The notes under the pieces: model-generated
What the model saw: the letters and a program-made list of their open reading frames with translations, nothing else
The model's database searches: none
What the model was told of the DNA's origin: nothing
Program-made: the position numbers and the translations under genes
Origin: a virus
Strand: one strand, 5' to 3'
DNA length: 64,000 nt
IMG/VR virus record: IMGVR_UViG_3300030060_008361
Coordinates: 22,687 to 86,686 of that record
Shown here: piece by piece, positions 1 through 64,000 of the stretch
Layout: each line of letters starts with the position of its first letter
How positions within the stretch are numbered: the first letter of the stretch is position 1

Positions 1-1
1 C

Positions 2-832
2 AGTAAGGTGACAGATGATATAGTTAGAAATGTGTCTTCAGAAGCCGACGTTTTCCGGGTGCCTCACACAGTAGACACCGATATTTTTAAAAAAAGAGAG
101 AAAAAAGAATATTCAGAATTTCTGGCACCCCTAGGTGACTATAAGGATAAGATGATATTTTTCTGGAATAATAGAAACGCAAGAAGAAAACAATCTGGAA
201 CTTTAATCTTTTGGTTCAAAGAATTTCTTGATAAAATCGGGCATGATAAAGCTATGCTAATTATGCATACCGAACCGAAGGATCCTAATGGGCAAGATCT
301 ACAAGCAATAATAGAAAATTTAAATCTAACAGATGGACAGGTTATAATCTCTACCACCAAAGTGCCCTCAAAGGAATTGTCATATTTTTATAACGCCGTA
401 GACTGCACAATAAATATATCAGATGCTGAAGGTTTTGGTCTAGGCACTCTTGAGTCTCTTGCTTGCGAAACGCCGATTATTGTAAACATGACAGGTGGAC
501 TACAAGAGCAAGTTACAGATGGTGAAGACAATTGGTTTGGAATAGGCATTCAACCAACCTCAAAGTCAATCATTGGCTCACAGGATGTACCATACATATA
601 TGAAGACAGGATGGCTAAAGAAGACTTCCTAGAGGCAATAGAAACGTTTTATGATATGACACCTGAAGAAAGAGCGGAAATGGGCAGAGCCGGCCGACAA
701 CACGTTCTCGATAACTATAGCATAACTCAATACAGGGGCCATTGGTATAAGATTTTTAAATATGCCGAAGAGAAATTTGGTTCTTGGGAAAATAGAAAAA
801 ACTATAAATCGTGGGAGATTTTTGAAATATAA
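2..832 (+). CDS. Glycosyltransferase, GT4-like, 5' end cut by the window edge
   Basis: The frame is open back to the window edge and a GTG at 8 is probably internal, so the N-terminal Rossmann half is missing. What remains is the C-terminal, nucleotide-sugar-binding half of a GT-B transferase. It contains an E-x7-E motif in the stretch DAEGFGLGTLESLA, followed by the usual (P/T)-x-I-V-N-M-T-G-G turn. A complete family member is normally 350-400 residues and 277 codons are present here. The stop overlaps the next start (TAATG). It is the first of three consecutive transferases and probably adds a sugar from a nucleotide donor to a glycan. Donor and acceptor cannot be read from the sequence. 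Confidence 0.8.
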   Translation, partial: SKVTDDIVRNVSSEADVFRVPHTVDTDIFKKREKKEYSEFLAPLGDYKDKMIFFWNNRNARRKQSGTLIFWFKEFLDKIGHDKAMLIMHTEPKDPNGQDLQAIIENLNLTDGQVIISTTKVPSKELSYFYNAVDCTINISDAEGFGLGTLESLACETPIIVNMTGGLQEQVTDGEDNWFGIGIQPTSKSIIGSQDVPYIYEDRMAKEDFLEAIETFYDMTPEERAEMGRAGRQHVLDNYSITQYRGHWYKIFKYAEEKFGSWENRKNYKSWEIFEI

Positions 833-2070
833 TGAAAATTTTACTGGAAGCACCTATTTTAACTAATTCTGGTTACGGAGAGCACTCAAGGTTAGTTTAT
901 GATTCAATTGTTAGTCAAAATCCTGAAGCAGATATTTATATAAGCTCATTGCCGTGGGGAACCTGCACATACCAAAAACCGACCCAAGAAATCTCCCAGT
1001 GCATAAGAAAGTTAAACATATTAGCAGCAAATTCTCAAAATATAGATTTTGATGTCCAGATCAGGGTTGGTATACCAAATGAATTTGAAAAAAAAGCAAA
1101 GTATTCTGTTTGTGTTACAGCTGGTATAGAAACAGATAGAGTAGATGTGAGTTGGACAATAAAAACACATCAAGGTATTGATAAAATTATAGTACCCTCT
1201 AATCATTCCAGGCTTGGATTTACAAAGACCAAATATGAAGTCACCAACAACAGTAACAACACTCAGGCTATTGTGGACTGCGGTTGCCCGGTAGGAGTGG
1301 TACCATATCCAGCCAAAATTATAGATATTGAAGGCAAGAGTTTAGACCTAGACAGTGTTGATACAAAGTTTAATTTCTTAACTATCGCGATGATGGGAGT
1401 TAGGAAAAATCTATTTTTAGGTATAAAGTGCTTTATTGAACAATTTAGAGACAATCCCGATGTTGGATTAATAATTAAGACCAGCTCTTCAAGGTCTACC
1501 GTAATTGACAGAATAAATACTAGAAAGATACTAGAAAATAGTATAGGAAACTTAGGAGATCGAAAGTGTAAAATATACTTTATCCACGGTAACATGTCCG
1601 AAGAGGAAATTCATTGCCTGTATAACAATCCTAAAGTAAAGGCGTATTATACAACAACTCATGGAGAAGGATATGGTCTTCCTATATTTGAGGCAGCATA
1701 TAGTGGCTTACCTGTAATTGCAACTGATTGGTCTGGTCATTTAGACTTTATGAGGTCAGATAAAGACAAAAAAATAAAATTTGCTAAAATTGATTTTGAA
1801 TTAAAAGAAATACAAAAAGAAGCGATATGGAAAGATATAGTTCCCGAAGGTAGTAAATGGGCCTACCCAAAAGAACGATCTATTAAAGACCAGCTTGAAA
1901 AAATGTACAAAAATCATGGAATGTATAAAAAGTGGGCTAAAGCCCTTCAGGATGAGATTTTAGAAAATTATTCTAGAGATAAGATACTCAAAATGATGTA
2001 CGACAATATCTTTGAAGGCATTGATGTGGGGCCTCTACAGGAAAGCGAAGAAGAACTACTAATACTATGA
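832..2070 (+). CDS. Glycosyltransferase, GT4-like
   Basis: A 412-residue GT-B type protein. The C-terminal half carries the E-x7-E motif in EGYGLPIFE at about residue 280, followed by AAYSGLPVIATDWSGH, the standard GT4 donor-binding signature. The start overlaps the upstream stop and the stop overlaps the start of the next gene by 4 bases, so it is co-translated with the other transferases. The N-terminal acceptor half (residues 1-180) has no recognisable specificity motif. A role in building a phage-directed glycan follows from the neighbouring nonulosonic acid genes. Sugar specificity is unknown. Confidence 0.82.
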   Translation: MKILLEAPILTNSGYGEHSRLVYDSIVSQNPEADIYISSLPWGTCTYQKPTQEISQCIRKLNILAANSQNIDFDVQIRVGIPNEFEKKAKYSVCVTAGIETDRVDVSWTIKTHQGIDKIIVPSNHSRLGFTKTKYEVTNNSNNTQAIVDCGCPVGVVPYPAKIIDIEGKSLDLDSVDTKFNFLTIAMMGVRKNLFLGIKCFIEQFRDNPDVGLIIKTSSSRSTVIDRINTRKILENSIGNLGDRKCKIYFIHGNMSEEEIHCLYNNPKVKAYYTTTHGEGYGLPIFEAAYSGLPVIATDWSGHLDFMRSDKDKKIKFAKIDFELKEIQKEAIWKDIVPEGSKWAYPKERSIKDQLEKMYKNHGMYKKWAKALQDEILENYSRDKILKMMYDNIFEGIDVGPLQESEEELLIL

Positions 2071-4088
2071 AAAATTTATTGTACATAGCACAGTTTCATG
2101 AAACGTGCGGCTACAGTCATGCATCTCATGGTTACTTGAAATCATTACACTCCTTAGTGTCTTCAAGGGACGATATAAATTTAAAAATATTAAGCGTATC
2201 CCTAGACCCTAAAAAAATCAACCTAAATTTTCATAAAAACAAAACTAATCCTGATTTAATCAATCTATTTGATCAATATCACTTTACATCACAAAAAGAA
2301 TTAGAAAACTTTACATCACAAGACTACCATTGTTTATGGCATATGACCTCTATCTTACCAGAAATACTGAAGAAGCCGAATGTTTGTAACCTTTATAAAG
2401 AACTGAAAGCTAATATTGGCGAGCTTATACTTGGATCAATATCTAACTCTCATATATTAGCTTGGGAAACCGATGAGGTGCCACAAGAATATAAAGCTTG
2501 TATAGAAAAATACTCCCCATCAGTAGTATTCGCACCCAGCAAGTGGAATGTTGATACTTTTTCAAAGTTCACGGACTCTGCTTTTCTCCCTCACTTAATA
2601 GAGCATCCCAATGGACAATCTCAAAAGATAAAGTTTCCTTTTGATCCTAAAGATAATTTTTGTATTTTTTCACTATCAGAATGGACAAATAGGAAAAATT
2701 TTGAATGCCTAATCAGATCTTTTATCATGGAGTTTCATGATATAGAAGATGCCTATCTAATAATAAAAACAAATCTCCCAGTTGGAGTGTCAAAACAACA
2801 ATTTTTAGAAAATTTTGATTATATAAAAAAGACAACAAGAACTTATTCTAAAAGCAACGTTCAAAACATAGTGGTAATAATTGATTATCTTAGTGATGAG
2901 AAAATAAATTACTTATATGAGATAAGCGACCTTTATGCAATAACATCGTTTGGAGAAGGGTTCTCTCTACCAACAGCAAGAGCAGCCATCGGCATGACTC
3001 CAATTTTATGCCCAGATAAAGGTGGTCATGTTGATTATTTATCTATGGAGGGAGATTACTTTGTTGATGGTCAGTGGGACACTGTTCTTGACGCGCCTCC
3101 ATACGATAACGATGGCAACTGGTATATGCCAACAATGAAAAGCACAAGAAAAAAGCTTAAATTAGCATATAATGACTGGAAAGACAACCCGGATAGACTG
3201 AAAAAAAATGCGACCTTAAATTATAACAAAGCATCTAGTGACATATTCAATAGAGGCAGTATTGCCAAAACAATTATTAGTCAAGTAGATAAATCGTTTG
3301 AAGAATTTGGTTCAAATGTAGAATCAAAAGTTTCTGGCTTAAAGAGAGCTATACAAAATCTTCCACTAGAACAGAAAGTAGAAAAGTTAAAAGACTTTTT
3401 TAAGGATGAAGACTGTTACATACTAAGTTGTGGACCTTCGCTGGCAGAGTATAATAAAGACAAGTTAAGCAGTTACCTAAAAGATAAACTAGTGCTATCA
3501 GTCAAACAGGCTTACGAGGTGTTTTCTGGTGTCACTGATTTTCACTTTTTTAACTGTAGCAATCTACCAGAAAGATCTGCTGTTTTTTCTCCTCATTATT
3601 ATTATGACAATAATGTTATATCGATTGGTAGTAGTAACTATGATCAATATATGCGTTGGCCGACTTTTCAAATCAGTGACTTGTTTTTTAAGATACCAAT
3701 TAGAACCGAAATAAACAACGAATTTCTTGTTAGGACAGGAAAAATAGATGAATATTTACTTAAAAACAGAATAGAAAGGCCATGCGGCCCTGGAATTATG
3801 TACGAAACGGTGTTGTATACAGCTATTCATTTAGGCGTAAAGTCTATAACATGTATTGGGTGGGATCTAACAAGGCAAAAAGTTAACGAAGATAACTATA
3901 AACATTTTTTCGGATCAACTAAGGGCTTAATCAATAGGGGCGATATATTAGATTGGGAAATAGAGGAAACCAGAAAGTTTTCAAAAGATTTCTATTACTG
4001 GTGCAAAGATAACAAAATTCAACTTAAAATTGCCTCTAGTCAAAGTTCATTGTATGAAGGTATACCAAGGGTTAAGTTGGAACTTTAA
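2067..4088 (+). CDS. Fusion: GT4-like transferase plus GT42/DUF115-like domain
   Basis: A 673-residue protein with two parts. Residues 1 to about 400 resemble a GT-B transferase, with SFGEGFSLPTAR where the E-x7-E motif should be. The first glutamate is present but the second position is arginine, unlike the two preceding genes. Residues of about 447-625 form a separate Rossmann-like domain starting YILSCGPSL and containing GVKSITCIGWDL. This glycine-GPS...GxD pattern is shared with three stand-alone genes downstream and is typical of DUF115 and GT42 sialyltransferase-like folds. The second part may act on a nucleotide-activated sugar, perhaps the nonulosonic acid made by this cluster. Domain limits are by eye. 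The missing glutamate may mean an altered or inactive first half. Confidence 0.7.
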   Translation: MKNLLYIAQFHETCGYSHASHGYLKSLHSLVSSRDDINLKILSVSLDPKKINLNFHKNKTNPDLINLFDQYHFTSQKELENFTSQDYHCLWHMTSILPEILKKPNVCNLYKELKANIGELILGSISNSHILAWETDEVPQEYKACIEKYSPSVVFAPSKWNVDTFSKFTDSAFLPHLIEHPNGQSQKIKFPFDPKDNFCIFSLSEWTNRKNFECLIRSFIMEFHDIEDAYLIIKTNLPVGVSKQQFLENFDYIKKTTRTYSKSNVQNIVVIIDYLSDEKINYLYEISDLYAITSFGEGFSLPTARAAIGMTPILCPDKGGHVDYLSMEGDYFVDGQWDTVLDAPPYDNDGNWYMPTMKSTRKKLKLAYNDWKDNPDRLKKNATLNYNKASSDIFNRGSIAKTIISQVDKSFEEFGSNVESKVSGLKRAIQNLPLEQKVEKLKDFFKDEDCYILSCGPSLAEYNKDKLSSYLKDKLVLSVKQAYEVFSGVTDFHFFNCSNLPERSAVFSPHYYYDNNVISIGSSNYDQYMRWPTFQISDLFFKIPIRTEINNEFLVRTGKIDEYLLKNRIERPCGPGIMYETVLYTAIHLGVKSITCIGWDLTRQKVNEDNYKHFFGSTKGLINRGDILDWEIEETRKFSKDFYYWCKDNKIQLKIASSQSSLYEGIPRVKLEL

Positions 4089-4091
4089 AAC

Positions 4092-4826
4092 ATGAGACAC
4101 AATACTTTGCTTACCGGTGCTAATGGGATGCTTGGTAAAGAGATAAGCAACGTTATTGATGGTTGCTACTTGTTGCGCGGCAAGAAAGATTTAAATCTGC
4201 TAGATTTAAATAAAGTAGAGGCATTCCTCAAGAAAAACTTTTTTAGCACAATAATACATTCAGCAGCAATAACCAACCTACAGGAGTGTCAAAAATCTCC
4301 AGCTAATTGCATGGTTTTACACTCTGAAATAACAAAATTATTTAACAAATATTGTGATAAGTTAATATACATTTCTACGGTACCTGTCTGGGAAAAAAAA
4401 GATAAAAGCTTTCAAAATATATATTTTGACTCCAAACAAGCAGGGGAAGCAATTGTAAATCAGAAAAAAAACAACTTAATTGTTCGAACTAACATTGTTG
4501 GGACGGGCGGCTTAACAATGTGGGCTATAAATACTCTGAACAATAAAACAAAAATAGATGGGTACAAGAATTCTTATTTTAATCCTGTCCATACAAGGCA
4601 GGTGGCTAATTTTATAAAACAATCAATTGATAAAGGTATTCATGGAGTTAGGGAAGTTTTTGGAGACACTGTGTTGTCAAAATATGATTTCATAACCGAG
4701 GTGGCAAAAAAGAAAGGCTTTGATACTAGTCTTGTCCATGAAAAATATTTACAAAAAGATCAAAATCTGGTACACTTAACTCAAACAAATCAGCAAAGCT
4801 TTATAGAGTGTATGGAGTTGATATGA
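4092..4826 (+). CDS. NAD(P)-dependent sugar reductase/epimerase, RmlD-like extended SDR
   Basis: A 244-residue short-chain dehydrogenase of the extended type. The N-terminus has the nucleotide-binding TGANGMLG motif, then STIIHSAAI, a serine in YISTVPV and a Y-x3-K pair in YFDSK. The layout matches dTDP-4-dehydrorhamnose reductase (RmlD)-type enzymes, but the protein is about 40-50 residues shorter than usual, mainly in the substrate-binding part. It probably reduces or epimerises a nucleotide-linked keto-sugar for this cluster. Its stop overlaps the next start as ATGA, so it is translationally coupled to the first NeuB homologue. The exact substrate is unknown. Confidence 0.75.
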   Translation: MRHNTLLTGANGMLGKEISNVIDGCYLLRGKKDLNLLDLNKVEAFLKKNFFSTIIHSAAITNLQECQKSPANCMVLHSEITKLFNKYCDKLIYISTVPVWEKKDKSFQNIYFDSKQAGEAIVNQKKNNLIVRTNIVGTGGLTMWAINTLNNKTKIDGYKNSYFNPVHTRQVANFIKQSIDKGIHGVREVFGDTVLSKYDFITEVAKKKGFDTSLVHEKYLQKDQNLVHLTQTNQQSFIECMELI

Positions 4827-5887
4827 GTCAATTTTTTGTCGATGATAATAGGATAGGTAATGGTTCTGAAGTTTATTTTATAGCAGATATTGGAGCATCA
4901 CATGATGGATGCATTGATAGGGCAAAAAAACTTATAACTTTGGCCAAAGAAGCAGGAGCAAATGCTGTAAAGTTTCAACATTTCTCAGCTGAAAAGTTTG
5001 TTAGTGATAAGGGTTTTCGTGCTCTAAGCAATACATCACACCAGTCAAAGTGGGATAAAAGTGTATATGAGGTATACGAATCGGCTTCAATACCCCTTAT
5101 GTGGACAAAAGAACTTAAACAGCACTCAGATGAAGTGGGTATTACTTTTTTTTCCTCGCCATATGGAATAGATATGATTAGGCACCTAGATTCACATGTT
5201 TCAGTTTGGAAGGTAGGCTCAGGGGATATCAACTATCACAAGCAACTACATGAACTTGGTAAGACAGGAAAGCCAATCATGTTAGCAACCGGCGCTAGTA
5301 CAATCTTAGAAGTATCGCAGGCATATGATATATGTAAGATGTATACAGATAAAATAGTATTGATGCAATGTAACACTAACTACACTGGATTGGATAGCAA
5401 TTTTGATCATATAAATCTAAATGTATTGAAGACCTATTCTAAGTTATATCCTGATTGTATTTTAGGGTTAAGTGATCACACTTTTGGCCACGAGACAGTT
5501 CTTGGTGCTGTGGCTTTAGGAGCAAAAGTAATTGAGAAACACTTTACAGATGATAATACTCGGCCTGGCCCTGACCACCCATTTAGTATGAACCCAGAAA
5601 CTTGGAGCGACATGGTTAAATCATCAAGAATTCTTGAGCGCTCACTGGGATCCACAGAAAAGCGAGTTTGTGAAAACGAAAAAGAAACAGTGGTGCTCCA
5701 AAGAAGATCATACAGAGCGGAAACAAATTTGAAAGCTGGTCAAGTTATTAACGAAGGGCACTTCTCTACAAAAAGGCCTTGTCCGCAAGATTCTTTCTCG
5801 ATAACAAAAGATATCATTGGAAAAAGAATAGCTTCAGACATTACAAAGGGCGATTACCTGAGAGGCGAGCATTTTAATGACCAGTGA
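4823..5887 (+). CDS. NeuB-family nonulosonic acid synthase, divergent copy 1, with SAF domain
   Basis: NeuB-family enzymes condense phosphoenolpyruvate with a hexosamine to give a nine-carbon sialic-like acid. Seen here: a TIM-barrel with AVKFQHF, GSGDINY, GLSDHTFG and EKHFTDD (the two metal histidines) and RPGPDHPFSMNP, then a C-terminal SAF/antifreeze-like domain at about residues 285-350. I chose ATG 4823 over the in-frame GTG 4808: it forms an ATGA overlap with the upstream stop and has GGAG five bases upstream. Odd points are that the EIG glutamate of meningococcal NeuB (Glu25) is aspartate here (ADIGASHDG), and LHC-x3-YP is replaced by MQCNTNYTG. This marks a divergent subfamily whose product may differ from the other two copies. 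Confidence 0.85.
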   Translation: MSQFFVDDNRIGNGSEVYFIADIGASHDGCIDRAKKLITLAKEAGANAVKFQHFSAEKFVSDKGFRALSNTSHQSKWDKSVYEVYESASIPLMWTKELKQHSDEVGITFFSSPYGIDMIRHLDSHVSVWKVGSGDINYHKQLHELGKTGKPIMLATGASTILEVSQAYDICKMYTDKIVLMQCNTNYTGLDSNFDHINLNVLKTYSKLYPDCILGLSDHTFGHETVLGAVALGAKVIEKHFTDDNTRPGPDHPFSMNPETWSDMVKSSRILERSLGSTEKRVCENEKETVVLQRRSYRAETNLKAGQVINEGHFSTKRPCPQDSFSITKDIIGKRIASDITKGDYLRGEHFNDQ

Positions 5888-6395
5888 CTATTTTTTAAGA
5901 CCAATAGAAAAAAAAGATCTTCCAATTATTCAGCAGTGGCGCAATAGTATCAGCACTATCCCTAATGTAAGGGAATATAGACTAATGTCCATGTCACACA
6001 TAGAGTCTTGGTATCAATCTATGATATTGGATAATAAATTTGAAATGTTTGTTATGGTTAGTAAAGCTGATGGCCCAGTTGGTGTATGCGGACTTACATA
6101 CATAGATTGGAAAAATCGCCATGCCGATCTTCATTTCGCAATATACAAAGACCAAGCCTGGATAGATGATAAATATTCTAATATTTTCTATCCAGCTGTG
6201 TTAGAATATGCCTTTAATTCGTTGGGTCTAAATAAGGTTTATGTTGAAGTTTATGAAAACGATAAGAAAAAAATAAACTTTTTTACCTCAAAAGGATTTA
6301 GTTTAGACGCAAAACTTAGAAACCATTATTTTCACGATGGTAAATTTTGGGATTCATATATTTATTCTCTCCTAGTCGAAGAAAACAAAAAATAA
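5877..6395 (+). CDS. GNAT-family N-acetyltransferase, PseH-like, copy 1
   Basis: A 172-residue single-domain acetyltransferase of the RimJ/PseH type: the N-terminal LRPIEKKDL start, QQWRN, the central beta-strand GVCGLTYIDW and the C-terminal YVEVYENDKKKINFF-x3-GF block (acetyl-CoA site and final strands). PseH acetylates the 4-amino group of a UDP-amino-sugar during pseudaminic acid synthesis, and the same reaction is inferred here from context. The start overlaps the NeuB copy 1 stop by 11 bases. A similar paralogue lies at 14767-15297, so two acylation steps or two different amino-sugars may be served. A different acyl donor cannot be excluded. Confidence 0.8.
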   Translation: MTSDYFLRPIEKKDLPIIQQWRNSISTIPNVREYRLMSMSHIESWYQSMILDNKFEMFVMVSKADGPVGVCGLTYIDWKNRHADLHFAIYKDQAWIDDKYSNIFYPAVLEYAFNSLGLNKVYVEVYENDKKKINFFTSKGFSLDAKLRNHYFHDGKFWDSYIYSLLVEENKK

Positions 6396-6411
6396 ACTAC
6401 AGGAAAAACAA

Positions 6412-7245
6412 ATGAAGAAAACATATATTATAGCAGAAATAGGAATTAATCACAATGGCTCTCTTGATATAGCAAAAAAGCTAATAGATGTGGCCTCGGT
6501 CGCAGGCTGCGATGCTGTCAAGTTTCAAAAAAGAAACCCTGACGTTTGTGTACCGGAGCACCAAAAGAATGTAATGAGAGACACCCCATGGGGACGAATG
6601 ACATATTTGGACTACAAATATAAGGTTGAGTTTGAGAAGGAACAATACGATGAAATAGATGCTTATTGTAAAGCTAGAGGCATTGACTGGTCAGCGAGCC
6701 CATGGGACCTCGATAGTTTAAAGTTTTTAGAGCAATATGAGTTACCCTTTATAAAGATGCCATCAGCTATGATGACAAACGAAAAGCTGATGCGCTCAGC
6801 GGCTCAGACTGGAAAGAAGATTATTTTTTCTTCAGGAATGAGCACACTAGAAGAAACTGATAAAGCAGTTCAATGGATGAAAGAGGAAAAAACGGATTTT
6901 GCTCTTCTTCATTGCAATTCAGCATATCCGGCTCCACTTGAAGATTTAAACCTAAGTTGTATAAAGACCTTAAAAGATAGATATGATTGTGAGGTCGGAT
7001 ATAGTGGTCATGAGTTTCGTCTTGGCACCACAGTTGCTGCTGTTTATTTAGGGGCCACTATACTGGAGAGGCACATAACTTTAGATAGAACAATGTGGGG
7101 CTCAGATCACTTGGCTTCGGTTGAACCTCAGGGTTTAATTAAGCTTGTTAGGGGAGTTAGGGAGCTTGAGTTGTCGTATGGGGATGGCGTTAAGAAAGTT
7201 ACCGATGGTGAGCTGCCATCAAGAAAGAAGTTAAGAGGAAATTAA
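6412..7245 (+). CDS. NeuB-family nonulosonic acid synthase, copy 2, without SAF domain
   Basis: A 277-residue NeuB/SpsE-like TIM barrel. It keeps IAEIGINHNG (catalytic glutamate), AVKFQKR, LLHCNSAYPAP, GYSGHE and ERHITLDR (metal histidines) and MWGSDHLASVEP near the C-terminus. It stops at about residue 277 and lacks the 60-70 residue SAF domain found in the other two copies and in meningococcal NeuB, whose SAF domain reaches into the partner's active site. ATG 6412 is preceded by an AGGAAAA stretch after a 16-base gap, one of the few real gaps in the cluster. The next gene, the cytidylyltransferase, starts on its stop (TAATG), so the pair probably makes and activates the same sugar acid. Confidence 0.86.
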   Translation: MKKTYIIAEIGINHNGSLDIAKKLIDVASVAGCDAVKFQKRNPDVCVPEHQKNVMRDTPWGRMTYLDYKYKVEFEKEQYDEIDAYCKARGIDWSASPWDLDSLKFLEQYELPFIKMPSAMMTNEKLMRSAAQTGKKIIFSSGMSTLEETDKAVQWMKEEKTDFALLHCNSAYPAPLEDLNLSCIKTLKDRYDCEVGYSGHEFRLGTTVAAVYLGATILERHITLDRTMWGSDHLASVEPQGLIKLVRGVRELELSYGDGVKKVTDGELPSRKKLRGN

Positions 7246-7925
7246 TGAAAAAGCTAGAAGATGTAGGAGTTATAGTACAGGCAAGGTTGTCTTCCCAAAG
7301 GTGCCCTAGAAAGATGATTAGACCCTTTGCTGGTACGACATTGATGGATATATGCCTCAAGAAGCTTGTAAAATCAAGTATTCCCAACAAGAATATATGG
7401 GTTTCTGTTCATGAAAAAGAACTAGTTGAAATATGCGAAAAGTATCCAGTAAACATATTTCATAGAAGTGAGAAATCAGCAATGTCCGAGGGTACGCCAA
7501 TGGTGGAAATATATGAATGGTGGGATAAATTGCCTCATAAAAATATAGTTCTTGTAAATGCTTGTACCCCATTTATGAAGTCCGAGACAATAGAGAACTT
7601 TTATTATGATTATTTGAAATGTGAGGACTCTGGTATGTTTGCTGTTATGAAAAAAAAGAATTACTTCTGGGATGAAGATGGTAATTTCTTGACACCCATA
7701 AATGAGGCAGTTATGAATACTAAAACAGCAAAGCCGGTTAGAGAAGCGGCACATTGCTTATATGCCAGTTCTCTGGAGTCAATTGGTAGAAACGTGTGGA
7801 TGGGGGACTTTTCGAAGCCCGGAGACATTAAACTTTGGAATATAAAAGAAGAAGAGACTTTTGATGTCGACTACGAGTGGGAATTTAAGATGTACGAATC
7901 TTTCTATGGTAAGCTAAATGAATAA
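7245..7925 (+). CDS. CMP-nonulosonic acid synthetase-like cytidylyltransferase (NeuA/SpsF type)
   Basis: A 226-residue nucleotidyltransferase. The N-terminal signature VIVQARLSSQRCPRKMIRPFAG is the nucleotide-binding loop of the CMP-sialate/CMP-KDO synthetase superfamily (R-x2-S-x-R-x-P-x-K). Further on are VLVNACTPFM and a C-terminal WNIKEEETFDVDYEWEF block, typical of NeuA-like proteins, where the DVD-type acidic pair binds metal. It should activate a nine-carbon sugar acid with CTP before transfer. It is the only such enzyme in the window although there are three synthases. It starts on the stop of NeuB copy 2 and overlaps the next gene by 8 bases. Confidence 0.82.
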   Translation: MKKLEDVGVIVQARLSSQRCPRKMIRPFAGTTLMDICLKKLVKSSIPNKNIWVSVHEKELVEICEKYPVNIFHRSEKSAMSEGTPMVEIYEWWDKLPHKNIVLVNACTPFMKSETIENFYYDYLKCEDSGMFAVMKKKNYFWDEDGNFLTPINEAVMNTKTAKPVREAAHCLYASSLESIGRNVWMGDFSKPGDIKLWNIKEEETFDVDYEWEFKMYESFYGKLNE

Positions 7926-8724
7926 AATTTTTATACTGGGCCCTGGCCCCAGTTGCTTGACCCCAGAAAATATAAAAACTATAACAAAAGTAAAAAATTC
8001 AAACATACCTATTTTTGCTTTTCAAAAAACATTTCCATATTGTGTTGACTACTTTGGAATAACCCCGGACTATTGGACTTATTATGATCCTAATGGTTCA
8101 ATTCCAGGATTAAGGTATATTAGTAACAACCCTGATATAAAAACAAATGTAATTTTACCTTCAACAGTTGATGGCGAAGATATTGAACAGTTTAAAAGAT
8201 ATTGCCCTACTGGCGGCAGTACATCTTTGGAGTCAACACCGCGGGGCTGGTCTGAATATTGCGACCTATTAAGCAGAGTAAAAAATAGAAACAACATCCA
8301 GTATGTAGAGGCTGATACTATTTTTAGAGTTGAAAAAGAAGATAAACAAAAATTTAAAAGTGTAAATGGTAACTTAGAACACAGCTTACGACTTGGTAAG
8401 GTTTTTTTTGGTACATCAATTGACTTTTCTTTACCAAATGTTGGAGCTGAAAATAAACTATCAATGGCAGTGTTGCCAGTGGTTAGGCATTTAGGGTTTA
8501 CTGAGATTTATGTAATTGGTTTTGACGGGCTTTCTGGTAGATTTTATCAACATATGGAGCCTACGGATAGTAGAACTAAGTCTTACGTTGGTCAGTACAG
8601 GTACCTTGATGTGTGGAAAAATAATCAAAATAAAATTAATCTTAAAATATACTCACTAAATCCTAATTGTAGTATAGTGAAACGGGCGGGTATCGAATAC
8701 GTGGATGTAGACAGGATCTTATAA
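7918..8724 (+). CDS. GT42/DUF115-like Rossmann protein, candidate sialic-acid-type transferase
   Basis: A 268-residue protein that opens with IFILGPGPSCL, continues with GITPDYWTYYDP, and near residue 195 has GFTEIYVIGFDGLSG followed by YQHMEPT. The order glycine-GPS motif, DYW/DP segment and I-x-V-I-G-x-D strand recalls Campylobacter GT42 sialyltransferases (Cst type) and DUF115 proteins. Its position directly after the CMP-sugar synthetase, overlapping it by 8 bases, fits a transferase that uses the activated product. The match is by motif memory only, so transferase activity is an inference. Related genes are at 15299 and 16179, and as a fusion at 2067. Confidence 0.6.
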   Translation: MNKIFILGPGPSCLTPENIKTITKVKNSNIPIFAFQKTFPYCVDYFGITPDYWTYYDPNGSIPGLRYISNNPDIKTNVILPSTVDGEDIEQFKRYCPTGGSTSLESTPRGWSEYCDLLSRVKNRNNIQYVEADTIFRVEKEDKQKFKSVNGNLEHSLRLGKVFFGTSIDFSLPNVGAENKLSMAVLPVVRHLGFTEIYVIGFDGLSGRFYQHMEPTDSRTKSYVGQYRYLDVWKNNQNKINLKIYSLNPNCSIVKRAGIEYVDVDRIL

Positions 8725-8725
8725 G

Positions 8726-9574
8726 ATGAAGACGTGGGCCGAATATTACGATAGTTGCAGGAAAGAGTTTAACAATACCGAGAAGCCTGACGTCTCCATT
8801 TATGATTTAAGATTACAGATGATACCAGATTCGATTTTAGATGAGGAGTATTATAGAATAGTAAGTAACATATCGAAAGATGTTACAAACAATATGTTAG
8901 AGCAAGGAACAGTGCAGCAAATAAACGCGCTTTCTGTAAAATCTGTATCCCCATTTATGGATGATTTTCAGCTTTTATGTGATAAGTATTTTAAAAAATA
9001 TTTGGAGGATAATGTTTTTGGCTCTTATGTTTATTGTGATAATATAAAAATATACCAAACACCCAAAGATTCAAACAAGAATAAAAGTTCTTGGATATGG
9101 CATCTTGACAATAATCCCAAAGAACAGGTTAAAATAATGGTATATTTATCCAACGTCACCGCCGGCTACGGAGCCTTTGAATATATCAAAGATACAGACA
9201 ACGAAGCTGTTAAAGCAACAACAAGAAGAGTTGATCATAAAGATTGGTGCACATCGAAAGGAGAGCACCAATCGCGACACTGTTCTTGGTGGGGCTCCAG
9301 GGTACCAGATGAAGCTATACTAGCGATGGTAAAAAGTGGTTGTAAACCAACGCCGATACATGGTAAAATGGGAACAGCAATATTGTTCGACAATAATATT
9401 GTTCATAAAGGGTCGCTACCAACTAAGGGTGATAGGCTAGCAGCTACACTACAGTTTAGACCCATAAATTACAATAGAGATAGCTTGGTTGATAAAAGCT
9501 ATACGGGTGATGGGTGGGCTCACACAACCTTTAATATGGACCCCTCGATAGATACAAATATTGTTAGGAGATAA
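8726..9574 (+). CDS. Fe(II)/2-oxoglutarate-dependent oxygenase, PhyH-like, copy 1
   Basis: A 282-residue protein with the iron-binding facial triad of this superfamily: WHLDN near residue 125 (H-x-D) and a distal histidine in NIVHKGSLP near residue 230, followed by the 2-oxoglutarate-binding arginine in GDRLAATLQFRP. Between them is a beta-strand IMVYLSNV and a KMGTAILFDN turn, typical of cupin-fold oxygenases. It probably hydroxylates an intermediate or finished sugar. In glycan clusters such enzymes are usually inferred to be tailoring enzymes, and the substrate cannot be told here. It sits between the candidate transferase and the PseB-like gene, with gaps of 1 and 3 bases. Confidence 0.72.
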   Translation: MKTWAEYYDSCRKEFNNTEKPDVSIYDLRLQMIPDSILDEEYYRIVSNISKDVTNNMLEQGTVQQINALSVKSVSPFMDDFQLLCDKYFKKYLEDNVFGSYVYCDNIKIYQTPKDSNKNKSSWIWHLDNNPKEQVKIMVYLSNVTAGYGAFEYIKDTDNEAVKATTRRVDHKDWCTSKGEHQSRHCSWWGSRVPDEAILAMVKSGCKPTPIHGKMGTAILFDNNIVHKGSLPTKGDRLAATLQFRPINYNRDSLVDKSYTGDGWAHTTFNMDPSIDTNIVRR

Positions 9575-9577
9575 ATT

Positions 9578-10579
9578 TTGAACTTTGAATATCTGAAAAA
9601 TAAAAAGGTTTTTATCACTGGCGGAACTGGCTCACTGGGCAACGCGCTTGTTTCTAGGCTGAAACAATATAATTGTGAGATAGTTGTATATTCCCGAGAT
9701 GAGGGAAAGCAAGCACTTAAATTCGGAGCAGACAATAAAGTTAAATGTATCATAGGGGATATTAGAGATTTTGATAAACTTTATGTTTCCATGAAAAAGG
9801 AAAAACCAGATGTGGTTATACACACAGCTGCACTCAAAAGGATTGACGATATGGAGTTTCATCCAGATGAGTGTATCAAGACAAATATCCATGGATCAGA
9901 CAATGTTGCTAAAGCGTCATTACTAACAGATGTTGAGAAGTGTGTTCTTATCTCTACAGACAAAGCATGTCAGCCAGTGAATGTCTACGGTTCTTCTAAA
10001 TTCATAGCAGAAAGATTGTTCACAAACCACGACTATGATTCAAGTTCTACCATATTCTCTTCAGTTAGGTATGGCAACGTAATAGCATCTCGTGGATCTT
10101 TTATACCTCTTTGGTTGGGGTTGCTGAATCAGGGCGAGAATATAAAGGTTACTTCCCTAGAGATGACAAGGTTTCTTTTTACTCTAGAAGATGCGGTCGA
10201 CACTGTCCTTGGAGCAGTTACCAATTGTGAGGGTGGAGAGGTTTTTATTCCTCAAATTAATTCTTACGACATGACAACTATTTTAAAGGCAGTAGAGCAC
10301 CTACACGGCTCTCCTTTTGAATATGATATGATGGGCCTTCGACCTGGAGAAAAGTTACATGAAGACATGCTAGCGGAGACAGAATTGCCATTCACATACA
10401 AAGTAGAGGGCATAAATCTTCTCTGTGTGAGGCCTCAGTATACCAAGAGAGACCACAATGATATTTGGAAGAAATACCAAGGTCCACATTTTAATTCTTC
10501 TCTTCATGTAAGTAAAGACGTAAAAGAGCTTGTGAATTTAATCAAGAGAGGTTCCGGAGAGACAAAAAGTGGATCTTAA
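9578..10579 (+). CDS. UDP-GlcNAc 4,6-dehydratase-like SDR (PseB/CapE type)
   Basis: A 333-residue extended SDR. The nucleotide motif TGGTGSLG lies at residues 14-21. VVIHTAALKRIDDMEFHP and STDKACQPVNVYGSSK carry the DK pair and Y-x3-K catalytic residues of the PseB/FlaA1/CapD group, and SVRYGNVIASRGS and GLRPGEKLHE follow as usual. PseB converts UDP-GlcNAc to a 4-keto-6-deoxy sugar, the first step to pseudaminic acid, and related enzymes start other pathways. It starts with TTG at 9578, supported by AGGAG seven bases upstream. It overlaps the following oxygenase by 11 bases. This is the entry enzyme of the cluster and the best recognised pathway step. Confidence 0.87.
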   Translation: MNFEYLKNKKVFITGGTGSLGNALVSRLKQYNCEIVVYSRDEGKQALKFGADNKVKCIIGDIRDFDKLYVSMKKEKPDVVIHTAALKRIDDMEFHPDECIKTNIHGSDNVAKASLLTDVEKCVLISTDKACQPVNVYGSSKFIAERLFTNHDYDSSSTIFSSVRYGNVIASRGSFIPLWLGLLNQGENIKVTSLEMTRFLFTLEDAVDTVLGAVTNCEGGEVFIPQINSYDMTTILKAVEHLHGSPFEYDMMGLRPGEKLHEDMLAETELPFTYKVEGINLLCVRPQYTKRDHNDIWKKYQGPHFNSSLHVSKDVKELVNLIKRGSGETKSGS

Positions 10580-11396
10580 AATGGTTCTAGAATCTCTAAA
10601 TAAAAAAGGTTATTGCATATCGAATGTTTTTGATCTTGGCGTAGAAAGCTTGTTTGCGCAAAATAAGCAATATTTGGAGAACCTTGTTGGCAGAGAAGAG
10701 ATTGGGCATCGATCTGATAGATTACTGAAACACAACCCTATTAGAGATAGAAAAAAGTTTTATGAACTTCAAAACAAGCAACTCCTAGGAAGATCCTTGG
10801 GCCTAGAAGATGGAAGCATCATACAATTTTACTTAAATAACGTTTTTTTAGATCTTGCCGAAAAATATCTACAAGTGGACAATGTAAAGATGAGAAATTG
10901 TCTCGTGATGTATCACCCTCAAAATCCCTTCCCACCCTCAGCTAGCCAAAACTGGCATAGAGACCAAGAAGATACCAATACGTTCAAGGTGTTCGTATAT
11001 TATAATGATGTAAGTAGAGAGAATGGTGCTCTGTGGTATGTCAAGGAAAGTTCTTATGGCAAAAGAAACTCACACATTTGGCCAAATATGCATGGCGGTG
11101 CTGCTAATTTAAACCAATCAGCCGTAGCTTCTATACCCAAAGAGGACATAGTTTGTATGGAGGGAAAAGCCGGCACAGTTTGCTTCTTCGATTCTAATGG
11201 CTTTCATAAAGGGGGCAGAGTAACAAAAGGACAAAGAATCGCAACACATGCATGTTATCTAAGGCCAGATGCTCCACACATAAAAAATAGTATTTTACCA
11301 ACTTTTGAATATGACACTGAAGAGATAAATTTTGTAGATAAAAAGTCAGATGTATACTTGTCTTTATCTGATAGAAAAAGAGGAGTTATAGAATGA
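10569..11396 (+). CDS. Phytanoyl-CoA dioxygenase-like (PhyH) oxygenase, copy 2
   Basis: A 275-residue Fe(II)/2-oxoglutarate oxygenase. The H-x-D is in NWHRDQED near residue 135, the second histidine in DSNGFHKGG near residue 218, and the arginine in GQRIATHACYLRP. A GTG at 10569 has GGAG nine bases upstream; ATG 10581 is an alternative but is 21 bases from that site, so I keep the GTG. It is clearly different in sequence from the oxygenase at 8726. It is likely a tailoring enzyme of the sugar made here. Placement between the dehydratase and the aminotransferase may mean it acts on a pathway intermediate, which is inference. Confidence 0.76.
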   Translation: MDLKMVLESLNKKGYCISNVFDLGVESLFAQNKQYLENLVGREEIGHRSDRLLKHNPIRDRKKFYELQNKQLLGRSLGLEDGSIIQFYLNNVFLDLAEKYLQVDNVKMRNCLVMYHPQNPFPPSASQNWHRDQEDTNTFKVFVYYNDVSRENGALWYVKESSYGKRNSHIWPNMHGGAANLNQSAVASIPKEDIVCMEGKAGTVCFFDSNGFHKGGRVTKGQRIATHACYLRPDAPHIKNSILPTFEYDTEEINFVDKKSDVYLSLSDRKRGVIE

Positions 11397-12454
11397 TAAA
11401 GTGCTTTGAACCCAATATAGAACATTCAGATATTAATAAAGTTTCCGAAGTACTTAAAAGTAAGATACTTGGGTTTGGAGAAAATGTCAATAAGTTTGAA
11501 AAAGAATATAAAAAATTCTCAAATAAAACCAACAACATAGGTACCTCGTCTGCTTCGGCTGCAGCCTATATTATATTTGAGTATTTATATGAAAAATATG
11601 GGGAGTGTGTTGTTTATACTCCATCTTTAGCTTTTGTATCACCAGTGTATGCCGCGTTAAAAAACCAACATAAAATTGTGTATGTTGACGTAGATCAAGA
11701 TCTTCTGATGTGCGGTGATCATTTGAAAAAGATTATAAAGAAAACCGACAAGCATATAGTTGTTATGCCCATTTTGTATGGCGGTGTGTCACAAATCAAA
11801 GATATATCAGAGATAGCAAAAGAATATAAAGCAACAGTAGTTGTTGACTCTGCTCATTGTATTAGTTCAAAAATGGATAGTGACTATGATTTTTACTCTT
11901 TTCATTCTGTAAAACCAGTCTGTATGTCAAATGGCGGCCTAGTGGCAACAAATGAAGATCCAGAATATTTCCTACAAGGAAGAAACTTTGGCAGAAAACA
12001 AATAAGTGATAGCTATGATTTGGTTCAATCTGGTTTTAACTTCTATCTAAATAACTTGAACGCCACAATAGGGCTGTCACAGCTAGAGAAGTGTTTAAAA
12101 AATGTGAATAAAAGAAAATCAAATTTTAATTTTTTAAAAAATAACTTAGATGGCAAAATAGGCAGGTTTACAAATCACGATGAGGGGTCTTCTTATTATC
12201 TTTGTAGTGTTATATTAAAACCTGAACTAGAATCTGATAAGATGAGGGAGTATTTAGAAGCAAATGGTGTCCAAGCTAGTTTTCATTATCCATTTTTACA
12301 CAAAACCAAACAGTATTTTTGCGACCAGGTTTTAGAAAATTTAGAATCTTACGATAACAAAATAATAAACTTGCCAATACACCAGAATTTATCAGATTTG
12401 GAGCTAGAAAAGATAGTAAATGAGTGTATTAGTTATAGCAGAAGCAGGTGCTAA
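11393..12454 (+). CDS. DegT/DnrJ/EryC1-type sugar aminotransferase
   Basis: A 353-residue PLP-dependent aminotransferase of the DegT family. Seen: GTSSASAAAY near residue 50 (phosphate site), VVVDSAHCISS (the PLP aspartate) and FYSFHSVKPVCMSNGGLV, where the lysine of SVKP is the expected PLP-binding residue. PseC and relatives put an amino group on the 4-keto sugar made by PseB-like enzymes, so this should follow the product of 9578. The start overlaps the upstream stop by 4 bases. The downstream NeuB copy 3 starts 35 bases inside this gene, an unusually long overlap for this cluster. The serine/asparagine in place of the common GEGG after the lysine is a small deviation. Confidence 0.84.
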   Translation: MIKCFEPNIEHSDINKVSEVLKSKILGFGENVNKFEKEYKKFSNKTNNIGTSSASAAAYIIFEYLYEKYGECVVYTPSLAFVSPVYAALKNQHKIVYVDVDQDLLMCGDHLKKIIKKTDKHIVVMPILYGGVSQIKDISEIAKEYKATVVVDSAHCISSKMDSDYDFYSFHSVKPVCMSNGGLVATNEDPEYFLQGRNFGRKQISDSYDLVQSGFNFYLNNLNATIGLSQLEKCLKNVNKRKSNFNFLKNNLDGKIGRFTNHDEGSSYYLCSVILKPELESDKMREYLEANGVQASFHYPFLHKTKQYFCDQVLENLESYDNKIINLPIHQNLSDLELEKIVNECISYSRSRC

Positions 12455-13409
12455 CCATAATAGGAATTTTGATCAAGCGCTTTCACTTATAAGAGTTGCC
12501 CATGAGTCAGGGGCAGATGCAGTAAAATTTCAAACATATTCATCAGAAACGTTATATTCAAAAAACACACCAGATTTCGCTGGTTATAAAAACATAAATA
12601 ATCTCATTAGAGATATAGAGCTGCCTAGAGAATGGCAAGAAGACTTAAAATGCTATTGCGATGAGGTCGGAATTGAATTTATGTCTACACCGTTTGATGA
12701 GGCAGCTGCCGAACAATTAGTAAAGTTGGGAGTAAAGAGATTAAAGATTGCGGGTTTTGAGTCTACGGATCCTCGGTTCGTTAGAATGGTCGCCTCTTTT
12801 GGGTTACCGCTCGTTGTTTCAGCAGGGATAGGTAGTAACATAGATTCAATTAAGAACATTATAGACTGGGCAAGTAAAGAACAAACAAATCCAGACATAA
12901 CAATCCTTCACTGTAATAATGCCTACCCTACGCCAAATACAGATATAAACCTAAACAGGATTGACAATATAAGACAAACATACCCAGAAGTCAAGGTGGG
13001 CCTATCGGATCACACTGAAAGCATTTTAGCGCCTTCGCTGGCCATTGCCAAAGGCGCAACCTGTATAGAAAAACATTTTACATTATCAAGACATTTACCA
13101 GGTCCAGATCACCCCTTTGCTGTTGAGCCAGCAATGTTAAAGAAAATGATTGACCAAATCAGAGTAGCTGAGACAATGTGTACTGACACACAACATGCTT
13201 TTACTAATAGTGAACAAAAGTTTGTAAAAGCAATGAGGTCTGTGGTTGCTAATCAATCAATTAAAAAAGGGGACATTTTTACTACAAATAACACCACAAC
13301 AAAACGACCCTTTCTTGCTGGAAATATTCACTCATCTGAGTATTATAACGTACTCGGAAAACAAGCAGGCAGAGATTATAATATTGATGAGTTTATAGAA
13401 ATTGACTAA
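12420..13409 (+). CDS. NeuB-family nonulosonic acid synthase, copy 3, with SAF domain
   Basis: A 329-residue synthase with IAEAGANHNR (catalytic glutamate), AVKFQTYSSE, STPFDEAAAEQL, LHCNNAYPTPNTD, GLSDHTES and EKHFTLSR (metal histidines) and LPGPDHPFAVEP, then a C-terminal SAF domain from about residue 265. This is the copy closest to canonical NeuB/PseI/LegI enzymes in its motifs. ATG 12420 lies 35 bases inside the aminotransferase gene. Starting there is supported because the conserved first barrel strand (VLVIAEAG) begins at residue 3. It probably acts on the amino-sugar made by the dehydratase and aminotransferase upstream. Whether the product is pseudaminic, legionaminic or another acid cannot be decided. 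Confidence 0.86.
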   Translation: MSVLVIAEAGANHNRNFDQALSLIRVAHESGADAVKFQTYSSETLYSKNTPDFAGYKNINNLIRDIELPREWQEDLKCYCDEVGIEFMSTPFDEAAAEQLVKLGVKRLKIAGFESTDPRFVRMVASFGLPLVVSAGIGSNIDSIKNIIDWASKEQTNPDITILHCNNAYPTPNTDINLNRIDNIRQTYPEVKVGLSDHTESILAPSLAIAKGATCIEKHFTLSRHLPGPDHPFAVEPAMLKKMIDQIRVAETMCTDTQHAFTNSEQKFVKAMRSVVANQSIKKGDIFTTNNTTTKRPFLAGNIHSSEYYNVLGKQAGRDYNIDEFIEID

Positions 13410-13419
13410 GCAAAACGAT

Positions 13420-14097
13420 ATGATTTTTATTGTCTCAAAACGCAACATATGGACTGATAGTTTATGTAGTATGTTGACAAATAGTGGAATAAATTTTTTA
13501 CTTTACAGTGATGATAGTTACAAAGATGACCTCATCAAGAAAAATCCGTCATGGGTGTTTTTCTTTCATTGGTCAAAAATAGTAGAAAAAGATATTTTTT
13601 CAAATTATAGATGTGTTGTTTTTCATACAGCAAACTTGCCAAATTATAGAGGCGGTTCTCCCTTGCAAAATCAAATATTTGGAGGAGTTCATTCGTCCAT
13701 GGTTAACGCAATACAAATGACTGAACAAATAGATTCAGGAGACATATATTGTTCTAAGCCTATAAGCTTACATGGGTCGCTAACTGATATTTGGATGCAA
13801 ATTTCAAAAGTAGCGCACCATCTTATATTGATATGTATTAAAAATAACCCAACGCCAAAAGCACAAATTGGAACACCAACTACACTGAAGAGATTGAAGG
13901 GCTCCAAGCTCCTTGAAGTAATGAATAATGAAAGTGACATATGTCAAGTTTATGATCACATAAGGGCCCTTGATGCTGAAGGGTATGACGAAGCATGTAT
14001 AAAAGTTGGCAATTTTATGTTATCATTCTCTAGAGCAAAATTAGTTTCCGGAAACCTAGTGATATCAGATGTAAAGATACGGAAAGAAATAGAGTAA
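13420..14097 (+). CDS. Formyltransferase-like protein (sugar N-formyltransferase candidate)
   Basis: About 225 residues related to methionyl-tRNA formyltransferase and sugar N-formyltransferases. Key segments: MIFIVSKRN at the start, VVFHTANLPNYRGGSPLQN (the formyl-folate loop with its histidine) and EQIDSGDIYCSKP (catalytic aspartate). By eye, the usual asparagine two residues before the histidine is valine, so the canonical N-H-D triad looks incomplete. An in-frame TTG at 13402 would add six residues; I prefer ATG 13420 because the first beta-strand starts there. The length fits the sugar-modifying branch better than the ~315-residue tRNA enzyme. It probably formylates an amino group on the sugar. 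The PIG-L gene follows after 1 base. Confidence 0.7.
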   Translation: MIFIVSKRNIWTDSLCSMLTNSGINFLLYSDDSYKDDLIKKNPSWVFFFHWSKIVEKDIFSNYRCVVFHTANLPNYRGGSPLQNQIFGGVHSSMVNAIQMTEQIDSGDIYCSKPISLHGSLTDIWMQISKVAHHLILICIKNNPTPKAQIGTPTTLKRLKGSKLLEVMNNESDICQVYDHIRALDAEGYDEACIKVGNFMLSFSRAKLVSGNLVISDVKIRKEIE

Positions 14098-14098
14098 G

Positions 14099-14767
14099 AT
14101 GTTACCAGTATATGAAAATGTGTTAGTCCTCGCCGCACATCCTGACGATGAAACTTTAGGCTGTGGTGCAACAATAAAAAAGCTATCACTATTGGGTAGT
14201 AAGATTCGATTAATTGTTTTTACTGATGGAGTTTCATCCAGAGTTCATTCTTCATCCAGTCCCAGGAATGATAGACAAACCTTAGACAAGGTATCAGATA
14301 TTTTGGGAATACACAGTTATTGTACAGGTAACTTTCCAGATAACAAGATGGACACAGTTTCAGCACTAGATTTATGTAAATTTGTTGAAAATAATGTAGA
14401 TTTTAATCCTGATCTGATATTAACTCATGACTCATCTTGCTTAAATGTGGACCATAGAGCTGTAAATAATGTGTCTCTTACTGTTTTTAGGCCTCAGTAC
14501 GGCCTCAAACACAGGATTATGACTTATTATATACCATCTTCTACAGATTATAATTTTAATTCTAAATTTAATAGCAATACATATATTGATGTAGGGGGAA
14601 CATACGGCGATAAATTAAGGTGCTTAGAAGATTGTTACGCAGAAGAAATGCGGCCATGGCCACATAGTCGAAGTATTAAGAATGTCAAAGCACTAATGAG
14701 TACGTGGGGCTCCGAAGTTGGGATAAGATATGCTGAAAAGTTTAATCAATTAGTGAGTATAGAATAG
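14099..14767 (+). CDS. PIG-L/LmbE-family deacetylase
   Basis: A 222-residue zinc-dependent N-deacetylase. The metal motif AHPDDETLGCG lies at residues 13-23, and the third histidine in NVDHRAVNN near residue 120. PIG-L enzymes remove the N-acetyl group from GlcNAc-type sugars. Here it may free an amino group that the adjacent formyltransferase and acetyltransferase then re-acylate. This reading is from gene order: formyltransferase, deacetylase and acetyltransferase follow each other with gaps of one base or an overlap of one base. Length and motif spacing are normal for the family. Confidence 0.84.
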   Translation: MLPVYENVLVLAAHPDDETLGCGATIKKLSLLGSKIRLIVFTDGVSSRVHSSSSPRNDRQTLDKVSDILGIHSYCTGNFPDNKMDTVSALDLCKFVENNVDFNPDLILTHDSSCLNVDHRAVNNVSLTVFRPQYGLKHRIMTYYIPSSTDYNFNSKFNSNTYIDVGGTYGDKLRCLEDCYAEEMRPWPHSRSIKNVKALMSTWGSEVGIRYAEKFNQLVSIE

Positions 14768-15297
14768 TGATAAATGGCAGCAAAATAATGCTCCGAGGCC
14801 TTGAGTCTCAAGATATTGAGCAGTTGAGACAATGGAGAAACCTCCCCTCCCTCAGAAGATATTTTAGAGAGTATCGAGAAATTACAAAAGAAATGCAGCA
14901 AGAATGGTTTAGTAATGTAACAACTAAATCAACTGAATTTCACTTTACCATAAACGATAAAAAAAAACAAAAAATCATAGGCCATTGCGCACTATCATAT
15001 GTAAACTGGGTCAGCCGTACAGCTGAGTTTGCTATTTACATTGGTGATATGGAGTATAGAGGAAAAGGGTTTGGATCTGACGCTCTTAGGCAATTATGTA
15101 GATATGGCTTTGAGTATTTAAACCTTAATAGAATATGGTGTGAAGTATATAGTAACAACGCCTCATTGGACATGTACAGGCATATTGGGTTTAAAGACGA
15201 AGGGATGTTAAGAGAGAACTACTACTCAGAAGGTAAATATTGGGACTCTCACATCCTTTCGATGTTAAAAAGAGATTACGACTCCCGGGAGCAATAA
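14767..15297 (+). CDS. GNAT-family N-acetyltransferase, PseH-like, copy 2
   Basis: A 176-residue GNAT protein: IMLRGLESQDI, LRQWRN, IGHCALSYVNWVSRTAEFAIYIG, then the acetyl-CoA loop YRGKGFGSDAL, WCEVYSNNASLDMYRHIGF and a C-terminal YWDSHILSML. It has a better preserved Q/R-x2-G-x-G/A loop than copy 1 at 5877. The GTG start overlaps the upstream stop (TAGTG). It probably acetylates an amino-sugar of this cluster. Two such genes next to different NeuB copies suggest separate sub-pathways, which is inference. Confidence 0.84.
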   Translation: MINGSKIMLRGLESQDIEQLRQWRNLPSLRRYFREYREITKEMQQEWFSNVTTKSTEFHFTINDKKKQKIIGHCALSYVNWVSRTAEFAIYIGDMEYRGKGFGSDALRQLCRYGFEYLNLNRIWCEVYSNNASLDMYRHIGFKDEGMLRENYYSEGKYWDSHILSMLKRDYDSREQ

Positions 15298-15298
15298 T

Positions 15299-16186
15299 AT
15301 GAAATGGACTTTTGAAAAAACATGGAAAACTCACAGTATAAAAGATAGTTCTTTTATATATCCCTCATCTCAATTTAAAGGTAACCCTTTGCAAGGGCTA
15401 GAATATGTCAAAAAGGAACTGGTTCCCTATCTGGGGGGAGGAAAAGTTAAGGCTAACAGTGAATGTATATACCAATATAGTGACAATCTTGCTCAAATTG
15501 AAGGTTCAAAGATACTTGTAATCGGTGGCGGTCCATCTTCTATGGAATCTCAATATAGTGTTTCTGATTATGATCATGTTTTTTCTTGTAATCATTTTTA
15601 TAACAATGAGACTATAAATAAAATAAAGATGTTTATGGTTTTCTTGGGTGATGAGATTGATTTTGAATCTAAAAACTTAAAAGATTATTTAAAAAGGAAT
15701 GATGAAACTTTAATTTGTTTTGAGAATGTAGGAAGGCCAAAGTCAGATCTCGTTAAATTTAAAACAGAATATGGAGAAAGGGTAGTTTGGGGTCATACTA
15801 GGTATCATTCCAAGATAGGAGCTATGACAAGAATAATATCTTACCTTTGTAATTTAAAACCCAAGCACATATCTATTGTAGGTATGGATGGGCCAATATT
15901 ACCAGGCAAAGAAAAGAAGCATTTTCACTCTTTTCAACCTAAAAAATGGCCTGAAACTGGTACATTTGAGTCTTTATACGATCAGCAAAAAAGAATGAAG
16001 AGGTACGTTGAACAATATTTAGAATTTTGGGACTATATATTGCACGATGTAGGCTCTGAAATATCCTTCAACAATGTTGGGCACAAACATGCTTGTAACC
16101 TTTCAACAGAAATACTGACCGATAAACTAGGAGAAGAGTACCAAGAGTATCTAAACAATCCAGACAAGAGAGTGGCGAATGGATAA
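15299..16186 (+). CDS. GT42/DUF115-like Rossmann protein, second stand-alone copy
   Basis: A 295-residue protein. After about 75 residues of unknown sequence comes KILVIGGGPSSMES, then YDHVFSCNHFYNN, and near residue 195 HISIVGMDGPILPG. The GGGPS start, a C/SN-HFY block about 20 residues on, and the I-V-G-M-D strand closely follow the order in Cst-type GT42 sialyltransferases. It also contains KKHFHSF with histidines that could be catalytic. A transferase role for the nonulosonic acid is plausible but unproven. It overlaps the next gene by 8 bases. Confidence 0.58.
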   Translation: MKWTFEKTWKTHSIKDSSFIYPSSQFKGNPLQGLEYVKKELVPYLGGGKVKANSECIYQYSDNLAQIEGSKILVIGGGPSSMESQYSVSDYDHVFSCNHFYNNETINKIKMFMVFLGDEIDFESKNLKDYLKRNDETLICFENVGRPKSDLVKFKTEYGERVVWGHTRYHSKIGAMTRIISYLCNLKPKHISIVGMDGPILPGKEKKHFHSFQPKKWPETGTFESLYDQQKRMKRYVEQYLEFWDYILHDVGSEISFNNVGHKHACNLSTEILTDKLGEEYQEYLNNPDKRVANG

Positions 16187-16910
16187 TATTGAAAAACTTT
16201 TAATAACTGGTCCCTCAAAAAAGGTCAATGAAATCCCAAAAAAAGAGATAGAAGATCTTTTATCGAATGGGTATAAAATATTTTCTTATACTGATTCATT
16301 GTTTTATTTACAAAAGATAGGTATAAAACCTCATTACTTTTCCTTCTTAGATCCGTACACAATAGGTAGAAAGATGAATTTTTATGAAAATGATCCCTTT
16401 TTATCAGATACTAGCTTGATGATATATGATCTTTATGAAAACGATTTAAGCACTTTTTATAGATATGGTTTTACCTGTAACAGTTTTATAAGAGACTTCA
16501 GAAGTTCGTATGAGAAGTTTATATCTTTAAAGTTTCAAGATAATTTCAAAGAGGTTATAAAAAAAGATTCCACCTGTATAGATATAACCCATCCTAAGTT
16601 TGCTAGTTCATTCTTTGACTATAAAAAACAATTGTACATTTTTAGCGGAAACAAGAAAACAAACACAGACAAATTCAGCTGCGTGCTCATACCTATGATT
16701 TTAAACTTTTTTCCAAATCTAAAAGAAATAAAATCAGTAGGTTTTGGAGATTTTGACACTCCCAGGTACTATAATGACGGCTCAAAAGGTTACCCAGAGT
16801 TCATAAATACATTTTATATGATGAAAAACAACACAGTTTTTAACTTAGAGAATTCATCAATTAAGATTGATTTTTTTAGAGACAATTTTTATAAAAAGGA
16901 GTTGTCATAA
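16179..16910 (+). CDS. GT42/DUF115-like Rossmann protein, third stand-alone copy, divergent
   Basis: A 243-residue protein beginning with KLLITGPSKKVNE, then GYKIFSYTDSLFYLQKIGIKPHYFSFLDP, and near residue 190 EIKSVGFGDFDTPRYYNDG. It follows the same pattern as the genes at 7918 and 15299 (glycine-PS loop, PHYF-x3-DP and a VGFGD strand) but is shorter and lysine/phenylalanine-rich. The GPS loop lacks one glycine relative to its paralogues. Its function is unknown beyond the fold inference. A role in glycan assembly follows from its place between another such gene and a HAD phosphatase, overlapping each by 8 and 1 bases. Confidence 0.5.
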   Translation: MDNIEKLLITGPSKKVNEIPKKEIEDLLSNGYKIFSYTDSLFYLQKIGIKPHYFSFLDPYTIGRKMNFYENDPFLSDTSLMIYDLYENDLSTFYRYGFTCNSFIRDFRSSYEKFISLKFQDNFKEVIKKDSTCIDITHPKFASSFFDYKKQLYIFSGNKKTNTDKFSCVLIPMILNFFPNLKEIKSVGFGDFDTPRYYNDGSKGYPEFINTFYMMKNNTVFNLENSSIKIDFFRDNFYKKELS

Positions 16911-17212
16911 TGATAGTCTATGTTGATATAGATGAGACAATCTGTATAAGTCCTGAAAATCGAGACTACTCTAAAGCTACACCTATAAAAAAAAACATTA
17001 AAAAAATTAATACAATGTACGATAATGGAGACAAAATTGTGTATTGGACAGCCAGAGGAACCGGTTCTGGTATTGACTGGAGAGATGTAACGGAGCAACA
17101 ATTTAAAGAGTGGAATGTAAAACACCACGAGCTTCACTTTGGTAAGCCAATATATGATCTTTTTATAGATGACAAAAATATAAATTCAGAAACTTTTTTC
17201 AAGGAGAAATAA
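16910..17212 (+). CDS. Small HAD-family phosphatase, capsule-biosynthesis type
   Basis: A 100-residue HAD hydrolase. The catalytic pair is D6 and D8 in YVDIDETI, the threonine motif is in YWTARGTGSG, and the lysine and acidic pair are in GKPIYDLFIDDKNI. No cap domain is present, as in the short HADs of capsule clusters and phages. It removes a phosphate from a small molecule, possibly a sugar phosphate in this pathway (inference). It starts on the upstream stop (TAATG). It is the last gene with a clear glycan link; the next genes are phage regulatory and structural. Confidence 0.78.
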   Translation: MIVYVDIDETICISPENRDYSKATPIKKNIKKINTMYDNGDKIVYWTARGTGSGIDWRDVTEQQFKEWNVKHHELHFGKPIYDLFIDDKNINSETFFKEK

Positions 17213-17213
17213 A

Positions 17214-17423
17214 ATGAAATTATCTAACCAAGCAATGGGAGCCATCATGATGGCTTTACAAAAGTCCTTACTGGAACAAAGCGATATTGTCCCTGTTTTA
17301 AAGGAGTTTGACTTTCAAGTTAGCTCAAGTGAGGAACTTCTAGTAAAGAATCCTCCAAATTTTAAAATTAACCCAACAGCACCAATAGTAGAAGAAGTAA
17401 AAAACACTACTGGATCAGATTAA
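17214..17423 (+). CDS. Small conserved-looking phage protein, function unknown
   Basis: A 69-residue protein with ATG at 17214 preceded by AAGGAGAAATAAA, a strong ribosome binding site. The N-terminal half (residues 1-40) is predicted helical, with AIMMALQKSLLEQSDIVPVLKEFDF, and the C-terminal half is proline- and asparagine-rich with PNFKINPTAP. No domain is recognised. Its place at the junction between the glycan genes and the late sigma factor region, one base after the HAD gene, suggests a regulatory or virion role, but nothing in the sequence proves either. Confidence 0.7.
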   Translation: MKLSNQAMGAIMMALQKSLLEQSDIVPVLKEFDFQVSSSEELLVKNPPNFKINPTAPIVEEVKNTTGSD

Positions 17424-17424
17424 T

Positions 17425-17685
17425 ATGCCCCGATACACTTATAAGTGTGATAGTTGTAAAGAGGTCTTTGAAGTTAGTCATGGCATGTTTTTTGAGCAAG
17501 AAAAGTGTATAAAATGTCATAGCCATGGTGATTTGATTAAAGTGCCTGTTTTCAATATTAAAAAGCAAACTGAAAAAGCCGCTGAGAAGCGTACAGGCGC
17601 CGTTGTAGACGAGTTTATCAAAGATGCCAAGAAAGACCTCAAGCAACAGAGAAGAGAGCTTAAAACGGAAGTATTTGATAAATGA
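17425..17685 (+). CDS. FmdB-type zinc-ribbon protein
   Basis: An 86-residue protein starting MPRYTYKCDSCKEVFEV. Four cysteines at residues 8, 11, 28 and 31 (C-x2-C ... C-x2-C) form a putative zinc ribbon of the FmdB regulatory-protein type. The rest is a lysine/glutamate-rich helical tail (residues 50-86). Such ribbons often bind nucleic acid or polymerase. A role in late gene control is suggested by the gp55-like gene two genes downstream, but this is inference. It overlaps the next gene by 4 bases. Confidence 0.75.
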   Translation: MPRYTYKCDSCKEVFEVSHGMFFEQEKCIKCHSHGDLIKVPVFNIKKQTEKAAEKRTGAVVDEFIKDAKKDLKQQRRELKTEVFDK

Positions 17686-17963
17686 CAGAATTATTTTTAA
17701 TTACCAGCGCTATTATTAACGTAGTGTTTGTTTTCTACTCCCGATGGCTGATAGGAATACTCAGGGCAAGAGAAGAGGACATGGCACAACTAGCAGACCA
17801 GGTTGCAGACTACGTTGGTCACGTAAAAGCAGTTCATGAAATGGAAATGTTTTATGGAGACCAAACTTTACAGACCTTGATACATCACGGAACAGACATG
17901 GTGGAGAAGATAGAACAGTTTGATTTTCTGCTTGGCGAGGAACCAGAGGAGCAGGAAAATTGA
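17682..17963 (+). CDS. Small single-pass membrane protein, function unknown
   Basis: A 93-residue protein. Residues 2-27 form a hydrophobic helix (LFLITSAIINVVFVFYSRWLI), followed by a charged helical region with alternating hydrophobic residues that could form a coiled coil (residues 30-80), and an acidic C-terminus (EEPEEQEN). This is an N-in-membrane, C-terminal-soluble layout. It is translationally coupled at both ends (4-base overlaps) with the zinc ribbon and the sigma factor genes. I do not recognise a family. Confidence 0.65.
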   Translation: MTELFLITSAIINVVFVFYSRWLIGILRAREEDMAQLADQVADYVGHVKAVHEMEMFYGDQTLQTLIHHGTDMVEKIEQFDFLLGEEPEEQEN

Positions 17964-18691
17964 CAACAGAAACACAAGCGAAAAAACCCAAGCCAATAAG
18001 GCGCCGAAGAAGAAAGAAAACTAAAAATCAGTATTTTACACGTGTTCACGAAGAAGCAATAATAAGATACTGCGCATCAGCATGTTACAAAGAAAGGTCA
18101 ACGCTTTACGAAAAAATGATACAGCCAGCTTTTAGCGAGATGGTTGATAAAATAATCTTTACATACAAGTTTAATATCCTTCCAAATATAGACTCTCTAC
18201 GCGAAGATTGTAAAGTTTGGCTTACAACTATTCTAAATAAGTATGATCCTAATAAGGGCTCTAAAGCTTTTTCTTATTTTTCTGTTGTTACAAAAAATTG
18301 GTTTATACATAAGGTAAAGCAAAACTCCAAAAAAATAAAAAAAGAAGTTTCTTTTGAGAACTTGGTAGAAAACGGCGGAGCGGATATCTTAGGTACAACT
18401 GATCCATCAGAATCTTATGTATCTCAGCGAATAGAGCTTGAGTTCTGGAATAACTTGTTACAAAATTTAGATAACTGGGATAAAGACACCCTTAAAAAAA
18501 ATGAGAAAGCAGTCTTAGAGGCTGTAAAGATACTGCTTCACAACATTGAAGATATAGAAATATTTAATAAAAAAGCAGTATACCTATATTTAAGAGAGTT
18601 AACAGGGCTAAATACAAAGCAGGTTGTTAATAACTTAAACAAATTAAGAGAAAAGTACAGAATGTTTAAAACAAAGTGGGATAAAGAGTGA
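17960..18691 (+). CDS. Late-transcription sigma factor, T4 gp55-like
   Basis: A 243-residue protein related to the T4-type late sigma factor, which directs host RNA polymerase to late promoters. Support: the block KYDPNKGSKAFSYFSVVTKN at about residues 93-112, then WFIHKVKQNSKK, which resembles sigma region 2 of gp55 proteins, plus a very basic N-terminus (RRRRRKKTKN). T4 gp55 is about 185 residues, so this one has extra N- and C-terminal segments. The start is TTG at 17960 with AGGAGCAGGAA upstream and a 4-base overlap with the preceding stop. No ATG lies nearby in frame. Candidate target boxes lie at 35256, 35768 and 60779. Confidence 0.8.
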   Translation: MTTETQAKKPKPIRRRRRKKTKNQYFTRVHEEAIIRYCASACYKERSTLYEKMIQPAFSEMVDKIIFTYKFNILPNIDSLREDCKVWLTTILNKYDPNKGSKAFSYFSVVTKNWFIHKVKQNSKKIKKEVSFENLVENGGADILGTTDPSESYVSQRIELEFWNNLLQNLDNWDKDTLKKNEKAVLEAVKILLHNIEDIEIFNKKAVYLYLRELTGLNTKQVVNNLNKLREKYRMFKTKWDKE

Positions 18692-18718
18692 TTTTTTTTA
18701 CTAAAAAATAATTATAGT

Positions 18719-19015
18719 ATGTCAAAGAAGATAGAAGATTTTATAGATCAAGCTAAAAACAACATAACTGAAGATCGTGCAGCAACTAAGACTTTGCTAA
18801 TGAATCTGATGAAATACATGCAAAGTAGCGACGACAGACACAGAGAAGTAGGTTTAGTAGCAGCGAAATATCTAGAGACCCTTCAAAGATCAAATGAACA
18901 ATTAGTAAAATTGGCAGCACTGGTGCAGAAAAAATCAGAAAAAAATCAAAATATATCCGAAGAGGATAAGCAAGATCTTTTTGATATCATTAATAGTTCT
19001 GCCAATGAGGATTAG
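18719..19015 (+). CDS. Small helical phage protein, function unknown
   Basis: A 98-residue, probably all-helical protein with many charged residues (IEDFIDQAKNN near the start, HREVGLVAAKYLETLQRSNE in the middle). A 27-base AT-rich gap precedes it, containing ATAATTATAGT just before the ATG, with no good Shine-Dalgarno sequence. No family recognised. It lies between the late sigma factor and the first tail-type genes. Size and helicity would fit an accessory or assembly factor, but that is a guess. Confidence 0.68.
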   Translation: MSKKIEDFIDQAKNNITEDRAATKTLLMNLMKYMQSSDDRHREVGLVAAKYLETLQRSNEQLVKLAALVQKKSEKNQNISEEDKQDLFDIINSSANED

Positions 19016-19017
19016 GC

Positions 19018-19602
19018 ATGTTTGGAAATAAAAATTTAAAAACCCCAAGATCAAATCCAAAGACTATAAGACCGGAAGACCCAAAAGACTCTTGGAAATG
19101 GGCAATTAGAAGAGAGTTATCAGGAGAGTCCAAGGAGGACAGACCATATGATAATAAAGTTTATTCCGCTACGGTGCTGTACACTTCGTTTATATCTGAA
19201 AAAAAGCTCAAGCAGAAGTATGACGAAACCTTTATTGAGTATATTTTAAACAATAGGGGCTTTGATGAAGGAGAGAATAGAATAATAGTGGAAGCTATAG
19301 TATGGGTACCTGAGTATTGCGCATGTTTGCCGACCATCCCAGCGTCCGATGCAAGAAACTTTTTTACATTTCTAAAAAAACAAACCCCGAAAGGCCAAAA
19401 AGAAGGTTTTGACTCTTTGAAAATCAAAAGTGAGGATTTCAAAGGAAAAGAGAGCGCAGAAAATTATTTAAAAAAAATAAGAAGATTTCCTAAAGTTTAT
19501 GGTATCTTTGGTTCTGACAAAACTGTGGACATCTCAATAGGATCTAGTATTAATATTACCTTCCCCTATAGTTACGATATTTATGCGGGAGCTATGGCTT
19601 AA
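19018..19602 (+). CDS. Phage protein of unknown function, possible baseplate component
   Basis: A 194-residue protein. The centre reads IVVEAIVWVPEYCACLPTIP and DARNFFTFLKKQTPKG, and the C-terminus KTVDISIGSSINITFPYSYDIY looks like a short beta-rich domain (residues 160-190). It has no signal peptide and no membrane segment. It is followed after 15 bases by the possible hub or spike gene, so a baseplate role is inferred from context only. It is close to T4 gp53 in length, but I see no convincing sequence match. Confidence 0.65.
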   Translation: MFGNKNLKTPRSNPKTIRPEDPKDSWKWAIRRELSGESKEDRPYDNKVYSATVLYTSFISEKKLKQKYDETFIEYILNNRGFDEGENRIIVEAIVWVPEYCACLPTIPASDARNFFTFLKKQTPKGQKEGFDSLKIKSEDFKGKESAENYLKKIRRFPKVYGIFGSDKTVDISIGSSINITFPYSYDIYAGAMA

Positions 19603-19617
19603 GCCGAAATAAAACTT

Positions 19618-21162
19618 ATGAGCAATTCAATAAAAGATAAAATAACAAGAAAACCAACTTACTCAATAGAGAGAACTACAGACAAACAGGGAAAGCAAGG
19701 TTGGACAGCAACATATTCTGTAGAAATAGATGGAAAGGAGTATACTGAATCCTCCACTTCTAGTTCTCGTAATGGAGCCATGAACCAGGTTAAAACTAAT
19801 TTTGCTATTAAAGTTTCAAATGATTATGAAACATCTGGGATAGTGCCGAGAAATATAGAAAAAGTACTAGGGTCCTCAGCAACCAGAGAGACATTGGCCC
19901 AGGCTCAAACCAGGCAGGTTTCCACAGTAAATGCCACCAGCGAAAATGGAAACTCATCGACCAGCCCGGGGGCCGAATCACCACAAACTAGAAGTGAAAG
20001 TCAGAAACTATCAGATCGCCAAGGTCCACAAACTAGAGAAAATAAAAAAACACACACTAGATCAGAAAAACAAAAAAATCACTTACCATGGAAGACTCAG
20101 GGAGATAACCAACTAGATGGAAAAGGGGATTTCATACTTCATGATTACGTCCCGGAATACCTTGTCCGCCCGGGAGAAAAAAACATCAAAGCAGGAATAG
20201 GGGGGAAGTCTCAACATATTAACGCCAACATCATTATTGGACAAGATAACTCTCCCTTAGATAAACAAATATTTCAAAAAGATTCATCAAACAGAGACTA
20301 CACATCAAGGTATGGTGGTTACATGTGCTCTGCGGCCATCGACATTGTTGTGGGTCGCATGGCCCCATTTCCGCTTAAGAAGATTAGTCAACTAGGTGAC
20401 ATTGTGTGCTCTCCAAGCTTCAACACAGAGTATCCACCAGAATTAGCAAATGAGATGCTTTTAAACGGCAAGCACCCAGGCTTCATGATGGATGCTGCAA
20501 GAATCTATATAAGTCAAATGACGGACGTGGACGAGAATTTTAAAATCACAACAGAGGTATCTGCCGCATCCCACGAAAACCAGGGAAGCTCTGGCGTCGA
20601 TCCAGAAAGCACAAAGTGGCAAAAGAAAAAACTAGTTCCAACTAGTGCTATTATGTTAAAATCAGACAAGTTTAGAATCCACTCTCGCCAGGACGTTAAG
20701 ATTGTCACCGGTGGCCCCAACGAGTTGTATAATTCTTTAGGCAATAGAATACGACAAAACAACGGCATACACTTGATAGCAGAAAATGGACTTGATAAAA
20801 ATGGAAATGTCTTGCCCCAGCAGCCAATGGTTTTGGGTTATAACCTAATCAAAGTTTTAGAGCATTATGGTCTGTTAATAGAGGATGCCGTACAAGCTAT
20901 GGACGCCATGACTTCTATACAAATGAATTTCAATGCAATAATAGCGAATAATTTTGACTTAATACCAATACCAAGTGGTACCACTATACCAAACCCATTT
21001 AAAAAGTTAGCAGGCATAATAACCCAATTAGAGCTTTTAGTAAAAACTAGGTTCGGCTCCTTGTTTCAATTAATAAATAATTTTAACTTAACTGCTAATT
21101 ATTTAAGAGATACGGGTGAAAACCAAAACTTTATTTTGAGTAGGTACAATACGGTTAATTAA
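19618..21162 (+). CDS. Possible baseplate hub/spike-associated structural protein
   Basis: A 514-residue protein in three parts. Residues 1-80 form a compact domain (GWTATYSVEIDGKEYTESS). Residues of about 85-165 are rich in S, T, Q, N and charged residues and look disordered. Residues 165-514 contain SAAIDIVVGRMAP, DAARIYISQMTDVDENF, KSDKFRIHSRQDVKIVTGG and LIAENGLDKNGN. The repeated S-D-x-x-R-I-x-S-R-x-x-V-K style strands recall the C-terminal beta structures of phage spike proteins (gp5/gpV type). No lysozyme domain is present. The stop abuts the ATG of the 4693-residue giant, so the two are co-translated. Identity is tentative. Confidence 0.55.
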   Translation: MSNSIKDKITRKPTYSIERTTDKQGKQGWTATYSVEIDGKEYTESSTSSSRNGAMNQVKTNFAIKVSNDYETSGIVPRNIEKVLGSSATRETLAQAQTRQVSTVNATSENGNSSTSPGAESPQTRSESQKLSDRQGPQTRENKKTHTRSEKQKNHLPWKTQGDNQLDGKGDFILHDYVPEYLVRPGEKNIKAGIGGKSQHINANIIIGQDNSPLDKQIFQKDSSNRDYTSRYGGYMCSAAIDIVVGRMAPFPLKKISQLGDIVCSPSFNTEYPPELANEMLLNGKHPGFMMDAARIYISQMTDVDENFKITTEVSAASHENQGSSGVDPESTKWQKKKLVPTSAIMLKSDKFRIHSRQDVKIVTGGPNELYNSLGNRIRQNNGIHLIAENGLDKNGNVLPQQPMVLGYNLIKVLEHYGLLIEDAVQAMDAMTSIQMNFNAIIANNFDLIPIPSGTTIPNPFKKLAGIITQLELLVKTRFGSLFQLINNFNLTANYLRDTGENQNFILSRYNTVN

Positions 21163-24100
21163 ATGTATAACAGTTTATATAGATTAGAAATTTCGCATCC
21201 TAAAGAAAAGGTATCATTCGGCCCAAGAACGCTCGGTGATATCGGCCGAGATATATTGATTATTAAGCACGCCCTAGGTGTTGTGAAACGCCAAGCTGAA
21301 ATCGCAGCAGATGCTGGTCCGAACGAGGACCTCTCTCTTGTAGATCCAAATCATTGGTTTGATTGCGTAAAGGGGGTCCCTGTGTCAAATGTGGAAGCGG
21401 CAACATTTGATAAAAACCTTCAAAAATACATAACCCGATTTCAGACAGAAAATCAATTTTATATATTAAGTTACTTGTTTAGTCACTATGCTATACCAGA
21501 AACCACTGAAAAAATATACGCTATTAGAAGAAGGGGGTCTTACCAGGCACCACAATTAGAAGACCATGAAACAGCTAGCACCATTTCGCCATGGGTAACT
21601 TCTGGTGCGAATAGGACGCTCTTGCCGGCCGGCAAGAGTATATCTTTGTCAAGTAGAGCGGAAGATAGTCCTACTGTTCAAAGATATCAGACTCATCAAT
21701 TCTTGTCAAAGCAGGTTGAAAAAATTTCCAGTTTATATAATTCCGAATTCGGATCAATTGGAGAAGCTACTTTGGCTGTTATGCATGGTTGGCTACCCAG
21801 AACAACACTGTCTAGTCAATCTTACCACTATGATGCGAAAACGTTCGAGCATTTATCAGAAGCGCACGATCTAGTTTTAAAGCCAGTTTATTACTCTAGG
21901 TTTGATGAGGATTCGCAAAACGATGGCATACAAAGAAGTTCCTCTGAAGATGAGAATATAGTTAGTAGTTTCTATAATGTGCTGGATAGGGAAGATTCAC
22001 AACAGGTAATAGGAGAGTACTATCGACAGGTGTCACTATCTGAAAAAATAGATTTTAACCTGGAAGAAGAAGTACAAATATCTACGACAAGCATCAATTA
22101 CAGCTTGGAAGATTTTAGCCTGGTCTCTTATGATACTTCCACAAGATCTGGGCCCACTCGCCCGGACGGATCAGGCGGATATGAAAGCATACTTTATAAA
22201 GCCATAGAACAAATTAGCGACCCTGCTAATAACGTACCCAGAGCAGAAAATATTAGGGCCCTTTCAAATAAAGATTACTCCGAAGCACTCAACAGAATAT
22301 CCGAGCCGGATCCATTGATAGATCCAGATCCTTTTTTAGTTAATGATTCAACCATAGGGTACTTTAATAGAACTGACTACACATTAGAGAATTTGCCACC
22401 TTTCATGCCAACAGGTGACCAACCCGATGACGCCACCACGCGGGAATACTCTGTAGTAATAAGGTCACTAGAAGACAAGGCTCTAGCAGAAATACTTAAA
22501 TTCTATGGAAAGCCAGAAATATTTTATCTAGATACAAGAAACGAAGAATTTAGAAAAACTTTTATCGACAAATCTGGAGAAAGAGCCTTCTTTAATTCCG
22601 AAGATCGCTTCTTTCGGCCAAAAGACAAAGAAGGCAGCTTATTGAATTCTGTGTACAAACCTGAAAAAGATTTAGTATGGGTTTTGACAACAATGTATAC
22701 TGAAGCATCTCTTAATTTGATAGAGACACACCCCGGCGAATATGAAATATATCAAGATTTTGAAACACCCGTTCCGTCAGGGCTCCCGGGCGCAGCCCCT
22801 GTGGCCAACCCTAATGATCCATTGATAAGGTTTGTTGAATTTGTCACGCCCTCTTTAAGGCCAGGAGATAACTATAGAGCAAAGTTTCATATAAATAAAT
22901 CTAAGCTAGATTTTATTAAAAATGGCTATACAGATAAAGAACAGCATAATTTATTGATACAGCAATTTTCTGATGCTAGTAAGAGATCGCAAAATGTTAT
23001 AAACCCTCTTAATAAAATAGACGAAGACTGCAGTATAAAAGAGGGAGAATCGCCACCTCCAGAACAAACTAGTTCACCATTTACAATAGGAAGATCAGAG
23101 AGAGACGAAAAAAGAAGATATCAAGAATATAGGGCTTTAACCTCAAAAAGAAAAAAAGAAATACAAAGAGCGCTTAGAGAAGCTACACTAGAGTCTTTTG
23201 AAAGTAACAGCGGCGCAAATTCTGTAAATGTAGATTTGGGCGTCCTTGGTAATGCTAATTTAAACTTTGATACATTTAATGCTAATCCTTATGATTATAC
23301 AACAGGGGTACTAAATACTTTCGGTAGCCTTATATCGTCTGGTGTAGATGCAAATATATCAAACCCGACTTTGAGTAAATACACCGACTTAAAAATTAGT
23401 TTTCCAAATTTACAATCAAGGGCTCAGCTAGCTTCATCAGACCTTAGAAAAGCCTACATGGCATCGATAAAAGAAAGAATAACTTTTAACGATACAAAGT
23501 TTAACGGAGCAAAAGAGGCGCTACTTTTAGGAAATTTACCAGCAGAGCTTAGGCAGTGTATACAAAGAAATAAAGTCCCAAAAGATCCACCGTTTCGTTT
23601 TGGTGACGAGCCTTTTGGTATTGGTGAGGGAAACTACTTTGATGTTAGTCCGCTATCTAGATTTACCGGAACGTTTTTAAATGAGATACAGTTTACGTTC
23701 GATCAGGTACCAGGAGGGATGCAAATTTCAGGTATCAAGGCTGGAGACTCATATGTGCCCACTTCGGAAATCAAAAAATATAGATCACTAAGTAACCCAA
23801 GGACAGTAGCTTACTTGGCTCAGATATATGATATGACCGGAGGACAGCTCAACCAGGACCTTGGTCTAAAAAGCCTGTTTGATTTCGATGTGCCAGCCTG
23901 TCATGAAATAGGCCTGGGCAAAAGAGGTCTTGGATACTTAAAAAAATACACACCAGGACTGAAGGGAAACCTTGAGGAATTTAACCCTATTAGTCAGTGG
24001 TATCAAGAGAACGTTGAAGATCCATTCTACAAATGGGTTGATAGATCAAAAAGCAATCTAAGCAGAACGTGGAACACTAGCTTTAACGAAGATCAGATGC

Positions 24101-27100
24101 TTCAGCTTTTGGGCAAAACATGTGAGTTGAGAGTTGTCTATAAAGATTTTCTAAAAAAACTAAGCCTGCCGGGTCTTTTGTGTGACTTTATAAAATGTTT
24201 AAGACTACCGGGCTTTGATCTTAAAATTCCAAATTTTCAACTGCCACCGTTTCCAAATATTGATATATTTGGTTGGTACAAAAATTTGGTAAATTTCATA
24301 CTAAAGCAGCTTTTTGATATTGTTGTGAGAATTGCTTGTACTTTTGTGAGAATGATTATAGATTTTTTAAATTTTCCATTCTGCCAAGAACAGTTAAGGG
24401 ATCAACTTTATGGAGAACTTTCTAGTACGTCGCCAATCGTACAGCAGGCCGTTGTGGATGGTTTGACAGACCTGGGAATTAAGATGTCTGATGATAATAT
24501 AGACTCTGTAAAGGACTTTGCTGAACAATCTTTACTTTTCTTAACTGGAGAAGAGGTCTGTAGACTTCTTAACGGGGAAAGAATTGACCCTGTGTCTATG
24601 TCAATGTTAGAGCGCTTAGCTTCCAAAAATGAAATAGACGATTTAAATTCTGAAGATAGAATTATAGAGTTTTTTAATACAATAGGAGTTTTCATCCCTG
24701 ACGGTTTTTGTGAAAACCTCCAAAGCGATGCTCTTAACAACTGGGCCCTTGGGTCTTTTGGTTGTGATGAGACAACTTCTTATGTGGATCAAATAAGAAA
24801 AAGAATGCTCGCCGGCGGAGCTTCTGACGAAGAGATTGACAAAGCTGTAGAGCTAGCCAATAAGAACCTTCAAGACCAAGCAGATAAACTACAGGCTTTG
24901 GGGGAAGTTGGAATATCTGATTTGCTGCCTGATGTGGTTAACTTTGGAGACCCAAATGCAATTATTAATGACTTGCCACCGAGCCTCAAAGAACAGTCAA
25001 CAACGGCAGCCAAAGGCTTGTTTGAGTCTGCCAGAATGGCCTATCTTAGTTCTTTAAGTAATTTTGCCCCATCTTTGTTTCTCTCGGCCCCAAGAATTAC
25101 AAGACCACCGGATCCTGATTTTGACTACGATTCTCAAATTATAGTCAGTACTATACTAGAGAGGTTTAAAATTTTCACTTTATTGGTGGAAGAATATGAA
25201 GCTTCAAATCCAGGTCAGCCCCCTGGACGAACAGAACTGGTAAAAAGACTAAATGCCCTATATCAAGTTTATGAGACGGAGGGCCCTTCAGGCCAAAAAG
25301 TCTGTAAAACATATAGGTGGAACCCAGACGCCGGAATTTTTGGCAGTGCTAATCAAGGTGACTTTTATACGAGCGACAGTAGAAACTTTGAACCAATAAC
25401 TCTTCAGCAAATAGCGGAATCACCACCAACCCTTGAAGTAGCTCTTAAGCCAGTGGGGCACGTTGAGAATGGGTACTATTTACCACTACCATCCGACACT
25501 CCACCAGCACAGAGGGAGCAATTACGCGGGACTAATAAAGCACCAAGCGCTGCCGAAGCAGGGTCTAGATTTAATTTAAACAGTATAGAGTGTACAAGCA
25601 TAATAGGAGAAGTAATAAGCGTCCCAGCGATTTCAGCACTTGATTCTCCAATTGAGGTTCCAATACCAGCTATATGTACTGTGATTCCTCTAGAAGAATC
25701 AAATCTAGCAAATTTTACTTTTGTCATGCCGCTTCTTATGGAGGTTCGCGCTGTAGAGTTAAGTAATCTAAACGCAGAAGCTTTACCCGAAAACCAACAA
25801 GAAGTTCTACCGGCCAATCTTCCTGATATTATGCTCAATAGAATATTGGTTAATAGAATTACTGAGCTAAGATCGGAACTGGGGTTTCACTTAACCAGAG
25901 TATCCTCGATCAAACAAGGTAATGAATACCTAGGAGGAATAAGAGAGCTGTTTTCTTTGACACAGGAAAATATGCTAGAAAACTTAAAAATAGAAAATAG
26001 AAATCAAGACAACCGCATAGAAGTAGTTGATGTTGCTACTTTAAATAACGGACCAATAAAATTAGAAACAAACTTTGGAGCCCTACAGTCAGGACTTAAA
26101 TATCAAGAGCATCTAGACGAACAAGCAAGAGAGAGGGAAGACATATTAGAGTCTGGAGTCAGAAGAGATGCTTATACAATAAAGCTATATAAAGACAATA
26201 TGTTTAGAGTACGAAACTCCGAAGGGTTTCTAGATCCTAGAACTGAGGATAACGCCGTTGAAATAAACGTATGCGATATTATAGAAATAAATCAAGACGA
26301 AAAAACTCTGTATTCTAGAAGAGAACTTCTTGCAAGAAGAGTGGCCAAAAGCTTGAGAAGTTTTTCTGAGCTTTATGGCCAAGTTGACTTTACAGATGGG
26401 CAAATGAATTCCGTGGCAACCGCATTCGAAAATAAAATATATTCCAAGGCTATGGAGGGTGTTTTTGAGCAGGTGTTTTTTGCCACAAGACAATCAAGAA
26501 TATATGACGAAGAAAATTATTATCCAGAATTTCAAAGGCGAGTTTCAGGAGAGGCTTACTATAATGAAGACAAACAATGTTATAAAAATAGATTTAATGT
26601 TCCGCAGCTAGCAATTCTTTCTTTTGATAAAATTGTTACAGAAGAATTGGGTAGTCAAATTTCTAAAGAACTGGCAAAAGAAGAAGGGTACCCTTACAAT
26701 ATTGATTATAACAGCGCTGGCCCTGTTGAAAGGGCAATACAGAATGTGTGTTTAATAGGTTTTATTAGAATATGTTTAGTAGAGCTTTTACTTAAGGGTT
26801 CACTGGTATATACATCCTGGGATTTTGAAGAAGTGTTTCAAGAAAAATCAATCCAAGAGTTTATATTCCAATATATAAAATCAGAACTAAACAGAAAAGA
26901 GTCAATGAAGCAAAACTGGAAATCAATGGTTTCCCAAATAACCGGCATAGACAATTATGAAATAGCATTAAGAAAATTAGTAGAAAATCAATCAATGAAG
27001 TTGTTAGATTTATCAAAAGAAGTGTTTCAAAATGCCCCAACAGCAGAGGGAGATGAATTTTTAAGTTGGTACGCGAAAAACTACGTACCTCAATCACATT

Positions 27101-30100
27101 GCTCTAAAAATGTACAAACAGTCAGCGGTACCCGCCCTGAAATAATAACTGAGACGCTGGTAGATACATTTGGCAATATTATAGGTACTCGCTCTGGACA
27201 AGAGTCAGGGTCTAGAAACTTGGGTGATTTTTATTGGATGCATCCCCTTAGAGACAGTAGTAATTTTGATTTTCTTACTGAGTTGGCCCGGACCTCCCCA
27301 GCACCAGGTGATGAACCTCCGGTATCAGTTGAACAATTAAACGCTAACGCCCAAGCTGCTAGCTATGTTGAAGGTGATGATCCATTTTTTCACATAGAGC
27401 ACTATTTAGAGGTCGTCGGACCCTTGGCCTCCGTGGAGAGTTTAGTGATCCCCGGCCGTCAAATAGTTGACGAAATAATAAATATACCAGATTTTAGTCC
27501 TGGCAACCTAGAGGAAAGTAGAAGAAACAAGCTCACGCGCATCCGCGCAAATGAAAGCAGGGGGGTCCCGCAAGACCATCGCGCTATTGGCGGCGCCTTC
27601 GCAGGCCAAATAAGAGATAGGGAGTATATGAATATTTCCTCTGCTAGAGCACGCTTTAGAAATTTGATGCCGTTTTTTGAGCGTTATTATGCGAGTTATG
27701 GTTTTTCTGCCAGGCCTCAAATTGAAGGCGGCGCGGCGGGAACAGCAGAAGAAAGGTTAGTCGAGATTGATTTTGCCTCTGTTAATGACCCCAACAAATT
27801 CTCTGAGCTAACTGAAATTTTTCATATAGAAGACTTTATTAGTGCTTTAAGATTTGCGCTCGCAGATAGTAACTTAGATAAATTTAGAAACCATTTACTC
27901 GGCCTTATGCATTATGTGCCAGACCCAGATGATTTTGACTACCCAATAGAAGATACACAATTACGCGCTGCACACTCAATGCCTGAGACGATTAGAAGAA
28001 CACCAGTAAGGTTTATAAAAAAGATTAGAAAAATAATAAAAGTTAAAAATGATTTCTTATCGCACCCTTATAAAGACTTTTATTATGGCCAGGGCGACAT
28101 TCTTGATTACAGAGCTAAAATCTTTACAGACCCAAAGCAAGCATATCAGTTTCTGGAAACAGACGGCACCGGGGACTCAAATAGTTTTAGAAACAGCTTT
28201 GTAAATGAGGTAGAAGAAGTTCAAGAGGAGACAAGATGGTTCATTGTATCGGCTAACGGAGAAGATATCATATCTATTCTTCAGCAAGCTGATGAAAGTA
28301 TATTTCAGCCAAATGCTGACGGCCGAGACATTGCCCGGGCAAGCGTATCTTTGCCTAAATCTGGAAGGACAATGTTGTACAGTTCTTTTTGCAGCGGTCA
28401 ACATGTAGAGCTACACAATAATCTTTCTTCAAATAGTCCTGAATTTACTAAATTTTTAGACCAAAATAAAGTTAAATTAAAATCTGGACTAGAAGATACC
28501 CGACCGATAAGAAGCATAAGTCATCATAGAGTTGCTGGCAATAATGCAACAAATTTTAATGAATCTCGTGCTAAAATAGGTGGACTATTAAGAGTTGATT
28601 TTGAAACCTCAAACGGACCATCTAAACTTCAACTATCTACAAGTCAAGAAGGAATGGGCGCAATAGTCCTCGATGGCGGCCCATCGGATGTCATAAACCT
28701 TGTCTCTGGCCAAAGAAACGAAGAGTCAAAAGACTTTTTAAGATTTCAGCCAGAACAACTTTCCGATACTACACACGAAGTATTTTCAAATAAAATTGGT
28801 GAATTTCGAAATGATGAGTCCTATAGGTTTTATAAAACACAGTGGAAGAACTCTCTAGGAGCTGACCTTATTAGCAACCTTGGCGAATCCAGCGCGCTTG
28901 TAGAGGAAGTTTGGCATGAAACAGTTATAGAATTCTCAGGCGATTCGTCTATATTAGCCGGCCTGTACGGTTCCCAAACTATAGGCGAAACTATGGACCC
29001 AGCAGTTTTGAATTTTATACCAGATCAACAAACAAAAGACAAGTTTACTAATAAAGTTCTACCAATTGTAAAAAACCAGCTTGGTCAAGGTGATCGATTC
29101 CGCTCAGCCTATGGTAATATATATGGTCCTACTTTTTGGTACGACAGAAAGGGCGATAATGCCTACGCCGGGCCGGCCCGAGGCTTGGGTAATAATATTT
29201 ACGGCCCGTTTATAGCGAGGCCCATGGGCATAGATAAGTTTACAAATTTTAAATTTACTAGCGGAATTTTAACTAATAATGGCAAGTCTACTCAAAAATC
29301 TGATGACGCGAAAGAGAATTATCTTTCTTTAATTTCGCCATTTAAACACAGAGTTATAGATTGGGCATCCGACGCCGGAACCTCCGACAATCCGGAAGAA
29401 GTTACCATGGTGAGTATTTTTGATAATTTAGAATACATGTCGAGTAGAACACCCTCCGTAGAAGGCGACCGGTACGACTGGCTTAAATATAATAGACCAT
29501 ACTGGTCAGATCCAAACATAGTCGAAAACATGGAAGCGGAAGCCGGAGGAAATAAATTTTCTAGAACTAGAATGTACATACACAAAACGCCAAAAATTGG
29601 CTTTGGTGCTGATGAGGATATCAGATCTGTCGCCTATCCCAAACTTACCTTGTTGCCTCCAAACATATACAGGGTTCCTTTAAGGCTTTTGATAACACAG
29701 GTGTATATAGAGAATGAAGTAAAAGCCGCATATGCTAGATTTGTCGCACCAAAATATATCCAAAATATGGCAAAAGACAGAGAGGTGGATGTATATAACG
29801 ATTATGATCCAAGTCAAATCATCCCGATCGGGTCACCTAGGCCGCCTGGTGTAGACCCTTATGTTAGTGGTGGTCCAACATCTCAAAACGTGTCGACACT
29901 AAATCAAGCGATGAGAAACATATTTGATGATTATGATCTTTTTATGTCAAGAATGAGCTTGCCAGATAGGACCAATAGAGATGCGATCGTCCAACGATTT
30001 TTCTTTGGCGACAACAGGCAGTTTCCAAATTTTTCAAGAGAAACTTACAGAAGCCTCACATCCGCCGCCGAGAACGCCGATATAAAAATAAACCCACACG

Positions 30101-33100
30101 CTTTTAATTGTGAAATGCGGTTCGATGATCCTAAGATCTATTGTTCAATAGAAAGGATATATTCGGAAGCGTTTGAGATGGAAACCAAACAAGCCACATG
30201 GAACTCAAATCAAGAATTGGACAAACTGTTTAGCGAAAATCGAGGATTTTTATTAAGGAAGACACAAAACCCAATTCCATCCCAAGATGCACTTGAGCAA
30301 GTAATGAAATATACCGAAGATAATGTCCAGGTCTACGCTGGCGAGAACACCGTTGGCCTCAACGTTAATCCTGCCCAAGACGACTCGGAATATATACACA
30401 ATCGGGGAGCTACATATAACCCATCAGTTGTTTATAAGAGCAAAACAAATCTAATAAATCACCTTGAATCATTACATTACTTTTATCACACACCGGTAAA
30501 TAAATTTGCTAAAGGTCATTCTCACCAGATGTTTCATAGAATAACTTTCTCTATTCACAACTTATTACAGTGGTATCTAAGAAGCAGAACGCAGGATTCT
30601 TTCTGGGGCCTGTTAACGCCAAGCAACACTGGCAAGCACACAGCCCAATATGGTCTAAAGGGAGTTCAAGCTCAGCCATTAGTTCAACATTCTGTGTACC
30701 GAGACGACGCAGGTCGAGCAGGAAGACAATTTGTTGGTCATCGTTCTTATTATATACCAACTGCTCCATGGTCTCATGCTATGCATAGGACTTCTTTTGA
30801 TGGAAATAGTTTTGGAACGAAAGCAGACAGGATGAGATTTTATTTTAGTAGTGAGAAACCACAAAAAAATATCCCCGGTCGGGGTGATAACAACAGCAAC
30901 CCATACTGTCATAGGTATTATTATCGCCCCGGCGTAATGACTTTGATGCATGACTTTGCTGAATATTGGAAAGATTCCCGATCTGTTGGCATCACGTCTT
31001 TCGGCCCGCAGGCTACAATACACAATAATCCCAAGTCTATTGATAATTATAGTGGAGATTTATCTTTTAGAGCTTGGTCTATTAACTATAGAAATTTTTC
31101 AAAAACAGATAAAATAATTGATTCAACAATTACCAGAGATGGCATCGGGCACTATTTTGTAAACTACAATAGAATATCTGGTCCGCACATAAAAGAATAT
31201 GGGTCCTCAATGTTTTATGGCGACGGCCGTTTTTCTTTGGCAGATATATGTAACTTTTTTTGCTCAAATATAACTACTATCTTTAGAACAGCGCAACAAT
31301 TAAAAGATTCAGATACGCGACCCAGCGGCCAAGGCCAACAACCATTAACATCCCTAGAAGGCTTCATCAAGAAGGCCGTTGACGGATTGTTTGTAAATCA
31401 AGCAACGGACGGGGCTAGTGTGTATCAGACTGATTTTTTTAAAATATTGTTCAAACTTCTAGAAAGTTCTACAACAAATTATGACGAAATAGGTATAACG
31501 GATTCGGTTATAAGAAATGCTTTTGGTAGCTTGATGGGCGACGGGCGCGACGACGCCGGCGACTCCTGGTTATATACTATAAGGGAAATTCTCTCGCCCG
31601 GACGCCCACTGCCATCATCTGCTTTAATTGGCATACCTAGAGAAAATAGAATTCAAAATAGGTTCGCTGATAAATTAAATGCTATTCTTGATACGCAGAT
31701 AAGTTTTTTAAATGAGATGATAAAGAAGACTGGCGCCTTAGCACAATACCAAGTTAGGACAGAATCGTGTGTCAATAAGAATAATGTCTATTCTGAGCAA
31801 GAAAAATGCTTAAAAGCAATGGAATTTATGAGAAGGTTGTTGGTTTTTGCGAAACAAAAAGCGCCATCATTTATGTCAAAATTAGCGGTAATGGCTCTCG
31901 CATGCCGGCATGGGTTTGCTACAAATATGGTAAACATGTTTGATAATGGATTTAACGCAACTATTGGTGGAATGTCTACAAGAACGTTTACTAGAGCTAG
32001 AAGAATAGTTGATGGTGCCAAGTATGAACAAGCCAAGCTTGGGCTCTACTGGTTTCATGTTCTTGTGGCTGGCTTGGGCTTAGCAGGCACAACAGGGCTT
32101 TACAACAATGGGGCTGACTCACCTATTGGTGATGACGGGCGCGCCTGGAAAGATACTGGAACTTCTAATTATTGCGTCTTGAGGAATAAAACTTTGGTGG
32201 GGGTTCAAAATGGGTACACACAAGCTTTAACTAGGATATTTAAGTTGATCTGCATGCCCGGAATGTTTCCGGCTGGAACATGGCTGACAAAACAGCGCGA
32301 CAAATGGATGAATCTTGCAAATAAAAACTGGAAATCTGGAAAATATTGCTCCTTTAGGATAAATGGGAGACAAATACAAGACACATACGATAACTACACC
32401 TTGAGTTTTCGCCTAGGCGCCGGCTATTCGCCATTCGCTCAACTCAAGCCAAGAGATGAGTTTTTTGGTGGATATACTGGTGGAGGCTCCGTAGGCCACA
32501 AAGTTGCTGGCGCCCCTCAAGGCGGCGCGCAGTATGCCCCCATGCAGCCTGGTGGACAGTCATTTAGTCGAGCTGTTATGGAATATGGACTCAAACCGAC
32601 TCAGGCAATCACTCTAGAAAAAATGACACAGTTTTTACCCGGAGGTCTTTTAAATTACAGAGCATCGTGGACCAATGCTGCGGCAACACAACAGTGGAAA
32701 GATACTGTTGCGGCCAATAACCCCGACGCGAATAACACAAAATCTGCTCCCTCAATATTTTTAAATTTTATCAATCGGCAGATCAACAGCGGGGACCCCA
32801 AATGGGATCCAACCCTCGGTGACCGCGATGCCAGTCCCAGCTTTCCTATTGTGTTCGAATATGAGCCATCCAGATTTGTCAATCCAACTATAGATGAAAT
32901 ATTGGACGATCTAAAAACTATCGTTCGAAATGTTAGATCAGAATCAGTAGGACAAGAGGAGTGGGTAAGAGTCTTTATAGAAACAATGACGCCTGCCTTT
33001 AATAGTGATGATTGGTCGTTGGTTACACAAAAAGGAATTTCTAATTTAGCTCGGAACTATGGCATGGAAGAAAATGTCAATAGCCAATTTTTTTACCAAC

Positions 33101-35244
33101 CAGAAGAGAGGCGCCTATCCGGTCTGAATTCTGGACCAAGGCTCCGGCAGACGGTGATAAACAATTCAGCACCAAACGCCAAAACCTTTGAAGGTGAGTA
33201 TCAGGGCGACATCGGCGCCGTATATGCCGCGGTCGGTGGAAATTACACGTCCGGACGAATAAACCTGGAAGACAATAAAGTGTGGCCACTTTATGGTGCT
33301 TCTGATCAATTAGCGTATGTTGCGCACAATATTGACAGGAAAGATTATAGCCCATATGCTAATAAGAATCAAATATTTACTTCTGCCGGCAGAAACACTT
33401 TAGTACCAGTCGTTTATAATGTAGATGGTATATCAAAATATTTTCATTTTGATAAGTTTGAAGCCGGCTCTGTGTTTAGGGAAGAAAACCTTTATGTCAT
33501 CACGCGGGCAAGATCTGAAGACTTTTTATCAAAAATGAGTTTAGATGAGTATAGACAATTGGTAAAAACTGGGTTTATCCGTGACCACCTTAATTTAAAG
33601 GGATATTCATTAGGAAACTCGCCGGCGACTGAGAACGAATACAGCAACGCTCTTTCAAAAAACGCACTTCTGTCCCCAGCAGGCATTTTCAAACATTTAG
33701 CTAATCGCATGAATGTACTACTAAGAAAACCACCAAATTCACCTGGAGAACAAGGGCCTCCACTATATATGCTTATTATGTACGCAATGAGATCAAATTG
33801 GATCAACGCGTTTGAGAACTATACAGATATTCCGCAAACCCTCAACAGGATGATTGATAACCAAGAGGTGGTTGTTGGAGATGCAATTGTAAATAATCTT
33901 TTGTCAAAATCAAAAATACACCAGAAAGCGAGATTAGTTTTTAATGTTCCAAGAATAAAAGACACAATATCTGACCAACAATTTAGAAATCTTTTATCAT
34001 CTGATTCATTAGCACTACTTTCTCAAGAACAGAGAAGCTTTTATATGAATGGAGTACACAGGGCCAACACTGCTGCTATGCTTAGCATACCACTTACTTT
34101 TAAGCAAGAGGATGTTTCAACCTTCGGTACCGGTACATCATCTGATATATTTGTTGATTGCTACAATTTAGAAAACCTTAAAGAAAAATTTGAACTGCGC
34201 GCCCCATGGATGGCACAGCAACTTTTGGAGCAGGAGGATTCTAAAGTTTATTTTGAATATATATTTCCGACAAAAAGGTACCAAGCACTATCAACAATAT
34301 TTGCCACCACAACTTTGTCAGGGTACAGTACAATGCCCACTTTCATGGAAAGCCCAAAAGCTAGCCTGTCTTTCCTAATGAACATAGCGGGTTTAAATTC
34401 TCAAGAAAGAAGCAGGTTTTTTAATAATATGAGCCAGTCAGATCTTTATAAGGCGTTTACGGATAATAAAGTATCGGATGCACGTGGAATGGAGTGTTTT
34501 GATTTGCCATTTTCTACAGAGTTTTTAGAAGACTTTATGAGTATGTTGTTGGAGGCAATTAAAGAATTTCCATCTCTTCTCTTCAGGGGTATCGCCAGTG
34601 TGGTCGACCCGGCCTACAAAGAGATGAAGCTTCATTATCAAAATTGCGAAATAAATGAGTTAACATTCGGCGCCATAAATACAAAATCGGCAGATAAGAT
34701 TGACAGAATAGATCTCAGGCGAGGAAATATCGACAATGCGGAATCGCTCAAAGCAGGTCTTCAGTTTAGAGAAGATAGAAAGAAAGACGGTAAATATTCA
34801 CCATTGGTCTCTACTTTCTCTAGAGATATAGTATATTCTTTTGATGAGTTATTATCTTTCACACCAAACACAAAGCCAATAAAATATACAATGAGGCATT
34901 TTATAAATTATCTCTACAAAGGTCCTTTGTCATTGTTTGACGGAGCATTCCAGTTTACAATACCTTGTGTAGAAAAAGCAGATTTTAGTTGGGACCCCAG
35001 CGGGACTTTGAATTCAGGCCGATACGGTCACCCGATATCTCCACTGACAGCCATTGCTCTAGCTATGCCTGAATTAAAAGGTGATAAAAAACTTAGAGAA
35101 ATATCTGGCACATGTTCTATAGAGGATAATAATGTCGCTGCCCTTTATTCTAGAGGTTCCCTGGAGGATCCAGAGTTACAGTGTGAAGATGTGCCGCCGA
35201 ATGCTTTCGGGGACAAGATACCAAATCCAGATGATTTCAAATAA
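21163..35244 (+). CDS. Giant virion protein, 4693 residues, function unknown
   Basis: One uninterrupted 14-kb frame between the possible hub gene and the gp25-like gene. The N-terminus (residues 20-95) has GDIGRDILIIKHALG and FDKNLQKYITRFQTENQ, spaced like a peptidoglycan-binding domain 1, a weak match. Residues of about 1034-1072 (WYKNLVNFILKQLFDIVVRI and on) and 3626-3648 (LYWFHVLVAGLGLAGTTG) are long hydrophobic segments that could touch membrane. Most of the chain is mixed alpha/beta with many aromatics and no coiled-coil or short repeats, so it does not look like a standard tape measure. Several GC-rich patches (for example around 31540-31620 and 32400-32560) interrupt the AT-rich frame. 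The position implies a tail or baseplate part. The function is not recognised. Confidence 0.8.
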   Translation: MYNSLYRLEISHPKEKVSFGPRTLGDIGRDILIIKHALGVVKRQAEIAADAGPNEDLSLVDPNHWFDCVKGVPVSNVEAATFDKNLQKYITRFQTENQFYILSYLFSHYAIPETTEKIYAIRRRGSYQAPQLEDHETASTISPWVTSGANRTLLPAGKSISLSSRAEDSPTVQRYQTHQFLSKQVEKISSLYNSEFGSIGEATLAVMHGWLPRTTLSSQSYHYDAKTFEHLSEAHDLVLKPVYYSRFDEDSQNDGIQRSSSEDENIVSSFYNVLDREDSQQVIGEYYRQVSLSEKIDFNLEEEVQISTTSINYSLEDFSLVSYDTSTRSGPTRPDGSGGYESILYKAIEQISDPANNVPRAENIRALSNKDYSEALNRISEPDPLIDPDPFLVNDSTIGYFNRTDYTLENLPPFMPTGDQPDDATTREYSVVIRSLEDKALAEILKFYGKPEIFYLDTRNEEFRKTFIDKSGERAFFNSEDRFFRPKDKEGSLLNSVYKPEKDLVWVLTTMYTEASLNLIETHPGEYEIYQDFETPVPSGLPGAAPVANPNDPLIRFVEFVTPSLRPGDNYRAKFHINKSKLDFIKNGYTDKEQHNLLIQQFSDASKRSQNVINPLNKIDEDCSIKEGESPPPEQTSSPFTIGRSERDEKRRYQEYRALTSKRKKEIQRALREATLESFESNSGANSVNVDLGVLGNANLNFDTFNANPYDYTTGVLNTFGSLISSGVDANISNPTLSKYTDLKISFPNLQSRAQLASSDLRKAYMASIKERITFNDTKFNGAKEALLLGNLPAELRQCIQRNKVPKDPPFRFGDEPFGIGEGNYFDVSPLSRFTGTFLNEIQFTFDQVPGGMQISGIKAGDSYVPTSEIKKYRSLSNPRTVAYLAQIYDMTGGQLNQDLGLKSLFDFDVPACHEIGLGKRGLGYLKKYTPGLKGNLEEFNPISQWYQENVEDPFYKWVDRSKSNLSRTWNTSFNEDQMLQLLGKTCELRVVYKDFLKKLSLPGLLCDFIKCLRLPGFDLKIPNFQLPPFPNIDIFGWYKNLVNFILKQLFDIVVRIACTFVRMIIDFLNFPFCQEQLRDQLYGELSSTSPIVQQAVVDGLTDLGIKMSDDNIDSVKDFAEQSLLFLTGEEVCRLLNGERIDPVSMSMLERLASKNEIDDLNSEDRIIEFFNTIGVFIPDGFCENLQSDALNNWALGSFGCDETTSYVDQIRKRMLAGGASDEEIDKAVELANKNLQDQADKLQALGEVGISDLLPDVVNFGDPNAIINDLPPSLKEQSTTAAKGLFESARMAYLSSLSNFAPSLFLSAPRITRPPDPDFDYDSQIIVSTILERFKIFTLLVEEYEASNPGQPPGRTELVKRLNALYQVYETEGPSGQKVCKTYRWNPDAGIFGSANQGDFYTSDSRNFEPITLQQIAESPPTLEVALKPVGHVENGYYLPLPSDTPPAQREQLRGTNKAPSAAEAGSRFNLNSIECTSIIGEVISVPAISALDSPIEVPIPAICTVIPLEESNLANFTFVMPLLMEVRAVELSNLNAEALPENQQEVLPANLPDIMLNRILVNRITELRSELGFHLTRVSSIKQGNEYLGGIRELFSLTQENMLENLKIENRNQDNRIEVVDVATLNNGPIKLETNFGALQSGLKYQEHLDEQAREREDILESGVRRDAYTIKLYKDNMFRVRNSEGFLDPRTEDNAVEINVCDIIEINQDEKTLYSRRELLARRVAKSLRSFSELYGQVDFTDGQMNSVATAFENKIYSKAMEGVFEQVFFATRQSRIYDEENYYPEFQRRVSGEAYYNEDKQCYKNRFNVPQLAILSFDKIVTEELGSQISKELAKEEGYPYNIDYNSAGPVERAIQNVCLIGFIRICLVELLLKGSLVYTSWDFEEVFQEKSIQEFIFQYIKSELNRKESMKQNWKSMVSQITGIDNYEIALRKLVENQSMKLLDLSKEVFQNAPTAEGDEFLSWYAKNYVPQSHCSKNVQTVSGTRPEIITETLVDTFGNIIGTRSGQESGSRNLGDFYWMHPLRDSSNFDFLTELARTSPAPGDEPPVSVEQLNANAQAASYVEGDDPFFHIEHYLEVVGPLASVESLVIPGRQIVDEIINIPDFSPGNLEESRRNKLTRIRANESRGVPQDHRAIGGAFAGQIRDREYMNISSARARFRNLMPFFERYYASYGFSARPQIEGGAAGTAEERLVEIDFASVNDPNKFSELTEIFHIEDFISALRFALADSNLDKFRNHLLGLMHYVPDPDDFDYPIEDTQLRAAHSMPETIRRTPVRFIKKIRKIIKVKNDFLSHPYKDFYYGQGDILDYRAKIFTDPKQAYQFLETDGTGDSNSFRNSFVNEVEEVQEETRWFIVSANGEDIISILQQADESIFQPNADGRDIARASVSLPKSGRTMLYSSFCSGQHVELHNNLSSNSPEFTKFLDQNKVKLKSGLEDTRPIRSISHHRVAGNNATNFNESRAKIGGLLRVDFETSNGPSKLQLSTSQEGMGAIVLDGGPSDVINLVSGQRNEESKDFLRFQPEQLSDTTHEVFSNKIGEFRNDESYRFYKTQWKNSLGADLISNLGESSALVEEVWHETVIEFSGDSSILAGLYGSQTIGETMDPAVLNFIPDQQTKDKFTNKVLPIVKNQLGQGDRFRSAYGNIYGPTFWYDRKGDNAYAGPARGLGNNIYGPFIARPMGIDKFTNFKFTSGILTNNGKSTQKSDDAKENYLSLISPFKHRVIDWASDAGTSDNPEEVTMVSIFDNLEYMSSRTPSVEGDRYDWLKYNRPYWSDPNIVENMEAEAGGNKFSRTRMYIHKTPKIGFGADEDIRSVAYPKLTLLPPNIYRVPLRLLITQVYIENEVKAAYARFVAPKYIQNMAKDREVDVYNDYDPSQIIPIGSPRPPGVDPYVSGGPTSQNVSTLNQAMRNIFDDYDLFMSRMSLPDRTNRDAIVQRFFFGDNRQFPNFSRETYRSLTSAAENADIKINPHAFNCEMRFDDPKIYCSIERIYSEAFEMETKQATWNSNQELDKLFSENRGFLLRKTQNPIPSQDALEQVMKYTEDNVQVYAGENTVGLNVNPAQDDSEYIHNRGATYNPSVVYKSKTNLINHLESLHYFYHTPVNKFAKGHSHQMFHRITFSIHNLLQWYLRSRTQDSFWGLLTPSNTGKHTAQYGLKGVQAQPLVQHSVYRDDAGRAGRQFVGHRSYYIPTAPWSHAMHRTSFDGNSFGTKADRMRFYFSSEKPQKNIPGRGDNNSNPYCHRYYYRPGVMTLMHDFAEYWKDSRSVGITSFGPQATIHNNPKSIDNYSGDLSFRAWSINYRNFSKTDKIIDSTITRDGIGHYFVNYNRISGPHIKEYGSSMFYGDGRFSLADICNFFCSNITTIFRTAQQLKDSDTRPSGQGQQPLTSLEGFIKKAVDGLFVNQATDGASVYQTDFFKILFKLLESSTTNYDEIGITDSVIRNAFGSLMGDGRDDAGDSWLYTIREILSPGRPLPSSALIGIPRENRIQNRFADKLNAILDTQISFLNEMIKKTGALAQYQVRTESCVNKNNVYSEQEKCLKAMEFMRRLLVFAKQKAPSFMSKLAVMALACRHGFATNMVNMFDNGFNATIGGMSTRTFTRARRIVDGAKYEQAKLGLYWFHVLVAGLGLAGTTGLYNNGADSPIGDDGRAWKDTGTSNYCVLRNKTLVGVQNGYTQALTRIFKLICMPGMFPAGTWLTKQRDKWMNLANKNWKSGKYCSFRINGRQIQDTYDNYTLSFRLGAGYSPFAQLKPRDEFFGGYTGGGSVGHKVAGAPQGGAQYAPMQPGGQSFSRAVMEYGLKPTQAITLEKMTQFLPGGLLNYRASWTNAAATQQWKDTVAANNPDANNTKSAPSIFLNFINRQINSGDPKWDPTLGDRDASPSFPIVFEYEPSRFVNPTIDEILDDLKTIVRNVRSESVGQEEWVRVFIETMTPAFNSDDWSLVTQKGISNLARNYGMEENVNSQFFYQPEERRLSGLNSGPRLRQTVINNSAPNAKTFEGEYQGDIGAVYAAVGGNYTSGRINLEDNKVWPLYGASDQLAYVAHNIDRKDYSPYANKNQIFTSAGRNTLVPVVYNVDGISKYFHFDKFEAGSVFREENLYVITRARSEDFLSKMSLDEYRQLVKTGFIRDHLNLKGYSLGNSPATENEYSNALSKNALLSPAGIFKHLANRMNVLLRKPPNSPGEQGPPLYMLIMYAMRSNWINAFENYTDIPQTLNRMIDNQEVVVGDAIVNNLLSKSKIHQKARLVFNVPRIKDTISDQQFRNLLSSDSLALLSQEQRSFYMNGVHRANTAAMLSIPLTFKQEDVSTFGTGTSSDIFVDCYNLENLKEKFELRAPWMAQQLLEQEDSKVYFEYIFPTKRYQALSTIFATTTLSGYSTMPTFMESPKASLSFLMNIAGLNSQERSRFFNNMSQSDLYKAFTDNKVSDARGMECFDLPFSTEFLEDFMSMLLEAIKEFPSLLFRGIASVVDPAYKEMKLHYQNCEINELTFGAINTKSADKIDRIDLRRGNIDNAESLKAGLQFREDRKKDGKYSPLVSTFSRDIVYSFDELLSFTPNTKPIKYTMRHFINYLYKGPLSLFDGAFQFTIPCVEKADFSWDPSGTLNSGRYGHPISPLTAIALAMPELKGDKKLREISGTCSIEDNNVAALYSRGSLEDPELQCEDVPPNAFGDKIPNPDDFK

Positions 35245-35255
35245 GAAACATTATT

Positions 35256-35263
35256 TATAAAAC
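35256..35263 (+). promoter_or_regulatory. Candidate late promoter box TATAAAAC
   Basis: TATAAAAC in the 48-base gap before the gp25-like gene, 29 bases upstream of its ATG. It matches the T4 late consensus TATAAATA at 6 of 8 positions. Chance occurrence is possible in AT-rich DNA. Support comes from two similar boxes in other gaps and the gp55-like gene. Confidence 0.35.
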
Positions 35264-35292
35264 AATTTTCTACTTATAGTAGAGGTACTAAA

Positions 35293-35751
35293 ATGGAGTT
35301 TTTAAATAGAAAGCCGCAGCTTCAACCAAAATGGCCACTTAGGGTCGGTCCCGAAGATGGACCATATGAAGCAATAAAAAATACTGTAGAATCCATAAAC
35401 CAGAATTTTATATTTTTGTTACAAACGATCCCAGGTGAATGGCCTATGAATCCAGATTTAGGAGTAGGTATAGCAAGGTATCTTTTCGAAGGTTACCGAT
35501 CACCTGAATTAGATGAGTTTAAATCTAGGTTAAAAAATCAATTATCTAAATATTTGCCACAAATAAAATTAATAAATTCCAATTTTATACACTCCGATAG
35601 CGACCAGGATTCACTCACCACTATTTTAAGAATAACATATTCGGTAGAGTTGCTAGGCATAATTCAAGAAATAGATTTTGGACTTGATAACTCAAATAAA
35701 ACAAATGTCACCATTAGGTCTTCTAACTCAAAAATTGGAAAAGAATTATAG
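35293..35751 (+). CDS. Baseplate wedge protein, gp25/GPW family
   Basis: A 152-residue gp25-like protein. Typical elements: an N-terminal segment leading to PEDGPYEAIKNTVESINQNF, LLQTIPGEWPMNPDLGVGI (the conserved T-x-P-G-E-x-x-x-x-P-x-x-G-x-x-x motif), ARYLFEGYRS, a helix and a last pair of strands ending YSVELLGIIQEIDF. gp25 sits in the inner baseplate wedge and joins the sheath. T4 gp25 is 132 residues, so the length is normal. A 48-base gap with a TATAAAAC box precedes it, so this may be the start of a transcription unit. Confidence 0.9.
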   Translation: MEFLNRKPQLQPKWPLRVGPEDGPYEAIKNTVESINQNFIFLLQTIPGEWPMNPDLGVGIARYLFEGYRSPELDEFKSRLKNQLSKYLPQIKLINSNFIHSDSDQDSLTTILRITYSVELLGIIQEIDFGLDNSNKTNVTIRSSNSKIGKEL

Positions 35752-35767
35752 AAAAATATATTTACTT

Positions 35768-35775
35768 TATAAAAA
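35768..35775 (+). promoter_or_regulatory. Candidate late promoter box TATAAAAA
   Basis: TATAAAAA in the 42-base gap before the gp6-like gene, 18 bases before its ATG. It matches T4 late TATAAATA at 7 of 8 positions, and the identical octamer is at 60779. It leaves a short leader that contains AAGAGAATTAAC as a weak ribosome site. Confidence 0.38.
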
Positions 35776-35793
35776 CATAAGAGAATTAACTTT

Positions 35794-37626
35794 ATGACAA
35801 CAATAAATACTAAAATTACTAAAAAGAAAGTACCAGTGGATTATACCAAAAAGGGCTTTGAAGAAATAAAAGAAGATTTAAAAAGCCATATAAAAACATA
35901 CTATCCAGATACGTATCAGGATTTTAGTAAATCATCTTTTGGTTCGATGATGTTTGATCTGGTTTCTTATATAGGAGACCAGCTTCACTATTATATAGAT
36001 CACAATGCAAATGAAGCAAATCCAATGTTTTCAAAAGAGGTTTCAAATGTTTTTCAACATATTACAGCAATAGGCGGCCAGCCTGAGACTACAGTATCAA
36101 CTTTTGGACTAGTGGATCTTTATTTGCCAATTCCAGCAAAATCTATTGGAATTGGAGTAGACACAAATTATAATTTTGTTATTCATGCTGGATCAACATA
36201 TAGGACTCAGGGGGGGAACGTTTTCACACAAATGGAAGATGTATCAGTTAACCTGGCAAACTCAGAAATTATTGGACACAAAACAAATACAGATGGGTCC
36301 AAACTAAGTTATTACTTACTAAAAGCAAAAATACCAATCACCTCTGGAGAAGTTAAAGATTTTGTTGTTGAAGTGGGTGAATATAGGAAGTTTTTAAAAA
36401 TAGAAATACCTGATTCTGGAGTGACAGAAATAATAAAAATTCTTGACTCTGAGAAAAGGGAATACTATAGAGTAGATAATTTAACACAAGACACAATATA
36501 TAAATCGGTCATCGACCCTTCTGTGGACAAAGATAGTCCAATTAGGGTTAGATTAAAAGCACAGCCAGTACCTAGAAGATTTATAAAACAAACAGATTTA
36601 GATAGGACATTTATACACTTTGGCTATGGTTCTGGAGGGGACGAGACAACAAACTCTTTAGTTGATCCTTCAAAACTCGTATTAAAAAGAGCTGGCGGCG
36701 AATACATTTCTAGTCCTAAGCAAAACCCGTACAACATCTTAACGTCTAATGCGCTGGGCGTAGCACCGCAAAATACAACACTTACGATAACATACAGAAG
36801 TAACAGCAATCTTAATTCAAATGCCGCAGCAGGAACAATAAATCAGGTTTTAAACCCAATAATGTCCTTTAACAATGAACACTTGCTAGATGAGGCAAAA
36901 GTCTCATATATAAGAGACAATATTCAAATATTCAACGAACAGCCAATTAATGGCCATGTTACAATATCAAATACAGAAGAGTTAAAAAAGAGGCATTTAG
37001 GTAATTATTCATCGCAAGGTAGAGCGGTAACTAAGCAAGATTATATAAGCGCTATATACTCAATGCCATCTCACTTTGGGGCAATTAAGAGAGCCTGTGT
37101 GGTTAGGGACAACAACGATTTAACAAGAAACCTTAATATATATCTAATATCTGAAAGTGCAGCTGGAAAAATGGAAGCACCTTCTTTAATAGTAAAACAG
37201 AATTTGAAAACTTGGATAAATTCTATGAAAATGATATCAGATAGTGTTGACCTGTTTGATGCTCATGTCATTAACCTTGCATTAGATCTTAAATTTCAAG
37301 TGTCACCGAGTTCTAACCCACAGACTCTGCTAACGGAAGTTAAAAGAAAAATTCACGACGAGCTGATGAACATAGCACCAGACATAGGAGAGCCGTTTTA
37401 CATAACAGAGGTTTATAGAATTTTGCGCTCTATACCAGAAGTTGTTTCCGTTCCGCAGAGAGATGGGGTTATTGTTAGAAATGTTGTTGGCGGAGGCAGA
37501 TACAGTAATAACTCCTATGACATAAGGTACAATATGTCAACAGATGAAAGTGTAATATATATACCTCAAGACTCCATATGGGAAATAAAATTTTTGGACG
37601 ATATTAGGGGAACGGTTACAAAATAA
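35794..37626 (+). CDS. Baseplate wedge protein, gp6-like (baseplate J)
   Basis: A 610-residue protein with the opening typical of T4-type gp6: VDYTKKGFEEIKEDLKSHIK, then SSFGSMMFDLVSYIGDQLHY and YIDHNANEAN. Later come LKKRHLGNYSSQGRAVTKQDYI, a conserved Ala-(V/T)-T-x-x-D-Y motif of baseplate J proteins, and a C-terminal PDIGEPFYITEVYRIL-x-SIPEV. gp6 dimers hold the wedges together in a ring. T4 gp6 is 660 residues. It comes directly after the gp25-like gene, as in many contractile tails, and its stop overlaps the next start (TAATG). Confidence 0.9.
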   Translation: MTTINTKITKKKVPVDYTKKGFEEIKEDLKSHIKTYYPDTYQDFSKSSFGSMMFDLVSYIGDQLHYYIDHNANEANPMFSKEVSNVFQHITAIGGQPETTVSTFGLVDLYLPIPAKSIGIGVDTNYNFVIHAGSTYRTQGGNVFTQMEDVSVNLANSEIIGHKTNTDGSKLSYYLLKAKIPITSGEVKDFVVEVGEYRKFLKIEIPDSGVTEIIKILDSEKREYYRVDNLTQDTIYKSVIDPSVDKDSPIRVRLKAQPVPRRFIKQTDLDRTFIHFGYGSGGDETTNSLVDPSKLVLKRAGGEYISSPKQNPYNILTSNALGVAPQNTTLTITYRSNSNLNSNAAAGTINQVLNPIMSFNNEHLLDEAKVSYIRDNIQIFNEQPINGHVTISNTEELKKRHLGNYSSQGRAVTKQDYISAIYSMPSHFGAIKRACVVRDNNDLTRNLNIYLISESAAGKMEAPSLIVKQNLKTWINSMKMISDSVDLFDAHVINLALDLKFQVSPSSNPQTLLTEVKRKIHDELMNIAPDIGEPFYITEVYRILRSIPEVVSVPQRDGVIVRNVVGGGRYSNNSYDIRYNMSTDESVIYIPQDSIWEIKFLDDIRGTVTK

Positions 37627-39452
37627 TGACTATTAAAAGATATAACTCAGAAAAAGATAACACGATTATAAATGCCCTTAGGGAAAACTTGACCGCTAGA
37701 GGTACAGCCGCAAACCTTGGCTCATCAGATATACTTGAAGTTTTTTCTATTTATGGGCAATCAGCCACAAGTTCTTTAGAACAAGCAAGAATATTGGTTC
37801 AGTTTCCAATATCTTCAATTTCTGCTGATAGGGATAGTGGTATAATCCCCGCTTCTGGATCGGTTACCTTTAAATTAAAATTACACAACACTCCACATGG
37901 ACAAACTACACCTAAAAAATACAACCTTATGGCTCATCCGATTGTAAGATCATGGACCGAAGGTGATGGCTTAGATATGGAACAATACATGGACACAGAG
38001 GCTAGCAATTGGATATCTGCTAGTGATGGGGTTGTGTGGCATTCAACGGGTTCGGATTATGCTAGTTCCTCATACGTCGACCCAGATATAGTTCCACTAG
38101 AGTATAAGCAGTATTTTGAGTCTGGAATTGAAAATATTGATATTGATATCACTGGAATAACTGAAGAGTGGATTAAGCATTACAAAGGAACCAAAACAGC
38201 AGCAACTGCAAGTATAAACTTTCTACAGAATCCTTCCGCAGACCAGACTATAAAAATATACTCCCACGAAGGAGAGGAGTATTTTTACACTTTTATAGCC
38301 GGATCCGGCTATTCTGTTAACAATGATGTGTTTCTGCAGTTATCAGGATCAACAGCCGCCACCGCAGAAGCGTTTGAAAACAGAATTAGATCAGATTTTG
38401 CCGGCAAGATTACAACTGAATTTAAAGAATCAGCAACAGTCATAAATTTGACCCAGTCAGTGGCTGGACTTCACGGAAACACTTATATCACAACAAACGC
38501 CCCAGCAAACACTATTAAAGTCGACGGCTTTGGCGGTGGAACAGGTATGCCAAATTATGGACTAATACTAAAACTCAGAGATGATTATGAAGATGGTTCA
38601 AGACTAAGGTCGTACTATACAAAAAAGTTTTATTCTAGAAGTTCTCATGAGTTCTTTCTGAAGCCTAAAGTAGAGGCCCAATGGGATGGTGCCACAAAAG
38701 ACGATAGAAATTATATATTAAAGTCTAGCAGCTTGGCACCAGCAAGCGACAACTTAAACAATATCTACCTTTACAACAGAGTGAGGGGGAACCTGGTAGA
38801 TATACCAAACACAGGTACGAGTATAATAGTTGAATTTTACCCAACTTTAGGAGGCTCTAAAGAAAATATAGTACAGGTTAGCGGACCAGCCGCAGATCAC
38901 GTTTCGGCTAGCCGTGAAAGCGAGGGGGTATACAAGGCAACCTTTGCTTATTCCGGATCAGAAACAACCCTATATGATGTATGGTCTAGATCCACAAATG
39001 GAACAGAGGTTGAGTTGGTTACCGGTTCCGGGTTTACAGTATATACAGATCCTGTAGATGCCACATATTCAGTTCCAGATTATGTAGCAAATATAACAAA
39101 CTTGAAATCTTCTTACTTACAGTCCGAAAAAGCGACCTTTAGAGTCTACACCAGAAATAAAAATTGGTCACCAAATATATACACAAAAGCAACTCAAGAC
39201 GCCCCGGTAAATAATATAAGAGATATGTATTATAAAATAACTAAAGTTTCGGACAATTATGAGGTAATATCATATTCGACTGGAAGTAGTACTAGTTACT
39301 CTTCTCTTTCATACGATAAAGACGGCTCTTATTTTGATTTAGATATGGCGCTTTTACAAAAAAATAATGCCTATGAAATATCATTTGTTTTTAAAGACGG
39401 GGCTAATTATATAGAGCTACTAGAAAAGTTTAGGTTTAGAATTGATCCATGA
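37626..39452 (+). CDS. Tail structural protein with DNRLRE-like domain carrying an inserted domain
   Basis: A 608-residue protein. The N-terminal half has beta-strands such as LEQARILVQFPISSI. The segment ITEEWIKHYKGT, interrupted and resumed as MPNYGLILKL ... SYYTKKFYSRSSHEFFLKPKVEAQWD, is the pattern of DNRLRE/CBM-like beta domains in phage tail proteins. Residues of about 190-309 form an extra domain placed exactly in the loop between KGT and PNYG. The C-terminal part (residues 400-608) has further beta-sandwich-like strands (VYKATFAYSGSE, KATFRVYTRNKNW). It is coupled to gp6 upstream and to the 4501-residue gene downstream by 1- and 4-base overlaps. A baseplate or fibre component is likely. 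Confidence 0.72.
   Translation: MTIKRYNSEKDNTIINALRENLTARGTAANLGSSDILEVFSIYGQSATSSLEQARILVQFPISSISADRDSGIIPASGSVTFKLKLHNTPHGQTTPKKYNLMAHPIVRSWTEGDGLDMEQYMDTEASNWISASDGVVWHSTGSDYASSSYVDPDIVPLEYKQYFESGIENIDIDITGITEEWIKHYKGTKTAATASINFLQNPSADQTIKIYSHEGEEYFYTFIAGSGYSVNNDVFLQLSGSTAATAEAFENRIRSDFAGKITTEFKESATVINLTQSVAGLHGNTYITTNAPANTIKVDGFGGGTGMPNYGLILKLRDDYEDGSRLRSYYTKKFYSRSSHEFFLKPKVEAQWDGATKDDRNYILKSSSLAPASDNLNNIYLYNRVRGNLVDIPNTGTSIIVEFYPTLGGSKENIVQVSGPAADHVSASRESEGVYKATFAYSGSETTLYDVWSRSTNGTEVELVTGSGFTVYTDPVDATYSVPDYVANITNLKSSYLQSEKATFRVYTRNKNWSPNIYTKATQDAPVNNIRDMYYKITKVSDNYEVISYSTGSSTSYSSLSYDKDGSYFDLDMALLQKNNAYEISFVFKDGANYIELLEKFRFRIDP
38193..38552 (+). repeat. Inserted ~120-residue domain, copy C (in the 608-residue protein)
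   Basis: It encodes TAATASINFLQNPSADQTIK at the start and VINLTQSVAGLHGNTYITTN, then FGGGTGMP at the end. It shares with the copies at 42929 and 44390 the order A-T-A-x-I, a threonine-rich strand, a helix with A-x-x-F/I-x-x-x-I, V-x-x-T/N-L/V-T-Q-x-x-x-G-x-x-G-N, and F-x-G-G. It interrupts a DNRLRE-like domain. It is about 40 percent GC on two lines I counted, less extreme than the other copies. Confidence 0.65.
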
Positions 39453-42400
39453 GTGAATATAAAATTTTAGGTGACAACCAAGAAGAGCAAAGAAAACTTA
39501 CAATTCTTGGCTCTGGAAAGTACGAAAGAATATCTGCTGATAGTAATGCTGCCTTCAACGAAGCTGCTGAGTCGAACAAGTATGTTGAAGAGTACAAGAA
39601 ACTAGTTGAAAGAGTTTTACCGAATATAGACACAAGGGAGCCGAGCACTTTTGCTTTTTATGGTAGTGCAGAAAAGTATTATGAAAACTCCTTCAAATAC
39701 ATTCAAAATTCATATCCCTATGATGGCTCAAGACTGGAAAAAGTACAATGGTCCCTCAGCGCATCAGCAATTGATTTGGCAATACTTCAACATGAGTACC
39801 CAAAAGAAACCGGCTTTGTAAACTTTTCTCCATCCGGATGGGGCACAATATCTACAACGTCTGGTAAGTATGGTCTACCATCAACACAAGAATACATAAA
39901 ATTTTCTGGAGGGCCATACGTTGGATCAGTATTTGATGCTTCCACCGGCCGCGAAAGCGGACTAAAAATAAATCCAACTCAAGGAAACACTTTGGAGTTT
40001 TGGCTTAAGAAAGACGAGTTTGCCACAACAAAGACAGATTCAGAGGTGGTTTTTGATTCCTATACCATTGACTACGCCGAGGGAAACTCTTCTTACGGTA
40101 GATTTTTGCTAGAAGTTTCCTCAAGTGCGAATTCGCCATTTTATCTAACATACATGTCAGGCACAACAGGAATCAACAGAAGTCAAATCGGAGCCGGCAC
40201 TACAGCTGCTACGGTAGCAGATGGTAACTGGCACCATTACGCTTTTGTTGTGTTTCATAGCAGTTCTCATCTTTATACCGAGCTTTATGTTGACGGCAAA
40301 TATGATTCAACTAAAACAACAGCTATAGCTTCAATGGGCGATGTAGAAGACTATTTTAACGGTACAATTGGCGCTCTGGCTACAACAAAAGATTCCCAAG
40401 GTGGCTTGGGGTATGGTAAGCTTGATGGATCTATAGATGAGTTGAGGTTCTGGAAAACAAGAAGAACAGCAAAGGATGTAGGGAACTACTTTGACTTCCC
40501 GGTTCATGGGGCAACAGACAAAGAACAAATAAACAGCATACTTGGATTGTACTATAAATTTAACGAAGGCGTACTATCGGACCCAAGCGCAGATAAAGTA
40601 ATTTTGGATTATTCGGGAAGACTAAACAATGGAACTTTTGTTGGGTATACGTCTTCTTCTAGAAATACAGGGTCGGCTATAACATTAAGTCAAGACACGG
40701 TAACTACAGAAAAAGAACTAGGGGATCCCATAATAAACTCCAATTCGAGCAAAGTTACATCAGCCTTACAGGTCCTGAAAGATATCGCGAGCCCTCACGA
40801 TGAATATAATAATTCCTCTATATTTAAATCTGTACCTCAATGGGCTTATGAGCCAGCGGCCGGCTCCAGTAACTTGGACAGTGAATTTTCTATTTTACTT
40901 CAAACGATGGCAAGCAAGTTTGATTCAATAAAACTTTTGATAGATGGTATACCGAGACTCGGGTTTAAAACTTATTCAGACTTTACTTTTGCAAAAGGGT
41001 CTGTAAATTATACCCAAAACTTTGGTACTCTTCTTGGGTGCCAAAGCGACTTTGATATAGCATTTAGCAACCTTGGAGAGACTGATAAGTTTTCAGCTCA
41101 AAATCTTCTATCTAGAAACTTTGATATTCTGGAATTACCCATAGTAAATAAGTCAAATTTAGACCAATATTTGTATAATTTAAAATTTTCTAAGACCGAT
41201 CCTACAACCGGGTTAGGGTCTTTCTTAGTGGATTCAAAATCAGAAGACATAAAGAATAAGATTCTAAACTCTATTTATGTAAATCTAGATAAAATATACA
41301 ACACAAAGGGAACTCTATCTTCTTTTAGAAACTTGATTCGGTGCTTTGGTGTTGATGAAAAGTTGATTTCCCCAAATATGTATGGGAACAATGAGCAGAT
41401 ACCGATCGATAACACGCCGTTTATTGAGCCTGTTGATATAAACGCTCTGTGCCTAGATGACAAAAACAACCAAGTAACACTTTTTCAGTCCTCTTCTACA
41501 TCAACAGAAGATAGGCACTATATAGAAGGTAAAAGTTCTGGACCGATTTCTTTTGAGACCAGAGTTATATTTCCAGAAATGGACTTATCTTCTGTAAGCC
41601 CAACGACCACAAATACTAGTATCTTTGGATTAAACCGAACAGAAACAACGCACATAGGCATTCCAGCTGCTAATCACTGCGGCTTTAGGGTTAGCGCTGT
41701 AAAGCAATCTTTACACCATAAATCAGCATACTTTACTTTATCTAGCTCAGCCGGAATTTTTGATGAAATTACGACAGACTATTATAACAATGTATACAGC
41801 AATTCAAATTGGCACCTTTCTGTAAGGTTCTCAGAAGACACGTCAGTAAAACTATCAGATTTTAATGTAAAGGGCACTAAAAAATATAAAGTAGAGTTTA
41901 GTGGGCATCATTATGATTTAGATGTCTTACTTCATAGCTTTAACTTGTCATCATCAATAAGCCAAGCAAATTATTCAAACTTTATACAAGCTAATAAAAG
42001 CGTATTCATAGGTGCTGAAAGAGCAGATATAACAGGATCATTAAGCAAAAAAACAGAGTGTAAATTCTTAAACTTTAATGTATGGGATGATTACTTAGAA
42101 AATACAGAACTTAAAACGCATGCTCAATCATATAACAATAACGGTCGCCTGCTGCCCATGCAGCAAGTCGACAATAATCAATCTGACACTTCATTAAAGG
42201 GTGACACGCTTGTTTTAAATTGGCAATTTGAAAACGTGTCGTACAACGACACTAACACAACTTTGACAGTCACAGATAGCACTAGTGGGTCTTTAGGCGA
42301 TGTAAACAAACTCGGAGTAATCAAAGGGTATAAATACCCAGGAACTACAACGGCTTATGGCAATAAGGCAGATATAGTAGATAAAGAACATTTAGGAAAT

Positions 42401-45400
42401 ATTACATACAAAGAAATAGATAACTTAATATCTCGCCCAAGAGTTGAAATAAAAGAAAGAGAAGTTGACGTTTTCAAGCTTGACAGTAGACCTGTTTCTT
42501 ATACGTTTTCTTACGAAAAAAGCATGTATCAGATTGTCTCTAGAGAGATGCTTAAGATGCTTTCGGGTGTTTCCGTATTTAACAACTTGATAGGAGAGGT
42601 AGTCAATAAATATAGGGTTGATTACAAGTCACTTGAAAAATTAAGAGAAAGATTTTATAAGCAAGTAGAAAACGACATAGATTTTGAAAGATTTGTAGAG
42701 TTTTATAAGTGGATGGATTCATCCCTTGGGGGCATGCTTGAACAATTACAGCCGGCTTCTTCTAATATGAACCTTGGAATTCAAGACGTCGTTGAGAGTC
42801 ACGCTCTTGAGAGAAATAAATATGCCCACATGCTTCCTACTTTTGAGCACAAGGATCCTAAAATTGAAGGACAAATATTAGGTATAAATGAGCTTCTTTA
42901 CGACTGGGAACACGGCCATGCGACTCCACCGGCAGCATCTACCGCAACAATCACTTTTACCGGAACCGTCGCTGATCAACCCGAAGCTCTAATAATAACC
43001 TCCGTAGACGCAGATGGAGCAAGGACAACGAAAACTTACCTGGCAGCCGGCGGAAATGATGCCGCCAGTGGCCAATTCGTCCGTGAGGGTGGCGTCGCAG
43101 CCACTGCAGCTGGTCTTAAAGCAGCGATTGAACACAACGTGCGTGGCCATGGCAACAAAATCACAGTATCAGTTGACGGAGGCGTGGTAACCTTAACCCA
43201 AGCGGCAAAAGGCAAAGCTGGTAATGTATCCATCGGCGGAACCTTAAATAGTGATGGCAATGCTTCCGTATCAGGCTTCTCAGGCGGCACTGGCCTAGAC
43301 CAAGCTGAAAACTGCCTTTGGTGGCAAGATAGAGCAGAGAGAGATGGAGTGCTGACAATAGCAGGCGCACCAAATAACAATAGAGAAATCCTAAGAGAAA
43401 GGACAAATAATATTTCTGTAAGTGGTTCAACTTATGTCTTGCGTAAGCTTATAAGACCATATAAAGTAACAATGAATAAATCAACGTTGCTAGATATGGG
43501 CTCCAACAGAAATGCTAATAAAATACAAGGTTTCTACAAAATAGTAAACTCAAACCCACAAAAACAAATAAGCTTGAGTAAGAGCGATATATACGAGTTT
43601 AAAAAGTGCGACGATGTTACAGACCCACAAAAAGAAAGGCTGTATGTTGCAAAAACTAATACGACAGGAACATCTGGCTACCTGGATGTTGATGCTGATG
43701 CAGCATTTCCGTTTAGTCTTTATAGTTCATCAGCTGAAAACAGGCAAGATTTTGCGGTTTTTCAGGATGGTTTAGCAGTAACCAACAATCACGATGACCA
43801 AAGAGCGTCCTTACAAGGTCCGTTTGTTAGAGAGAATGTTGGTGGTATGCCACACAGAAGGGTAAAATTTGGAACAGATAAGGATGAAAGACCAGAAGCA
43901 TATGCTCTTTCGGCTAATAGTAATACTCTAACACTAAGCAGAGTGCCTCTAGGGTCTCCTAAATCACAAATCTCGCTTGGCCAACAAGCGGTATATAACG
44001 TGACTAATATAAAGACAGACACCTTATCTAGTGTTAAGAAAGTTGGAAACTATGACAAAGCATACGAAATAGTACAAATAGCCGGCAGAAAGTTAAACAA
44101 CAGGCTCTTGACTATTAGTAGTAGCATACCTAACAGCCCAATAAGGGCGGGCTTTATAAAGGATACTGTTGATTATAAAATTGCTGACCGACCTAGAAGC
44201 GAGCATATTTTTGTAAGTAGATTTTCATCTCCCGGAGGCCCAGAGACCCATGCTGCAGCTGCCAGAGATTTTGAGTCAGGGGAGCTTTCAATATACAACA
44301 CAGTAAACTATAGAAATTTATCAGTAAGGCAGCCACTAAACAAATTACATTCAGAGAAAAATGAAAAGTCAGGCTACCGTCTGGGCCATGGCACAACAGC
44401 TGCAACTGCAACTATAAAAGTCACCGACGCCGGCGGAGTGGGCCACGGCGAAGTTTTTAAATTGTCCACGTTTAACGGTGTTGAAATTACATACACCATT
44501 AATGGCGGAGTTGCGCAAGCAGCCGGTGGCGGCTCTGGCACCTCTGCAACAGTCGGTTTTTCAGGGGTTGGCGGCGGAGCAACCGGCAAGGTTAATGCAG
44601 CTAGCGCTATTGCTATAGCAATCAATGCCACCACCGGCGCCGGCTTCATAGCAGAGTCAGATGGTGTTGATACTGTTACAGTGACACAGACACAACTAGG
44701 CGCCATAGGAAATAGAGTGAATGTTGATACAGTTAGTGGCGTAACTATTTCAAACTTTGCTGGTGGAAGTGATGGCATGCCATCTGTACATATGACGAAC
44801 AGAAACTTATTCCACTCAGTTGTGGACAATGAGATTGACAACGCCGCAACAAAATCAGACAATTTCTATGCTCAGCACCCAATACCACAAAATGACATTC
44901 AGTATGCTTGGATAACTGCTAGTACCACAACAGGAAAAACGGACTTTGTAGAAAATAATCTGGGCTTTGGCCACCAACACACGTATTCTACTGGAAGTAA
45001 AAAAGCTTTAGAATTTACAACTAGTAAGACATTCCAAAACCCTGTACTGGTACAGGAGTTTATCGGTTCCGGCTCTGTAGCGGATTCAAACCCAGCAAAT
45101 ATGCTTGGGTATTCTATCACTTCTCATGGTGACTACGTGGCTGTTGGCGAGCCTGATGCGGTAATAGATGGGTTTAGAGAAGCCGGAAAAGTACATATTT
45201 ACAAAAAACTAGCAGGAAGATTTAAAGAAGTACAAGTGCTTCAAGGTTCTGATGCTCGCAGCGGCGCAACGAGTAGTGAAAAACAGTTTGGCTTTTCGGT
45301 GTCTATGAAGAAAAATATACTTGCTGTTGGCTCAAGGCAAAGTAATACCGCTAGTTACGATGATGGCCATAACGCTCAAGGTAAGGTTGTAATCTTTGAA

Positions 45401-48400
45401 AGGCTCGGCGGCTCTGACTCTTGGACACAAACAAGAGAAATCGGCCCGCCGACCACTCATGCCCAAACATACAGCTATTTTGGACAATCATTAGAATTTT
45501 CACCAGATGGAGAAACACTAATTGTTGGCGCGCCTGAGGATGACACAGTATCTTCTAATCATGGAGCAATAATAGTTTTTGATAGATCAAGCAGATATCA
45601 GTTTACTCACTTTTTAACATCCTCAGCTGGCACTGCTGATTCACAGATTGGCTTTACAGTATCTTTCGGCAAAACAACAGACAATATAGAAACTATCGCA
45701 GCAGGAGCACACAGACTGGATGGCGGTCGCGGCAAAGTAGAGATTTTTGAATATAAATATATCGATGCTGCAACAGGCACAACGTGGAGAAATACACAAA
45801 CTTTAACAGCACTAGATAACAATGCCAATGATAATTTTGGTTATTCTGTAGGCATAGAGAGTGATTACCTTGTTATTGGAGCACCAGGAGACAATTCTAG
45901 CCTAGGTTCGGCATATATTTTTCAAAAAATTGATGGGACTTGGAAGCAGATACAAAAGCTCAACCCAAAAGGCGTAACAGGATCCTATAGGATTGGATAT
46001 AAAGTATCGATAAAAAATGGAGTCATATATCTTGGAGGCTATATAAATGATTCAGACGCTCAAGGGGCAGTCTTAGTTTATGAAAAAATAGGCTCACAGT
46101 GGGCTGAAGTAAAGACAATACTAACAACTGATTATGATAGAGTCACCGAAGATGGAACTACTGATGTAGAGGCGTTTTCGATAGAGATACTACCTGTTGA
46201 TGATCTTTTGTTTGTGGGTGCCTCACGAACAACGGTTAGTTCTAATATAAAGGGTTCTCTTTACATACTGGAAAGAAAAGGAAAAAGCTGGGCAGATGTA
46301 CAAGTAAATTATGCCGGAATTAATTTGGGTATTGTTGAAGAGGTAGATATTGATAACAACACTATACAACCTCTGACAAAGACTACGATAGGTCAGTTGT
46401 TGCTACATAGGCAGGGCCCATATGGTTGGCCAACCTGGAAACAGCTCAGGGGGTATCAACACCCAGTTGCCAGAGCGCACAAAAAAAATAACATATATTC
46501 AGTTGCTTACATAGAGCAGTACCCAGATCCATTTGAGTTCAACAGAAAATCAATACTCATGTCTGGAAACAGTGCAGATTCAACATATTTAGAAATTGAT
46601 AAAACCAGGGAAATATTTAAAAATAAATCAGAAATATCTTTATTTGCTTGGATTAAACATCCGCAAGCTGATGACTCAGAGTCACACAACCTTTTCGCTA
46701 TAAACACAGGCACAGGTGGCAATCGATTTGCTTTTTCGATAAAAGGAACACAAGCTTATACTTTTGACGCCCCCGGTGTCCTTGCGATATATCAAACTCC
46801 GAATGTTGGCTGGAAAATGTCATCCGGTATTCGCATCGACGACAACGAGTGGCACCACATTGGATTTACTTACAGGCAGTTAAGTACAACCTCTGGAGAA
46901 ATAGAACTTTTTCTGGACGGAAAATCACAAGGCAGTAAAATAACAGTTGGTGCTTTCTCTAATATAGTCGATGGCCAAAAAGATAAAGTTAGTATTGGTC
47001 ATGAATTCGACGGATCACTAACTACTAGTGATTTTTGGAAAGGGTACATATCTGATTTTGCAATTTGGGACAAGCAACTTACAGATGTTGAAGTTGCAAG
47101 CCTAATAAGGCATGAAAAGCCAACTGATGACTCGCGATTTCGAGGCCTTGCTAATCGTTTTCACCCTGAAAATAAATCAAAAGCAGGTCTGAAATCATTC
47201 GGACCAATCGATTTACGCACACACGATACCTTTAATAGACTCCAGGTTTGGTATAGGATGGGTGATGGATCCCGAAATAATTTAAAAGATTCTATAAAAG
47301 CTAGATTTTTAACTGTCGAGGACTCTATACACAAAATATACAACAACGCCAACATCGGCAGCCGCGGCTACTATCATGCCAGGCCAACAGGCTCGGCCAG
47401 CAACCAGAGCATGACCATTGTAGACGTGAGGAACGAGCTACCAGGTACTGTAATGAATAGGCATGCCCAACGAGACCGTCCAAACGGCAAACTACAATAC
47501 AGGTCTCAATTTGGCAACCCGGCTCTCAGCCCGGGCATGAACAGCGGGTATCGATACGCCCGGGACAGCATGTTCCGAAAAAAACTTACTGGAATGTTCG
47601 ATGTAGAAAATCCATATGAAAGAGCAAGATACTTAGATGATCACGGACCTAAAGTTGAAGACTTGGCCACAAACAACTTTGTGTACGGTACCGTTTCAGA
47701 CCACAGGAGAAATGTTAATTACAAAGACATACCAGTAACAGAAAGATTTAACCCGATGGTCATGACCGTACACTCAGAAAATGCCCCATTGCTTTTCCAT
47801 GACCCGGAAAATTTAAGGGTCATACCAGGAGAGGCGTTTCAGTCAATAGAAGACCCCAGAAGCCCAAGGCATTTCGATGTGCGCCACAATACAGAAGATA
47901 TAGATCAGCAAAAAAGAGAATTGTCTTGGAACCTAGACCAAGCCTATTATGCTTCTTTTACAAAAAATGTCTCTTACGGTAAAAAAATTGACCTTTGGAA
48001 AGACAACCCATATATGACGCCTTTTGGCCAAGTTGGAATTAGAAAGACATTTCAAAATGATATCACTACTTTTGCTGAAATGCTAATATTGACAGACTCC
48101 AACAAAGAAGAAGACAAACGTAATACTTTCACTCCTCTTTTTAATAATATAATTAAAAAGAATGATGAGGGAAATAAGAAGCTTATAGAGATAAATTACA
48201 TAGAGAAGATATACCCTAGAGAAATTAATACTTTTACAAAGCATGCCCGTGAACGAGAGCAATATGATTTTCATGGATGGAAAAAATTACGTGATAATAG
48301 AAATGTTCTTTTAAGTGGTAATGTTAACCACTTTAATGACGAAGCGCTTCTTAAGTTGTCTACAGTTTCCGCTTTTCCTCACTATACAACTAACGATGAA

Positions 48401-51400
48401 AATAATGATAAAAAATCATTTTTTGGAACATTTGATGCTTTGGACGTTAGGTTGAGCACAAACACAACTAATTTGCCAATAGTTTGTAATATAAGCGCAT
48501 CAGTTTGGCCCCTAGATTCAAGAAAGGTCTTTACAGAGCTGCCGGTTGAGATTGGGCAATCCTACTTTAACGATGCGGATAATTTCTTACAGTCTCGCGA
48601 CCAAGGCACTCGCGCAGAGGGCATTCTACAAAATGATTTTAGTACATTCCCATTAGGGTATAATGGCCTATATGGTACGCCTCCTTTTTCAATGGTCTAT
48701 AACAGAAGAATCCCTCAGGCAATGTTAGGAAAGTATGATGTTGTAGATGACGTTTACAGTGACACCATAAATACGGCTCACTTTACTACGACGGACGGTA
48801 ACAATTCAACAGTTCCGCACAGGCAAATAAATAATACAGATATAACCCTGGGTACAACTGGGGTTACGCATTCTAGTGCTAGCGTCTATATGACGGTTCT
48901 TTCCGGTCACACTTCAAATGCTGACGGGAAGCTTAATATAATAGAAGAAATATCAGGCAGTACAAGTCTTTCAATATTTTTCTGGGCAACCAGAGCAGAG
49001 GTTTATGCGACAGGGTTTGAAGCAACTGATTCAGCTGACGACATTTACGTTGAGTATTCTCCGGTTTCAAACTTTAGCAGTGGTGTTGCCACTGTGTCAG
49101 AAAGTTTTAAGAAGTCTTCGACAACAACTTCCACTGATCAACTAGAGAGTCTTAGTAACTCCTCTGCCGGTAGAATACAAAGAGATGATCTACCAAACAG
49201 TTCGACACTAGATTATTACAAGATAGATATCTCAGTACCAGTTAATGGGGGTTTTTACAGGTTAAGAAAGGAGTCTGATGCATCTCCAGGCTTTGGGGAC
49301 ACTGTAGCGATATTCGAATTTGGGTATTCTACTCAACGAGCAGGCGAGTTTCTTGCTGGCGAAGCTATGTGGGAGGCTACCTCTGGAACCTTGGGTCCCT
49401 TTTATGATTCTTATAAAGAATATTCTTTTGGGGATATAAGACTAATTGCACAAGATCACTCAGTGATACCTGAATTTAGAATGAGCGAATTTGTCGAAGA
49501 GGTACTCAACAACGAAAGAACCTACCCAGAGAATGACTCTATAGAAGACCCGCTTTCGTATTGGCCAGACTTTTTATCATTAACGGGCGCCATACATCAA
49601 AAGTCATCAGGTGACTTGGATATAGGCGGCCAGTTTTTTAAAACATATTCAAACAGTGATTTTCTAAAATATTTTGAAGTGGTAGATAATGAAATAACAC
49701 ATCATCAGCACCCCGTTACGCATACTAGGTTGACTTTAAAATGTAAAGCAGCCATGAAGTTTTTACCATATAGGGGGTTTTACCCTGCGGAAAGAGTTGT
49801 ACAAATTTGTGACTTGTTTCACAAAAATTATTTAAGCGACGATGTATTGAATAGTTTAGCTCAAAAAAGAAACGATTCCGGAATAGTGATGACGACTTCT
49901 AATACAAGGAAATATCTTAACCTTCGAGCAAACGCTTCAAGATATCAAGCTACTAAGCCCCTTTTCGGCCCGGGCGTTTTAATGAACTCTATTAAAGCTG
50001 GCGTCGCTGTAGACTATCCGATTTTTACGGGAAGTTTTGATACCGTGTCATCTAGACTACCAACAACCGCATCTCTTAAGATTTTTTCAACTCTTAATAT
50101 ACCTAATAGTACAACGTTTACAGGATCAATAATTAACAACACAGAAGATGACGGAATGCCAAGAATAAAAAGTTCAGTCACTAGAAGAGTTAAGTTTGAA
50201 GATATGCTCAATCCTTCAAATTTATTTAGTGAAAATATTTTTGACAATGAGCCTCATCCAAGCGCAAGTTTACAATATGGAACAAAACATTGGAATAGGA
50301 TAATCGAGCGCCCTGCTGTATTTGGTTCGTTTGAGAAAGATTCGTTATTAGACGACTTGGGGGTTTCGTTTGAAAATACCGAAATAGGGTTTGCAAATCA
50401 AATTTCGCCTTACACTCGGGCAATTCATAACTTTGCTGCTGAGACGGTCAACTTCTTTGTTGAAGACGGTCATTTGACAACTTTAATATCAAAGCCCATT
50501 GATGAGTATTTTGTTTCGGGTGAAACGCACAAAATGAGGGTTAGATTAACGAATGTTAATAACGTCATGTATGACAGACATTCAGCATTCGGTCCACCGG
50601 TCGATGATTCGGGCAACGGCCTGCAATTGAAAAAATTAACATTGGTTTCGCAGCCATCAAACGCCTCATTGAGTTTGACGCTTGATGACCCAGACAACTA
50701 TTCTTCTTTACTGTCAACAATTGTTGATGTTAATCAGCTGCCTGCTATTACTGCCTCGTCAGTTGATAACTCCACGTCTGCTAGAAAGGTTATAATTAAA
50801 TTTTATAGCGCCAATGCCGCATGGTCAGTACCCCCTGCGGACAACTATTCAGACGACACAACATCCGCCGCGGGCCCTGTTTTGTATGTTAATGTTGATA
50901 CACCTGCAGCCGGCGCCGATCCAGACGAAAGAAAGAGTTCTATGGCCTCTTCTATAAAAGATCATCTAGATAGGTCAGAAGCAGTAAAAGATTATTGGAC
51001 AACTTCTGTAAGCGGAAACTCCCTATCTATATCAGCAAATTGGTTTGGATCAGCGAGCGGCGTTAGTTTTTCAACAGTTGACGCGGATACAATTGCTATT
51101 TTATCATCTTCAACAAAACCAAGAGTATTTGTTGAGTCTAGTTCGATATCTTTCTCGGGAGGACAAGCAGAAAACCAAGCAACATACACTTCAACTACGG
51201 AAACCATAACATCTTCACACGGATTTATGCCGTATGTTCCTCCGTTTTTGGATCCAAATTCTAGTCCATATGTTGAAATATCTTTCACACCAACAGAAAC
51301 AAAAAATTTCTCAGCCGAAGAGATAATACAAAATTCAACATATGAGTATTACAACTTTAAAGCAACACCAAACAATGCGGCCACAAATACAAATTATCAA

Positions 51401-52954
51401 GAAGCTATGTCATTGTCAGCGTCTTTAAACTTGGGAATATGTGTATCTCTACACACCGACAGCTACAGTACCACGATAAACGACAACTCTGTTTCTTCAA
51501 TTCTATCAGATAACCGCGTCGAACATCCCGGTCAAAATTTTGGATATGAAGATGTTTTTGACCAAGGAAATGGGGCACCAAAAGATAGATGGGTCATACA
51601 AACAAAGTGGGAAACGCCCGTTATGGATTTCGCAGAAGCAAAAGTTTCAGCATTAAACATAGATGGCAATACAATACAGGAAGTTACAGGCTCTCCATGG
51701 AAAGATAGATATTGGGACTCTTATTATGTAAAAAATGCCCAACTAAGAGAGAGTACTCCGGGATCTTTTATGACTGGTTCCACTGGAATATGGCACCAAA
51801 AAGGAAGCATAATAGATAAACAGACTGAATCAAACTTGGTAAAGGGGTATTTCCTTTCTGCTGAGGATGTTAAGGGCTCTCCTGGATTGGCCACCAAGCT
51901 TGGCTTTATTGGAAATGCCGAAAAAACCGAAGGTGGAGACAGCCTCAAGTTAGCTAAAGGTTTTAGAAGAAGAGTCGGCCCAATTGAAAATAGAAAAATG
52001 GTCAAAGAGGCCATCGTCGCAATTCCTTATGTCGCAAACCCAAATTCAACTCGCCAGGTTCAGTTCGTACCTCTTGACATGCACGTTTTCGAAGCTGCTC
52101 AAGCATCCCTTCAGAGTTTAAAGCACGAATTAAACTGGATGCAGATTTCGAACCAAGTAACTTCTCTTGATGACTACAGGAGGCTAGTGGCCAAATATAA
52201 GCATAAGACTGAAAATTATATTAGCGAAGCGCCAATAAATGCGGTAGAGTACCAACTTCATATGATGGAACAGTTTGTGTTACCACCATCTTTAGATTTT
52301 CTGCTAACGAATCAAGAGCCGTTTATGATGTACTTTTTTCAGTTTAGGGCATCTTTTGACAAGACAGATATAAGCAATATTTGGCAAAATCTATATCCTG
52401 AATCGAACAGCGCCGCAGCAAAAGCAAGATACTCTTGCGTAGACCGCTCTTTTGATGGAAGAATAACTCCCTTAAAGGATGTGTCATATGTTAGTCACTA
52501 CTTGGATACTTTGCCTGTTTCCGGAAGAAAACTTTCACCAGTAAAGCAAACATCTATATACGATCTATTTTCACCTAGAGGACGACTAAGTAACGCAAAA
52601 ACACGCTGGTTAGTCTTCAAGGTCAAAGAAAGAGCCCTTACTAACCTTGAGGCAATCAGAAAGAGGTCTGTTGATCCAAGATCAAACAATATTGATAAGT
52701 TCGAATATATTAAAGAATCGGAATCATCAGATGGCACTGGCTCACCAGCCCCTGAGCCATATTTTAATCCAGCATTTGGAAACGCGGGTGTGCTAACAAA
52801 CGATCCCGCACCCGATACTGAGCCCCGTCAACCCGGAGTCCAATTTAATTGGCCTTATGACTACTTTTCCTTTGTTGAACTAGTTAAGTTAGAGGCAAAA
52901 ATAGACTCTTATACATTTGGTATTCCGCCAATTGATGATGGCGGTATTAGTTAA
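39449..52954 (+). CDS. Giant tail protein, 4501 residues, with three LamG-like domains and a seven-bladed FG-GAP-type propeller
   Basis: One 13.5-kb frame. By eye: LamG-like 1 at residues 130-348 (DGNWHHYAFVVF, LDGSIDELRFWK); LamG-like 2 at about 699-900 (NSNWHLSVRF, FLNFNVWDDYL); an inserted domain at 1161-1282 and another at 1648-1778; an FG-GAP/integrin-alpha-like propeller at 1887-2290 with seven repeats (for example NFGYSVGIESDYLVIGAPGD); LamG-like 3 at 2371-2554 (DNEWHHIGFTY, FAIWDKQLTDVEV). The C-terminal 500 residues contain VEYQLHMMEQFVLPPSLDF and WPYDYFSFVELVKLEAK. LamG and FG-GAP folds commonly bind sugars or proteins, so a receptor-binding or baseplate-periphery role is inferred. 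A GC-rich block at 47341-47580 is compositionally foreign. Confidence 0.82.
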   Translation: MSEYKILGDNQEEQRKLTILGSGKYERISADSNAAFNEAAESNKYVEEYKKLVERVLPNIDTREPSTFAFYGSAEKYYENSFKYIQNSYPYDGSRLEKVQWSLSASAIDLAILQHEYPKETGFVNFSPSGWGTISTTSGKYGLPSTQEYIKFSGGPYVGSVFDASTGRESGLKINPTQGNTLEFWLKKDEFATTKTDSEVVFDSYTIDYAEGNSSYGRFLLEVSSSANSPFYLTYMSGTTGINRSQIGAGTTAATVADGNWHHYAFVVFHSSSHLYTELYVDGKYDSTKTTAIASMGDVEDYFNGTIGALATTKDSQGGLGYGKLDGSIDELRFWKTRRTAKDVGNYFDFPVHGATDKEQINSILGLYYKFNEGVLSDPSADKVILDYSGRLNNGTFVGYTSSSRNTGSAITLSQDTVTTEKELGDPIINSNSSKVTSALQVLKDIASPHDEYNNSSIFKSVPQWAYEPAAGSSNLDSEFSILLQTMASKFDSIKLLIDGIPRLGFKTYSDFTFAKGSVNYTQNFGTLLGCQSDFDIAFSNLGETDKFSAQNLLSRNFDILELPIVNKSNLDQYLYNLKFSKTDPTTGLGSFLVDSKSEDIKNKILNSIYVNLDKIYNTKGTLSSFRNLIRCFGVDEKLISPNMYGNNEQIPIDNTPFIEPVDINALCLDDKNNQVTLFQSSSTSTEDRHYIEGKSSGPISFETRVIFPEMDLSSVSPTTTNTSIFGLNRTETTHIGIPAANHCGFRVSAVKQSLHHKSAYFTLSSSAGIFDEITTDYYNNVYSNSNWHLSVRFSEDTSVKLSDFNVKGTKKYKVEFSGHHYDLDVLLHSFNLSSSISQANYSNFIQANKSVFIGAERADITGSLSKKTECKFLNFNVWDDYLENTELKTHAQSYNNNGRLLPMQQVDNNQSDTSLKGDTLVLNWQFENVSYNDTNTTLTVTDSTSGSLGDVNKLGVIKGYKYPGTTTAYGNKADIVDKEHLGNITYKEIDNLISRPRVEIKEREVDVFKLDSRPVSYTFSYEKSMYQIVSREMLKMLSGVSVFNNLIGEVVNKYRVDYKSLEKLRERFYKQVENDIDFERFVEFYKWMDSSLGGMLEQLQPASSNMNLGIQDVVESHALERNKYAHMLPTFEHKDPKIEGQILGINELLYDWEHGHATPPAASTATITFTGTVADQPEALIITSVDADGARTTKTYLAAGGNDAASGQFVREGGVAATAAGLKAAIEHNVRGHGNKITVSVDGGVVTLTQAAKGKAGNVSIGGTLNSDGNASVSGFSGGTGLDQAENCLWWQDRAERDGVLTIAGAPNNNREILRERTNNISVSGSTYVLRKLIRPYKVTMNKSTLLDMGSNRNANKIQGFYKIVNSNPQKQISLSKSDIYEFKKCDDVTDPQKERLYVAKTNTTGTSGYLDVDADAAFPFSLYSSSAENRQDFAVFQDGLAVTNNHDDQRASLQGPFVRENVGGMPHRRVKFGTDKDERPEAYALSANSNTLTLSRVPLGSPKSQISLGQQAVYNVTNIKTDTLSSVKKVGNYDKAYEIVQIAGRKLNNRLLTISSSIPNSPIRAGFIKDTVDYKIADRPRSEHIFVSRFSSPGGPETHAAAARDFESGELSIYNTVNYRNLSVRQPLNKLHSEKNEKSGYRLGHGTTAATATIKVTDAGGVGHGEVFKLSTFNGVEITYTINGGVAQAAGGGSGTSATVGFSGVGGGATGKVNAASAIAIAINATTGAGFIAESDGVDTVTVTQTQLGAIGNRVNVDTVSGVTISNFAGGSDGMPSVHMTNRNLFHSVVDNEIDNAATKSDNFYAQHPIPQNDIQYAWITASTTTGKTDFVENNLGFGHQHTYSTGSKKALEFTTSKTFQNPVLVQEFIGSGSVADSNPANMLGYSITSHGDYVAVGEPDAVIDGFREAGKVHIYKKLAGRFKEVQVLQGSDARSGATSSEKQFGFSVSMKKNILAVGSRQSNTASYDDGHNAQGKVVIFERLGGSDSWTQTREIGPPTTHAQTYSYFGQSLEFSPDGETLIVGAPEDDTVSSNHGAIIVFDRSSRYQFTHFLTSSAGTADSQIGFTVSFGKTTDNIETIAAGAHRLDGGRGKVEIFEYKYIDAATGTTWRNTQTLTALDNNANDNFGYSVGIESDYLVIGAPGDNSSLGSAYIFQKIDGTWKQIQKLNPKGVTGSYRIGYKVSIKNGVIYLGGYINDSDAQGAVLVYEKIGSQWAEVKTILTTDYDRVTEDGTTDVEAFSIEILPVDDLLFVGASRTTVSSNIKGSLYILERKGKSWADVQVNYAGINLGIVEEVDIDNNTIQPLTKTTIGQLLLHRQGPYGWPTWKQLRGYQHPVARAHKKNNIYSVAYIEQYPDPFEFNRKSILMSGNSADSTYLEIDKTREIFKNKSEISLFAWIKHPQADDSESHNLFAINTGTGGNRFAFSIKGTQAYTFDAPGVLAIYQTPNVGWKMSSGIRIDDNEWHHIGFTYRQLSTTSGEIELFLDGKSQGSKITVGAFSNIVDGQKDKVSIGHEFDGSLTTSDFWKGYISDFAIWDKQLTDVEVASLIRHEKPTDDSRFRGLANRFHPENKSKAGLKSFGPIDLRTHDTFNRLQVWYRMGDGSRNNLKDSIKARFLTVEDSIHKIYNNANIGSRGYYHARPTGSASNQSMTIVDVRNELPGTVMNRHAQRDRPNGKLQYRSQFGNPALSPGMNSGYRYARDSMFRKKLTGMFDVENPYERARYLDDHGPKVEDLATNNFVYGTVSDHRRNVNYKDIPVTERFNPMVMTVHSENAPLLFHDPENLRVIPGEAFQSIEDPRSPRHFDVRHNTEDIDQQKRELSWNLDQAYYASFTKNVSYGKKIDLWKDNPYMTPFGQVGIRKTFQNDITTFAEMLILTDSNKEEDKRNTFTPLFNNIIKKNDEGNKKLIEINYIEKIYPREINTFTKHAREREQYDFHGWKKLRDNRNVLLSGNVNHFNDEALLKLSTVSAFPHYTTNDENNDKKSFFGTFDALDVRLSTNTTNLPIVCNISASVWPLDSRKVFTELPVEIGQSYFNDADNFLQSRDQGTRAEGILQNDFSTFPLGYNGLYGTPPFSMVYNRRIPQAMLGKYDVVDDVYSDTINTAHFTTTDGNNSTVPHRQINNTDITLGTTGVTHSSASVYMTVLSGHTSNADGKLNIIEEISGSTSLSIFFWATRAEVYATGFEATDSADDIYVEYSPVSNFSSGVATVSESFKKSSTTTSTDQLESLSNSSAGRIQRDDLPNSSTLDYYKIDISVPVNGGFYRLRKESDASPGFGDTVAIFEFGYSTQRAGEFLAGEAMWEATSGTLGPFYDSYKEYSFGDIRLIAQDHSVIPEFRMSEFVEEVLNNERTYPENDSIEDPLSYWPDFLSLTGAIHQKSSGDLDIGGQFFKTYSNSDFLKYFEVVDNEITHHQHPVTHTRLTLKCKAAMKFLPYRGFYPAERVVQICDLFHKNYLSDDVLNSLAQKRNDSGIVMTTSNTRKYLNLRANASRYQATKPLFGPGVLMNSIKAGVAVDYPIFTGSFDTVSSRLPTTASLKIFSTLNIPNSTTFTGSIINNTEDDGMPRIKSSVTRRVKFEDMLNPSNLFSENIFDNEPHPSASLQYGTKHWNRIIERPAVFGSFEKDSLLDDLGVSFENTEIGFANQISPYTRAIHNFAAETVNFFVEDGHLTTLISKPIDEYFVSGETHKMRVRLTNVNNVMYDRHSAFGPPVDDSGNGLQLKKLTLVSQPSNASLSLTLDDPDNYSSLLSTIVDVNQLPAITASSVDNSTSARKVIIKFYSANAAWSVPPADNYSDDTTSAAGPVLYVNVDTPAAGADPDERKSSMASSIKDHLDRSEAVKDYWTTSVSGNSLSISANWFGSASGVSFSTVDADTIAILSSSTKPRVFVESSSISFSGGQAENQATYTSTTETITSSHGFMPYVPPFLDPNSSPYVEISFTPTETKNFSAEEIIQNSTYEYYNFKATPNNAATNTNYQEAMSLSASLNLGICVSLHTDSYSTTINDNSVSSILSDNRVEHPGQNFGYEDVFDQGNGAPKDRWVIQTKWETPVMDFAEAKVSALNIDGNTIQEVTGSPWKDRYWDSYYVKNAQLRESTPGSFMTGSTGIWHQKGSIIDKQTESNLVKGYFLSAEDVKGSPGLATKLGFIGNAEKTEGGDSLKLAKGFRRRVGPIENRKMVKEAIVAIPYVANPNSTRQVQFVPLDMHVFEAAQASLQSLKHELNWMQISNQVTSLDDYRRLVAKYKHKTENYISEAPINAVEYQLHMMEQFVLPPSLDFLLTNQEPFMMYFFQFRASFDKTDISNIWQNLYPESNSAAAKARYSCVDRSFDGRITPLKDVSYVSHYLDTLPVSGRKLSPVKQTSIYDLFSPRGRLSNAKTRWLVFKVKERALTNLEAIRKRSVDPRSNNIDKFEYIKESESSDGTGSPAPEPYFNPAFGNAGVLTNDPAPDTEPRQPGVQFNWPYDYFSFVELVKLEAKIDSYTFGIPPIDDGGIS
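42929..43293 (+). repeat. Inserted ~120-residue domain, copy A (in the 4501-residue protein)
   Basis: It encodes STATITFTGTVADQPEALII near the start and VVTLTQAAKGKAGNVSIGG, then FSGGTGLD at the end. By hand count the 300 bases 42961-43260 are 53 percent GC (159 of 300), whereas the flanking lines at 42841 and 43381 are 30 percent. It falls between LLYDWEHGHA and ENCLWWQDRAERDG, which read as one continuous host segment. Confidence 0.75.
44390..44783 (+). repeat. Inserted ~130-residue domain, copy B (in the 4501-residue protein)
   Basis: It encodes GTTAATATIKVTDAGGVGHG at the start and VDTVTVTQTQLGAIGNRVNV, then FAGGSDGMP at the end. By hand count the 300 bases 44401-44700 are 53 percent GC (158 of 300). 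Compared with copies A and C it has an extra glycine-rich loop (AAGGGSGTSATVGFSGVGGG). It separates KSGYRLG from PSVHMTNRN in the surrounding chain. Confidence 0.72.
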
Positions 52955-52977
52955 AACCGGACCAGACTGGAGCAGAT

Positions 52978-53835
52978 ATGTCATTTTTTGATAAAAAGCA
53001 AGAAGTAATAGATATTCGCCTAACGCAGTTTGGCAAAAACCTATTAGCAAGAGGCTTTTTTAAGCCTGTTTATTATAGGTTTTTTGATGATGACATTATT
53101 TACAATTCAAACTGCGCTGGTATCAAAGAAGAGCAAAACAGAACAGAAGAAAGAATACTAGAAGCACAAAGGCTGAAAACACAACACCTCACGCTTAGTG
53201 TTGAAGAAAAGTTCGACCAAAATCAGGAATTAATAAATTCAGGTAGTGTAAAGACTTTTATGGAAATATCCAGAAGACAAGACCCCTTGTTTACAGAAGC
53301 TATATTGAAATACCCATTAGAGAATAGTAAGCTAAACTCTAATGTGGCCCCTAGGTTTGAACTAAACCTTCAGGGAGCAAAAATTGACAAGGTCGATGAC
53401 TCTATCAACGTTGATGGAGTTAGTTTGCCTGTTCCTCAATTGCAGGTAACGGCCTCTTATACTTTGTATAGAGATTCTAGGAATGAAAATCCTGAAAATC
53501 AAATTTCTCCAATGTTGTATGATAGTGAAAACTATATTGATTTAACGAGAGATAGAGTTGATTTTCTTAATAAGACTTCTTTTTATATAGATAGGCAAGA
53601 TTTAATTATAGATCTGCAAGAGTATGGTGTAGATTTGGGATTGGATAATTTTGAAATAGAATTGTTTGAAATACAGGAACAGGACAGAGAAGATGGAACC
53701 AAAAAACAAATCTTAACAAGGGTTGAAAGCGAAACAAAATTTAAAAAAATATTAAATATAAGAACAGATTCAATGGTAGAGAAGCAATCCAAAAGAGATA
53801 AATCAGGAAGAGCGACACCTAGAGGAAGATCATAA
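52978..53835 (+). CDS. Phage structural protein with shared N-terminal module, copy 1
   Basis: A 285-residue protein starting MSFFDKKQEVIDIRLTQFGK, then LLARGFFKP ... FFDDDIIYNSN. The first 45 residues follow the pattern F-x-D-x(4)-V/I-I-x(3)-L-T-x(2)-G-x(3)-x-A-x-G-x-F-x(5)-F-x(2)-D/E-x-I-x-Y, also found at the start of the gene at 60856. The rest is charged, with a probable helix (TEERILEAQRLKTQHL) and later beta-strands. The start has GGAG in CTGGAGCAGAT upstream. From memory, proteins with this N-terminus occur in marine myophages. Virion location is inferred. Its stop overlaps the next start. Confidence 0.68.
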   Translation: MSFFDKKQEVIDIRLTQFGKNLLARGFFKPVYYRFFDDDIIYNSNCAGIKEEQNRTEERILEAQRLKTQHLTLSVEEKFDQNQELINSGSVKTFMEISRRQDPLFTEAILKYPLENSKLNSNVAPRFELNLQGAKIDKVDDSINVDGVSLPVPQLQVTASYTLYRDSRNENPENQISPMLYDSENYIDLTRDRVDFLNKTSFYIDRQDLIIDLQEYGVDLGLDNFEIELFEIQEQDREDGTKKQILTRVESETKFKKILNIRTDSMVEKQSKRDKSGRATPRGRS

Positions 53836-56800
53836 TGCCAGCTGACGTATTGACAGTACAAGCACTTGAAAATTTCAAAAATTCAATTCCGTATGGTCTC
53901 GACATGAATTTTGAAAGTGCCCTGCCGCCTTATAAAATAAATTCTGTCGTTGCTGCTGTTAGGAGCGAGGAAGGCTCGACTGTAGGCATCATCGATGTCA
54001 ACTGCTCGATAAGCAGAGATCTCACTTTAAAGTATGACTCTTGGATAGGGTCCTCAGAGTTTTTAAAATATGTAAATTTTTACTTTATCTTAGCAGGGTC
54101 CCCAGATTCCAGGTCTGGCGTAGGACAAGACCACGTTAATGCCTTATATTATCCAGACACAAGAGCTTTTGGGCTATCAATGCTCAATCCGGATTTCTCA
54201 GATTCTTTATCAAATTGGGACAGGCCCTGGGCGGCGGACATATCCTTTGATCAGTTGTATCAGCAATATGGATTTTTATCAACAGGTTATATAAATGCGA
54301 ATGACGTATATAATGGTCAAAGATCTACTTTCTCTTATGCTGATGCCTCAGGTCAAGGTCAGTTTGATATTGATTCCGGCCGGTATACCGGCACTCCGTT
54401 GGACAACGACGAAGATATGGACGTCATTACCGCGAGTCTCCGTGGAAGGTCAGCTTCGACAGTCAGCCAAACAGTCGGCAGAGAAACTTTTTTTAATATT
54501 GTGCTGCCGTTCTTTATTCCTGATAGTTTTTTTGAACGCTTCGGTGAAAAAAGTTTGTCAGTATATTCTTTTTGCCAACTAGACATAAATACATTGGCAA
54601 GTGATTATAATTTAGGCCAATATATCTCTAATTTAAGTGTTTTTGGTGGCCCACTAAAGTATGAAAAAATACTAAAATGGAATAACCTCCATCAGCAATG
54701 GAGCAAATCTACCACCAGATCTATTTTTCAAGACTCCCAAGGCAACCCCTACAGTGGCCTGACACACTTTCATGGAAAGGATCCAGAAACAGGAGTAGGC
54801 ACTGGCCCTGATGGTTATACTGGCTGGATGGAAGGTCCAGCTTCTGGGCACATGGCTGGTAGAAAAAAGTTATCTCGGCGCACTATGCCAAACAATAAGG
54901 TGGTTATGTCTACGCAGGGCAGCGCTTTAGATTATGAGGGCATGCCCTTGTCTCATCGTTTTAGTGTTGGGCCCTTGTCTGGGGTTGAGAACCCTCTAGA
55001 GATTACAATAAACAACTTTGCTACACCATATGGTAATTTGAGACTTGGAGAGGACCTAATGAGAGCCCTCAGATCAGAGACGGGACTAGCAGAAATTATT
55101 AAAGCATCGCCTGAGTCTGGAAGGGTCATAAAAAGCGAATTAGAGAAGTTTCAAGATCGCATATTTAAAAGGCTTGTACTTAGATCCCAAAAGAGACCAA
55201 GTGAATTAAAAATGTTCAGCAACGAAAACAATCCAAATTTACAATCTTTTAACGCTGAAACTTTTAATTATTCACTCGCAGCTGTATTGAATCTTGAAGA
55301 CCTTGTTGCATCAAACTCAAAACTTGGGCATCTTATAGATTTTCATAGAGACAATATAGCTGGCAGCTCTATAGAAGAAATAAGAAATGATGTTTCTAAA
55401 TCTAACTCTTATGATTTTATAACTTTGTGTCTGCTCCGGTGTAACACTCAAAATGTTCAGCTTTATAGAAAAAGAGTGGAAAATCAGCCATCTTTTAACA
55501 ACAGATCATCAGCTCCAATATATGGCGACTATAACACAAACGTTGTAAAAAGAAAATTTATTTTCAATGAGTTATCGGATGGGGCAATACCAGGCCAAAC
55601 TTTAGATTCTATTATATACAACATAGATGGAATCCCATCATTATCTAATGTAGACTCTCAAGGTAGGGCAACAATATCTCGCGAAGCTACTTCGGCAATT
55701 GATTGTACTTTGTCTTTTGGCAATTTTAAGAACAGCCCCGAAGGGATGATCGTCCCGATGTCAATACAGGATTATGATTTATTTTACGAAACATCATATG
55801 GAAACTATAAATACGAGTTAGAGCTTAATCTTACTGACGGGCCCGTAGAATATATGAAACAGGCGGTCTCTGAGTTCTCCGTTCTTTTGGATAGGTATAG
55901 ATCATATGTTAGTGAATATGAAAGATATATAATTGCTCAAACTGGCAATATGATTGCAGGCCCCGCCGAGTTCTCCAGAGCAATGAGGATAAATATGGCA
56001 GTGGCCATGAACTCAGAAGGCAATCCGGATCAAAAATATGGCCCACTTCTAAATCAGCTTGTTGCTTACTATTCTTTTTTGTTGTTTGTTTTAACTCGCT
56101 CTTCAGCCCTTCTGGATACAGAAATGAAAGAGGAGTTAATCTCTTCTTTACAATATAAGAATTATAGTTTTCCAACTGTGCGATTTTTTCTTGACAAATG
56201 TAACACCTTGGAGCACACATTGAGAACTATGGTACATGGAAAAGACATTGACATTGAAAACACACTCAACATGGGTACCCATAAAAGATCAGCGTCTTTC
56301 AACGTAAGCAAAGAACATCCAGCCTCAGCCATGAATATTAAAGGGGAGTTGCCAAATGTAATGGTAGCCCACCCTCCGGGTACTGTTTTTATTGATTATT
56401 CTAATATAGATCTAAGGAACCCAGAAATATCGGACAGCTATCGGCTATTTTACATCCACCGTACTCGTTATGGTGAATCTCTGGATATAAAAACCGCTAG
56501 AATTCGCCGCGGCCCGGATGGTAGCATATACGTTAAACCTAATGCTGTTCCGACAAGGGTCGATATCGCCCATGCAAATGAAGTACCTGCTCATGATGGT
56601 CAGGGGATTGCGATGGATGCTGCCCCAGCAGCCAACAATGCCATCGATGCCGCGGCAGCAGCAGTTGATAATGCTATGGATATGCTCGGAGGCATGACTT
56701 GGTCAAGCCTTGTTTCTAAGGCAGCATCGCTCAATCCAGATTTACAATCTGGTTGTGGCGATATACTAGAGGACGAAACTGTGATAACCGAAGACGTGTC

Positions 56801-59800
56801 ACAAGCAGTGTTGGACTCAATATTGAGTAATGAGGACTTCGATATAATTAGAGAAAATACCAGAGATAATAATGATAATTTTCTCTTTAGGGAGGATGCG
56901 ATTCCTCTTCTTGCGGATACTATTGCAAGATCAGTATTTATGAACGTATACATTGAGCCGGCTTCGATGGCTGACGCACTGACTCCTGTCCCTGATCCCA
57001 ATGCCATCACTTCCAACGGCTTCATACCTCGCCAAAGATTCTACCGCGAAGAGTCTGACTCTTCCGGCGCGTCAACGACGACTCAGACTGATACAGGGAA
57101 TACTGAAACAGAGACAACCATAAGCGAGCTTTATGCTTCAGGTCAGTTACATGCCGCGGGCGAGGCCACAGCCAACGGAGATTTATCCGAGCCTCTCGGT
57201 ATTTTCACTGTTGGTGGCGCCCACGACACCGCTATCGCTGCCGGAGGCCTTGATCTTGGCGCTATCCTTTCATCAACAGGGCCAAGTTTAGCCGGCGGCC
57301 CCCTTGCTGCTGGTTCACTCGGTGCCGGCTTATTTGCTGGGGGTGCTGTTACTGGACTGGCGGGGCGCTCGGAGGCAGTGGGCCCGCCAGCGGATTCGGA
57401 GGAGGGTCACCAATTGGCTATTGAAGATATTTGCAAAATTCCGCCACCACCACCACCTCCACCTGGAGGGCAAAATGGAGGAGGAAACCAGCCTGGGAAC
57501 GGTGAAGAAGGAGATGGCGTCCCAGAAGTTGTACCACAACGCTTAGAAGCGGGACAGGCGCCTTATCCGCAACCATACAGGCCAGTTGGCAATCAAAATC
57601 AAGGAGCACTTGGTAATGACCATATACCCAGACCCGGCACAACACCTAGGTTCGCCGCGGCCTCAAGAGAGATAACAACTATTCCTAGTCAATTCTTTTT
57701 ATCACAAAACTTTAACACACAGTTGGTTTATGAAAGATTGGAGATGCACAAACCTGAAAACGAAAGGGGTAAGAGGTCGCCTTTTCATGGAAGTGTTTGG
57801 TTCACTAATCACAGACCAAATCCGCAACCAGATAACATATCCGATGATGCAGATCTCTTTCGCTGGAGTCAAATGGCCATATGGGCATCTGATAATAATT
57901 CTGAGAAGTTTTTTATGCCAGCCCTTGCCTTTGCCCCGAACCTGACGGCGCTTGGCATTCTCGGTATGTTTTTTATCAATGATCTAGATTTTTACGAAGA
58001 TCTCTTAGAACAGCTTGGCATTCCCCTCGACCAATTGCCATTGCCAATAACCAAGCCGGCCAATCCTGTTGGTATTATTTCGGATATGCCGAACTGGCCC
58101 GAGGCGCCCATATTTACGGTGTCCCCCTTCGCCCCAGCGAGAGGGGGAGTCGGTGGCCTTGATCTGGCGCCAAACTATACATTGGAAAATGTTATAAATG
58201 TTGTAGGTCCAATGCATACTACAGAAACATTGTGGTTTAGTCTTCTCAACAGAGGCTTAGTCGGATCCGCGGGCATGCCTGGCTTTACTGTTAATGATCG
58301 ATTAACCTTGGCTGGAGAAAAGTTTATAGAGAATATGTTTCCTAGCGCAATAAAGAATAGTAATCAATTATCTGAAAAACAAAAATACGATATGTTTTTG
58401 GAGATATTTTTAAATGGCAAGGAGTCTGGTCAATGGGATCAATTTACTAATCTTCCAAACTCTTTTAGTTCGACAGAGGATTATTATAGAACCCCAAATA
58501 TTACTAGGGGCAACCTATACTTAGATTACGTTTTTGATGCTCCTGTTGCTTTTTTTGAGGATGAATTAAACAACATACTTCTTTCACCATTTCATAGTGC
58601 AAAAATAAAAGTACAAGTAGACAATGTAGAAAACTTAGTATCTGGTCGATTTAAAAACATACATCAGATACCTAATTTGTATTACTATTACAATTTTTTG
58701 GAAATAGAAAAAAAATATGCTAAACCAGGGGGAAGACTAACAAGGGGCAATATAGGAGACAGGGTACCAGAAGGTGAATGGGATTATGTTATCACAACAC
58801 TTTCTATTATTGACGAGTATCGCAAGCATGGCCGCATAAGAAAGAGTGAATTAGAGACGCCGCGAACTTTAAAATTCCCCTCAGACAGAGTCAAAAACCT
58901 GCCACAAGTTAATGAATTTATAAAAAAATATGCTGTTAATTTTGTTGAAATAACAATAAACACTAAGCAGGGCGGGCCGATTAATGCCATGCTTCAAAGA
59001 AACAAAATGGACAGAGTTGTTTTAGAAAAAATGGCACCATCATATGATTCGATTAACGAGGCACCACCGAATGATTTTTTTGGAATAGGTGCCATTGACT
59101 CTGCTCTTATTAAGTCAAGTACTTATGTTTTAGATGACTCATTCCTAGGGATAGAAGAAGAGGGTAATCAAAACTCTATTTTAAATACTATTAACGATAG
59201 AACAGAAAGTTTTGTACATACAAAAATGGTACCTGGGCTCTTTAAAAACCTTAAAGATGATATACTGGCTGCGGAGGGTCTTGAGTATCAAGAGGTTGAT
59301 GAATATAGTTATCCTCTAAGGTACACCCATTGTGAGGATAAAAACTTACTAAAACTGGAAGAATCGATTAGAAGCCAAATTTTTATGTCACAAGCAGAAA
59401 CTTTTATTGCCGAGTCTTCTGTAGGCAGAAATTATGCTAATATTTTAGAAGGAAAAAAAGCATATTCAGAAGTTGTAGGATATAAGGTTAGCAAGTTTCA
59501 GTGGGACGAAGAGAGTGAAACATACTCAGATCAACCAGTACAAGAATTGTACTTTATGGATAGTGATGAAGTAGAGACAATTAGCTATGTAGATACCCAG
59601 GTTTTACCATTTACTAAATATAAATATTCCATAGAAACAATAAACTTAGTTTTAGCGACCAGGTACGAATATACAGGAGTTGCCATTCAATCTCCACAGT
59701 TTCAAATATCAGTGGTATCACATCTGGATCCACTTTTGATCACCGCTCCTTTTTATGAGGAAGTGGTAGATGTTATAGACCATCCACCTTTGGCTCCTCA

Positions 59801-60761
59801 AGTTAACTTTTTGCCATATCAGGGTGTTGATGATAGGTTTGGTGTCTTATTAACATCAAATTATGGAGAAGTCAAAGAAAAAATAATAAGCTTAAATCCT
59901 GAGAACGACAATTTTGATTTTGGTGAAGCTTTGTATAAAACAGACTCACTGCCATCAGCCTTTCAGTGGTTTCGACTAGATCGTCCACCGGAAAAGTATT
60001 CAGATTTTTTCTATTCAGAGAATGATTTTGTAGAAGCTAGCAACAAAACTGGTTTTATAACTCAGGATATTGAGCCAAATAAATATTATTATTACATATT
60101 TCGAACATGGGATAATATGGATATTGAAAATCCAGACTATTCTAAAGCATTGTCCTCTAATCCAACAGATGTTTTTAGAGTTAGAATAGTTAGTTATCAA
60201 AATGGTATATTTATGGAAGTGGAAGTCTATGATATGTTTGAAAAAAGAAAAGAAGTAAAGGTAGATTTTGAAAGGCTTTTAAAAGTACAGCCAAGCTTTA
60301 AGCAGACTCTTATTAATTTTAAACAAGCTTTCGACGAAATATATAACAGTGGCAGAATAACGATCCCAGAAAACAGCCTAACTAATCTAAGAAAAAGATT
60401 AAACTTAATAAGTAATGAAAATAAAAATTTTGTAGCAGACGAATTTGAATTTCAAAAGGCTGCGCCTGGTATAGAGTTAGTTTCCATAGGTACGACCCCT
60501 GGTGAGTCCGATAATTATATATGGAATAAGAGGTATAAGTTAAGAATAAAATCTAAAAATTCTGGTAAGGCTGTAGATTTAAATATAAAGTTTGTCCAAG
60601 AAAAACAAACTCTATCAAATAATGACGAAAGCGGCCCCCCGCCGGAAAGCGAATACGAAGTGGTCCTGGGGCCGGATGAGCGAATTGAGGAAGTCGACGG
60701 GAATCTATATGTCGTCTTTGGCGATGACAACGACCCCAGCGATGGAGGTTCATATACTTGA
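53835..60761 (+). CDS. Giant structural protein, 2308 residues, with low-complexity centre and FN3-like C-terminal part
   Basis: Residues 1-900 are mixed and unrecognised, with a strongly conserved-looking GKSLDHLI-like helical part around 480-790. Residues of about 923-952 are alanine-rich (AAPAANNAIDAAAAAVDNAM), 1121-1179 glycine/alanine-rich and hydrophobic (GGPLAAGSLGAGLFAGGAVT), and 1201-1228 start with KIPPPPPPPPGG followed by a G/N/E-rich linker. The C-terminal third includes two fibronectin-III-like stretches, at about 1866-1955 (SEVVGYKVSKFQW, YVDTQVLPFTKYKYSIETIN) and 1980-2120. The end is acidic (DDNDPSDGGSYT). It probably belongs to the tail periphery. The low-complexity centre would be a flexible hinge or a membrane-active segment; both are inference. 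Confidence 0.78.
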   Translation: MPADVLTVQALENFKNSIPYGLDMNFESALPPYKINSVVAAVRSEEGSTVGIIDVNCSISRDLTLKYDSWIGSSEFLKYVNFYFILAGSPDSRSGVGQDHVNALYYPDTRAFGLSMLNPDFSDSLSNWDRPWAADISFDQLYQQYGFLSTGYINANDVYNGQRSTFSYADASGQGQFDIDSGRYTGTPLDNDEDMDVITASLRGRSASTVSQTVGRETFFNIVLPFFIPDSFFERFGEKSLSVYSFCQLDINTLASDYNLGQYISNLSVFGGPLKYEKILKWNNLHQQWSKSTTRSIFQDSQGNPYSGLTHFHGKDPETGVGTGPDGYTGWMEGPASGHMAGRKKLSRRTMPNNKVVMSTQGSALDYEGMPLSHRFSVGPLSGVENPLEITINNFATPYGNLRLGEDLMRALRSETGLAEIIKASPESGRVIKSELEKFQDRIFKRLVLRSQKRPSELKMFSNENNPNLQSFNAETFNYSLAAVLNLEDLVASNSKLGHLIDFHRDNIAGSSIEEIRNDVSKSNSYDFITLCLLRCNTQNVQLYRKRVENQPSFNNRSSAPIYGDYNTNVVKRKFIFNELSDGAIPGQTLDSIIYNIDGIPSLSNVDSQGRATISREATSAIDCTLSFGNFKNSPEGMIVPMSIQDYDLFYETSYGNYKYELELNLTDGPVEYMKQAVSEFSVLLDRYRSYVSEYERYIIAQTGNMIAGPAEFSRAMRINMAVAMNSEGNPDQKYGPLLNQLVAYYSFLLFVLTRSSALLDTEMKEELISSLQYKNYSFPTVRFFLDKCNTLEHTLRTMVHGKDIDIENTLNMGTHKRSASFNVSKEHPASAMNIKGELPNVMVAHPPGTVFIDYSNIDLRNPEISDSYRLFYIHRTRYGESLDIKTARIRRGPDGSIYVKPNAVPTRVDIAHANEVPAHDGQGIAMDAAPAANNAIDAAAAAVDNAMDMLGGMTWSSLVSKAASLNPDLQSGCGDILEDETVITEDVSQAVLDSILSNEDFDIIRENTRDNNDNFLFREDAIPLLADTIARSVFMNVYIEPASMADALTPVPDPNAITSNGFIPRQRFYREESDSSGASTTTQTDTGNTETETTISELYASGQLHAAGEATANGDLSEPLGIFTVGGAHDTAIAAGGLDLGAILSSTGPSLAGGPLAAGSLGAGLFAGGAVTGLAGRSEAVGPPADSEEGHQLAIEDICKIPPPPPPPPGGQNGGGNQPGNGEEGDGVPEVVPQRLEAGQAPYPQPYRPVGNQNQGALGNDHIPRPGTTPRFAAASREITTIPSQFFLSQNFNTQLVYERLEMHKPENERGKRSPFHGSVWFTNHRPNPQPDNISDDADLFRWSQMAIWASDNNSEKFFMPALAFAPNLTALGILGMFFINDLDFYEDLLEQLGIPLDQLPLPITKPANPVGIISDMPNWPEAPIFTVSPFAPARGGVGGLDLAPNYTLENVINVVGPMHTTETLWFSLLNRGLVGSAGMPGFTVNDRLTLAGEKFIENMFPSAIKNSNQLSEKQKYDMFLEIFLNGKESGQWDQFTNLPNSFSSTEDYYRTPNITRGNLYLDYVFDAPVAFFEDELNNILLSPFHSAKIKVQVDNVENLVSGRFKNIHQIPNLYYYYNFLEIEKKYAKPGGRLTRGNIGDRVPEGEWDYVITTLSIIDEYRKHGRIRKSELETPRTLKFPSDRVKNLPQVNEFIKKYAVNFVEITINTKQGGPINAMLQRNKMDRVVLEKMAPSYDSINEAPPNDFFGIGAIDSALIKSSTYVLDDSFLGIEEEGNQNSILNTINDRTESFVHTKMVPGLFKNLKDDILAAEGLEYQEVDEYSYPLRYTHCEDKNLLKLEESIRSQIFMSQAETFIAESSVGRNYANILEGKKAYSEVVGYKVSKFQWDEESETYSDQPVQELYFMDSDEVETISYVDTQVLPFTKYKYSIETINLVLATRYEYTGVAIQSPQFQISVVSHLDPLLITAPFYEEVVDVIDHPPLAPQVNFLPYQGVDDRFGVLLTSNYGEVKEKIISLNPENDNFDFGEALYKTDSLPSAFQWFRLDRPPEKYSDFFYSENDFVEASNKTGFITQDIEPNKYYYYIFRTWDNMDIENPDYSKALSSNPTDVFRVRIVSYQNGIFMEVEVYDMFEKRKEVKVDFERLLKVQPSFKQTLINFKQAFDEIYNSGRITIPENSLTNLRKRLNLISNENKNFVADEFEFQKAAPGIELVSIGTTPGESDNYIWNKRYKLRIKSKNSGKAVDLNIKFVQEKQTLSNNDESGPPPESEYEVVLGPDERIEEVDGNLYVVFGDDNDPSDGGSYT

Positions 60762-60778
60762 TAGCTTATATTACTAAT

Positions 60779-60786
60779 TATAAAAA
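60779..60786 (+). promoter_or_regulatory. Candidate late promoter box TATAAAAA
   Basis: TATAAAAA in the 94-base gap after the 2308-residue gene, 69 bases before the next ATG. It is identical to the box at 35768 and has 7 of 8 matches to TATAAATA. It lies upstream of a weak hairpin at 60802, so a transcript from here would have to read through that hairpin, or the box is spurious. Confidence 0.33.
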
Positions 60787-60801
60787 AGGATTATTTTGAA
60801 T

Positions 60802-60839
60802 AAAAATACTATTTATTAATGATTTTCAGTATTTTTTTT
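60802..60839 (+). terminator. Weak possible terminator hairpin
   Basis: AAAAATACT at 60802-60810 pairs with AGTATTTTT at 60828-60836 around a 17-base loop, followed by more T. The nine pairs are almost all A-T, so the hairpin is weak. It lies in the largest gap of the window (94 bases), after the last giant gene. Confidence 0.3.
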
Positions 60840-60855
60840 AAACAGGAGTATTTAA

Positions 60856-61923
60856 ATGGCTTTTTTAGACAATTCGGGTGATATTATACTTGATGCGGTA
60901 TTAACAGATACTGGCCGTCAAAGAATGGCGCAGGGCACTTTTAGGATCACAAAATTTGCCCTTGGAGATGAGGAAATAGATTACGGTCTTTTTAACGAAA
61001 ACCACCCCAGCGGATCCGCTTTTTATGATCTAAAAGTAATGCAAACTCCAGTTTTAGAATCTTTTACTAATAACACGTCTTTGATGAAAAGCAAGCTTGT
61101 GACAATGACAAGAAACAACATTCTTTATTTGCCGATGCTCAAGTTGAACGACAATGTAGATAACAGGACGTCCGACGCGAATGCGAATTATAGCTTTCAG
61201 GGGTATATACTTCTAGCGGATTTAAACACAGAAAGCAATGGCGACGCCGCCAATACTATGTTCCCCCTTAGAGAGGGGCTACTCCGCGGCGCCAGCCGAG
61301 AGACACAAAACCAAGATCTAACAAACCACATTGCTATTGATCAGGGTATTGATACTAGTGATGGTGGTATATCTTTTAGACAAACAATGCCTTCGGACTT
61401 AGTTGAGACAGCGTACTTAGTAAAAATGGACCACAGGCTTTTGCGACTTGAGGTTCCTACGTTTGATTTTGGTACAACAGATGCAGTAACTAATCAATTC
61501 ATAGATGACGATGGCATAGCTACATATTATGTGGTTTTGGGCGATGGGTATAACGCTATCGAGGGCCCACCCCCAATCGGGAAACAATATCAAGACGACC
61601 GAGAAAGACAAAGAATTGTAACAAACAACCCACCGGTCGCTGAGCAAAATAATGCCGCATCTGATTACCATGAAGTCTTCGCTGGCCCTCTTGGTAGCAT
61701 CTTAAGGATATCTCCAAAGACATCTCATCTTGTCCGCCAAGGTACCGCACTATTTGATGAGCTAGGCACTTCAGCTAATGGGTCCTCTTTTCAGATGAGC
61801 AGCCGAGCCGGCTTGACTAAAAACATAGGAAATTACCAACACATTGATACGGTTATAAGCATTGTTGGCGTGACAACTGGATATGCCATCGATGTACCGA
61901 TAAGAATAATAAAGAAATCATAA
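60856..61923 (+). CDS. Phage structural protein with shared N-terminal module, copy 2
   Basis: A 355-residue protein starting MAFLDNSGDIILDAVLTDTG, then RQRMAQGTFRITKFALGDEEIDYGLF. The first 45 residues match the module of the gene at 52978. Further on are beta-rich segments (VETAYLVKMDHRLLRLEV, YYVVLGDGYNAIEGPP) and a C-terminal strand SIVGVTTGYAIDVPIRI. AGGAG lies seven bases before the ATG. From memory this N-terminus is common in structural proteins of large marine myophages, so virion location is likely but the exact part is unknown. Confidence 0.7.
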   Translation: MAFLDNSGDIILDAVLTDTGRQRMAQGTFRITKFALGDEEIDYGLFNENHPSGSAFYDLKVMQTPVLESFTNNTSLMKSKLVTMTRNNILYLPMLKLNDNVDNRTSDANANYSFQGYILLADLNTESNGDAANTMFPLREGLLRGASRETQNQDLTNHIAIDQGIDTSDGGISFRQTMPSDLVETAYLVKMDHRLLRLEVPTFDFGTTDAVTNQFIDDDGIATYYVVLGDGYNAIEGPPPIGKQYQDDRERQRIVTNNPPVAEQNNAASDYHEVFAGPLGSILRISPKTSHLVRQGTALFDELGTSANGSSFQMSSRAGLTKNIGNYQHIDTVISIVGVTTGYAIDVPIRIIKKS

Positions 61924-61938
61924 GTTTAGGAGATAGTA

Positions 61939-62970
61939 ATGGCTAATACATTTTTCAAGAGTTTTTCGGAATCCGACAGAACTTCATCAAGAACGCTTCT
62001 CCATGAAGCCATACCGATAACGGGAACTCTTGTTTCGGGTACTTACAATAACAATGAAAACATAAAATCATTTTCACATGGAATGTTTAAATCGGTTTAT
62101 GACTATCCGTATTTAAGTTCATCAGCCAACCACATATTTGACGTATCCTATGGGTATTCTAGCGCATCAACTTATCTTGCCACAACTAATGTTCAACACG
62201 ATAAGAAGAGAAGTATGTATAATCAGATGGCACAAGTCTTAGCTGGTTATGATACCAGAAGTAAGGTTAGGGCTTTCGATTCAGATGGCAATTACTCTAC
62301 CACTGGGGACAAGTTTCACGACGCATATTTTGTTAGTTTTTCTAGATTGCTTGTAAAAGACGAAATAAAGAAGGGAAGTTTTTCAATGACCTTCGGAACT
62401 GCATCAGCATATGCCACTGCATTAAATGATGTTTTAACAATAACTGATGTCGAAGCAACTGGTAATTATAAAATTAATTCACCAGCCGGAGAATTCGGCT
62501 TACTTAAAGATCACGCGGGCAACAAATACGGACTTATCTATTATCAGGCCGGCCTTGCTGTATTAACAAGTAGTGTTCTTGGCGATGGCGATGGCACTCA
62601 TGTTAGGTTGAATACTAGTAATTATTCTCAAAAACAAATGACAACCGGCTCAACACTTGATGCTATAAATGATGGATTTATTCATAGAATAGCTAACATA
62701 TCCTTTAACAACACAACAGAGCTTAATTCTACAATTTATTTCTGTAGAGCGAATCATAATGAATTTAACTATAGCTCTAATCCAACTTACATTACTGGTA
62801 GTAAAATAGTAGTTAAAGCTAACGACCTTATGATGCCACCAAGATCATATGTTACAACCGTAGGGCTCTATTCGGCTGACAATGCTTTATTGGCTGTGGC
62901 AAAGCTTTCCGAGCCATTAAGAAAAGATCCAACTAACGAGTTGACCTTGAGGGTCAGACTGGACTACTAA
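61939..62970 (+). CDS. Phage structural protein with FNYSSNP motif, copy 1
   Basis: A 343-residue protein. The start has TLLHEAIPITGTLVSGTYNN and FSHGMFKSVYDYPYLSSSAN, followed by MYNQMAQVLAGYD and the beta-rich DAYFVSFSRLLVKDEIKKGS. The C-terminal part has IYFCRANHNEFNYSSNPTYI, then a strand pair VTTVGLYSADNALLAVAKLS. The C-terminal signature is shared with the next gene. TTTAGGAGATAGTA upstream is a good ribosome site. From memory, related proteins occur in marine myophages. Function within the virion is unknown; a tail or fibre component is inferred from context. Confidence 0.7.
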   Translation: MANTFFKSFSESDRTSSRTLLHEAIPITGTLVSGTYNNNENIKSFSHGMFKSVYDYPYLSSSANHIFDVSYGYSSASTYLATTNVQHDKKRSMYNQMAQVLAGYDTRSKVRAFDSDGNYSTTGDKFHDAYFVSFSRLLVKDEIKKGSFSMTFGTASAYATALNDVLTITDVEATGNYKINSPAGEFGLLKDHAGNKYGLIYYQAGLAVLTSSVLGDGDGTHVRLNTSNYSQKQMTTGSTLDAINDGFIHRIANISFNNTTELNSTIYFCRANHNEFNYSSNPTYITGSKIVVKANDLMMPPRSYVTTVGLYSADNALLAVAKLSEPLRKDPTNELTLRVRLDY

Positions 62971-62971
62971 A

Positions 62972-64000
62972 ATGTCATACAAAAGGTTTGCCCCAAAAGA
63001 TCTAGTTTATAGTACTCTTGTGGCCAAGCCAGAGCACAAATTTATAGTACATAGTGGATCTGTGTACAAAGATAATGAAATATTACCTGATGGCGACTTT
63101 AGCAATAAGGTAAAACATATTTCTGACGGGCAAGTCAGCCTCCATGAACTAAATATTAACAGACCTGCTAACTCCCTTGTGTATGGATTCATAAGTAAAG
63201 ACTCTACCAGATACTCCTATAGGACGATATCTACATCCAACTTTGATGATACATCACAATTTCAATATGGCAACATAATAACTCAAAGCTACCCTATAAA
63301 GGCCGGCCTTTCTAGGATATATGTGCCTTCTGGGCAAGAATATGATAACGTAACTTTTGCAAATGTTGATACGCCATCATTTGCCGCGGCCAATAAGAAA
63401 TATATTTTGGCACTAAAGAATGCTCTAAACCATAGAGAACAATTTGGCCAAAGCTTTTCTTTTGGAAATATCGGCACCAGCTCTGTTAACATGGTGTGCG
63501 TGCCTGGTATATTTTATGGATCCAAGATTGACAAGGGCAGTATTCAATTAAACTACTATATAACGGGCGCTCTCATGGCTCAGCTAGAAGATGAAAACAA
63601 AGACGGTGTTCTGGTTGAGACTTATGGCCCACAATCAGGCTCTGTTGCTGGTGTGGCGTTATATGAACATGGCCTAATGTTGCTCACCGGCGATTGGGAC
63701 CTTTCTTCTGGTAATCATACTGATAAATTTTTTAGTGCCACTCCAAGTGCACCATCATGGCTTTCATTTGGAACAGGAATGCCAATTGTAGGACAACCTA
63801 TAGCAAGTAGTTCGGTTTCTGCGTCGGCATATGGAATAAACTTTAAGGGTCTAAATAAGATACCGACTTTGACTATGTTTTCTTATGCTAATAAAAATGA
63901 GTGTAATTTTTCAAATAATCCAACCTTTCTGGAAACAGGATCTTACGGCTCAACTTCTACCAACTCTTCATACCAGCAAAACTCTCAAAAAATAAAAAAT
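62972..64000 (+). CDS. Phage structural protein with FNFSNNP-type motif, copy 2, 3' end cut by the window edge
   Basis: The frame is open from ATG 62972 to the last base (343 codons, no stop), so the C-terminus is missing. The start reads MSYKRFAPKDLVYSTLVAKP. The middle has GIFYGSKIDKGSIQLNYYIT and SVAGVALYEHGLMLLTGDWD, and the end LTMFSYANKNECNFSNNPTF followed by LETGSYGS. The A-N-K-N-E-C-N-F-S-N-N-P-T-F segment parallels A-N-H-N-E-F-N-Y-S-S-N-P-T-Y in the preceding gene, and the G-L-M/A-x-L-T strand is shared as well. The two genes are one base apart and look like diverged paralogues of a structural family. Confidence 0.72.
   Translation, partial: MSYKRFAPKDLVYSTLVAKPEHKFIVHSGSVYKDNEILPDGDFSNKVKHISDGQVSLHELNINRPANSLVYGFISKDSTRYSYRTISTSNFDDTSQFQYGNIITQSYPIKAGLSRIYVPSGQEYDNVTFANVDTPSFAAANKKYILALKNALNHREQFGQSFSFGNIGTSSVNMVCVPGIFYGSKIDKGSIQLNYYITGALMAQLEDENKDGVLVETYGPQSGSVAGVALYEHGLMLLTGDWDLSSGNHTDKFFSATPSAPSWLSFGTGMPIVGQPIASSSVSASAYGINFKGLNKIPTLTMFSYANKNECNFSNNPTFLETGSYGSTSTNSSYQQNSQKIKN

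Follow-up and report, generated by a model that had tools for sequence, protein, structure and literature searches.

An unnamed protein domain occupies three sites in two adjoining tail genes of a virus record and, as we judge with a probability of roughly 80%, represents a surface decoration that recombination at the domain boundaries has carried from one phage genome to another and that selection has retained. The stretch of DNA analysed, referred to below as the window, is 64,000 nucleotides long and corresponds to positions 22687-86686 of a 97,256-base virus record. The two host genes, located downstream of two baseplate wedge genes, and the three domain copies are the following:

37626-39452, + strand: host gene p1, a DNRLRE-type structural protein of 608 amino acids, assigned through its homologue L008, which matches NF033679
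39449-52954, + strand: host gene p2, a giant tail-associated protein of 4501 amino acids with LamG-like and FG-GAP segments
38202-38540, + strand: domain copy A (HMM limits; block 38193-38552), in a p1 loop before NYG, HMM match at 3.4e-29
42938-43288, + strand: domain copy B (HMM limits; block about 42923-43297), in p2 between DWEHGHA and DQAENCLWW
44402-44767, + strand: domain copy C (HMM limits; block 44390-44783), in p2 between SGYRLG and PSVHM

The HMM limits agree with the block positions proposed in the initial annotation of this DNA, and within the window the profile search found only these three copies. A further copy suspected by eye near 50.6-51.0 kb of the window received no support from the profiles. 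A fourth copy, missed by the initial annotation, lies upstream of the window at G000 C1:4997-5380 (= L003:1321-1704), in a small free-standing open frame of 207 residues far upstream of the tail genes. The DNRLRE character previously attributed to p1 holds through L008, whose match to NF033679 (5.7e-9) extends over residues 140-205 and covers the empty A site. The p1 protein of the window itself gave no NF033679/DNRLRE match, and a fold search with the whole of p1 returned generic beta-sandwich matches only.

Starting from six copies, the seed profile converged on 102 hits, which represent 75 unique copies and come from 67 of the 168 sources. Since the window copies were part of this seed, the homology test was repeated with profiles that contained no window sequence. 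A leave-out HMM built only from p2-type copies of other viruses found A at 1.1e-16, while the HMM built only from p1-type copies of other viruses found both B (9.4e-14) and C (8.6e-10). Reversed proteins, used as a control for these profiles, gave zero matches. When site-A copies and p2 copies were compared profile against profile, the E-value was 1.1e-17. The same pattern had been noticed by eye at the three sites, and these non-circular profiles confirm its homology: by profile comparison, A, B and C are one domain family, homologous beyond chance. The family is translated and constrained, with a median dN/dS of 0.087. The predicted structure of B (pLDDT 87, pTM 0.83) contains a 13-residue helix. 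In the predicted p1 model, A forms with high confidence a unit of its own, set between a helix and a strand of the host, and its order of strands and helix is the same as in the B model. The domain has about 113-120 residues and the element order beta-beta-beta-alpha-beta-beta-beta-beta.

Homologues lacking the block were found for each of the three sites. L006-L008 lack copy A and have a continuous host sequence, and L004 and L005 carry it. A copy is present at site B in L006 but not in L004 (a region 68% identical), L005 or L008, and at site C in L005 but not in L006 or L008. Removal of each block therefore rejoins a host segment that exists uninterrupted elsewhere, as had been supposed from the window alone, and the block-less homologues identify A, B and C as insertions into loops. 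The nearest filled/empty pair, L122 and L119, differs by a clean insertion of about 118 residues, the p1 match continuing on both sides of the inserted domain. A copy is carried somewhere by 37 of 136 distinct p1 homologues, at positions about 140, 195-199, 216, 305 and 352, and by 31 of 153 p2 homologues, at ten or more positions in a giant-protein alignment that is approximate far from the conserved parts. At site B, empty in 111 of 122 distinct hosts, the empty state is mostly an 8-residue linker and the filled state consists of the domain and a variable linker. In L014 (6448-7200), the first copy at site B seems to be followed by another, more diverged one before the host resumes.

Such a distribution would also arise if the domain were ancestral at these sites and had been deleted in the homologues without it, a possibility that suits copy A best. 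In the domain tree, 17 of 24 site-A copies fall into one weakly supported group. This grouping suggests that A is old and mostly vertical: judged from its relatives, copy A is an old insertion common to related viruses, and the mobility initially proposed for it is not supported. The B and C copies are scattered over the same tree. At least 9 changes are needed to place site B on the host tree, 5 of them forced by well supported branches, although the trees do not give the direction (gain versus loss) of single changes. The nearest relatives of window copy C, 67% identical, occupy site B in L327-L329; upstream, the host protein there has only 31-46% identity to that of the window. The nearest relative of window copy B is a 60% identical copy in L248, the flanks of which show no detectable similarity to any of the window tail proteins. 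With nearest relatives that occupy different sites or different proteins, B and C are, on this phylogenetic evidence, copies that moved between sites and proteins, which contradicts ancestral presence and loss for both. That explanation is further weakened by the absence of B from the great majority of hosts and, as described below, by DNA-identical blocks in unrelated surroundings and by one copy interrupting another; as a general account we find it unlikely. Movement between sites is also seen in L024, where copies at sites B and C of one protein are 76% identical in DNA and have unrelated flanks. The three window copies are not recent, as their best relatives are only 52-67% identical, contrary to the recent mobility first suggested. 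A search for a near-identical DNA donor of the window copies found none.

Base composition had been regarded as a second sign of mobility, copies A and B being given as 53 percent GC. The measured values are 42.2% for A, 53.4% for B and 50.8% for C, in a window of 38%, so that the earlier figure is right for B and wrong for A. Taken at face value, the contrast between B and C and the surrounding window would fit recent foreign GC-rich DNA put into an AT-rich phage. However, the GC content expected from the copies' own amino acids and the codon use of the host is 49.3% for B (z = 2.3) and 48.8% for C (z = 1.2), against a control with a spread (SD) of 1.28 in which 6% of windows reach z = 2. Glycine and alanine make up 33-35% of B and C versus 14% of p2, and this richness accounts for their high GC, the excess lying within the spread of ordinary windows. 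GC content was thus ruled out as a sign of foreign origin. Given in addition the low GC of copy A and the lack of a near-identical donor, a recent foreign source for the window copies is very unlikely. The sole other GC-shifted stretch of p2 lies at 47249-47660 of the window, with a third-position GC of 0.54 and a codon-adjusted z of 4.6, a composition that is not accounted for by its amino acids. A part of p3 (56895-57500) has 56-60% GC and encodes an Ala/Gly/Pro-rich linker with a proline run, in which the domain is absent.

Transfer at the DNA level was revealed in a sister ("hot") subfamily. The copies of L015/L016 and L117 align over 351 nt without a gap at 91.5% DNA identity, within flanks that are 43% and 34% identical as protein. 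Searching with this copy yielded 80 loci, of which 75 gave profile hits, and the 69 full-length copies were clustered by flank similarity into 23 surroundings, some of which may be different sites of related giant proteins. The length is exactly 339 nt in 60 of these 69 copies, and 339-nt gapless pairs in unrelated surroundings reach a DNA identity of 91.7%. In 17 pairs of surroundings (at least 82% DNA identity), identity stops 0-12 nt beyond the same edges, with a mean extension past the edges of 1.7-1.9 nt versus 0.5 nt for unrelated positions; in the recent cases it covers the domain and nothing else. From these alignments, the moving unit in the wider family is a DNA block of about 340 bases coextensive with the domain. 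The initial description of DNA cassettes from another source therefore stands as regards a domain-length DNA block and falls as regards a foreign origin read from GC. Silent sites are saturated in most cross-context pairs (median dS 1.47), which limits the directly visible recent transfers to a handful of pairs with dS of 0.18-0.5. Silent-site divergence thus describes an old family under strong constraint in which a few transfers are recent (dS about 0.2), rather than a single recent burst. Strong purifying selection would also sharpen the edges of old pairs under any mechanism.

Nested copies, one interrupting the other, occur in both L171 and L216. Joined together, the halves of the interrupted copy reach 75.8 bits, with 74% identity to the copy inserted between them. 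In the same two loci (L171:2053-3996 and L216:1990-4008), the insertion lies in the hairpin of the other copy, apparently within a third. Besides p1 and p2 relatives, the host proteins include tail sheaths (L186 and L203), a phrog_376 tail protein (L210) and a Tail_P2_I protein (L198). Four copies, two of them in tandem, are present in one tail protein at L198:1510-6213. The carriers are uncultured, mostly marine phages. Together, the filled and empty sites, the many hosts and the DNA blocks found across contexts bear out the proposal that the domain spreads in frame between phage structural genes.

Every locus comes from metagenome assembly, and short shared blocks can mislead assemblers, so that chimeras between phage genomes with common sequence might imitate such transfers. 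We consider this extremely unlikely: each insertion is flanked on either side by parts of a single host protein within one long open frame, several surroundings recur across independent samples (five for L219-L223, four for L181-L183 and L187, three for L188-L190), and the window copies are too diverged to produce chimeras.

A more serious alternative is a dedicated mobile element, transposon-borne or intein-like, for which an enzyme supplied in trans would carry out precise excision and insertion. Ends fixed within about 12 nt in the recent cross-context pairs, the predominance of a single exact length and the self-nested insertion are what such an element would leave. Against it, neither flanking direct repeats or target duplications nor terminal inverted repeats exceeded controls in 20 surroundings and the three window copies. 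Third codon positions at the block ends are no more conserved than those inside, and a DNA recognition motif is thus not seen. No reverse transcriptase was found in G000 or in 20 carrier records (up to 190 kb), which may be fragments, and no GIY-YIG gene in the same 20 carrier records; these mostly hold one copy each, not many. Without repeats, an end motif or a mobilising gene, and with one copy per record, recombination and selection are favoured over a dedicated enzyme, which we regard as improbable, although the sharpness of the edges in the few recent pairs counts in its favour. We likewise give only a small chance to a protein-coding mobile element of fixed 339-nt length that has no enzyme of its own, inserts exactly in frame and is able to insert into itself.

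In the preferred reading of recombination and selection, phages would add the unnamed domain to exposed loops of their tail proteins. Transfer would take place between phage genomes, for example in co-infected cells, by recombination events whose breakpoints coincide with the domain edges or fall close to them. The domain is predicted to fold on its own and to carry edge strands at both ends, properties by which in-frame insertions into loops would be tolerated and remain viable. Less certainly, selection may retain it as a surface-exposed decoration or a weak adhesion module.

No consistent family model was found in Pfam, PHROGs or NCBIfam when the hosts and 58 members were scanned, WZC_N and other named families scoring below their cut-offs. 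Zero tblastn matches were obtained for B, C and the hot subfamily in 50,697 cultured phage records, as were zero relatives of the hot subfamily in bacterial and archaeal genome contigs, and no description of the domain was found among open-licence papers. The nearest solved sequence relative is residues 91-181 of Milano gp20 (a weak profile match, E 0.0027), followed in the PDB by residues 96-181 of 9hz7 (E 0.02, also weak). In Milano gp20, residues 91-203 constitute the external sheath extension domain (PMC10811340). The phrog_165 tail sheath family was matched by 5 of the 58 members, at best at 2.2e-4. As the sheath extension domain faces outward, the likeliest role of the family, by analogy, would be that of an exposed decoration or adhesion module. 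The extension domain of Milano/7-7-1-type sheaths is likewise inserted in a larger body domain, but the window copies lie in p1 and p2, not in a sheath, and only the L186 and L203 copies are located in sheath proteins.

At the level of folds, no PDB match reaches an E-value of 0.001. The best, 9p7r (E 6e-3), and also 4nx9 and 9m6i, are inserted domains of flagellin/FliD with TM-scores of about 0.44-0.50; the second hit is 9rku, a 7-7-1 baseplate chain (E 0.053), and predicted phage tail proteins are matched as well. The hypervariable inserted domains of flagellin/FliD resemble ours as optional surface insertions and as the best PDB fold match, and differ by the low TM-scores, their occurrence in cellular proteins and the lack of a sequence family hit. 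The AIN...V-LTQ...G pattern presumably recalls the flagellin IN motif.

Several known systems share part of this behaviour. Fraser et al. in 2006, a work cited in PMC10684548, reportedly described promiscuous Ig-like domains in tailed-phage structural proteins. Like these, the present family is a small self-folding surface domain, horizontally spread and optional in many different structural proteins; unlike them, it has another fold, with a helix, and lies inside loops as a DNA block of fixed length, with nested copies. Neither the window copies nor, within the families listed, any of the 58 members gave an Ig family match, antibody folds matched the model only at E-values above 0.5, and one of 24 subfamily members had a weak ig hit at 0.023. 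Rickettsia palindromic elements are short palindromic DNA inserted in frame at many unrelated places of coding genes, a mode of insertion found here as well, whereas the present unit has no inverted repeats and encodes a folded domain under purifying selection. An intein was excluded, as the splice residues (N-terminal Cys/Ser, C-terminal His-Asn then Cys/Ser/Thr) are absent and the ends are ATATI and F-x-G-G. A DNA transposon or MITE was set aside on terminal inverted repeats and target duplication not above controls, and a diversity-generating retroelement on the absence of a reverse transcriptase from G000 and the 20 carrier records. Smug et al. 2023 describe a continuing exchange of protein fragments among phage proteins, those of the tail included (PMC10684548); the words "marine" and "illegitimate" do not occur in the main text of that paper. 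The high-identity fragments found here in otherwise unrelated proteins are of this kind, with the difference that one specific unnamed domain is the recurrent unit and has fixed ends.

Phage proteins are known as mosaic. To our knowledge, there are few cases in which a domain has been caught entering the interior of a structural gene that stays intact. Here, one unnamed family shows together filled and empty sites, repeated fills, sharp-edged DNA transfer between genes and self-nesting, and thereby offers a natural test system for the origin of in-frame domain insertions. It provides an annotation for a portion of marine phage tail proteins that had been unclassified, points to candidate loops of these proteins that tolerate added domains, and shows how phages re-decorate their tails.
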